Source of the DNA: Candidatus Melainabacteria bacterium
GTDB lineage: Bacteria; Cyanobacteriota; Vampirovibrionia; Obscuribacterales; Obscuribacteraceae
Length of the DNA: 41,958 nucleotides
Direction of reading: 5' to 3'
Assembly (NCBI GenBank): GCA_023250095.1
Contig: JAHFBI010000006.1
Location: 1 to 41,958 of the forward strand
Part shown: positions 1-41,958 of the stretch, in pieces
Numbering within the stretch: the stretch's first letter is position 1
How the letters are laid out: every line of letters begins with the position of its first letter
Notes under the pieces: model-generated
Databases searched by the model: none
What the model saw: the letters and a program-made list of their open reading frames with translations, nothing else
Told to the model about the DNA's origin: nothing
Made by a program: the position numbers and the translations under genes

Positions 1-2
1 AA

Positions 3-365
3 ACGGCTGTGGTCGCCTCGACTTATTGCAATACATGGGCTTTCGACAAACTTGACCCCTCCAATATCGACGAGTCGATGGCCCGCGTTTATACGGAACT
101 TTTCATCAACCGCACTGACGATGTGAAGATGAGCATTTTGCAAAAACTCGTCAAAGATTTCGCAATCGACGGTGTCGTTTTTCATGACTGCAAGACTTGT
201 CCTAACAATTCCAATTGCCGTTACGGTATGCCCGAGCGTCTCTGGGAAGAGTTTGGCATCCCAACTGTGGTCATAGGCGGGGATGTGGCGGATATTCGCC
301 TTTACAGCCCCGATCAGGTTAGAACAACGCTTGAGGGTTTTGTTGAGCAGCTGAGCGAATTTTAG
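3..365 (+). CDS. 2-hydroxyacyl-CoA dehydratase subunit (C-terminal fragment, truncated by window start)
   Basis: Frame is open to the window edge; C-terminal motif HDCKTCPNNSNCRYGMPERLWEEFGIPTVVIGGDVADIRLYSPDQVRTTLEGF is typical of the HgdB/FldB/BcrC-type family; followed directly by its activase. Confidence 0.85.
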   Translation, partial: TAVVASTYCNTWAFDKLDPSNIDESMARVYTELFINRTDDVKMSILQKLVKDFAIDGVVFHDCKTCPNNSNCRYGMPERLWEEFGIPTVVIGGDVADIRLYSPDQVRTTLEGFVEQLSEF

Positions 366-369
366 AATT

Positions 370-1251
370 ATGGAAGGGATGCGCTGTGTCGTCGGGCTAG
401 ATATCGGCTCTACCACTACCAAAGCGGTAGTGATGGATTTAGAGCGTCAGGTGCTTGGACAGGCAGTGCTCACAAGCGGAGGCTATTTCGAAGAGAGAGC
501 CGAGAAAGCCATCAGGGAAGCTCTGGAAAAAGCCGCCCGCTCCCTTGCCGATGTTGCCTGGATAACAGCTACAGGCTATGGCCGGCTGAGAGCGCCGCGA
601 GCCGATCAGACAGTTACCGAGCTTTCCTGCCATGCTCGCGGAGCTTTTTATCATGTGCCTCGCAAAATAACGGTCGTCGATATCGGCGGGCAGGACAACA
701 AGATAATCTCCATCGACGAACACGGGCGGCGCGGACGCACAAAGATGAACCGCAAGTGCGCCGCCGGCACAGGCGCCTTTATCGAGAACGCCGCCAGACA
801 GCTGGATCTCGACAGCCAGCAAATGCAAAGCATGGCGTCCTGCGCCGCAGGCGTCGTCGAGATAGGCAGCTTCTGCACAGTCTTTGCCGCCACTGAGATC
901 ATCGAGCACCTCCGACGCGGCAGCGCCAAAGACAGTATTGCCCGCGGGGTCTTGCGCGCCGTGGCCCTTCGGGCTTTCGAGATGGAACGTTTTTGCGGCG
1001 AGGTCGTGCTCACAGGCGGCGTAGCCGAGCACTTCCCGTTGGTGGCCGAAGAGCTCGCTCAGTTGAGCGGGTGTCCGGTGACTATCCCGCCTCATCCACA
1101 GACAGCAGGAGCACTGGGCGCCGCGCTTTACGCCCTCGACGCCCTCGAGAAAAAAGAGCGTGGGGAAGAAGTGAAAAACGATGAAGACGAGCATCCTGGA
1201 CTGCCAGCTCTCCCGGGAAGTCTCCGGGGAAAAGAGATCTGTGGCGGATAA
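370..1251 (+). CDS. 2-hydroxyacyl-CoA dehydratase activase (BadF/BadG/BcrA/BcrD ATPase family)
   Basis: GLDIGSTTTKAV phosphate-binding motif, VDIGGQDNKII, NRKCAAGTGAFIE and CTVFAATEII cysteine motifs of HgdC-like activases. Confidence 0.93.
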   Translation: MEGMRCVVGLDIGSTTTKAVVMDLERQVLGQAVLTSGGYFEERAEKAIREALEKAARSLADVAWITATGYGRLRAPRADQTVTELSCHARGAFYHVPRKITVVDIGGQDNKIISIDEHGRRGRTKMNRKCAAGTGAFIENAARQLDLDSQQMQSMASCAAGVVEIGSFCTVFAATEIIEHLRRGSAKDSIARGVLRAVALRAFEMERFCGEVVLTGGVAEHFPLVAEELAQLSGCPVTIPPHPQTAGALGAALYALDALEKKERGEEVKNDEDEHPGLPALPGSLRGKEICGG

Positions 1252-1269
1252 CGAGCGATTTTCACTGGA

Positions 1270-1450
1270 GCCTGTGGCGTCTGAAAAAAGAGGAAGACAG
1301 CAAGTGAGACAAAGAAAGGGAAAGGAGCAATTGAGGATCCAAGACAAAGATAGATAGATAGAAAAATTGATTGAAAAAAGATAAATGGACAAGTAGCCGA
1401 AAGAGACCGACCAACAGACCAACAGATGGAAAGATGGAAAGGAAGAGACA
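1270..1450. repeat. Degenerate tetranucleotide-periodic, purine-rich intergenic tract
   Basis: gata gata gata gaaa ... gacc gacc aaca gacc aaca gatg gaaa gatg gaaa; near-4-nt periodicity by eye. Confidence 0.6.
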
Positions 1451-1496
1451 GCTTTTGTGGGAGATGACGAACATGGGGGCGACAGGTGAGGCAGTC

Positions 1497-3278
1497 ATGG
1501 TAAACAGTGGGGCGCTACGTGAAGTTTGTGCAGATAGTCCGCTCGAAGACTTCGAGCGCTCGCTCGGCGTGATGCTGCTGGAGCGCGCCCGCCAGTTAGG
1601 ATCCCAGCCCTTGTTGCGCGACAAGGATCCTCAGGGCAATTTCCGCGAGCATTCCTGGGATTCCATCTTCAATGAGATCTGCCATGTGGGCGCGCATCTT
1701 CTGGAAGATGGCGTGAAACCAGGCGACCGTCTGGCAATGCTCTCCGAGAACCGGCACGAAATGCTTGTCGGCGAGCTGGCGGCAATGTGCATCGGGGCTC
1801 TCTCCGTGCCCATTTTTGCCGGCTATTTCCCAAACAATATCGAATACATCCTCAAGGACTCAGGAGCCACTCGTCTGACCGTGAGCACGCCGCTCCAGCT
1901 CATGAAGCTGGCTCACTGCAAGGATCTCCAGCAACTCGAATCAGTGGTTTTGATCGAACACAACTCCTCGGAGTTAGGCATCGAGTCGGTAGGCGGCATC
2001 CCGGTCAAGCCTTACAGCGAGCTTACCGGTCCCGTCAATCCCGATTCCATGACGCGCTTCATGGAGACCCTGCAATCTATAGAGAAAGGCGCCTCCTGCC
2101 TGATCATGTACACGTCAGGCACCACGGGCAACCCGAAAGGTGTCGAACTTACCCATGGCAATCTCCTATCGCAGCAGCGCGCTGTCAGACAGTTGTGGGG
2201 AGTCGGTCCTGGCGACCGTTTTCTCTCCTACCTGCCCTGGCATCATTCTTTCGGCGGCTTGTTCGAACGCTTCATGGTGCTATATTCCGGGGCCTCGATG
2301 ACACTTGACGAAAGCGGCGGGAAGGACATCCACACGCTCATCGCCAACTGGGCACTTGTGAAACCCAGCATTTTCTTCAGCGTCCCAGGCGTTTATCAGA
2401 AGCTCGCCGATGAAATACGGGAGAGCGCGCAGGTCCGCTCGACGATCTTTCACGAGGGGCTGCGTTTCGTTTTCACGGCGGCAGCCCCTCTTCCCCGCGA
2501 CGTGTCCGAGCTGTTCTGCGGGCAGGGAATTCCCGTACTGGAAGGTTGGGGGCTTACCGAGACTTCTCCTTGCGTAACTCTCACCGACCCCAAGAAAAAG
2601 CGTGTCCCGGGAGTTGTGGGCTGGCCAATCCCTGGCGTCAAAGTGCGGCTTGCTGACGATGGAGAAATTCAAGTTCTCGGTCCCAATACTATGAGAGGCT
2701 ACTGGAACCTGCCGGCACAGAATCGCCACGCATTTACCGAAGACGGCTGGTTCCGCACCGGCGATCTCGGCGAGATTCACGAAAATGGTCTGCGCATTCA
2801 TGGGCGCCGCGACGGCGTTTTCAAACTTCTTAATGCAGAGAAGGTATTTGCCGCACAGATCGAACTGGCCTTTGTGGAAGGCAGCGTTTTTATCGATCAG
2901 GCTGTCGTCGTGGGCAGCGGGGAGCATTTCGTCACCGCGCTGATTTATGCCAACAGACGGGCTCTGGAGGAATGGGGCAAAAAGCACGGGGTGCGTATTC
3001 CCGAAGGCGACGACATAGCATCCGTCTCCGACATCCGTCGCCTCTTTGCCCATGAAGTTCAGCGCATCAATAATGAGATAGCCGGGCGCTATCAACGCGT
3101 ACGCAAGTTTGTTGTCCTCGGGCAGCCGCTGTCTCTGGAAGCCGGCGAGCTGACACCGACCTCGAAGGTGGTGCGCAACAAAGTAGTTGACAATCGGCGC
3201 GAGATCGTCGAAGCCCTCTACAAACCAGGCTGTCCTCCACCCACCAATACGATTGTCTGTCTGGGTGATTGCTACTGA
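1497..3278 (+). CDS. AMP-binding long-chain acyl-CoA ligase/synthetase
   Basis: LIMYTSGTTGNPKGVELTHGN, GWGLTETSP and GWFRTGDLGEI motifs. The ORF-track start (1371) lies in the low-complexity tract, so ATG 1497 is preferred. Confidence 0.9.
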   Translation: MVNSGALREVCADSPLEDFERSLGVMLLERARQLGSQPLLRDKDPQGNFREHSWDSIFNEICHVGAHLLEDGVKPGDRLAMLSENRHEMLVGELAAMCIGALSVPIFAGYFPNNIEYILKDSGATRLTVSTPLQLMKLAHCKDLQQLESVVLIEHNSSELGIESVGGIPVKPYSELTGPVNPDSMTRFMETLQSIEKGASCLIMYTSGTTGNPKGVELTHGNLLSQQRAVRQLWGVGPGDRFLSYLPWHHSFGGLFERFMVLYSGASMTLDESGGKDIHTLIANWALVKPSIFFSVPGVYQKLADEIRESAQVRSTIFHEGLRFVFTAAAPLPRDVSELFCGQGIPVLEGWGLTETSPCVTLTDPKKKRVPGVVGWPIPGVKVRLADDGEIQVLGPNTMRGYWNLPAQNRHAFTEDGWFRTGDLGEIHENGLRIHGRRDGVFKLLNAEKVFAAQIELAFVEGSVFIDQAVVVGSGEHFVTALIYANRRALEEWGKKHGVRIPEGDDIASVSDIRRLFAHEVQRINNEIAGRYQRVRKFVVLGQPLSLEAGELTPTSKVVRNKVVDNRREIVEALYKPGCPPPTNTIVCLGDCY

Positions 3279-3309
3279 AGTCACACAAGTGAAACGAGGG
3301 AAACAGCTT

Positions 3310-4266
3310 ATGCATTACGGAGTGATCGGAATCGGGCCTGTCGGTGCGACCTTTGCCGCACTCCTCAGTGCAAAAGGCAACCGGGTGTCGGTACTCGACG
3401 CCAACCAGGAACTCGTAGAGTCCTTCAAGAGAAGGCCTCTAAAAATTGTGGGATTTTACAAGGCAGAAACTCATTTAAAGGAAGTCTACACATCATTTGA
3501 TGATTTTGCCGCTCAAGACCCGGATGTCGTCATACTTTCAGTCAAGACCAATGCGCTCCCCGGGCTGCTCTCGCGCATCAAAAATTCCAGGCTCTCCCTC
3601 AAACCCGTGGTAAGCTGCCAGAATGGAATAGACACTGAAAAAGAAATCGCGCAGGCGCTGGGGTTGGAACAATCCTTTCGTATGGTATTGAATTTCGGCG
3701 TCAGCTATTGCCCTGACGATCACGAAGTGACGGTAAATTTCCTCAACGAGCCACATTTTATCTCCTGCGAAAGTCCAGCTCGCGCAGACTTCGCGCGGCA
3801 AATCGCCTCGGACCTCACCGAAGCGGGAGTACGCATCGAATTCGTGAGTGACATAGCCCCATGGGTTTTTAAGAAAGCTATTCTCAATACGACGCTGAGC
3901 TGCGTGTGCACTCTGACCAGGATGACTATGTCGCAAGCCATGGCAGAGAAGGATCTGGAGAATATGGTCCGAGCAATCGTCGTCGAAGGCATGCAGATAT
4001 GCCGGTCCAATAATATCGACATCGAAGAAGATTTTCTGGAAGAAGCGATTTCATACCTGAGCAAGGGAGGCAATCATAAGCCCTCGATGCTCGTCGACAT
4101 AGAAAATGGCCGCCCAACGGAAATTCGGCATCTGGCAGGCAAACTCGTCGAATATGCGCAGAAGCAAAATATTGAGGCACCAGTAATTCAATCAATGTTT
4201 TATCTCATAAAGGGGCTCGAAAAGACAGTAGCACAGCGGGAGCGCGTGCCGAGCCAGACGGGCTGA
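3310..4266 (+). CDS. 2-dehydropantoate 2-reductase family protein (ApbA/PanE)
   Basis: N-terminal GIGPVGATFAALLSAKGNRVSVLD Rossmann motif and ApbA-like C-terminal region; ATG at 3310 preceded by a purine-rich SD-like stretch. Confidence 0.85.
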   Translation: MHYGVIGIGPVGATFAALLSAKGNRVSVLDANQELVESFKRRPLKIVGFYKAETHLKEVYTSFDDFAAQDPDVVILSVKTNALPGLLSRIKNSRLSLKPVVSCQNGIDTEKEIAQALGLEQSFRMVLNFGVSYCPDDHEVTVNFLNEPHFISCESPARADFARQIASDLTEAGVRIEFVSDIAPWVFKKAILNTTLSCVCTLTRMTMSQAMAEKDLENMVRAIVVEGMQICRSNNIDIEEDFLEEAISYLSKGGNHKPSMLVDIENGRPTEIRHLAGKLVEYAQKQNIEAPVIQSMFYLIKGLEKTVAQRERVPSQTG

Positions 4267-4276
4267 AGGAGGGTTC

Positions 4277-4783
4277 ATGCATCTGCATTATGAAATCAAC
4301 AAACGCCTGTCACGCGAGCATGAAAATATCATCGCGCTGCTCAAGCGCGTGCGAAACTTCTTGCACTCTTACAGCCTAGACCAGCAGCCGGACTGGACCG
4401 CGCCTGAGTCAGCCAAGCTTTTGAGTGATCTCAAGTGCGGGCTTGAGACAGAGACCACCAATCATTTCGCCATCGAAGAAAGAGAGCTTTTCCCTCTCAT
4501 GGAAAGCGAAGGCTACGGCGATCTTGTAGAGATTCTCCTGGAAGATCACAAAGTGATAGTGGATCTCGTCGCGCAGATCAAACCCGTTATCGTCAGAGCC
4601 CTGTCCGGCACCGGTCCACTCACACAAGCTGAGTGGAGAACTTTCCTGACGCAAGGCAATGCTCTTGTAACCGAACTCACCAATCATGCCGAGAAGGAAG
4701 AAGCCGGCTTCGTGCCTACCCTTGAGGAAATACTCGACGAAATGCAGGACAAAAAGATTTCGCAGCTTTATCAGCTGCTGTGA
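4277..4783 (+). CDS. Hemerythrin/HHE domain-containing protein
   Basis: REHENIIALL, HFAIEEREL, LLEDHKVI and NHAEKEEAGFVP spaced as in HHE cation-binding proteins. Confidence 0.85.
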   Translation: MHLHYEINKRLSREHENIIALLKRVRNFLHSYSLDQQPDWTAPESAKLLSDLKCGLETETTNHFAIEERELFPLMESEGYGDLVEILLEDHKVIVDLVAQIKPVIVRALSGTGPLTQAEWRTFLTQGNALVTELTNHAEKEEAGFVPTLEEILDEMQDKKISQLYQLL

Positions 4784-4796
4784 TTGAAAATACCAG

Positions 4797-4945
4797 CTTC
4801 TTGCTTACACACCTGTTTGTCTTCCGGTTTGTGACCTGCTTGCCTGCTTATCTTCTTTTGCGTACTTGCCTTCCGGTTGGTTGCATACTTGCGAACTGTC
4901 CTGCCGGACGCCTAGCCTTCCTGCCTTCTTGAGAGACCTGGCAGC
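4797..4945. repeat. Degenerate tetranucleotide-like pyrimidine-rich intergenic tract
   Basis: cttg ctta caca cctg tttg tctt ccgg tttg ... ctgc ttgc ctgc ttat; cttccggtt occurs twice (4821, 4870), with indels interrupting the period. Confidence 0.5.
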
Positions 4946-5074
4946 AGCCCGTGCACAGGTAATCCCCTCCCGGATGACGTTCTGCCAATGGACAACTAGT
5001 TTTTGACCGGCGTGTTGTTTTCGGGTACAACTTAAGAGAGCATGGCAAAAATTCACAGAGGCATCCAGAAAGTC

Positions 5075-5479
5075 ATGAGCGGTTTTTTCGATAAGCTGAA
5101 GGATGAGGTTTCAAACAAGCTCGACTGGAAGAAGGTCAAGGTCATAGCCGGCGATCTGCAAGCCGGCGACTGGGATTTTAACGGCGGCATGATGACGCCC
5201 GACCCTAAGACCGGGCTGGTAGACTGCGTCTCCCTAATGAGTGAGATTAAAGAACTGAAAATCCAGACTGAAGAGAGTGTCAAAGATCTCACCAGGACGC
5301 TGGGCTTGACGATTGCAGGCGGGGTCTTGCTCGGTCCCCTCGGGGCGATCGCCGGCTATTTTGCCGGCGGCAATCGCAAGCAGGTGTGTGTGCTTGTCGA
5401 ACTGAACGATGGACGCAAATTCCTGGCTATGGTCGACCAGCGAATCTATCAGCAGATGGTCGGCCTTTCTATGATGTAA
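5075..5479 (+). CDS. Hypothetical protein with a glycine-zipper segment
   Basis: Open frame; LGLTIAGGVLLGPLGAIAGYFAGGNRK glycine-zipper-like segment. Start could also be 5042. Confidence 0.65.
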   Translation: MSGFFDKLKDEVSNKLDWKKVKVIAGDLQAGDWDFNGGMMTPDPKTGLVDCVSLMSEIKELKIQTEESVKDLTRTLGLTIAGGVLLGPLGAIAGYFAGGNRKQVCVLVELNDGRKFLAMVDQRIYQQMVGLSMM

Positions 5480-5489
5480 CCGGCGCTCG

Positions 5490-5625
5490 TTCAGTATTTC
5501 TTGACATGCTGGCTGATCCATCGATTGGTTCGCCTGTTGATCCATCGGGCAATGTATTTCTTGAGCATCTGCCTGTCAATAGCGTCTTCTTCTGCTCTCT
5601 CTCTGGTCTGATTGGTCCAGCTACA
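5490..5625. repeat. Degenerate tetranucleotide-periodic intergenic tract with internal repeats
   Basis: GTATTTCTTGA at 5494 and 5554 (offset 60) and TGATCCATCG at 5514 and 5538 (offset 24); both offsets are multiples of 4. Confidence 0.6.
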
Positions 5626-5662
5626 GTACAATTCCTGCTCTGGCATAAACGACGGGGGTGTG

Positions 5663-6619
5663 ATGCAAGTTAAGATGGTAAAGCTGTCGCAGGTGGCGCT
5701 GGCTGTCCTTGTTCTGGCTGTATCTGCCATAGCCCAGCCCACGCCGCAAGCGGCAGTGCAGGCCTCGCCCAAGAGTGAGCCTGCTTCGAGAGCAGCAAAA
5801 CATGCCGAAGATGAAAAGTCCCTGAGGACCCAGGCCGAAGAATATGCCAGCGCCTTCGAAAGAGGTGACGCTGCCTCGATAAGCAACATGTGGACAAAAG
5901 AAGGATCCCTGACCGACACCAAGGGGCGGTTGTTCAAAGGGCGTGACGCCATTGCCAGGCTGTATCAGGCTTATTTCACGCAATTTGGCGGACAACCCAT
6001 GGAAATCGCCATCGCGTCGCTCAAGTTTCCCTCAGATAATATAGCAATTGAAGAGGGCACTGCTCGCTTGCGCCAAACAGCAACACCTGGAAGCAGCAGT
6101 CGATATCTGGTCGTCCATGTAAAAGACTCGGGCCAATGGTTGATGTCAGCTGTGGTTGAGACGGCATGCGCTCTGCCATCAAGTCATGAATGCCTGAAAG
6201 ACTTGAGCTGGTTGATTGGCGACTGGACTGCCAAGGGTGTGCCCGGAAAAGCTCTGCACCTGAAAGCCAACTGGGCGGGCTCCGGCAATTTTATTCACTG
6301 CCTCTATCAGGAGGACGGCAGCGCAAGGGCAAGCGCGACACAAATTATCGGCTGGAATCCGGTTTCTCAGAAGTTCGTTTCATGGTATTTCGATCAAGAC
6401 GGTGGATTCGGGCAAGGCACCTGGGTGAAAGATACGCCGGGCTGGAGAGTGGATGCCCGTGCCATCGAACCGGATGGCACTACCTGCAGTGCTACCTATG
6501 TTTTCAAGCCGCTTCCCGGCGATAGCTTTTCCTGGCGTTCGATCAAGCGCAAGCTTGGCGGCTCACAGCTGCCAAACACGCCGGAGATAATAATAGAGCG
6601 TGACCAGCCACACAAATAA
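5663..6619 (+). CDS. Secreted protein with an N-terminal SnoaL/DUF4440-like domain
   Basis: Signal peptide VALAVLVLAVSAIAQ; EEYASAFERGDAASISNMWTKEGSL...GRDAIARLY is SnoaL-like; C-terminal part similar in character to heme-/lipid-binding barrel families. Confidence 0.7.
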   Translation: MQVKMVKLSQVALAVLVLAVSAIAQPTPQAAVQASPKSEPASRAAKHAEDEKSLRTQAEEYASAFERGDAASISNMWTKEGSLTDTKGRLFKGRDAIARLYQAYFTQFGGQPMEIAIASLKFPSDNIAIEEGTARLRQTATPGSSSRYLVVHVKDSGQWLMSAVVETACALPSSHECLKDLSWLIGDWTAKGVPGKALHLKANWAGSGNFIHCLYQEDGSARASATQIIGWNPVSQKFVSWYFDQDGGFGQGTWVKDTPGWRVDARAIEPDGTTCSATYVFKPLPGDSFSWRSIKRKLGGSQLPNTPEIIIERDQPHK

Positions 6620-6634
6620 TCCTCCAGAGGGCTT

Positions 6635-7870
6635 ATGCCTAAATCAATCAAACACACTGCTCTTCTTTCCCTCTTCTCATCATCTCTGCTTCTGGCGAGC
6701 GTAGATAATTCTCCGGCAAGCGCGCGCGGATTCGGCGGCGGCTTTCACGGCGGATATTCCGGCGGATATTCCGGCGGATATTCCGGCGGATATTCAGGTG
6801 GACGAAGCGGTGATTTCGATCGCGCCATGCCCGATGCAGGCGAATTTAGAAGCGACGAGGGCAGCGACCGGCCTGATTCCTTCGGGCGATCCGATGATTT
6901 TGGCTCACGCTCAGACGGCAGAGGCACCGATGGTTTTGACAACCGTTCGGACGGTTTCTTTGGCGACTGGGGCAATGAGCACTCCGGAGGATGGACACGC
7001 CCCTCAGAAGCCGACCTCAGCGCAGCCGCCGACAGAACCTGGAACAGCGGCATCAGTGATGTACAGCGCGCAATGCCCACTGATGGCGGGTTTGGCAAAG
7101 CTCTCAGCGGTCCGGAAGCTCAACGCTTGATGCCTGCCGGCAACAGGACAAGCCCTGTGTCGAACGCTAGCCTGAATTCGCGGGGCAGCACTATCAGGAA
7201 AAATTTCCAGCGGCCGGACCTCTTTGACAAATCCTGGTGGGCAAATCATCCCGATGCCTGGCGCTGGCCCGGCTGGCGAAATGACTGGGGTTGGGGCTGG
7301 GGTTGGGCGACCTGGCCGGAGTTGGCTGGGTTCTGGGGCGTGCCGGATGTGGATGCGCCGATTGATTATGATTATGGTGACAACATCACTTATCAAAACG
7401 ACACCGTCTATTACGGATCACAGCCTGTGGCCACCGCTTCTGACTATTACGATCAAGCACAGGGCCTGGCGCAATCACTTCCGCTACCTTCTTCTTCGGG
7501 GGACAGTCAGGCAATTGCTCCAACGACAACCACAACGGGAGACTGGAAGTCACTTGGCGTATTCTCGCTAACGCAGGGCGGGCAGTCCGACTCGACAGCG
7601 GTGTTTCAACTATCCGTGAACAAAGCCGGTGCCATCGCCGGCAATTACTGCAACCTGCTCACCAACGAGGTGAAGCCAGTACAAGGAGCCGTCGATAAGA
7701 AGCGCATGCGTGCAGCCTGGATCGTCCAGGGCAGTCAGGATGTGGTCTATGAAGCAGGTGTTGCCAATCTTTTGCACGCCCAATGTTCTGTTCTCGTCCA
7801 TTTCGGCAAGAGCAGCACACAGCAATGGATGCTCGTCAGACTGCAACAACCCGCATCCAGCAAGAAGTAA
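6635..7870 (+). CDS. Secreted hypothetical protein with GGYS tandem repeat and Trp/Gly-rich segment
   Basis: Signal peptide; GGYSGGYSGGYSGGYSGG; DWGWGWGWATW segment. Confidence 0.7.
   Translation: MPKSIKHTALLSLFSSSLLLASVDNSPASARGFGGGFHGGYSGGYSGGYSGGYSGGRSGDFDRAMPDAGEFRSDEGSDRPDSFGRSDDFGSRSDGRGTDGFDNRSDGFFGDWGNEHSGGWTRPSEADLSAAADRTWNSGISDVQRAMPTDGGFGKALSGPEAQRLMPAGNRTSPVSNASLNSRGSTIRKNFQRPDLFDKSWWANHPDAWRWPGWRNDWGWGWGWATWPELAGFWGVPDVDAPIDYDYGDNITYQNDTVYYGSQPVATASDYYDQAQGLAQSLPLPSSSGDSQAIAPTTTTTGDWKSLGVFSLTQGGQSDSTAVFQLSVNKAGAIAGNYCNLLTNEVKPVQGAVDKKRMRAAWIVQGSQDVVYEAGVANLLHAQCSVLVHFGKSSTQQWMLVRLQQPASSKK
6749..6796 (+). repeat. 12-bp tandem repeat (GGCGGATATTCC)x4 within CDS
   Basis: Four consecutive units, the last ending ...TTCA; encodes GGYS x4. 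Confidence 0.95.
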
Positions 7871-7901
7871 TCATATTTCCTCAACGTTCTTCCAGCTCCT
7901 T

Positions 7902-7937
7902 GGGACATACCGGGACTTCATCCCTTAAAAATGTCCC
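7902..7937. terminator. Possible terminator / palindrome
   Basis: GGGACAT (7902-7908) ... ATGTCCC (7931-7937) inverted repeat between convergent genes. Confidence 0.35.
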
Positions 7938-8034
7938 TCAGGAAAAGTGGTTCGCAGCCGAGAAATTTTAGGGGCTATCTTAGAGCGAACACCAGCCAGG
8001 CGGCGCGTACAAGATGGCATTGAGCACCCTTGCG

Positions 8035-9126
8035 TTATTTCTCCGCCTGAAGGATATTGCGTCCTTGCAGTTTCTCCTTGATCGCCGGCAAGGCGTCTCG
8101 CGCCGCCTGCTCTCCGGCAGATAGAGCGCGCATGGCGGCTTTTTTGCTGGTGCTTACGAGAATAATGCCTTCCGTGTCAGGATGAATAACTACATCGGCC
8201 AGTTCCTCCTGAGTCTTATCGATAGTGTAAAGATCCCACTTGATCATGCGGCGCGCAACGCTTCCCGGCTTTCTGAACGTGTCGGTCGTCGCCAGGCGAA
8301 AGGGCTCGTCGACATTAACAGCAATAACAAAGTCAGCACCCATCTGCCGACATTGCTTGACTGGAAGATTGCAGGATACTCCACCATCAACAAAAAGCTT
8401 GTCCCCCATTTCAACCGGCTTCCGGAGACTGGGCACGGCCGAACTTGCCTGCATGGCATAGCACAGATCGCCGCTGCGGATCATGTACGGCTTTCCGTCC
8501 AGCAGGTTGAGCGACACGGCAGCAAAAGGAACCTTGAGATTCTCTATCCGTTTGTCGCTTGAATGCAATGTCTTCTCGAGATATTTCCTGAACTTATTGC
8601 CTTTGTAGAGACCGTCATATGCACGAGAGCCCAGTAATCGGGGTACGTACAGCACCGGCGCCAAAAGTACCCGCACAGGAAGAGACACTGTCATAAAATG
8701 ATGCATCAACTGCCCGCTCACTACCCCTTTGCGGATAGTCTCAAGTGGCACACCTGCAGCATAGAGTCCGCCGATGATAGAACCGATGCTTGTCCCGGCA
8801 ATATAGTCGACCTTGATTCCTTCTTTCTCCAGAACCTCCAGCACACCCACATGTGCCGCTCCTCTGGTGCCACCACCTCCCAGGGCCAGACCAATCTTGG
8901 GGGCTGCAACCATCGGCGCCGACTTGAATTTCAAGACATCAATGGCGTTGGCTGGAGCTGTCTCAGCCAGAATATCGCCTGCAAATGAGGAGGGAATGAA
9001 TGAACAAAACAGCTGCAACACTGAGAGACCAATAACAAACAGCTTCACAGCCCCAGGCAATCTGCATGCGCTTCTATGTTCGCTAAGCAGTTCGATCAAA
9101 GATTCCAGATGTTTGTGTGAAGCCAC
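8035..9126 (-). CDS. Patatin-like phospholipase family protein (RssA-like), with N-terminal membrane/signal segment
   Basis: GLALGGGGTRGAAHVGVL oxyanion hole, GTSIGSIIG nucleophile elbow, DGGVSCNLP Asp motif. Confidence 0.93.
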   Translation of the reverse strand: MASHKHLESLIELLSEHRSACRLPGAVKLFVIGLSVLQLFCSFIPSSFAGDILAETAPANAIDVLKFKSAPMVAAPKIGLALGGGGTRGAAHVGVLEVLEKEGIKVDYIAGTSIGSIIGGLYAAGVPLETIRKGVVSGQLMHHFMTVSLPVRVLLAPVLYVPRLLGSRAYDGLYKGNKFRKYLEKTLHSSDKRIENLKVPFAAVSLNLLDGKPYMIRSGDLCYAMQASSAVPSLRKPVEMGDKLFVDGGVSCNLPVKQCRQMGADFVIAVNVDEPFRLATTDTFRKPGSVARRMIKWDLYTIDKTQEELADVVIHPDTEGIILVSTSKKAAMRALSAGEQAARDALPAIKEKLQGRNILQAEK

Positions 9127-9350
9127 TTTCTATAACCCTCTTCCATTCCCATACCAAGTCCCCGCACCGGACGCGCCGGAGGGAGGCAAAAAAGATTTTC
9201 AAGACAGCTATTCTTTCACAGTCGCGGCTTAAGGCAAAGGGTTTCCCGGGAGAATCTTCACTGACAGTCACGCACCGAGTGCCTGATTCAGCTGCTAAGA
9301 CATCTGACAGTCCTCAACTATGAATGCCTGGGCTGGGTGCGCCCTTAAGG

Positions 9351-10130
9351 CTATGAAAGGGAGGGCAGCAAACTGGCATGCTTGAAAAGAAAAGCCGCCC
9401 CGACCAGGAGACTGAAAAGCGCCGTCAATATACCGAGCCCGATGCCAATAGCCTGCCGCCCAGCAGCGCTCCTGTAACCCGTCAATGACAGAACCGCCAC
9501 CGCCATATTCGAAATAAATATGCCCGACACGAAAGCCAGAAGCATGCCCACACCAAGCCCCTGCCCGCGGAAAGCGCCCACAGCGCCGAGCGTGAGAATC
9601 TGAGTCGGTGTTTCGGCGCCTATGCCATGCGCGACTCCAATTGAAAGACAGCTCAGATAGCTGAAGCCGTCATCACGCAGGTGCCGGTGCTCCTTTCCAG
9701 GCGGAAAGACAGAGGCGCAACCGGAGAATTTGAGCCTGAGATACTGGATAGCAGCTAAGAAGAGTCCGAAGCGGCTTCTCAGGCGAAAGCGCTCTCCCTG
9801 AACAAAGATGGACAAAATGAGCCAGGCAGAAAGGGCGATCAACGTAATTCCTACTACCGGCTCCATGATCTCATCAATCCAGGAGGGAAGCGTAAAGCCG
9901 ACCATCACAGCCAGAAAACCAAGCAGCAGAACAACTACAGCGTGCCCGAGAGCATAGCAAGAGGCCATGAGCAGCCCCTGCCTAAGGCTGACTCTGGCCG
10001 CGGTCATATCCGCAATGGCCGCCAGGTGATCGAAATCCAACCCGTGCCTTAGTCCCAGCAGAAGGGTTGAGCAAACAAGGAGCAATCCGGCGGGCAGCTG
10101 GCAATGTTGCCAGAAACTGAGAATCTCCAT
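9351..10130 (-). CDS. NiCoT/RcnA-like nickel-cobalt transporter family membrane protein
   Basis: LRHGLDFDHLAAIADMT resembles the HX4DH signature of NiCoT permeases; multiple hydrophobic helices. Confidence 0.65.
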   Translation of the reverse strand: MEILSFWQHCQLPAGLLLVCSTLLLGLRHGLDFDHLAAIADMTAARVSLRQGLLMASCYALGHAVVVLLLGFLAVMVGFTLPSWIDEIMEPVVGITLIALSAWLILSIFVQGERFRLRSRFGLFLAAIQYLRLKFSGCASVFPPGKEHRHLRDDGFSYLSCLSIGVAHGIGAETPTQILTLGAVGAFRGQGLGVGMLLAFVSGIFISNMAVAVLSLTGYRSAAGRQAIGIGLGILTALFSLLVGAAFLFKHASLLPSLS

Positions 10131-10241
10131 AGTCCTCTTGACGATCCCTTCCTACCGTCTGCAAAAAAGGCGTCGGCAGCAAGGATAGCAGGGCCCGGCA
10201 AGAGTATGATTTATGTTTGATTAGCAGGAGACATTTGTCAC

Positions 10242-11253
10242 TTGAACGTTGCCAACTGGATTAAAAAACAGAACTTCCTCAACGTCTTACTGATTTTCGT
10301 GCCATTGACGGGAGTCGCTCATTATTTCCACTGGCAGGATTGCGTATTCTTCTTTGCCTGCCTGGGCATTGTTCCTCTGGCCGGGTTGATGGGACAGGCA
10401 ACCGAATCCCTGTCCGAGAAAGTGGGGGAAGCGCGCCGGACTCTATGACATTGTCAAGGCATCGATAACCGGCTCGATCATCGGAAACATTCTTCTGGTT
10501 CTGGGCGGCAGCATGCTGGCCGGGGGCTTGCGTTACGACACTCAAACATTCAATCGCACTGCCGCCACCACCTCAGCCACACTTCTGGCTCTGGGCGCTA
10601 TCAGTCTGACCGTCCCGGCCATATTTCACTACGCCAGCAAAGCCACATACAACGAGGACGACCTGGCCCTGGGTATCGCCATAGTCCTGTTCACAACTTA
10701 TCTCTTGAGCCTTCTCTTCAGCTTGAAAACTCACAAGCACCTCTATACCAGAGAAACTGACGCCGAAGCAGAAGAAGCAATCGGCATCACCGGATGGAGC
10801 CCGAAGCGATGCATAATCACGCTGGCTGTGTCCACCGCACTGGTAGCCGTTCTCAGTGAACTGCTCGTACTAAGTGTAGAGCACACGGCCGAGTCTCTTA
10901 AGCTCAACCAGATATTCATCGGCGTCATCCTCGTCGCCATCATCGGCAACGCAGCCGAGCACAGCACGGCAATAATGATGGCGCGCAAGAACAAGATGGA
11001 TCTTTCCATCAATATCGCCCTTGGCTCCGGCGCCCAGATCGCCCTCTTTGTCGCGCCTCTCCTCGTTTTTGCCAGTTTCTTCCTGGGCCCGAAACCCATG
11101 GACCTCAACTTCAGTACTTTCGAGGTGCTATCAGTAGTGGTATCAGTAATCATCCTCAACTATGTGGCAATGGACGGCGAGTGCAACTGGCTGGAAGGAG
11201 TGCAGCTCCTGGCGGTGTATGCCATCCTCGGCACAGCTTTTTTCTTTGCTTGA
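10242..11253 (+). pseudogene. Ca2+/H+ antiporter (CaCA/CAX family), interrupted by frameshift/internal deletion
   Basis: First frame (10242-10448, TTG start) ends ...MGQATESLSEKVGEARRTL*. The other frame resumes as RAGLYDIVKASITGSIIGNILLVLGGSMLAGGLRY (from about 10432) and runs to 11253 with the second motif IGNAAEHSTAIMMA. Confidence 0.8.
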
Positions 11254-11367
11254 GTCCCCTGTCCTCAGGATGAGGTTTCACGAGCACAGACTTCTCACAC
11301 GATTCTATGGGAGCCGGACTACCCGAGCCTTACACCCAACTTGCACTTACGCCTGGCGGGCAACGAC

Positions 11368-13755
11368 ATGATCGGTAAGAAGAGATTTGACAGTGCCACT
11401 GACCCTGTCTGCAAAATGCAGGTAGAGATTGCCGGCGCCAACTACACATTATCTTTTCAGGGCACCACACATTACTTCTGCTGCCAGCGTTGCCTGAACA
11501 GATTCGCCCAGGCGCCACAACAATTCGAGGACAGGCTCGAATCGGATGATGTCGCCGGTTCGAGCCACCCTCGGCAAGAGGCTAGGAACGTTGAAACCAG
11601 TCCAGGCTCACAGTCAACTGACTCCGAATATACCTGCCCCATGCACCCCTTGCATGTGCAAATCGGACCAGGTCCCTGCCCGCTGTGCGGCATGGATCTG
11701 GAGCCCAAAGAAATCAACGCTTCAGAGGAAGAATCCTCCCCTGAGCTGACGGAGATGACACAACGCTTCTTTATAGCGCTCCTGCTATCCTTGCCCACGG
11801 TTGTCCTCTCCATGTCGGACATGATTCCCTGCCAGCCCCTGAGGTCCTGCCTGCCACCACTATGGTCTCAGGTAGTCCAGTTATCGCTGGCATCACCAGT
11901 GGTGCTATGGTGCGGCTATCCGATTTTCCAGAGGGCCTGGAGATCGCTACTTACCGGACAGCTCAATATGTTCACTCTCATTGCCGCGGGCACGAGCGTG
12001 TCCTTTGCCTTCAGCTTGGTCGCAGTGCTTGCGCCCGCAGTTCTTCCAGAATCCTTCTGCCTGCATGGACAGAGTCCCGTATACTTCGAAACAGCAGCCA
12101 CCATCATCACTCTGGTCTTGCTTGGACAAACGCTCGAATTGCGCGCACGCAGGCAAGCTGGCAGTGCCATCAGAGACTTGCTTGCTTTGAAACCGCAAAC
12201 GGGTAGACTGGTGCTGGACAACTCTGACGAGCAAGACGTGCCTCTTGCAGAGATCAAAGCTGGCAATCGACTGCGCGTCCGTCCCGGCGAAAAGGTGCCG
12301 GCCGACGGCGTGGTGCTGGACGGACACAGCACTGTTGATGAATCGATGATGACCGGGGAATCTATTCCCATAGAAAAATATTGCGGCTCCCCCGTGACCG
12401 CCGGCACAATAAACGGCACAGGCACTTTCTTGATGAAGGTGGAGAAAACCGGCAATGACACCCTGCTTGGTCAGATTATCCAGCTGGTAAATCAGGCTCA
12501 GCGCAGCCGCGCCCCAGTCCAGAGCCTCGCCGACAAAGTTGCATCGATATTTGTGCCCTCCGTGATAACGATAGCCGCATTCACATTTTTTTTCTGGGCT
12601 ATCTGGGGACCACAGCCCTGGCTCAGCTTTGCCCTTACCAATGCCGTATCGGTGCTGATAATTGCCTGTCCCTGCGCGCTCGGGCTGTCCACTCCCATGT
12701 CGATCATGGTGGCTGTCGGGCGAGGTGCCCGCGAAGGAATATTGATCAAGGACGCCTCTGCCCTGGAGATTTTGGAAAAAGTAGACACCATCGCCATCGA
12801 CAAGACAGGCACCCTGACAGAAGGTAAACCTAAATTAGCCCAAGTGGTTGCAGTGCCAGGCGTGAGCGAAGAGGATGTCCTTAGCCTGGCCGCAGGCCTT
12901 GAGCACGCCAGCGAGCACCCGCTGGCCCAGGCGATTCTCCAAGAAGCACGGCAACGGCAGCTTTCCTTGCCTCAGTGCCAAAACTTCCAGTCCATTACCG
13001 GCAGAGGCATCACCGGAGAAATAAACGGGCGCCGTGTCGCTGCCGGCAGCCGAGCGCTGCTTGCTGACCTAGGCGCAACCAGCTCCAGTTCCGCCGAATA
13101 CCTTTTCGACCTGGCAGAGCACCAGGAAACCGCCGGACTTACGATCCTTTTTCTTGCCGACGGCAGCAAGTTACTTGGCTTGCTGGCAATCGCCGACCCA
13201 CTCAAGCCATCCACAGCTGATAGTCTCATGGCAATAAGACAAGATCGCATCAATGTCCTTATGCTAACAGGCGACAGCCAGCCCACCGCGCAAAGTCTGG
13301 GACGCCAGCTGAGTTTCGCCCCAGATCAAATTCACGCGCAACTACTGCCGATCCAGAAGGCGGAGGTTATATCACTGCTGCGCTCAGGAGGCGCCATAGT
13401 CGCCATGGCCGGTGACGGCATCAACGATGCAGTCGCTCTCTCGACAGCGGACGTTGGCATAGCCATGGGCAACGGCTCTGGCGTCGCTATTGAAAGTGCC
13501 GGCATCACGCTGATCAGAGGTGACTTACGCGGTATCGTCCGGGCTCGCCGTCTGAGCCGTGTAACAATGACCAACATCCGCCAGAATCTCTTCTTTGCCT
13601 TTGCCTACAACGCTATCGGCATCATTCTGGCAACAGGCATTTTCTATCCAGCGTTCGGCATTCTGCTCAATCCTATGATTGCTGCCGCCGCTATGAGCAT
13701 GAGTTCTCTCTCAGTCGTAGCCAATTCCTTGCGCCTGCGCGAAGCCAGACTCTGA
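11368..13755 (+). CDS. Heavy-metal (Cu-type) P1B ATPase with N-terminal YHS and heavy-metal-binding domains
   Basis: DPVCKMQVE...HYFCCQRCLNRF (YHS); YTCPMHPLHVQIGPGPCPLCGMDLEP; CPC motif ACPCALGLSTP; DKTGTLTEGKP; MAGDGINDAVAL. Confidence 0.93.
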   Translation: MIGKKRFDSATDPVCKMQVEIAGANYTLSFQGTTHYFCCQRCLNRFAQAPQQFEDRLESDDVAGSSHPRQEARNVETSPGSQSTDSEYTCPMHPLHVQIGPGPCPLCGMDLEPKEINASEEESSPELTEMTQRFFIALLLSLPTVVLSMSDMIPCQPLRSCLPPLWSQVVQLSLASPVVLWCGYPIFQRAWRSLLTGQLNMFTLIAAGTSVSFAFSLVAVLAPAVLPESFCLHGQSPVYFETAATIITLVLLGQTLELRARRQAGSAIRDLLALKPQTGRLVLDNSDEQDVPLAEIKAGNRLRVRPGEKVPADGVVLDGHSTVDESMMTGESIPIEKYCGSPVTAGTINGTGTFLMKVEKTGNDTLLGQIIQLVNQAQRSRAPVQSLADKVASIFVPSVITIAAFTFFFWAIWGPQPWLSFALTNAVSVLIIACPCALGLSTPMSIMVAVGRGAREGILIKDASALEILEKVDTIAIDKTGTLTEGKPKLAQVVAVPGVSEEDVLSLAAGLEHASEHPLAQAILQEARQRQLSLPQCQNFQSITGRGITGEINGRRVAAGSRALLADLGATSSSSAEYLFDLAEHQETAGLTILFLADGSKLLGLLAIADPLKPSTADSLMAIRQDRINVLMLTGDSQPTAQSLGRQLSFAPDQIHAQLLPIQKAEVISLLRSGGAIVAMAGDGINDAVALSTADVGIAMGNGSGVAIESAGITLIRGDLRGIVRARRLSRVTMTNIRQNLFFAFAYNAIGIILATGIFYPAFGILLNPMIAAAAMSMSSLSVVANSLRLREARL

Positions 13756-14035
13756 CCGGACCAAAGCTGAAAAAACACTGGCGCGCACCCCTTCCTCGTG
13801 GCTTTTCGCCTTTGTCAGAAAAACCACCATATTTCTTACAAACGAGAAAAGCTCCACAGGGACTACCACGCGAACCTTTCTTAATCCTGGCAGTCTATTG
13901 TGATCTACCTGGCAGTCCCGAAATGCCAAGAGCGCTCAGACAGGGCTCCCTCCTGCCATAAAAACAGTGCCCGGTCCAGTGAGCCCAGCAGTCAGACGGT
14001 CAGAAGCAGGTCCGCTGACTTCTTACTTTGAGCGC

Positions 14036-14572
14036 CTACTTCCACTGAATGCTATACAACGCCTTCAAAACATCAGCGATGTGCCGGCAATATTCTACCG
14101 GCGGCGCGGTGAAATAGATCTCTTGCACGGTGCGCCCCGTCCCACAGGCATCTATATATAGCGCATAAGCCGACTGATCGTATAGCAACCAGTGTCCGGA
14201 TGTAAGAAGTATGGTTCTCCCATTCAGGGAGGCGGTCCAGACAGCCTGCACGCAGAAGCTTCTTGGATCAGCTTGCTGGCGCAACACCTGTCCAACGCGA
14301 CGTATTTCTCCGGCACTCAGAAGATGAGGAGGCTCATTGAGGATCTCCTGAAATCGCCGCCCTGACTCTTTATCCAGCTCAACGCCCCGATAATAGAAAG
14401 TCAGACGCGCAAGGGGGTTTCCACCAGGGGGGTTGAATTCGCGCAGACTATAACGCTCTTCCTCCTGCCGCCCGCAACACCACCCGGCGGGCAACTCCAT
14501 ATTCCTCACCTGCCCGAGATCTGTCAGAGGCATGGGATCGCCGCTGCTGTCGACAATAGCTTTCAATTGCAT
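14036..14572 (-). CDS. Hypothetical protein
   Basis: 178-aa open frame immediately downstream of, and co-oriented with, the 694-aa ORF; RBS-like aggagg upstream of ATG. Confidence 0.6.
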   Translation of the reverse strand: MQLKAIVDSSGDPMPLTDLGQVRNMELPAGWCCGRQEEERYSLREFNPPGGNPLARLTFYYRGVELDKESGRRFQEILNEPPHLLSAGEIRRVGQVLRQQADPRSFCVQAVWTASLNGRTILLTSGHWLLYDQSAYALYIDACGTGRTVQEIYFTAPPVEYCRHIADVLKALYSIQWK

Positions 14573-14586
14573 ATATTTCCTCCTCT

Positions 14587-16671
14587 TCAGACTTTCGGAC
14601 TGTAAGTTGCGCGCGACAAATCCTTAAGACTCAACCCGTCACGCTGGCGGGTCCAACCCCAGGGATTAAAGACAAAAACGTGATCACGCCCAGATTCGAA
14701 ATGGGTAATTGCGATGGCATGCCAGGCCCCTTTCCTACCGGCAGCAGCAGCTTGCGCTGTCTGGAAAGGAGGATTGCCAGAGTGAACACTCATCACCAGC
14801 GGCAGCACTCCCGCTCGCTGGCGCTCAAGCAAGATTGCCCGCAAGGACTGCTCGGTTTGCTCGCGCCCAAGCGCGAAATACTCCAGGCGCCCGGTGATAT
14901 GCGCATTTATTTCTTCCAGGTTCTGTACTGACAGGCAGGGCGAAGTGTCGATCTTATGCGGACGGCTGCCTGAATAATCGACAAGACGTTCATAGCAAAG
15001 GTCCGGACCGGCCGCCCAGTGCTCGTAACGGATGGCCCCACGCGGCACCCATTTATAATCTTCGGTCCTGTTCATGCGCTGCCAGAAAACATTAGCTGCC
15101 GTCAGTTGAAAAATTTGGCTGGCATAACTGCGGTATTCACCCTTGTACGGATCTTCCGACAAGGGCAGGGGAAGCAGGCTTTGACGATCAATCACAATAG
15201 GCGAGCCGTCGCCATCGGCACATCTGTAATTGCCCGTGCGAGCGACCTCGGCTACAAGATGCATAGCCTGCCCGGGATTGCGCAGATAAGTACGAAACTC
15301 CAGCGCAGCTACCTGACAGGTTTTGTAATCGCCTTGATTAATCAAGTAAGGATATGCTGCCTGTTTCAATATTTGTTGACAGAGAACAGCATTCAGCTTC
15401 AGCTGCTCAGGGGACTGTCGCGTATCCAGCAAAGTAGCAATTTCACGATAGCCGCACGCCAGAGACCGCGCCGCAACACCTTGCTCGGCTGCCCGCTTCT
15501 CCAGAGCTGTCATCCACTCGGCAGTGCCGCCGATAGTTTTCAAATCCGACACTTGCCCGAACGCCTGCATAAGTTGACCGCGAGCACGTTGAAGTCGCCT
15601 TTCCGCAGGGGCAACATCTTTCGGAAGAAAAACCTCCGGAGCCCCAAAATCAAATTTCTCCTTTGCTGATTCTATAGATGAGGGAGAAGCCTCAGAACCT
15701 CTTGCCCTCGAAGCATGGACAGAGCCAGCAAGGGATGTTTCTGAAAGACCGAAGGCTCGCCCAAGACGAGCGGACAGTCCGTCTTGCAGCCCCTGCACAG
15801 CAGCATGCTGGCAGATTCTCATCACGTCGAGCTGCCCGCTCGAGGACTGTTCGTTCGTGATTTCTGCGGCAGCACCGCAAGACATGCCAAAACTGACGCC
15901 GGTCATCACCCCGGAAAGAGAAGATACCTTGGCGATCAAGCCAGGAGCCAGACGGCAGGCGCCTCCTGCTATCGCCTGTCCGGTGATGCCAGCAAACAGA
16001 TCGGAGGCTATTTTTTCCCTGTCAACGCTTGTGCGCCAGACACTGGCCAGCCCTCCGAGAAAATCAGATTTGCCTGTCCGGACATCGGTATAACTGCAAG
16101 GGCTTAAAGCACCATCTATGAAGCGGGAGGATATGCCAAGCCCGATACCTTGCCAGGACGCTGAGAGGCTCGTCTTTCCAAGCGAAAGAGAGCTAGCTTT
16201 CAGGAGACTGCCTTTGACGGCGCCGAGAAACATCTGCGCGGCAGCTGCATCCAGCGACTGCCCACCTCTTAGCTCATCGACGCCCCAGGCGGCCCCGGAC
16301 AAAAGGAAGCCGGATTTTCCCGGTATGAACAAAGCAGTAGATTTGATGAAGCCGGCGGCGGACTCGGCCGCCTCATCGCTCATAGTCAGTGACTGCCGAT
16401 CGGCTTCAATCAGGAAGCTGGAGGCATCAGCAATTGCCGCCCTCAGCCGGCCCGAGTTCCTGTGAGCCTGTTTCTTGGCTAGATCCATGTACCTCTGGGC
16501 GCTTTCCACCGTCAGTTGCTCTGGTCGGCCCCAGAGCGCCCGCAGGAGCTGTCCGAGCACGCTCTCCTGCCGATCGTGCTCTTTGTGCTCTGCTATCTGC
16601 ACTTCCAGATTGAGAAGAGCGCTGTCATCCTTATGTTTGCTTGTCTGCTGTAAAACGTCGCGTTCGGGCAT
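14587..16671 (-). CDS. Large hypothetical protein with C-terminal papain-like/C39-like Cys peptidase signature
   Basis: C-terminal INQGDYKTCQVAALE ... GAWHAIAITHFE ... HVFVFNPWG is a Cys/His/Asn arrangement; N-terminal half is Ala/Gly/Ser-rich. Confidence 0.6.
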   Translation of the reverse strand: MPERDVLQQTSKHKDDSALLNLEVQIAEHKEHDRQESVLGQLLRALWGRPEQLTVESAQRYMDLAKKQAHRNSGRLRAAIADASSFLIEADRQSLTMSDEAAESAAGFIKSTALFIPGKSGFLLSGAAWGVDELRGGQSLDAAAAQMFLGAVKGSLLKASSLSLGKTSLSASWQGIGLGISSRFIDGALSPCSYTDVRTGKSDFLGGLASVWRTSVDREKIASDLFAGITGQAIAGGACRLAPGLIAKVSSLSGVMTGVSFGMSCGAAAEITNEQSSSGQLDVMRICQHAAVQGLQDGLSARLGRAFGLSETSLAGSVHASRARGSEASPSSIESAKEKFDFGAPEVFLPKDVAPAERRLQRARGQLMQAFGQVSDLKTIGGTAEWMTALEKRAAEQGVAARSLACGYREIATLLDTRQSPEQLKLNAVLCQQILKQAAYPYLINQGDYKTCQVAALEFRTYLRNPGQAMHLVAEVARTGNYRCADGDGSPIVIDRQSLLPLPLSEDPYKGEYRSYASQIFQLTAANVFWQRMNRTEDYKWVPRGAIRYEHWAAGPDLCYERLVDYSGSRPHKIDTSPCLSVQNLEEINAHITGRLEYFALGREQTEQSLRAILLERQRAGVLPLVMSVHSGNPPFQTAQAAAAGRKGAWHAIAITHFESGRDHVFVFNPWGWTRQRDGLSLKDLSRATYSPKV

Positions 16672-16682
16672 ACCTGAAACCC

Positions 16683-16790
16683 CAATTTGCCAGAATAGAT
16701 GTGTTCAGTTGAGCAGCCGCACCGCCCTTGCAGGCAGCTACTTGATAAGTCGAGTTGGGCAGGATATTAACGACTAAATCTGGCAAATTG
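16683..16790. promoter_or_regulatory. 12-bp perfect inverted repeat in a divergent promoter region, with adjacent 11-bp-spaced TGGCAAA repeat
   Basis: CAATTTGCCAGA (16683-16694) and TCTGGCAAATTG (16779-16790); TGGCAAA at 16781 and 16792. Confidence 0.55.
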
Positions 16791-16861
16791 TTGGCAAAAA
16801 AATGTTTTCCCAACACTGGCTGGCTATACTGATTGTTGATCCTCCTCCAGGAACCCAGTCT

Positions 16862-17719
16862 GTGCCTGAGCTTCCAGAAGTAGAAACAATCGTCAAAGAT
16901 CTGACAAGCAATCTTCCAGGCAGGAAAATCTCCTCGGTAAAGGTGCTGAGAACTGATTCAGTGGCTTTTCCCTCAGCCTCAAATTTTGCTCGAGCAGTGA
17001 CCGGGCTGAGCTTTATCAGGATTTTTCGCCGAGGCAAATACTTGCTTTTTGACCTTAGCGGCTCAGCTGGACTGGTTGTCCATTTGCGCATGTCAGGACG
17101 TTTTCTGCTTGTAGCGCAAGGAGCCCCAACCAGCAAACACTCAAGGCTGAGCTTTTTGCTCGATGATGGACAGCAACTAATCTTTGAAGATATGCGCGTT
17201 TTCGGGCGCATCTGGTATAAACCGCCAGAGAACTCCTTCGAAGAGATCGTGCCATCTCTTGCTGAACTTGGCAAAGAGCCGCTCACCGATCTTGACGCCG
17301 CTTACATGCACAGCGCTTTCAAGAAGCGCTCCCAGGCTATAAAAACGGTGCTTCTCGACCAGAGAGTCATAGCCGGCATCGGCAACATATACGCCGACGA
17401 AGTACTATATCTCAGCGGCATCCATCCGCTGCGCCGTGCCATGGACCTGGGGGAAAGCGAGCTGGACACTCTCGTGCGGAGCATCCGCCAGGTTCTCAGC
17501 CAGGCAATTGCTCTGGGAGGGTCAAGCCTGCGCAATTACACGAACGTGCGCGGTATCCACGGGCAGTATCAGGGGCAGTCCCTCGTCTACGGACGCACCG
17601 GTGCACCGTGCCTTACCTGTCAGAACCCTCTTGTCAAAATCCGTATAGCCGGTCGCTCAACACATTATTGTCAGCTCTGCCAGAGGCAGGCGGCAGATTC
17701 AGGCAAAAATTCTCGCTAA
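16862..17719 (+). CDS. mutM: Formamidopyrimidine-DNA glycosylase (GTG start)
   Basis: PELPEVETIVKDL N-terminus (Pro must follow the initiator); GIGNIYADEVL; C-terminal zinc finger CLTCQNPLVKIRIAGRSTHYCQLCQ. ORF-track start 16802 is too far upstream. Confidence 0.95.
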   Translation: MPELPEVETIVKDLTSNLPGRKISSVKVLRTDSVAFPSASNFARAVTGLSFIRIFRRGKYLLFDLSGSAGLVVHLRMSGRFLLVAQGAPTSKHSRLSFLLDDGQQLIFEDMRVFGRIWYKPPENSFEEIVPSLAELGKEPLTDLDAAYMHSAFKKRSQAIKTVLLDQRVIAGIGNIYADEVLYLSGIHPLRRAMDLGESELDTLVRSIRQVLSQAIALGGSSLRNYTNVRGIHGQYQGQSLVYGRTGAPCLTCQNPLVKIRIAGRSTHYCQLCQRQAADSGKNSR

Positions 17720-17877
17720 CGGGAACCAGTCAGGCACAACTGGCGAAGTTTCACAAAGGCAAAAGACGAAGTGCAACTGTGAGAATAAGTATAGCCACCA
17801 CTCAGATTCCTGACGGTATCCAGGGCAAGTTACAGAAGAAGGGACGGCAAAGAAAAACTCGCCAGCCCGGACAGAAA

Positions 17878-18495
17878 CTAACAAGTCCCTGCTGCCGAGA
17901 ACCGTTCCCCGATTGCCGTTCTTTCGTTTTCCTTGAGGGCAGATCTCATTTTCCAGGAAGAGAGAAGAAGGAGGTTCCTTTCTACCTTCCCCAATGTTGC
18001 CTGAACCTGCCGGACAGCTTTCCGCTCCCCTTCAGGCTCCTGCCGCAGTCGCCTGATTTCGCGCAACTTTCGAAGAGTCATGAGAACGTGCGCGCTGAGA
18101 AAACCAAGCGACTTCTCATAGGCACAGAGAGCCAGCGTATAGGCGGATTCAGCTTCGGCATATCTATCCTCATGCGAGAGAACATAGCCGAGAAAACTCA
18201 AACTCTCCCCGACGGTCGGATGCATCAGACCGTACATATCTCTGGCGGTTCTTATTGCATCTCTGTAATACTGCTCCGCATCCTGAAAACGACCCTGCGA
18301 ATAAGCTCGATGCCCGCGCTGCAGTAGGCTGCGCCACTGCGCTGTATTGATCGGCAGAACGTTCATCAATCGATCTCCTGGCAAGCGTACATTCTTGAAT
18401 CTACCAAGTACACCAGAGATGAGCCTCATACTTGATACTGAGTTCAGGAGCAATCCGACGAATGAGCCAGCAATCATCCGCCAGGGTCCGCTCAT
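17878..18495 (-). CDS. TPR-repeat protein
   Basis: RGHRAYSQGRFQDAEQYYRDAI..., LSHEDRYAEAESAYTLALCAYEKSLG. Confidence 0.75.
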   Translation of the reverse strand: MSGPWRMIAGSFVGLLLNSVSSMRLISGVLGRFKNVRLPGDRLMNVLPINTAQWRSLLQRGHRAYSQGRFQDAEQYYRDAIRTARDMYGLMHPTVGESLSFLGYVLSHEDRYAEAESAYTLALCAYEKSLGFLSAHVLMTLRKLREIRRLRQEPEGERKAVRQVQATLGKVERNLLLLSSWKMRSALKENERTAIGERFSAAGTC

Positions 18496-18528
18496 CCTCT
18501 AGATTGATCGCCGGAGGGGCCCGCGTCA

Positions 18529-19611
18529 CTATATACCGAAGGCGCCTTTGATTGCCGCCCAGATGGAAGCAGACAACTTTCTTTGCCCTCGCGAGCCGCT
18601 TGAGCCGGACAGAAACTGCTGCAGTTCCTCAGGTGGGGCCGCTGTCGGGAATCTTCCCTCGTTTGTCATCAGCACTTCCGTAAGTCTTTCCATCATTGAC
18701 TCAGTCTGCCAGGTGGCAAGACCGAGTTCGGCAGCAAGCTCTTCGCGCCCTTGCTGGCAGGCCCCGAAGCGGCAAAGAAAGTCCCGGGCTTTTTCCTGCA
18801 GGGCAGAGGGCACCTCTTTGCCGGACAGCTCCTCGAGTATTCGCAGCATGACATTGCCGAAAAAAGGATGCAAGAGAAACCGGCAATGCCGGTCGGCAGT
18901 GAAGGCGCTGCCGGGGCTGATGTTGATACTGGAAATACGTCCGTCGGACGTTATGAGAAAGTTACGCCCGCTGGGATCGCGTTCGCAAAGAAGGACAAGC
19001 CGGAAGAAAATGGCTTCGGCGATACGTTCGCACAAGGCTCTGTCTTTCTTGATCAGAAGCGCCACAGTAAGGCTGCGTGAGTTTCCAAGCTCTTTCTGAG
19101 CGCGCATCCTCAGCCCTCGCTGCAGCTCTTCGCCGGAAACAGCCTCCACCCACCCGTTCATGACCGTGACTTGCCCGGTGAAAGGATCGACAAAGCACAC
19201 CCCCTGACGAGCCGCTGCAGGAGGTGCACCATCGGCAATACCGAAAAGATCGCTCAGGCGTTGAGCTGCAATCTGATAAGAAAGCCGTTGCTCAATTTCC
19301 TGACTGTCTCCTTCGTGAAAGATCACCTTCAGAAGGCGCCCGCTGTGGTCCAGTACAGGTTGCCCGCCATTACCCCTGATAAAGCCCTGAAACATCCTGG
19401 CACCATCGGCTCCGCCCATAAGATGGAAGGAAAGCTCGAGCGGCCACTCGGCAATCGCCGCAAGAACCTCCTTACGGCTCCCGAGCGCGATGACACCACT
19501 GTCTGAGACATTCTGCTGGCTGCCCTGCGCCGCTGATGAGGAAGAATAATTCTGCTAGAGACCTGTTTCTGACATCGCTATAGGATTGTACTCACTCTCC
19601 GAAACAGACAT
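18529..19611 (-). CDS. Hypothetical protein, possible degenerate kinase-like fold; frame continues through an in-frame TAG (19555-19557) to ATG 19611
   Basis: Canonical ORF is 18529-19419. The same frame is open upstream with protein-like sequence (QNYSSSSAAQGSQQNVSDSGVIALGSRKEVLAAIAEWPLELSFHL), meets TAG, then MSVSESEYNPIAMSETGL. Confidence 0.55.
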
Positions 19612-19624
19612 TTTATGGCGCTGG

Positions 19625-19683
19625 CGTGACAAAAGCGTGGCGGGTTCGTGACATAAGCGTGACCACACCGTGAAACATCCGTG
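19625..19683. promoter_or_regulatory. Six direct repeats with CGTG core at exact 11-bp spacing (Pho-box-like array)
   Basis: CGTG at 19625, 19636, 19647, 19658, 19669, 19680; 7-mers CGTGACA, CGTGGCG, CGTGACA, CGTGACC, CGTGAAA, CGTGCCA with 4-bp spacers. Confidence 0.75.
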
Positions 19684-19754
19684 CCACAAACCACAAAGCT
19701 TTGTGGCAGAACAACAGGCAGCGGCATGGCATCCGGGATAACAAAGAAGTCAAC

Positions 19755-20708
19755 TCAAGATGAGAAAGTCGAATAATAACGGTTCATGCCACCAAAGCCA
19801 CCAAACCCAGGAGCACAATCCAGACTCTGAATTGCTTTCAGAGAGAACGCTGCGCCACTCGGTCTGACAACAAAAAGTCCGCCATCGGACTGGGCAAAAT
19901 GCCTGTTGCCACAACTATCGACAGACTGGAGCTGCGGAGTCATCTCCCGCTCCACTTCTTTGCCCTCTCGCGAACGTCCGCTCCAGCCGATCAGCTCCCC
20001 CTGCACATTACGTCTGGCAGTCCAGACGATGCAGGGATTCACCGAGACATCGGTGTAACGATACAGCCGGCCACCCTCATACTCGAATTGATAGAGCTTG
20101 CCATTGGCATCCTGAATCCATATGACATACTCTGCCCCATCAGCATGCTTTTCCACCACGACAAAAGCCCGGTTGGGTCTGGTGGAATACTCGGTGAATT
20201 TGATCTCGACAGCCTGTCCGTCCTTGATCTGCGCCGTCTCCAGAACAGTGGTACCATCCGGACGATATGTCATCTGGCGTTGATATTCCAGAACCGCTAC
20301 TTCGCCGTTTGTCTGATTGACTTCTATACCACAAAGGGCTTCGGCGGCTACTGATTGGCCCTTCCTGTTACGCCCCCGCCAGCGACCATCGATTTTCATC
20401 CATGTGCGCGCCAGCGGATCGGTAAATTCAACGATGCGTCCCTTGCGGTAGCGGAAACTCCAGGCGCGTCCTTCCGCATCACGGAATTCCAGTATCAAAC
20501 CCTGCCGGTTGTATGTCGACTGCGACCCGTTGATACTCTTCATCGTATAGAGATCGACCTGGCAGTCGTCGGCCCCTTCCCATTTGGGAGCAAATTTGTC
20601 CACGGCGTGCCGTAGCACTGTCTTCAGCCCGTCAGCTATCAGATGCATACAGGCGGACAGCCCCTGCTCATCTTTTCCGGCAGCAACTTTCAGCTGACCT
20701 GCTGTCAT
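19755..20708 (-). CDS. RHS/YD-repeat-like hypothetical protein
   Basis: Two YD-like units: GRAWSFRYRKGRIVEFTDPLARTW and GKLYQFEYEGGRLYRYTD. Confidence 0.6.
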   Translation of the reverse strand: MTAGQLKVAAGKDEQGLSACMHLIADGLKTVLRHAVDKFAPKWEGADDCQVDLYTMKSINGSQSTYNRQGLILEFRDAEGRAWSFRYRKGRIVEFTDPLARTWMKIDGRWRGRNRKGQSVAAEALCGIEVNQTNGEVAVLEYQRQMTYRPDGTTVLETAQIKDGQAVEIKFTEYSTRPNRAFVVVEKHADGAEYVIWIQDANGKLYQFEYEGGRLYRYTDVSVNPCIVWTARRNVQGELIGWSGRSREGKEVEREMTPQLQSVDSCGNRHFAQSDGGLFVVRPSGAAFSLKAIQSLDCAPGFGGFGGMNRYYSTFSS

Positions 20709-20848
20709 GAGAAACTCCCTGAAGAGCCAATGCTCTCTCGTAAACCCGCCTTAAGCCCACACCGCCAATCTATAAGGAAGATGTGGCAAATATGTGAAAC
20801 TGAAACGCCCAGCCCATGCGGTAATTACGTAGCAAAGCGCATTGGCGA

Positions 20849-21511
20849 CTAATCAATCAAGTCATCGATAGGATCGTGAAAATGCTCAAGTTCTGCTGCT
20901 TGCGCACTGCGATTCAAAGAACGCAACATGCTGGCATATTCGGAAGCTACGCGCCGTCTCTCCTTGACGGAGCCTTCCACACCTTTCAAAATTGCTAGCG
21001 CTCGTGCATAGGCGGATTCCGCCTGAAGATATCTTCCGTCCTGCCGGTAAATGTTTGCCAAGGAAGAAAGTACTCTGGAGAGATTTTCACCACACAAGCC
21101 ATTTTCATAGTCGAAGTGCCCTGGTTGAAAAAGATGCTCGTAAAGAGGCAGCGACTGGCTGTATAGCCGCTCCGCCTGGCCAAAACGCTTCTCAGCGACC
21201 AAGACGTCCGCCAGCTCACTCAAGCTGGTGGCCCGGCGCAAATCGCTATCAACAAATTTCTTCGACTGCACAAGCGCATCGCCATAAAGTTTTTCCGCTT
21301 GCGAGTAATTCTTCGCAGTGAGGGCTATATAACCTTCTCGGCGCAGTTTTTCCCACGCTTCAGTCTCATCGACATAATTGAGCGGTGTCACCTGTCCACA
21401 GCCGGACAAAGAAGGAATCATCAGGCAGACAGCAAGAACAATCAGCCAGGCGGCACGGCCGAAAGGGGCATGTGATTTTGTGGCGTTCGACCGCGTGAAC
21501 AACCGGTTCAT
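20849..21511 (-). CDS. TPR-repeat lipoprotein
   Basis: Lipobox LSGC after hydrophobic N-terminus; KNYSQAEKLYGDAL, KRFGQAERLYSQSL, GRYLQAESAYARAL. Confidence 0.8.
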   Translation of the reverse strand: MNRLFTRSNATKSHAPFGRAAWLIVLAVCLMIPSLSGCGQVTPLNYVDETEAWEKLRREGYIALTAKNYSQAEKLYGDALVQSKKFVDSDLRRATSLSELADVLVAEKRFGQAERLYSQSLPLYEHLFQPGHFDYENGLCGENLSRVLSSLANIYRQDGRYLQAESAYARALAILKGVEGSVKERRRVASEYASMLRSLNRSAQAAELEHFHDPIDDLID

Positions 21512-21637
21512 GGAATCATCAGATAAGCCTTAGAAGTGTCGATACTGCTCAGATTCTATCAGGCGCTGCAGCACTATCACGAGTCATCATCGTCCCCTAG
21601 CCGGGAGCCAGCCGGGAAGAAGAACGCCCCTGCCCTA

Positions 21638-22309
21638 TCAGGACTCGAGCTTATAGCCGACACCGTGCACAGTGCTTATAATGGAGGGCTGCCCGTTTGT
21701 GTCTATCTTCTGCCTGAGCCGCTTTACGTAGGTGCGTATCGTTTCGGGCGAGGCCTCGGAGTCCGAAGCCCAGACTCGGTCAAGCAGAGCCTCAGCGCTG
21801 AAAACCTGATTGGGATGCCTCATCAAGAATTCAAGCAGCGCAAACTCCTTGGGCAGAAGCTGCACTTCTTCATCATTGCGCGTGACGCGAAAGGTGCTGG
21901 TTTCCAGCACGATATTGCGCACTTTCAAGAGATTTGAGGAAACCGCTGCAGGACGCCGCAGAAGCGCCCGCACACGCGCTGAAACTTCATAGACGTCGAA
22001 GGGCTTGGTCAAATAATCATCGGCACCGGCATCCAGAGCCAGCACCTTTTCCTGCGTCTGCCGGCGAGCAGTCAGCATGAGGATCGGCGTAGAGCCTCCT
22101 GAGGCGCGATACTGCTTACAAACTTCCACCCCCTGCAATCCTGGAAGCATCCAGTCCAGGATAATCACGTCGAATTTGTAAAAACGGAGTCTCTCCAGGG
22201 CCTCCAGACCATTGTCTACCACCTCGACCAGGTGGTGTTCGTGCGTGAGAAATGCCCGAATTGGATCGGAGAGATCCGGCTCGTCCTCCACAATCAAAAC
22301 TTTTGCCAT
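21638..22309 (-). CDS. OmpR/PhoB-family response regulator
   Basis: VLIVEDEPDL, IILDWMLPG, DYLTKPFD receiver motifs; C-terminal winged helix EFALLEFLMRHPNQVFSAEALLDRVW...IRTYVKRLRQKI. Confidence 0.95.
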   Translation of the reverse strand: MAKVLIVEDEPDLSDPIRAFLTHEHHLVEVVDNGLEALERLRFYKFDVIILDWMLPGLQGVEVCKQYRASGGSTPILMLTARRQTQEKVLALDAGADDYLTKPFDVYEVSARVRALLRRPAAVSSNLLKVRNIVLETSTFRVTRNDEEVQLLPKEFALLEFLMRHPNQVFSAEALLDRVWASDSEASPETIRTYVKRLRQKIDTNGQPSIISTVHGVGYKLES

Positions 22310-22516
22310 ACCACTTTGTTTTCCTGTCTACTTCACAAGAGGTCAATCACGGAATTTCCCATCCTGAGCGATTTCCCAGCCACAAGCGTAAAGGCAGCCA
22401 GCCCCAAATATAACTTGACATCCGCCATTAGTTTTCCGTAATCTTAGGGCAATCTCCGTGAGCTCACATCAGGGTTCAAAACTTAGCTTACTAAATTTGT
22501 CCCGAGGTCAACAAGG

Positions 22517-23818
22517 ATGCCAAAGGCTTTGCTTTTGTCTGAAAACTTCACCCTGCAACACTTCACCACCAGATTCCTGACTTTATCTCTAGCTCTGCTT
22601 ACCGGCTTTGTCACATTCGGCACCTCGCCTGGTTTATGTGACCCTGGCAACCAGTTGCACGTCCCTGAGACCCTGCCGACTCCCCGGCGTACTGCGCCTG
22701 TGTCCGCAGAACCCGACACACTCCTTGTCATGGCCTCTGGAGATACCAACAAAGGCGATGTCGACACTGCCATCAAAGAATGTCATGGCACTATAACAGG
22801 AACAATCGGTCAAGGCCCGCTCACGGTTTATATCGTCAAGACCGAGAAGGGACAGTTCGCTGAAGCCGAGAAAAAACTCAGCAAAGACAAACACTTCTGT
22901 GCCGTCCAGCGCAATTATATGTACAAGGTCGAGCAATCGGCGGGCACTGCAAACGACCCATATTTCTCCTCCGAATGGCATCTGGGAGCCGTCAATGCCG
23001 TTAACGCCTGGTCGCTGGGACAGGGAAGAAACGCCGTGCTAGCTGTTCTCGATACAGGCTGCAATTATTCCATGCCGGAGCTGTCTGGAAAGACTTATTC
23101 CGGCTATGACGCCATCAACAAACGCAACGGACAGACTGACGTCTACGGGCACGGGAGTATGGTAGCTACAACTGCCGCCGCTGTCACCAACAACCGGCGG
23201 AACACAGCTGCAATCGCGCCGATGGCTTATGTATACCCGGTGCGTGTAGGTGATTCCAACGGAGGCGTTTCCGAATCAGCCATTCTGGAAGGCATCTACA
23301 AGTGCGGGCAGCAAGGGATCAAGATCATCAATATCAGCGCTAATGCCGATCCACCGTATTCCTTCGCCAATGCCAGAATTCATCCGACATTGCATCAATA
23401 TCTCCGCTGGTATCACGATCAGAAAAACGGGCTGGTCTTTAACTCCGCCGGCAACAACGGACAGTACGACTCCTCACCGAAAGTTCCCTATCTGATAGTG
23501 GTCTCAGCCATCGGGAAAAACTACAGCCTGGCCAATTTCTCCACATACGGCAGCCCGACCTGGTTTACCGGTCCGGGAGTGGGAGTCTACTGCACAGATC
23601 GCAGCGGGCGCGTCGCCGCAGTATCAGGCACATCCTTCTCGTGCCCAATAGTAGCTGCAGTAGCGGCTCTTGTCTGGGGAGCCAATCCCTCCCTTCGCAA
23701 CACCAGCGTCGAAGCGATTCTGATCAACACCTGCTACAAAGCCGGCAGCCAGTCCTGGACACCTTATTATGGTTATGGACTTCCCAACGCACAAGCTGCT
23801 GTATCAAGAGCCCGTTGA
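22517..23818 (+). CDS. Secreted S8 family (subtilisin-like) serine peptidase
   Basis: Signal peptide; AVLDTGCN (Asp), YGHGSMVATTAAA (His), GTSFSCPIVAAVAAL (Ser). Confidence 0.93.
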   Translation: MPKALLLSENFTLQHFTTRFLTLSLALLTGFVTFGTSPGLCDPGNQLHVPETLPTPRRTAPVSAEPDTLLVMASGDTNKGDVDTAIKECHGTITGTIGQGPLTVYIVKTEKGQFAEAEKKLSKDKHFCAVQRNYMYKVEQSAGTANDPYFSSEWHLGAVNAVNAWSLGQGRNAVLAVLDTGCNYSMPELSGKTYSGYDAINKRNGQTDVYGHGSMVATTAAAVTNNRRNTAAIAPMAYVYPVRVGDSNGGVSESAILEGIYKCGQQGIKIINISANADPPYSFANARIHPTLHQYLRWYHDQKNGLVFNSAGNNGQYDSSPKVPYLIVVSAIGKNYSLANFSTYGSPTWFTGPGVGVYCTDRSGRVAAVSGTSFSCPIVAAVAALVWGANPSLRNTSVEAILINTCYKAGSQSWTPYYGYGLPNAQAAVSRAR

Positions 23819-23919
23819 GTCACTCTCCTGAGTCCACACTACACCGAGATTCACGAGAAGACAAGGGGCAGTGCTACCTGATACCGGAAAGACGCAGTGC
23901 TGCCTGGTATCGGCTAGAC

Positions 23920-24531
23920 CTAATGCTCAGTGGTCCCGGCATAATGCATAACTTGCTCCTGCCCGGGAGGCTCGGAAAAAAGATGCAAAATGATCGACGC
24001 GTAGACAGGCTGATCGGGAGTATCCGGGCCCGCTGGGAAAAAATTCTGGTGGTGCAATTCCTGGGCAACAGAAGAAAATGTATCAGCCGGTATCAAGACG
24101 GCTGATACCATATTGTGGTTCAAGTAAGAATCGAGCAACAGTCGGACAACAGCGTTGGCAACCGCACATGTTTCCGCAGCTGACGGCTGAGAGGACTTAT
24201 GCCTGACGCGAATGGCGATCTGCTCGCCCTTACGCAGACCCAGTGTGTGATAACGCCTGCAGCCTACCACGTCACAACGCCGATACCAGAGATCCTCATA
24301 ACGCACGGATTGCGTCCCTTTGTCCGCGCCCTCGTAATATGAAACCCGCGCTCTCACCATTGGTTTCATATTCGAGCCCGGATAATCAAGAAAATTCTTG
24401 ACCTCTTCAGTCTCAATCTCCACAGTCCAGTCGTATGTGCGCTCGAATGTCTGGGCGCTGCCACGCAGCAACCAGCACGAAGCCACGGTGAGCAGAAACA
24501 GAGAACCGATAAGCAGCGCCTGCTTACTCAT
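23920..24531 (-). CDS. Hypothetical secreted/membrane-anchored protein
   Basis: MSKQALLIGSLFLLTVASCWLLRG N-terminal hydrophobic segment; start overlaps the 3' end of the upstream TadE-like ORF. Confidence 0.6.
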   Translation of the reverse strand: MSKQALLIGSLFLLTVASCWLLRGSAQTFERTYDWTVEIETEEVKNFLDYPGSNMKPMVRARVSYYEGADKGTQSVRYEDLWYRRCDVVGCRRYHTLGLRKGEQIAIRVRHKSSQPSAAETCAVANAVVRLLLDSYLNHNMVSAVLIPADTFSSVAQELHHQNFFPAGPDTPDQPVYASIILHLFSEPPGQEQVMHYAGTTEH

Positions 24532-25066
24532 TAACAAAATATTCCCCCGTCGTGGGGTCTCGTCCCAGATTCTCCCAGTGCGACACCTCAACAAAGGTGG
24601 AAGGCACAGGTCCTGTAAGTCCGGGAACTTTCTGCCCGGGCAATGGTGCTATCACAAGCGGAAAAACGTCTGCATCTGCCTGAAGTTTGAGCATGTAATT
24701 GCAAGGGCAATTGGCTCCATCCGGCAACCAGTCCACTGGAATCGTGCCCGGCTTCTCGATTAGCTTCTTGGTGGAATCAGATTTTGAACTTTCGATCGAC
24801 AGAACCAGCCTCAGCGACCTCAGCTCGACACCCCCAAGACTCCTCAAAGCATCAGAGAGTTCCCTGTTTTCTTCAACACCCCGAAAAGCTTGTGATGCCT
24901 TCTCGGACAGAGCCAGTTTTCTCACACTATTGCTCACCAGCGACTGAGCCAATCCAAGCCGCACAGGAATAATGCCCAGATCTACCAGCGGCACGGCAAC
25001 AAACACCAAAAGAATTACCAGGGCTCCAGCAAACTCAGACGCCTGTTGTCCAGCCTGGTTGCGCAT
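24524..25066 (-). CDS. TadE/TadG-like pilus assembly protein
   Basis: NQAGQQASEFAGALVILLVFVAVPLVDLGIIPVR resembles TadE-type N-termini. Confidence 0.6.
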   Translation of the reverse strand: MRNQAGQQASEFAGALVILLVFVAVPLVDLGIIPVRLGLAQSLVSNSVRKLALSEKASQAFRGVEENRELSDALRSLGGVELRSLRLVLSIESSKSDSTKKLIEKPGTIPVDWLPDGANCPCNYMLKLQADADVFPLVIAPLPGQKVPGLTGPVPSTFVEVSHWENLGRDPTTGEYFVNE

Positions 25067-25141
25067 TGATGTCAGAACTATCTCTTGTGACTGTCGCATC
25101 CGCAAGGAACTATCACAGAACCATGCCACCCACGAATCTCT

Positions 25142-26137
25142 TTGAGAGACAGAATATCACGCGGAAACTCTTGCCGAATCACTTACAATGTAAAAGAAGC
25201 CCTCAAGGTCAAGGACCCGCCGGTGATATCCTCTGCCATATGCTCTTGCCGGAAGCGAAGCTCGGGCAACATGCTTGTTTTTTCCATCATGGTTCTGGCG
25301 CTCATCTTGATCGCCGCCGGACTGATCTTCACGGTACACTTCATCTTCTTCTGCCAGAAACGGCTGCAAAATCAGACCGAACAGCTCGCCCTGCGGGCAG
25401 TTCGCATCATGAATGAAGGCGATCGAGCCGGACAGATGAACAATCTGGTTGCTGACTCACGGCAGCTGGTGTTCAACTCGCGGAAAGCTTATGAAGACGC
25501 ATCACAAAATTACCAGCATCTGGAGCCGCTAGCGAGACAGTTGCTGTTTGAAGCCAAAGACGGGGCCCGCCTTGTCCGGTATGAAAGAGACCGCCTCGCG
25601 CAAATTACCCTTGCCGATTTGCGGCGCTTGATTAAGGAAGTCGGCGAGAAAGAAGGCAGCAGCGGTTCAATCACTCTGCCCTGGGTCCAGACATCCGAGG
25701 GGCATATTGCCACTTTTGAGATTGGCTATATCAAGAATGTCGAGTCCAACGTTGAAGCTCCGGTCGGCAACCCGGAGTTACTCGACTGGGACCGAGAACA
25801 AGGATATACGGACAATACATCCAATCTTTACTTAGGAAACAAGGCTCTCGTGCTACCAGCGCCAGACACGGACATCACTTTCATGATTTCTTCATTGCCG
25901 GCTCCAGTAAAGAGGACTGTTGCTCCTGCTCGTCTGACATCCGGCGAAGTATTCAAGTGCATTGTGCCCCTCGTGAAAGGCGGATCGACAACTAACAGCC
26001 GCACGGATCTCCTTCCTTCAGCCATACGGCTCAGCCAGACAATGAAGGTCAAATCGTTCGTCGGCAAGGAAACCAGTGATTCGGTTTCGGTCAATTCAGT
26101 TGCCGCCGCCGGGGGTGCCAGCCCCCCACTGCCCTGA
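25142..26137 (+). CDS. Tad-like membrane-anchored protein (putative)
   Basis: SSGNMLVFSIMVLALILIAAGLIFTVHFIFF single N-terminal TM followed by extracytoplasmic region; divergent from the TadE-like gene. Start uncertain. Confidence 0.5.
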   Translation: MRDRISRGNSCRITYNVKEALKVKDPPVISSAICSCRKRSSGNMLVFSIMVLALILIAAGLIFTVHFIFFCQKRLQNQTEQLALRAVRIMNEGDRAGQMNNLVADSRQLVFNSRKAYEDASQNYQHLEPLARQLLFEAKDGARLVRYERDRLAQITLADLRRLIKEVGEKEGSSGSITLPWVQTSEGHIATFEIGYIKNVESNVEAPVGNPELLDWDREQGYTDNTSNLYLGNKALVLPAPDTDITFMISSLPAPVKRTVAPARLTSGEVFKCIVPLVKGGSTTNSRTDLLPSAIRLSQTMKVKSFVGKETSDSVSVNSVAAAGGASPPLP

Positions 26138-26334
26138 GCGTTGTCGCCGATCCCATCCAACTGGCTGACTAGCTTCCATACAGGTTACAGCTGCGCCTGT
26201 CTGATGCACCACGCCCTGGCAGAGGAACGAGGGGCAGTATTCAAGGGTGGCAATTTCCGCGCAGCAAAGCAATAGCTTCCCCTTACCACTTAAAAAATTT
26301 CTGCAGGCAGCCCTATTTTGCGACTTGCCTGCTC

Positions 26335-26519
26335 TGTCAGCTATTTCCGCACAATTCTGACAAAGAGCCAGAATTGCCTTCTACAGCCGCAGGCACCACT
26401 TTCCTAAAGTCGCAGGCGATAGTGCTAAAACCTATGAGATTTCAGTCGGGACAAGCTGAACTTTTTTGTTCTTCGCTCCGTTGTCAGTGTTTAGCAGACA
26501 ATTCTGACAAGAAGCCAGA
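26335..26519. promoter_or_regulatory. Two 38-bp direct repeats, each containing a TGTCAG-N16-CTGACA palindrome
   Basis: tgtcagctatttccgcacaattctgacaaagagccaga (26335-26372) and tgtcagtgtttagcagacaattctgacaagaagccaga (26482-26519). Confidence 0.7.
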
Positions 26520-26535
26520 CTGGCGAGGAGGACGT

Positions 26536-27129
26536 ATGTGCACCATTTTTATCCGCAGACATATTTCTGGACTCGGACAGGGACAAATTTTCACAACCAG
26601 GGATTGCCTGTTGTATGGTTCCCGAGCGGCTGTCGATCAGGCTCTCAGCAGACTAGTTCGCTCAGGATCAATCTTGCGCTTGGCTCGCGGGGTATTCATG
26701 CGGGCTGATGCAAATGCGCCCCGCCCTTCCGTCTTGTCCATCGCCACCGCAAAGGCACAGGCTTTCGGAAAGCTCATCACCAGCCACGGCGCTCACCTGG
26801 CTGAGGAATTCGGACTCCCGGTCTATGCCAATCCAGACACAACCTTCATCATCAGCGGAAGCTCAAGCTCGTTTCGAGCCGATGATACGGTAATTAGATT
26901 GAAAGGAAGCTGTCTGAGAAGAATCCGCTGCGGCGAGACACTGGCAGGTAGGATAACCAGAGCTCTCTGGTATCTTGGGAAAACCGACTGTACCCCGAGT
27001 GCCGTCGCTGCCACACTCAAATTGTGCGGGCGCACAGACAGGCAAGAGCTACGCCGAGCAACGAAATGGCTGCCAGCCTGGCTGAGCCATTATTTCGTGA
27101 GGCGTCAGTACCTGCCGTCTGCAGCTTGA
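26536..27129 (+). CDS. AbiEi-like / DUF6088-type transcriptional regulator (antitoxin-like)
   Basis: GQIFTTRDCLLYGSRAAVDQALSRLVRSGSILRLARGVFMR wHTH region; ATG 26536 preceded by gaggagg. Confidence 0.75.
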   Translation: MCTIFIRRHISGLGQGQIFTTRDCLLYGSRAAVDQALSRLVRSGSILRLARGVFMRADANAPRPSVLSIATAKAQAFGKLITSHGAHLAEEFGLPVYANPDTTFIISGSSSSFRADDTVIRLKGSCLRRIRCGETLAGRITRALWYLGKTDCTPSAVAATLKLCGRTDRQELRRATKWLPAWLSHYFVRRQYLPSAA

Positions 27130-27233
27130 GCACATCCGGGACTGCACCGCCAGTGGTGCCGACGACATCCGAGACCTATGCTCTCCGGAGAAGCGATTTT
27201 ACACAGGATGGGGTTCCAGAGCTTTGAACGGGG

Positions 27234-28289
27234 TCAGGCACCGGTCTTGCGGTTGGCACGAGCAGACTGGATCGCCAGGCAAAGGGCTGCAGGAACGCAG
27301 GTCACTATCACGAAACAGAAAGCGTGAAGGACGGTTGCAAAAGCCAGAGACTGCACGTTGTCTAGATGCGCCACCATTTGCAAACCCTGGCTGACAAGAA
27401 AGTGGTAGCTGCCGACACTGCCCGGTGTCGGCACAAGCACCCCCACAGAGCCGATCGTGAACACGATGAGCGATTTGGCCACATCGATCTTATTCTGCAA
27501 ATCGAAGGCCCAGACCATGAGATAAAGATTCAGCCAGTAGAAAAGCCAGATGGCGAAGCTCAATATGGCAATGGACGGGAATCCCAGGGGATCTGTCAAA
27601 GACTTCGTGCCGAGATCGAACTGCGCGGCGAGCTCGGATGCGGTATTCATCCACTTTTTGGTAATCAAGTTCTCAATGGCGGGAAGCCGAGTGAGCCACT
27701 TGATTATTCTGCCGGCAAAGGGCAGGACAATCAGTCCAACCACTGTAGCCAGGCAAAGACCGATGCCGCCGGGAACGAGCCAGGGCATGCTAGCCGTTGC
27801 CGAAGGCGGCATCTGAGTCAGGGTCAATCCCAGAAGAGCAACCAGTAGGGCTATGTCAAGAAGCCTGTCGATAAACATCGTCGGCAGGACGCCGGCCCAT
27901 GGCAGATTTTCCGACCGGGAAATAGAGACGAGCCTGGCTACTTCGCCGCCTCGCGGAATAGCGACGTTTACGGCGTAGCCGATCATGACAGCGGCAAAAG
28001 AGTTGAACAGCCCGACTCTGCGGCTTGACAGCGGTCGCAAGAGAATAATCCAGCGTGCTGCCCGCAATAAGTGACTGGCCAGCCCGGAAAAGACAACGAG
28101 AAGCAAGAACCAGAGATTCAGGTGCTCGACGTATTTCCACAGTTCCCGCAAATTCACGTTGCGAAAAGATAGCCAGAGAAAGACCGCCGCCAGAGCAATA
28201 CCTGCCACCTGCTTGGCTACTTGCGTGGCAACCGGATTGCCGGCAGTCCTGCCCGGGGGCGCAGCTACTTGATCCTCTTGCGACATCAA
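27234..28289 (-). CDS. Lysylphosphatidylglycerol synthase TM-region / flippase-like (UPF0104) membrane protein
   Basis: Multiple TM helices; IPRGGEVARLVSISR...PWAGVLPTMFIDRLLD; PTPGSVGSYHFLV typical of the family. Confidence 0.85.
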   Translation of the reverse strand: MMSQEDQVAAPPGRTAGNPVATQVAKQVAGIALAAVFLWLSFRNVNLRELWKYVEHLNLWFLLLVVFSGLASHLLRAARWIILLRPLSSRRVGLFNSFAAVMIGYAVNVAIPRGGEVARLVSISRSENLPWAGVLPTMFIDRLLDIALLVALLGLTLTQMPPSATASMPWLVPGGIGLCLATVVGLIVLPFAGRIIKWLTRLPAIENLITKKWMNTASELAAQFDLGTKSLTDPLGFPSIAILSFAIWLFYWLNLYLMVWAFDLQNKIDVAKSLIVFTIGSVGVLVPTPGSVGSYHFLVSQGLQMVAHLDNVQSLAFATVLHAFCFVIVTCVPAALCLAIQSARANRKTGA

Positions 28290-28499
28290 TGAGATTCCCT
28301 TGGCAACGAGTAAGGAAGTGTCAGCCCCGAGGCCGTTATAAACGGAGCCCAGACGACCTTACCTTACCACCTTCTTGCCCCGCCCCTCTGCTGCAAACCA
28401 TCCGACACAGTCCAGGCAGCCTCCGCACAGTGCCTTCATCCTGCAACCCGACTTCAGGATAGCTTACCAGTCGGAAGCTGTCCGCTCTCCCCCGACCGT

Positions 28500-30557
28500 T
28501 CAAGCCTTTTGCTTTTCCGGCGAAGCCATAACAAAATGCTTCGGTCCAGATGACTTGGCCTCGAGCAGCCGTCCGTCAGCCGCTTTCAACAAGTCATGAA
28601 TTGTGTTGCCATCCTCGGGAAACTGCGATAGACCGCCGCTGAAGCTGGCATAAAAACTTTGTCCGAACTCACCGCGAAATTCGACGGCGATAAATTCAGC
28701 GAGAACCCGCTCCATCATCTCCTTAATGTCTGGCATGGTTTCTGCTCTAAAAGCCAGGACAAACTGCTCCCCCCCCCAGCGCCCCCTCAAATCTTCAGCG
28801 CGGAAGCGACGGCGAAGCAAATCTCCGAGCGCATTGAGAACACCATCGGAAGCCAAATGCCCGTATGTCTCAGCGAGCCCCTTGAAGTCGTCAATGTCGA
28901 TCAGGCAGACAGTCACTGCCCATTTCTGCCTCTGCGACTCAGACAGCATAGCTGCCAGTTGTTCCATAAAAGATCGCCTGAGCAAAAGCCCGGTTATGGG
29001 ATCTTTATCGATTCTCTCCTGGAGCAGGCGCGCTCGCTCCAGACGCACTTTAATGCGTGTCAGCAACTCCTCGTTCACTACAGGCTTGGCCAGGTAATCG
29101 TCGCCGCCCGACTGGAACGCAGCCACCCGACTCTCCACGTCGGTGTGCGAAGTGAGAAATAGGATGGGCAGATCCTGCCAGCGGGGAATCGCGCGCAACA
29201 TACGGCAGATGTCAAAACCACTCACACCGGGCATCATCACATCCAGCAGGAGCAAATCTGGCGAGAATTCCTGCATGACCTCCAGGATAGTTTCAGTGTC
29301 GTCCAGGGTGATCGCCACCATCCCTTCGTAACTGAGAACAAAAGCAATCCGCCGGGAAAAATCGTTGTCGTCATCAACAACCAGGACACGCGGTCTGGCT
29401 ACCTGGCGAATGGCGATCAGCTGTTGCAGGGCCGCTTCGAGCGCACCCCGCTCCAGCGACCGGTCAAGACAAACCGCGCCGACGCGATTAACGTCTACGT
29501 TGTTTTCCATATGCCCGCCGCCGGAAATAAAGGCCAGTGGGAGGCTGTCATAGCCCGGCAATGCGCGCACATCGACAGCCAGTTTGAAGGCCGCTTCTTC
29601 GGATTCCAGCTCGACGTCTATGAGAGCTGCATCCAGAACACTCATGCAAGCCTTCTCCAGTGCCTCCGGTGCCGTCGTCGCCCGGATGACCTGAACAAGG
29701 TGCGCCCGCCCGAGCTCTTCAATCAAATCAAGGAATGCTTCATCATCGTCGACAACGAGAATACGCGCGATTGCCGGCGAGTATGGAACAGGGATGCCTG
29801 GTACCCGCTCGGAGACCTGCCGGGCGACCTGCCCGGCAACAGCTTCTGACTCTCCGACAAGGAAGTCCATGGCCACATCGATCTCTGCCCAGAAGCCGTC
29901 ATTTACCACCTGACTGTTATTTTGAATTGCCGCCAGTCTATTTTCCACGTGGCCAACTTTTTCGCCGATCTGCGGGAAGCCATAAGAGGCCGCTGTTCCA
30001 CGCAGCCGGTGCGACAGAGTGCGCGCTTCACCGACAAGGAAAAAATTGTCCGGCTGAGTCCTGATCTGTCTCAAGGAATGGGCGAGCTCCCGCAATTTGA
30101 GCGGCAACTCGCGTGCATACTCTGAACGCAACACCAAAAGAGTGTCTTCAATATCTTCGACCGGCGCTGGCTCCACCGAAGGCGACTTATGCCCGAAAAG
30201 AATATCGACCTCAGCGGCAAAAACAGACGGTATGATAGGCTTGTGCAGCACCAGTGAAACACCCAACTCCTTGGTAAGTTTGTGATAGGACTGCGCATCA
30301 CGCCAGTAGGCTGAAACAAATATCAACCCCACCCGGTCGTCCTTAGCACGCGAGCGAGCGATCCATTCGATGCCATTGCAATCAGGCAATTGCCCGTCGA
30401 CAATTATGAGATCAAGCTTTTCCCGCTCGACGATGCTGCTTGCTTCCTGTCCGCTATGAGCCTGCAAGACGCGGTGTCCCCTGCTTTTCAACACAGGAAC
30501 GATCAACCTGTGGAACTGCGGGTCATCATCGAGCAAAAGAATGGATTTGAAGCTCAT
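28500..30557 (-). CDS. Multi-domain signalling protein REC-HPt-REC-REC-GGDEF
   Basis: ILLLDDDPQF; HRLRGTAASYGF (HPt); ILVVDDDEAF; VLVVDDDNDF...LLLDVMMPG...DYLAKPV; RAEDLRGRWGGEQFVLAF. Confidence 0.9.
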   Translation of the reverse strand: MSFKSILLLDDDPQFHRLIVPVLKSRGHRVLQAHSGQEASSIVEREKLDLIIVDGQLPDCNGIEWIARSRAKDDRVGLIFVSAYWRDAQSYHKLTKELGVSLVLHKPIIPSVFAAEVDILFGHKSPSVEPAPVEDIEDTLLVLRSEYARELPLKLRELAHSLRQIRTQPDNFFLVGEARTLSHRLRGTAASYGFPQIGEKVGHVENRLAAIQNNSQVVNDGFWAEIDVAMDFLVGESEAVAGQVARQVSERVPGIPVPYSPAIARILVVDDDEAFLDLIEELGRAHLVQVIRATTAPEALEKACMSVLDAALIDVELESEEAAFKLAVDVRALPGYDSLPLAFISGGGHMENNVDVNRVGAVCLDRSLERGALEAALQQLIAIRQVARPRVLVVDDDNDFSRRIAFVLSYEGMVAITLDDTETILEVMQEFSPDLLLLDVMMPGVSGFDICRMLRAIPRWQDLPILFLTSHTDVESRVAAFQSGGDDYLAKPVVNEELLTRIKVRLERARLLQERIDKDPITGLLLRRSFMEQLAAMLSESQRQKWAVTVCLIDIDDFKGLAETYGHLASDGVLNALGDLLRRRFRAEDLRGRWGGEQFVLAFRAETMPDIKEMMERVLAEFIAVEFRGEFGQSFYASFSGGLSQFPEDGNTIHDLLKAADGRLLEAKSSGPKHFVMASPEKQKA

Positions 30558-31152
30558 ATGCCTTCATGCCGCCTTGCTTGAAACTTCCAGATCCTCATCG
30601 AGCAAACTTCCGCCGTAAAGAATCCCCAATTTTATATGCCTGCCTTGCGGCAATTTTTGCCACCTGCTCCAGGTTCCTTAACGGCGGATAGGACAGACCA
30701 CCTCTCAGGGCTGCGAAGCTCTGAACCCAAAGGTGACGCCAAAAGACAGTATAACCATTTGTAACCGACAGTGCCCGCCCCCACATTGTCGCAAGATAAA
30801 TTGCAGGCTACATCCCCCGTCAAGGGGAGCACAAAGGGGAGCCCGGCGCGTGTCCCGACAGGACGCCGAAAGATCAGCGGCACAAGGCAGCCCAAGTCAA
30901 TAGAAATCTTCTCTCAAGCCCGATGGCGCCTGCTCTTGCCAGCAGCCATCGCTATCGGAAGTGTTCGCGAAAAGCTTAAGACCGGCTCATAATTGCAGCA
31001 AGTAGAGCAGACCGGCTCAAAAAAGGTCGGGGTTAACAAGGGTTCTCGACCCTTCTTGCCCCATGCTCAAGCTGCTTGCAGCCTCGCCAGGAGCCATAAC
31101 CAATAACTGTCTAAGCTCAGGATTTGTGGGAAAACCCTAGAAAAAAGCTCTC

Positions 31153-31548
31153 TCAGACCTCTCCGGCGAGGATCTGCTTGATATATTTTTCCACGCAAGC
31201 GAAAGACTGGTCCAGAGCCGCTCTCGTCTTGCGTGCCTCGTCCCATTCATAGCGGCTGGCTTCCTTTTCTAGAGTAGCGCAAAGCTGTGCCATGCCGTGA
31301 ATAGTCATGGTGGCCGCGAGCCCCTTCAGCTGGTGGGCCGCCGCCATCACAGCTTTACTTTCGCCAGCAACAATCCCCTCATCAACATCTTTCAGAAGCC
31401 CGCGCGCCTCATCGAGAGACATCGACAGAAGCTCCTTGACAGTCTCGTATCCATAGAGCTTGTTCAAGCTATTAAGATCCAGCGGCTCACCGGTGCCGTG
31501 CTCGAAGGATTCGCCGGCTGCCTCTTGCGATTTGCTGGAATTGTTCAT
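31153..31548 (-). CDS. HPt domain protein
   Basis: AAAHQLKGLAATMTIHGMAQLCATLE matches the HPt histidine motif. Confidence 0.85.
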   Translation of the reverse strand: MNNSSKSQEAAGESFEHGTGEPLDLNSLNKLYGYETVKELLSMSLDEARGLLKDVDEGIVAGESKAVMAAAHQLKGLAATMTIHGMAQLCATLEKEASRYEWDEARKTRAALDQSFACVEKYIKQILAGEV

Positions 31549-31796
31549 GGTGTGTTTAAGTCGCCCTTGCCTTCCGGATTGCAAACAGTCGAACTGGATC
31601 CTTAACTTCCCCGGTTGAACAAAATATCACATTCCAGGGCTCCAAGCACCATATCTGATGCTGAAATACGAGACTCCAGCACATACCAGGAGAAGAATCC
31701 ATTGTCAAGCGTCGAATTTCAGGCACAACTATGGGATAAAAGCTAAGCTAACAATTGTTAGAGTGCGCTACTCCTTTCCATGGAGCGTCAAAAAAT

Positions 31797-32255
31797 ATGA
31801 CCGAAGCTGTTGTGACATGCCGCATATGTGAAAACTTTCTGGAGTTTTTGAAGGATCTGCCCTGGTGCAAGCAAGGCGACGAGGTTCTGGTAGCTGTTCA
31901 CAAATGCACCCCGGAGTTTGTCGTGGCTTTCACCGATCACGAAGTCAAAGTTTTCCCCGGCGCAACTAACGTCAAGCTCAATAAATCCTGGTTGGCATTT
32001 CTGCAAGAGAAGAACGAGGAAGGCACACCTTTACCCATCCTGCTCGTCTGGAAAGCAGCTGGCGTCGAGCTGTGGTACCGCCGCCACAAGAGCTGGGAAT
32101 TTCCCTATGATATGTGGCAAAGCGCCATCGCCGAGGCTTACGAACGCGAAAGGGTTTTTCTGCCCGCCGAGCACGGCGGATCTAAATTTGCCCAATACCG
32201 CAAATCCATGCTGGAAAAGGCCAATGTCTGCCCTCCGGTCATTCCGCCGCAATAG
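31797..32255 (+). CDS. Hypothetical protein
   Basis: MTEAVVTCRICENFLEFLKDL...; ORF of good composition between annotated genes. Confidence 0.6.
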   Translation: MTEAVVTCRICENFLEFLKDLPWCKQGDEVLVAVHKCTPEFVVAFTDHEVKVFPGATNVKLNKSWLAFLQEKNEEGTPLPILLVWKAAGVELWYRRHKSWEFPYDMWQSAIAEAYERERVFLPAEHGGSKFAQYRKSMLEKANVCPPVIPPQ

Positions 32256-32290
32256 CCCCTGAACAACCGCTAGAGTCCGCCTGGCAAAAA

Positions 32291-32860
32291 GTGAGCGCAC
32301 AAACAGTAATTCTCACGGGAGTAGGACAGGACAGGGTCGGCATCGTCGCCGAGTTGGCACAGATCTTTTATGAACGCGGTTGCAATCTGCTCGATTCGAG
32401 CATGACCTTGTTGCGCGGAGAATTTGCCTTGATCCTCATGATCAGCCTGCCGGACGGAGAATCGACAGCCAGTTTGCAAGAAGATCTCTCCGCTCTCGAA
32501 GCGCGACTCGGGTTGACAATGCATATGCGCGAACTCACCGACGACGAACTTGCCGAAGCGGAATCGCCGGTTAATTCTTACATCGTCTCTGTCTATGGAG
32601 CCGACAAGCCGGGCATCGTCGCCGGTATCACTTCCAAGCTGGCCAAAGCGCAAATCAACATCACAGACGTGCAAACCAAGTCAACGACAGGCGCTTCTTC
32701 TGTCGGTTCTTTGCCGCCAGCCCCCCTCTTCCAGATGATTCTCGAGGTGAACGCTCCGATAACATTTACGCAAGAGACTCTGCTTGATCTCCTTGTCCAG
32801 AGCAGCAAGGATCTCGACGTAGATATCTCGGTACAGGCACTTGAGTCCGCTGAATTATAG
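32291..32860 (+). CDS. Tandem ACT-domain protein, GcvR-like
   Basis: VILTGVGQDRVGIVAELAQIFYERGCNLLDSSMT and VSVYGADKPGIVAGITSKLAKAQINITDVQTK. Confidence 0.85.
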   Translation: MSAQTVILTGVGQDRVGIVAELAQIFYERGCNLLDSSMTLLRGEFALILMISLPDGESTASLQEDLSALEARLGLTMHMRELTDDELAEAESPVNSYIVSVYGADKPGIVAGITSKLAKAQINITDVQTKSTTGASSVGSLPPAPLFQMILEVNAPITFTQETLLDLLVQSSKDLDVDISVQALESAEL

Positions 32861-32865
32861 ACGCA

Positions 32866-33393
32866 ATGTCAGTCTTACCGATCCTGACCTACCCCAACCC
32901 TCTGTTGAAGTCCATCTGCGAACCGGTGGATGATTGGAGCGATGATACTGAGCAGCTTATCGGCGATCTAATCGACACGATGTACGCGCAGCCAGGCTGT
33001 GTGGGTATTGCCGCGCCGCAAGCTGGCTTTCTCAAGCGCATAGTTATCGTCGATGCCTCGAGGCACAGACAGCCAGTCTCCAATCACGGCAGACTGGTGC
33101 TGATCAATCCGGTGATCGAATGGCAGGACGGCGAAAACATAGCCCGCGAAGGATGCCTGAGTCTGCCGCACCTGACAGCCAATGTGCGCCGCGCCAGAGA
33201 TGTCCGCATCAGGGCCCTGAGCCCAGACAAAGCCGAGATCCTCCTTGCCACCAGTGATTTTGAAGCCCGCGTCATAGCCCATGAAATCGATCATCTCGAA
33301 GGACTCCTTTTCCTCGACCGCGTCGCCTGCCTGAAAACAGACGTGTTCCGTCGCAAACGCTATGAAGTCCCCGACAAGAAGATTCCTTCATGA
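32866..33393 (+). CDS. def: Peptide deformylase
   Basis: GCVGIAAPQ, EGCLSLP, HEIDHLEG motifs. Confidence 0.95.
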   Translation: MSVLPILTYPNPLLKSICEPVDDWSDDTEQLIGDLIDTMYAQPGCVGIAAPQAGFLKRIVIVDASRHRQPVSNHGRLVLINPVIEWQDGENIAREGCLSLPHLTANVRRARDVRIRALSPDKAEILLATSDFEARVIAHEIDHLEGLLFLDRVACLKTDVFRRKRYEVPDKKIPS

Positions 33394-33526
33394 GGCGCCT
33401 TACACGACTGAGGCGGCAGTCAGGCAAGTCATGATCATCGAAAGCCATGGCAACATTGCCTCCCCAGGACAAGATGTTCAGAACAAACCAGAGTAGGATA
33501 CAAAAAGAATCAAGAGGCGCAGAATC

Positions 33527-36034
33527 ATGAAGAAACCATTCCTGAGCATCCTGCTCATCCTTTTGTTCGCCGCCAAGACCTGCGCCCAGCCATCATGCGT
33601 GATGCCCAGCGCCTCACCTCGGTCGCATGGGCTGTGTGCAAGCCCTGCCTGGGGCTTCGTTCCTTCGCCACATTTCGGATACTGCCCTTCTCCCTGGTGG
33701 GGGTCGAGCTGGGGTTATAGCGCCGGACCTGTCTGGGGTTATTCCGGCTTGCCGGCGCCGGTCATCGACTACTGCCAGCCCGTAATCAGCGGGCAGGTTC
33801 TGCCGCCCGAGAACAAGGCAGCCGACCGGCTGATTGAGCTGTCCCCTTATTTGAGTCAGCCGCCCTCGGCAAGGCCCTCCGACCTGAGCCATCCTTCAAC
33901 GCCCGGAAGCCTGGATAAAGTACTTTCAGGAGTATGGCCGGGAAGCGAGGAGCCACAAACATCTCTGGTTCAACCAGGGACTGAGAAAGGGCCAAGAACT
34001 GAAAACAAATATCTGAGCCTTATCGACGACTACACGCGTGCCCTAGCAAGCAATCCAAACTGTGCCGGCTATCATTTGAACCGCGGGTTGGCTTATGCCT
34101 GGCTCAAGAAATACCCGAAGGCTCTCCTTGATCTTGAGCAAGCTATTTCTCTGGCGCCGGACAATGCCAGCTCTTACTACAATCGCGCATGCATCTACCA
34201 GGCGCTGGGGAACTGGGACCTGTCACAATCCGACTGCACACGAGCTCTTACACTTTCACCTGACAGCATCCGTTACCTTTACAAACGTGCTCTCATCAGA
34301 CTGAAGCTGGGACAAACAGTCGCCGCGCTTGCCGACTTGACTAGTGCGCTCAAACTAGATCCCCGCTCAGCCCAGCTTTATCTGACACGCGGGCTGGCTT
34401 ACTTTGATAGCAATCAGGCAGAGCGGGCACTCAACGACTACAACCAGTCCCTCAGGCTCTTACCAGGCAACAGACAGGCGCTCTTTGCCAGAGCCATGCT
34501 CTACTTCTCCATCAGGCAATACAGGCTGGCAACACAGAGTTTCGATCAGCTGATAGCCCTGGCGCCGGACAGCCCTGACGCCTTTGAAAACCGGGGACTA
34601 GCTTATTTTCAGCTAGGCGAATATGAAAAAGCCATCGACGACTATGGGGCAGCCATTGCACTTGCTCCTGCCTCCTGGCACTGCTACTTGAACCGCGCCG
34701 TAGCCCACCTGTTCTTGCTGAAGGGAGCCGACTGCGCTGCCGACGCGAGCCAGGCATTGTCCCTTGCTGGCTGGGAACAAGAAGCCGCGCCACAGCTTGC
34801 AGCACTCGTATGCCTGGGATACATCCAGGCGCACAACAGCGCCGCCGAAGCCGCATTTCTGACAGAGTCCACCGCTCATCTCAATCCAGACAAATGGCCT
34901 TACCCTATTTTCCTCTTCTGGCAGAAGAAAAAAAGCGCCGAGCAACTTCTCTCCCTGGCTGCCTCAGGCGATGCCCAAACTCAGGCCCGCGCCTGGATTG
35001 GCATGACAGAACTCTGGTCCGGGCAGCCGGCGGCAGCCGTCCCTTATCTAAAATGGGTAAAGGAAAACGGCGCCTCCGATCTCCTGGAATACAGTCTTGC
35101 TCAAACTTGCTTGCGCGGAACGCCCACCAAGCTCAAAGCGGTTGCCAGCCACCCGGTACAAAACAAATGGGCTGTTGTTGTTGGCGTGAGCAAGTTCAAA
35201 GACACAGGCATCAACCTCAAATATGCTGACAAGGACGCTCGTGATTTTTATCAATATCTGACAACTGCAGGTGGGTTCGCTGCCGATCACGTGAAGCTTC
35301 TTCTCAACGAACAGGCCTCTCGCGAGAAGATCCTCTCAGAGATTGGCGACAGTTTTTTGCCACGTGTCTCAAGCCCGCAAGATCTGGTAGTGGTTTATTT
35401 TTCCACACACGGCAGCCCTTCTATGCTCGATGAAAACGGGCTCAATTACCTTGTGGCCTATGACACCGATAAATTCAAGCTCTTTGCCACAGGACTGCCC
35501 GTGCAAGATCTAACTCGACTCATCAAAGAAAGAATACCTGCTGAAAAAGTGCTAGTCATTCTCGACGCCTGCCACAGCGGGGCTGCAGAAGTTGACGCCA
35601 AAGGGCTGACACGCAATACCAATTTCAATTGTGAGCAGCTAGCGCGCGAAGGAGCAGAGCTTGTACTCTGCTCGAGCGAGCCAAGCCAGCTTTCCTGGGA
35701 GTCCAAACGCTATCCCAATAGCGTTTTCACTCATCAGCTGATCGCTGGCTTGAAGCTGAAAGGACATGCCACCAGACTTGGCGAAGCCTATAGCTATGCA
35801 AAAAACACCGTCCAGCAAGAAGTCAGGCTCGATCGTGGGCAAGAACAGACCCCCGTATTGAAAAGCACCTGGCCTGGCAACGACTTGGCCCTGGCAGTGC
35901 CACCAGCGGAATCGGGATCAGAGGCGACATCGGCAGGGACGACGAAAGCGACGTCAAAAGCCATACCACCAGAGCCAGGCGTGTCAGGGGCGTCATCACC
36001 GTCGCCTTCTGCCCGGGCGGGAAAGTCCCACTGA
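33527..36034 (+). CDS. Secreted TPR protein with C-terminal caspase-like (peptidase C14/orthocaspase) domain
   Basis: Signal peptide; multiple TPRs; KWAVVVGVSKFKD, VVVYFSTHGS (His), VLVILDACHSGAAEV (Cys). Confidence 0.92.
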   Translation: MKKPFLSILLILLFAAKTCAQPSCVMPSASPRSHGLCASPAWGFVPSPHFGYCPSPWWGSSWGYSAGPVWGYSGLPAPVIDYCQPVISGQVLPPENKAADRLIELSPYLSQPPSARPSDLSHPSTPGSLDKVLSGVWPGSEEPQTSLVQPGTEKGPRTENKYLSLIDDYTRALASNPNCAGYHLNRGLAYAWLKKYPKALLDLEQAISLAPDNASSYYNRACIYQALGNWDLSQSDCTRALTLSPDSIRYLYKRALIRLKLGQTVAALADLTSALKLDPRSAQLYLTRGLAYFDSNQAERALNDYNQSLRLLPGNRQALFARAMLYFSIRQYRLATQSFDQLIALAPDSPDAFENRGLAYFQLGEYEKAIDDYGAAIALAPASWHCYLNRAVAHLFLLKGADCAADASQALSLAGWEQEAAPQLAALVCLGYIQAHNSAAEAAFLTESTAHLNPDKWPYPIFLFWQKKKSAEQLLSLAASGDAQTQARAWIGMTELWSGQPAAAVPYLKWVKENGASDLLEYSLAQTCLRGTPTKLKAVASHPVQNKWAVVVGVSKFKDTGINLKYADKDARDFYQYLTTAGGFAADHVKLLLNEQASREKILSEIGDSFLPRVSSPQDLVVVYFSTHGSPSMLDENGLNYLVAYDTDKFKLFATGLPVQDLTRLIKERIPAEKVLVILDACHSGAAEVDAKGLTRNTNFNCEQLAREGAELVLCSSEPSQLSWESKRYPNSVFTHQLIAGLKLKGHATRLGEAYSYAKNTVQQEVRLDRGQEQTPVLKSTWPGNDLALAVPPAESGSEATSAGTTKATSKAIPPEPGVSGASSPSPSARAGKSH

Positions 36035-36238
36035 CAGGCTCAGCCGCGCAGCATCCTGCCTCAAGAGAAACACGGAAACTGCCTCCCTGCCGCAGCGCAT
36101 TGCCATCCGCCGGAACCAACCTTGTTCGAATCTGATTCATCCAGAAGAACCTGTGGCAAGTCACCGGTCCTGAATACACCCCAAATACTTGCCAGTCACA
36201 TCTCGATTGACTGCAAGCAAACAGTGCCGCCGGAGAGG

Positions 36239-36454
36239 CTAGCTGACAGTAGCCGCCGTAAAAACCGCCCCTGGATACTCATCAAGGCAACTTTCCTGGG
36301 GCTCGCACTGCAGATGTCCACATTCGCACGGACCGATCTCCAGATCGGCGTCAGCATCAACACGTGAGCACTCACTGCAACAGTAATTGCCCTCCCGGCA
36401 GACATGACAGGAACAGCACGGATTAGCACAAAGTCTAGGTTTCAAGCTACTCAT
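36239..36454 (-). CDS. Bacterial metallothionein (SmtA/BmtA-like)
   Basis: MSSLKPRLCANPCCSCHVCREGNYCCSECSRVDADADLEIGPCECGHLQCEP...; aaggaggt SD upstream of ATG 36454. Confidence 0.85.
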   Translation of the reverse strand: MSSLKPRLCANPCCSCHVCREGNYCCSECSRVDADADLEIGPCECGHLQCEPQESCLDEYPGAVFTAATVS

Positions 36455-36487
36455 CTCCGGCACCTCCTTCTCAAAAGACAGATGAGT

Positions 36488-36718
36488 TTATGCCTGTCCT
36501 GACCGGACAAGAGCAGACACGTCGCCTGAGCGCTCATCCAGCTCCAAGTCAAAAAGCTGTCTTCTCAATTCCGCTAGAACCAGATCAAAGCGCGCTATGC
36601 ATCCACTATGAACGGCCTTGCCGACGAACAAACTGTCATGAAGCTCTCGCTGATCTTCAAGCAGCCGGATGATCGCTTCCAGATAGCTCCTCTCCATGAT
36701 ATTTGCACCACACTTCAT
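36488..36718 (-). CDS. Small hypothetical protein upstream of metallothionein
   Basis: Helical-looking 76-aa ORF (YLEAIIRLLEDQRELHDSLF...), co-oriented with the metallothionein gene. Confidence 0.45.
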   Translation of the reverse strand: MKCGANIMERSYLEAIIRLLEDQRELHDSLFVGKAVHSGCIARFDLVLAELRRQLFDLELDERSGDVSALVRSGQA

Positions 36719-37219
36719 AAAAGCTGTCTTTCCAAAGCCGGGCAGCTCGGGTCTCCAGCTCCAGCCCGATAGGAGCTGACAGCTTCCTTTTTCGCCATGA
36801 CACTACCGGCTGCCGCTCCTGCTCTTCAGCTTTGCGCCCTCCGCCGGCAGAAAATGCCTCATCACGCTCTTGCCGGCTGGGCTCAGGCAATCCCCGCCCG
36901 ACCGGTGACTTACTCACTGTCTGAACCATAGAACTAGCCCTCAAAACAATCCTGCAACACTTTCGGAAGACCGTCCGGCAGAAACACGTGGGCTCCAACT
37001 ATATTATCGCTAGAGACTGCAGCAGTCCGGCTCAAGATAGCGTGTATCTTGCTAAAGGAAACTATGTATCTTCTGTGATACTGCCGCAACAGAAACAAAA
37101 AAGCTCCAGGCGAAAGGCCTCCAATTCCCGAGTGTTTATGCGACTTTCACAAATCGTTGGTAGACTGGTTTTAAGTAAATATTCTCCCCGAGCGCAGCTG
37201 AATAAAGGAAGGAAAGCGT

Positions 37220-37684
37220 ATGACTACATGCAACGAAATCATGACGAAAGATGTCGTCTGCTGCGTTCCATCCACACCAGTCGATATGGTGGCACGCTTG
37301 ATGAGAGTGCGCGATATTGGCTCAGTAGCTATTGTGGAGGACCTCTCCACGAACAAACTTGTGGGACTGATTACTGACCGCGACATAGTCTTGCGTATTG
37401 TCGCTGAAGGCAAAAATCCCAAGACGCTGCCAGTGGAGGACTTCATGACGCGCAGGCTGATAACCTGCGAGAAGGATGCAGGCGTTGATAATGCTCTGAC
37501 TCTCATGGAAAAACACCAGATTCGCCGGCTGCCTATTATCGATTCCTCAGGCAGGGTCACCGGCATTATTGCTACATCCGATATAGTTTCCCGGCTCAGG
37601 CAGTCCGACAAAACAACCGGGCTGTTCCAGGCCATATTGCGCATGCGTGCCCCAATCCGTCCGCAAGTGGCAGCACCGATTTAA
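37220..37684 (+). CDS. CBS-domain pair protein
   Basis: IMTKDVVCCVPSTPVDMVARLMRVRDIGSVAIVED...GLITDRDIVLR and DFMTRRLITCEKDAGVDNALTLMEKHQIRRLPIID. Confidence 0.93.
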   Translation: MTTCNEIMTKDVVCCVPSTPVDMVARLMRVRDIGSVAIVEDLSTNKLVGLITDRDIVLRIVAEGKNPKTLPVEDFMTRRLITCEKDAGVDNALTLMEKHQIRRLPIIDSSGRVTGIIATSDIVSRLRQSDKTTGLFQAILRMRAPIRPQVAAPI

Positions 37685-37711
37685 GTCCGGCAGGACTTAG
37701 AGACGATTCTC

Positions 37712-38467
37712 TCAACGCAGAGCCTGCCCTTCCAGAAAAACTTTCCAGAGCGGCTTTCCATCTTGATCATAATCAATGTTCAAGATCTTCAAGTGCATGC
37801 GGCGTGGAGCTTCAAGCTTCAAAAGGCATGACACTTCGGTAAAGCCCGAGTGAACAGCCGTCCCGAGCCGATCGACCACTGTGACCGCGTCTATCCGCGT
37901 TTGCTCGATTGTCCTGGGCGTTAGTTGGCTGAGATCATTGGAAACAGTCAAGGGCATGTTGAAGCCGCCCGACACCAGCGCCGGTCCACGGCTTGTCGTC
38001 AGCTGAATCTTCAGACCACGGGCAAAAGAGACATCTGACGTATCCAGAACAAGAGCCCCATCTGCGCCCCGAAGAAAGGAAAGAACAATTTGCCCCCTCT
38101 TGCCGTATTTGAAATATCGCTGCGTCTCAACTATAAATTGCAAACAATAAGGCTCGCCACCATGTTGCTCAGGATAGGACTGTAGGCACTTTATTGAAAC
38201 AGAGCCCCACCATTTCCCGCAGAAAGCATCGCTCACGGGACCCTTAGCAAAGGCTCCCTCAGTCGTCCTTGCCCGAAGCAAGTCGGCAGGCAAAACCGGC
38301 TCAGCGCCGAATTCAATCGCCTCCACCCTGCCGAGCATAGGGCGATTAACTCCGCTTTCTTGCACAGGAGTATTTGCCTCAGACGATAAGAAAAGCCCGC
38401 AGACAGCCGCGGGAATTGCCAAAAAACAGATGGCAGCACAAGCATATCGCCCCTTCATCAGCCGCAT
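37712..38467 (-). CDS. Hypothetical secreted protein
   Basis: N-terminal hydrophobic signal (YACAAICFLAIPAAVCGLFLSS), long ORF. Confidence 0.6.
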   Translation of the reverse strand: MRLMKGRYACAAICFLAIPAAVCGLFLSSEANTPVQESGVNRPMLGRVEAIEFGAEPVLPADLLRARTTEGAFAKGPVSDAFCGKWWGSVSIKCLQSYPEQHGGEPYCLQFIVETQRYFKYGKRGQIVLSFLRGADGALVLDTSDVSFARGLKIQLTTSRGPALVSGGFNMPLTVSNDLSQLTPRTIEQTRIDAVTVVDRLGTAVHSGFTEVSCLLKLEAPRRMHLKILNIDYDQDGKPLWKVFLEGQALR

Positions 38468-39039
38468 ACCGCCTTCCCGGAAAAGAAGATTTTAGCAGGG
38501 AGCCTCAGGTACCATAGATGCATTGTTAGCTAAAATAGTCCATCCGACACAAATTCTCATGAGGACATAACAAACACCACCCACAATACCCTTCGAAACC
38601 AAATTCCTTACTGGTACCGGCGGCAACTCTTAGCGCCATGTCCATGGCTTTGCGCCTCTGGTTCTTGAACCTGAGAGGCAAGGAGCTGTCTTACGAAATC
38701 TGTTCTGACACTCCTCTTGTAATAGTTCAGAACGGATTCGAGAGCCGCGTGCAAATCCAGTTCGACGGACAGCTGGTTGCTGACGTCCATCTCTTGCTGG
38801 CAAGAATATGTAATTCTGGCAACGCATCCATAAAAGACCAGAGTAAGATTCAGTCCGGCACTCTTGAACAAGAAAGACTTTCTTCTGGCAAAAGTCCTTG
38901 TAAGCCACCCACCATTTTCTGCGGTGAGAGTCACACGTCACATCGAAGGCATCCACGAAATCACGCAAATGAAAGAGCATGTCATGCTCCCGATCATAAT
39001 GGGCAATGCCAAGGCAGCGGCCAGGCTGCTGGCCCTTCT

Positions 39040-39135
39040 GCTGACTGATCCGGAGAACTCTTCCGGCTGTCTTTCGGACAGGTCTTTCCTGCCTGTTGCT
39101 TTCCGGCTTCGGCTACCTGCCGATGTCGGTAGGAC
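39040..39135. repeat. Degenerate tetranucleotide-like intergenic tract
   Basis: ctga ctga tccg gaga actc ttcc ggct gtct ...; ttccggct at 39061 and 39101 (offset 40). Confidence 0.4.
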
Positions 39136-39258
39136 TCTAGTCCCCAGAAAAGAACCGCAAGACTCTGTGCAGACTGCTGGATCTGCCCAAAGAAGTCGCT
39201 ATGTAACTATGCACTCATCACTGAGCGCTCTGCCGTATATCGTCAGGCTGTGAAAGCA

Positions 39259-39465
39259 TCAAGCCGATGCTGCGCCGCGTTTCTGGAAGAAGTGATAAGC
39301 CTCGTAAAGAGCACAGACTCCCACGAGTCCGTACACCACTCTCGTCCACATACTGGCATCACCCAGAAGAGTGGTAACAAGATTGTAGTTAAAAGCCCCT
39401 ACCAGACCCCAGTTCAGTCCACCTACTAGCAACAGAACCATGGCTATAAAATCGAAGTTTTTCAT
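39259..39465 (-). CDS. DUF378 domain-containing small membrane protein
   Basis: MKNFDFIAMVLLLVGGLNWGLVGAFNYNLV...VYGLVGVCALYE. Confidence 0.88.
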   Translation of the reverse strand: MKNFDFIAMVLLLVGGLNWGLVGAFNYNLVTTLLGDASMWTRVVYGLVGVCALYEAYHFFQKRGAASA

Positions 39466-40036
39466 TTGCGTATACCTGTTCCACATATATCAAACTCAGC
39501 CGAGGAGCGGTTCTCCTCCGGCCGTTTTCTTATGCTTAATTTAAGTTTAATACCGCTTCCGGTATCATGTCAAGAGACGCTTGCGCAGGATCCCTTACAG
39601 GGAGCGAATTTCGGCGGTCGTTTCCGGAAAAGCAATCCCAAAGAAACGACGCCCTGACAATTCCGCCTGGCACAGCACTACCCTGGACCCGTGTGCCCGG
39701 CACGTTTCGCTTCTGCAGCTCGAGCAATTCCTGGCAAAAACAGTCGAAGAAATATCTGCAAGCAACTCTGCTACCAGGTGCCGCAGAGCTCGTCCCTTGA
39801 GCGCAAAGACTCTTCCTCAAGCCACTGAGTCGAGAAATTAGAGAAATAAGCAAGGCACAGATATCACGCTCTGCCAGGCGCCCTTACCGGAGTTCAGGCA
39901 ATCTCGCACCATCAAAGAGATTGGCAGAACAAGCCGGTAGAATGTCCCAAATCGAGGCGACAGGCAACTTCCCTCAACACTGCAGACTCTCGAGGTTTAG
40001 CAAAACCAGTCCTTCGGACTCTTGTGTCAATGGTTT

Positions 40037-40255
40037 TTAGTGCCCCTGACTCATCCAGATGATGGCAGCCGCAGCCGAAGCAAGAGCGACAAGCACACCG
40101 ACAAGCTGGCGAGGCAGTGCCGCTTTTGGTCCAGATGGCGCCAGCGAATAAGAGCCACACTTCCGGCAAGCTACCCTGTGTTCGAAGTGCAAGGCATCGC
40201 AGTGGCTGCAAATTAGAGGATTGACCTGTGTGGGTTTTGTCTTTGTAGACTGCAT
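40037..40255 (-). CDS. Small zinc-ribbon membrane protein (hypothetical)
   Basis: ICSHCDALHFEHRVACRKCGS two CxxC knuckles followed by one TM helix. Confidence 0.6.
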   Translation of the reverse strand: MQSTKTKPTQVNPLICSHCDALHFEHRVACRKCGSYSLAPSGPKAALPRQLVGVLVALASAAAAIIWMSQGH

Positions 40256-40457
40256 GATTGTTTCAGACCTTTGTTTTTCAGGATGGCGCATCAGGTGAAT
40301 CTTACAGCCTTGCTTGACATCCGTCAAAGGGGATTTTCCCCATCCTTTCCCTGCCACAAGGAAAAACTCGCATCAAGGTTGCAGCAAACCCGGCAAAGTC
40401 CGGACAGAAAGTTCACTGGGAAGGCAACCGGTCACCAGGCTCACCGAGGCGGAGAAC

Positions 40458-41417
40458 TCACTTGGTGATTGTGCTGGATCTTTTATTGGCAAGAGTGCGC
40501 TTGAAAAACTTGAGGACAGCCTCGAATTGACTGGGCCCGCCAAATGCATGCCCGCCCCCTTGAACTATCGCCAGAGAAACGTCTGCACCTGCTTTCTTCA
40601 AAAGTCCGTAAAGTTCTTCGCTTTGAGCTTTGGGAACGATATCGTCGCGATCTCCGTGCATGATCAAAAAGGGCGGTGTGCTGGCGCTGACATATGTGAC
40701 CGGGCTGGCAATGGACAGACTGTGTTTGTCCATTGCGCCTCCCATGAAAGGATAAACAGGCGAAGATTTGCCCGAAAAGCTCATCCGATTGTCAGGCGGG
40801 CACTGCTTCGGCGCGCTCACCAGGTCGGTGGGTCCGCACCAGTCGCAGACCGCCTGCACGCGGCTGGAAGCTTTTAAATTGCCGCTGTCACCTTCCATCT
40901 CAAGGCGATCTCCGGTCGTCCCGAGCAGAGCTGCCAGATGACCGCCAGCCGATGAACCCCAGACACCAATCCGCTCGGGATCGATATGAAAGCGCCCGGC
41001 ACTGGTGCGAAGGAAGCGGACAGCAGCTTTGCAATCGTGGATCTGAGCTGGAAAGGCGGCCTCCTGGCTCAGCCTGTAATTGACGCTGGCGGCAGCAAAA
41101 CCTTCAGGCAGGAAAAGAGCCGGCGGACACTCCCCCTTGTTTCCCGCCAGCCAGGCCCCGCCATGTATCCAAATAATGAGCGGGCAAGGTCGGCTACCAG
41201 GCGGCGGCAAATAAAGATCGAGAGTCTGAGCCCGGTTATGGCTGCCCGACACATAAGGCAGATCCTTGTATGTCCTTCTGTCCGGGTCAAAGCCGCTCCC
41301 GGGCGCTGAAGGAGCTGACTCATACCTGCTCTGAGCCAGGGGCACTGCTTCCCGGCAGCCAGTAAGGACCGGCACCAGAACAAACAGGCTGATAAGGGCT
41401 CTTTTCTTTGCTTTCAT
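40458..41417 (-). CDS. Alpha/beta hydrolase lipoprotein (BD-FAE/carboxylesterase-like)
   Basis: Lipobox LTGC; IIWIHGGAWLAGNK; GVWGSSAGGHLAALL; MHGDRDDIVP; GGGHAFGG. Confidence 0.9.
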   Translation of the reverse strand: MKAKKRALISLFVLVPVLTGCREAVPLAQSRYESAPSAPGSGFDPDRRTYKDLPYVSGSHNRAQTLDLYLPPPGSRPCPLIIWIHGGAWLAGNKGECPPALFLPEGFAAASVNYRLSQEAAFPAQIHDCKAAVRFLRTSAGRFHIDPERIGVWGSSAGGHLAALLGTTGDRLEMEGDSGNLKASSRVQAVCDWCGPTDLVSAPKQCPPDNRMSFSGKSSPVYPFMGGAMDKHSLSIASPVTYVSASTPPFLIMHGDRDDIVPKAQSEELYGLLKKAGADVSLAIVQGGGHAFGGPSQFEAVLKFFKRTLANKRSSTITK

Positions 41418-41557
41418 CTTCCGTCTCACTGACGATTTTAGCCTCTGGCTTAGCCGGCCATAACAAGCCGGGTGGCAGGCTTAAGTTTGCCATATGGAGC
41501 GGATGCGGCACCTGGAATATATTATGAGAACCGACGCTTTAGAAGGAGGTATCAGTG

Positions 41558-41905
41558 ATGTCTCAGTTGGAATGGATATATCACCGCCGGGGCTGAACAA
41601 GTTGCATGAAAGCGCAAGAGTTTCTAGCGCAAAAAAAAGTTTTAGCTACAACCTCGGTCGACGCCCGCAAAACGGTACTGGGCCGCAGAGAAGCACTAGA
41701 ATTAGTAGCCACAGTCGATGAACTCTTTGCTTTGCGCGGCAAAAAAGTCGTGCATATCTATCTCAAGAAAGAAAGACCGGATGACAACACTTTGTGCCAA
41801 CTCTTGCTTGGTCCCACCGGCAATCTGCGCGCGCCAACGGTCAAACAAGGACGCAAATTGATCGTCGGCTTCGACGAGACAACCTATCTCAAAATCCTTA
41901 GTTGA
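41558..41905 (+). CDS. ArsC-family-like selenoprotein; Sec encoded by in-frame TGA at 41594-41596
   Basis: ATG 41558 after AGAAGGAGGT; reads MSQLEWIYHRRGUTSCMKAQEFLAQKKVLATTSVDARKT...LLGPTGNLRAPTVKQGRKLIVGFDETTYLKILS. ORF track shows only the part from 41606. Confidence 0.88.
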
Positions 41906-41958
41906 CCGTACCTTTTGTCTTCCTAGTCCAGGCTTGCCATATGAGGCTGGGAACACCG

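Follow-up and report, generated by a model that had tools for sequence, protein, structure and literature searches.

The array and the genes around it

The window, by which we mean the whole analysed stretch of 41,958 nucleotides, carries on its minus strand a response regulator gene (21638..22309), a gene for a TPR protein with a lipoprotein-like N terminus (20849..21511) that lies between the regulator gene and the sites discussed below, and the genes 19755..20708 and 18529..19419. Upstream of the last of these, CGTG occurs at 19625, 19636, 19647, 19658, 19669 and 19680 with an exact period of 11 bp, just as the initial annotation had described. When 60 Markov shuffles of the window were searched for any 4-mer at periods of 6 to 40, the longest run of fixed period was four (5 of 60 shuffles), and six was never reached. 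The forward-strand 7-mers are CGTGACA, CGTGGCG, CGTGACA, CGTGACC, CGTGAAA and CGTGCCA. On the minus strand they become TKNCACR-type 7-mers with variable 4-bp spacers and read, from the promoter-proximal to the promoter-distal end, TGTCACG (unit 1, 19625..19631, the last before the −10 hexamer), CGCCACG (unit 2, 19636..19642), TGTCACG (unit 3, 19647..19653), GGTCACG (unit 4, 19658..19664), TTTCACG (unit 5, 19669..19675) and TGGCACG (unit 6, 19680..19686). The 7-mers are conserved, while the spacers AAAG, GGTT, TAAG, ACAC and CATC have no common sequence, and because the spacers differ from one another, the array is not a tandem repeat made by slippage. A direct-repeat operator of the OmpR/PhoB type comprises two or more direct 7-mers separated by 4 bp; here there are six exact ones, and two more lie at 20782-20799. 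A seventh unit may lie apart from the others at 19702..19708 (TGTGGCA, minus-strand TGCCACA), in register 22 bp past unit 6. Directly past the distal array end, a perfect 16-bp palindrome, CCACAAAGCTTTGTGG, occupies 19691-19706. Another periodic run is found at 6726-6790, where six GCGG words follow one another every 12 bp and other words, among them GGCG, CGGC and GGAT, keep the same period.

In the minus-strand direction, 9 nt separate the promoter-proximal unit TGTCACG from the −10 hexamer TAAAAT (19615-19610), so that the array overlaps the −35 region at a set distance of 9 nt from the −10 hexamer. A sigma-70 promoter scan at the array returned no consensus −35/−10 promoter, which is expected because there is no −35 element. 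The array had been placed directly upstream of a minus-strand start at ATG 19611, and this assignment is refuted: the frame closes after 18 codons at TAG 19557, and the ATG overlaps the −10 hexamer. Past this stop, the earliest in-frame ATG, GTG or TTG is ATG 19419, and the true start codon of the gene is uncertain. With this start, the gene presumed to be under array control (18529..19419, minus strand) encodes 296 aa without a Pfam or NCBIfam match.

No close ortholog of this protein was found among the genomes searched, only domains of 23-31% identity. These distantly related domains form parts of very large ORFs (loci L011, L010 and L021), and in genome G011 the relative lies in an open frame of up to 18,420 aa. 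The relatives have in common the pattern GDxDxHxxNF...NIDLDYAF, reminiscent of kinase-like folds; the 18529 protein itself is without some of its acidic residues. A family profile gave no significant match in Pfam and the PDB.

A smaller version of the same layout is located upstream of the neighbouring gene. The two-unit copy TGTGGCA-AATA-TGTGAAA at 20782-20799 had been correctly described, and on the minus strand it forms the putative operator TTTCACA-TATT-TGCCACA-N9-TAGATT (20767..20799), with TAGATT at 20772-20767 as −10 hexamer. The gene presumed to be under its control (19755..20708, minus strand) encodes 317 aa with an RHS/YD repeat. At locus L124, an ortholog of this gene (41.6% identity, E 6e-59) has a one-mismatch class-A site (two TKNCACR units followed by a −10 hexamer) upstream, and both site and ortholog lie past the regulator gene, in its orientation. 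At locus L129, a relative of the TPR protein comes after the regulator ortholog.

Recurrence of the layout in the genome and the family

All genome-wide work was done by pattern searches, with the reversed pattern as the control for enrichment. In this genome, TKNCACR-N4-TKNCACR-N9-TANNNT with at most one mismatch gave 26 sites against 4 for the control, and most of the 26 lie upstream of a same-strand ORF. Hence, the 11-bp layout is enriched elsewhere in the genome, as the initial annotation had asked to be checked. The genes 3' of the class-A sites are mostly without a family, and some have RHS/YD repeats. As to the suggested small local regulon, two sites are located less than 3 kb from the regulator gene, but about 20 others are spread elsewhere in the genome.

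Across 50 family genomes, the counts were 129 sites against 1 in the control (class A) and 50 against 0 when the −10 hexamer was part of the pattern, and 61 against 4 and, in another case, 21 against 3 when the promoter was left out of it; these counts are not independent events since the genomes are related. To avoid circularity, the spacing between array and promoter was evaluated only on arrays found by patterns that are silent on the promoter, of which 34 were left once near-duplicates had been removed. TANNNT starts 9 nt past the last unit in 13 of these 34 arrays and 10 nt past it in a further 6 (19 of 34 in total), compared with about 0.4 TANNNT at each other offset, equivalent to p ~1e-21 under independence. 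Set aside were the array C388:4690, which is inside an ORF, and a match in the relative G035, which is a low-complexity 11-bp repeat. Outside the family, a phylum-wide search of 293 genomes showed a weak enrichment of 38 against 12, and thus the motif is largely a feature of this family. At five loci (L043, L047, L050, L053 and L055), arrays coincide with the start of a conserved protein of ~450 aa that looks secreted; it opens with a [LY]YVSP-like stretch, and the one tested had no Pfam match.

Many family arrays are built from units [ACG]TTCACG, which we read from the sequences as a second class (class B). They are found upstream of TadE/TadG-like pilus genes and near regulator genes with a different recognition helix, SIDSVRTHMKTLRKK, and they also occur in genomes without an ortholog of the window regulator. 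At L117, L118, L119 and L120, class-B arrays with a −10 hexamer precede TadE/TadG-like pilus operons, and the array at L118 adjoins a response regulator and a histidine kinase. Judged by the bases before CACG (TGG, TTT, GGT, TGT, CGC and TGT from the distal end), the array of the window fits class A better.

The regulator gene next to the sites

The gene 21638..22309 (minus strand) encodes, as had been recognised, a PhoB/OmpR-family response regulator with Response_reg and Trans_reg_C domains. It is an orphan without an adjoining kinase gene, lies ~2 kb from the array and has the recognition helix SPETIRTYVKRLR. In the GTDB collection, its relatives belong to Candidatus Obscuribacterales/Melainabacteria. 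In 80 regulator-centred loci, 27 class-A sites were found against 0 in the control, and all 27 belong to loci whose regulator has 62% or more identity to that of the window, mostly 3-340 bp past the regulator stop codon and on the regulator's strand. None was found in ~49 paralog-centred loci, and eight paralog loci read in this genome were equally devoid of them. Nearly all ortholog loci encode the recognition helix SPETIRTY[IV]KRLR. With regards to presence in whole genomes, exact class-A sites occur in 37 of the 42 family genomes in which the regulator has a match of ~59% identity or more and in 1 of the 8 without such a match; the corresponding Fisher p of 6e-5 serves as a guide only, as the genomes are related and the split was drawn after the lists had been seen. 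Five genomes with an ortholog-like regulator match have no exact class-A site, and the closest orthologs by identity (L123, L125-L127 and L175) have none near the regulator gene. Taken together, the association as neighbours and the joint presence in related genomes make this regulator the most likely candidate to bind the array.

The regions 3' of the orthologs hold further recurring elements. Several of the orthologs (L130-L135 and L138) have two class-A sites past their 3' end, ~370-615 bp apart, the first of which contains a conserved run of nine A (CACAAAAAAAAATTACACT). A small protein of ~70-110 aa is often encoded 3' of the class-A site that follows the regulator (L139-L144 and L148-L152), and these small proteins have an LKSLQxLNLDELQYL-like stretch in common.

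The proposed link to phosphate was not supported, and a Pho regulon was rejected on three grounds: the regulator scores 211.9 with the PhoB model TIGR02154, below the cut-off of 296.2; PstS (PF12849), which was found in 13 of 14 controls, has no match in this 96% complete genome; and no phosphate gene was recognised among the downstream genes examined. The best full-length NCBIfam match of the regulator is cyanobacterial RppA (NF041734) with a score of 227.4, below the cut-off of 250. A likeness to the RppA system is that an RppB-like kinase follows a 62% identical relative at L145; unlike that system, the window regulator has no adjoining kinase gene and stays under the RppA cut-off.

A probable operator and how it may work

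The layout belongs to a known kind. A PHO box consists of two direct repeat units of 11 bp, with CTGTCAT in E. coli and GTTCACC in S. coelicolor (PMC4415409). The array resembles it in its head-to-tail 7-mers followed by 4 less conserved bases, its 11-bp units and its similar core (TGTCACG), but differs in having six contiguous units and in the points noted above (phosphate genes not recognised, PstS not found, regulator under the PhoB cut-off). On the site TCACAGC-N4-TCACAGC, M. tuberculosis PhoP forms a tandem dimer that can grow into trimers and tetramers, and it contacts bases through the residues N, V, E, S, Y and Y (PMC4832192). The array has the 7-bp motif, the 4-bp spacer and the TCAC core in common with this site. 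In an alignment with the PhoP sequence, the residues that we take to be the corresponding contacts in the window regulator (E, T, R, T, Y and R) largely differ. ArcA sites consist of two to five 11-bp direct repeats, often three to five, some of which are set off by 22 bp (PMC3798270). The array is similar in its 11-bp repeats and its possible unit set off by 22 bp, whereas ArcA sites vary in position and array-type sites are fixed relative to the −10 hexamer.

With a probability of roughly 0.6, we consider the array a multi-unit operator for an OmpR/PhoB-family regulator, most likely that of 21638-22309, which activates the 18529 gene. The proposal of an OmpR/PhoB-type operator as such is strongly supported by the geometry, the fixed distance to the −10 hexamer, the enrichment and the linkage to regulator genes. 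Phosphorylated regulator molecules would bind head-to-tail on a single helix face, one per 11-bp unit, and the promoter-proximal pair of units would take the place of the −35 element 9 nt upstream of TAAAAT. The bound pair would then recruit RNA polymerase for leftward transcription of the 18529 gene, while cooperative binding may come from the outer four units; the 19755 gene would be served likewise by the two-unit site at 20767-20799. From sequence, we infer binding, cooperativity, the identity of the acting paralog and a control that is probably activating.

Less probably, another OmpR/PhoB-family paralog of this genome binds the array by an unchanged mechanism, a reading to which we give a limited but real chance. 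At E <= 1e-70, the regulator has 16 matches in this genome, itself included, with related recognition helices such as SPDAIRTCLKRLR and SPETLRTCLKKLR, and class-B arrays occur in ortholog-less genomes and beside other regulator genes. However, class-A sites were absent from the ~49 paralog loci and from the eight read in this genome, compared with 27 in ortholog loci; the array units are nearer class A than class B; and two of the genome's sites lie close to the 21638-22309 gene. The earlier assignment of this regulator as the binder is hence favoured by the ortholog loci and weakened by the at least 15 paralogs in the genome.

It is improbable that the array is a repressor operator, at which the regulator would cover the promoter and shut off the 18529 gene in the manner of ArcA. 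ArcA does act on two to five 11-bp direct repeats and is chiefly a repressor (PMC3798270), and the units of the array overlap the −35 region. However, arrays end at a fixed 9-10 nt from the −10 hexamer before many different genes, which counts against repression because a repressor would not require such constant placement, and the lack of a consensus −35/−10 promoter at the array is as expected of an activator-dependent promoter. Activation by an OmpR/PhoB-family regulator also fits better than the use of the 11-bp repeats by an unrelated DNA-binding protein, for instance a replication protein of the iteron type or an activator from another family. Direct repeats can be targets of other families as well, but the sites are positioned at promoters, are linked to response regulator genes with an OmpR-type DNA-binding domain and have no inverted-repeat symmetry of CRP-type sites, so that we regard this explanation as very improbable. 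Least credible of all are functionless repeats due to chance or slippage: short words may align randomly in one window, and G035 does have a true low-complexity 11-bp repeat, but 7-mers kept between differing spacers, the enrichment over the reversed pattern and the fixed promoter distance in many genomes speak against it.

For the activator operator that we favour, the regulator, the unit sequence and the regulon appear undescribed in the open papers searched; within the open-licence literature, none was found that joins Obscuribacterales with a response regulator, or Melainabacteria with a binding motif and a regulon. Tentatively, and with rather more doubt than confidence, the OmpR/PhoB-family regulators of the Obscuribacterales might have expanded while their operators diverged in parallel into two or more classes of unit (TKNCACR, [ACG]TTCACG), with one promoter layout and mostly lineage-specific targets of the surface, RHS/YD-repeat and Tad-pilus-like kind, which would amount to an undescribed network with a readable regulator-operator code. 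The same layout at the same promoter distance recurs across this uncultured order, the regulators of which are unstudied. Since a pattern search picks out the motif with hardly any background, regulons can be predicted from sequence for an uncultured order, and the numerous paralogs, whose recognition helices differ slightly, render the specificity between regulator and operator testable.
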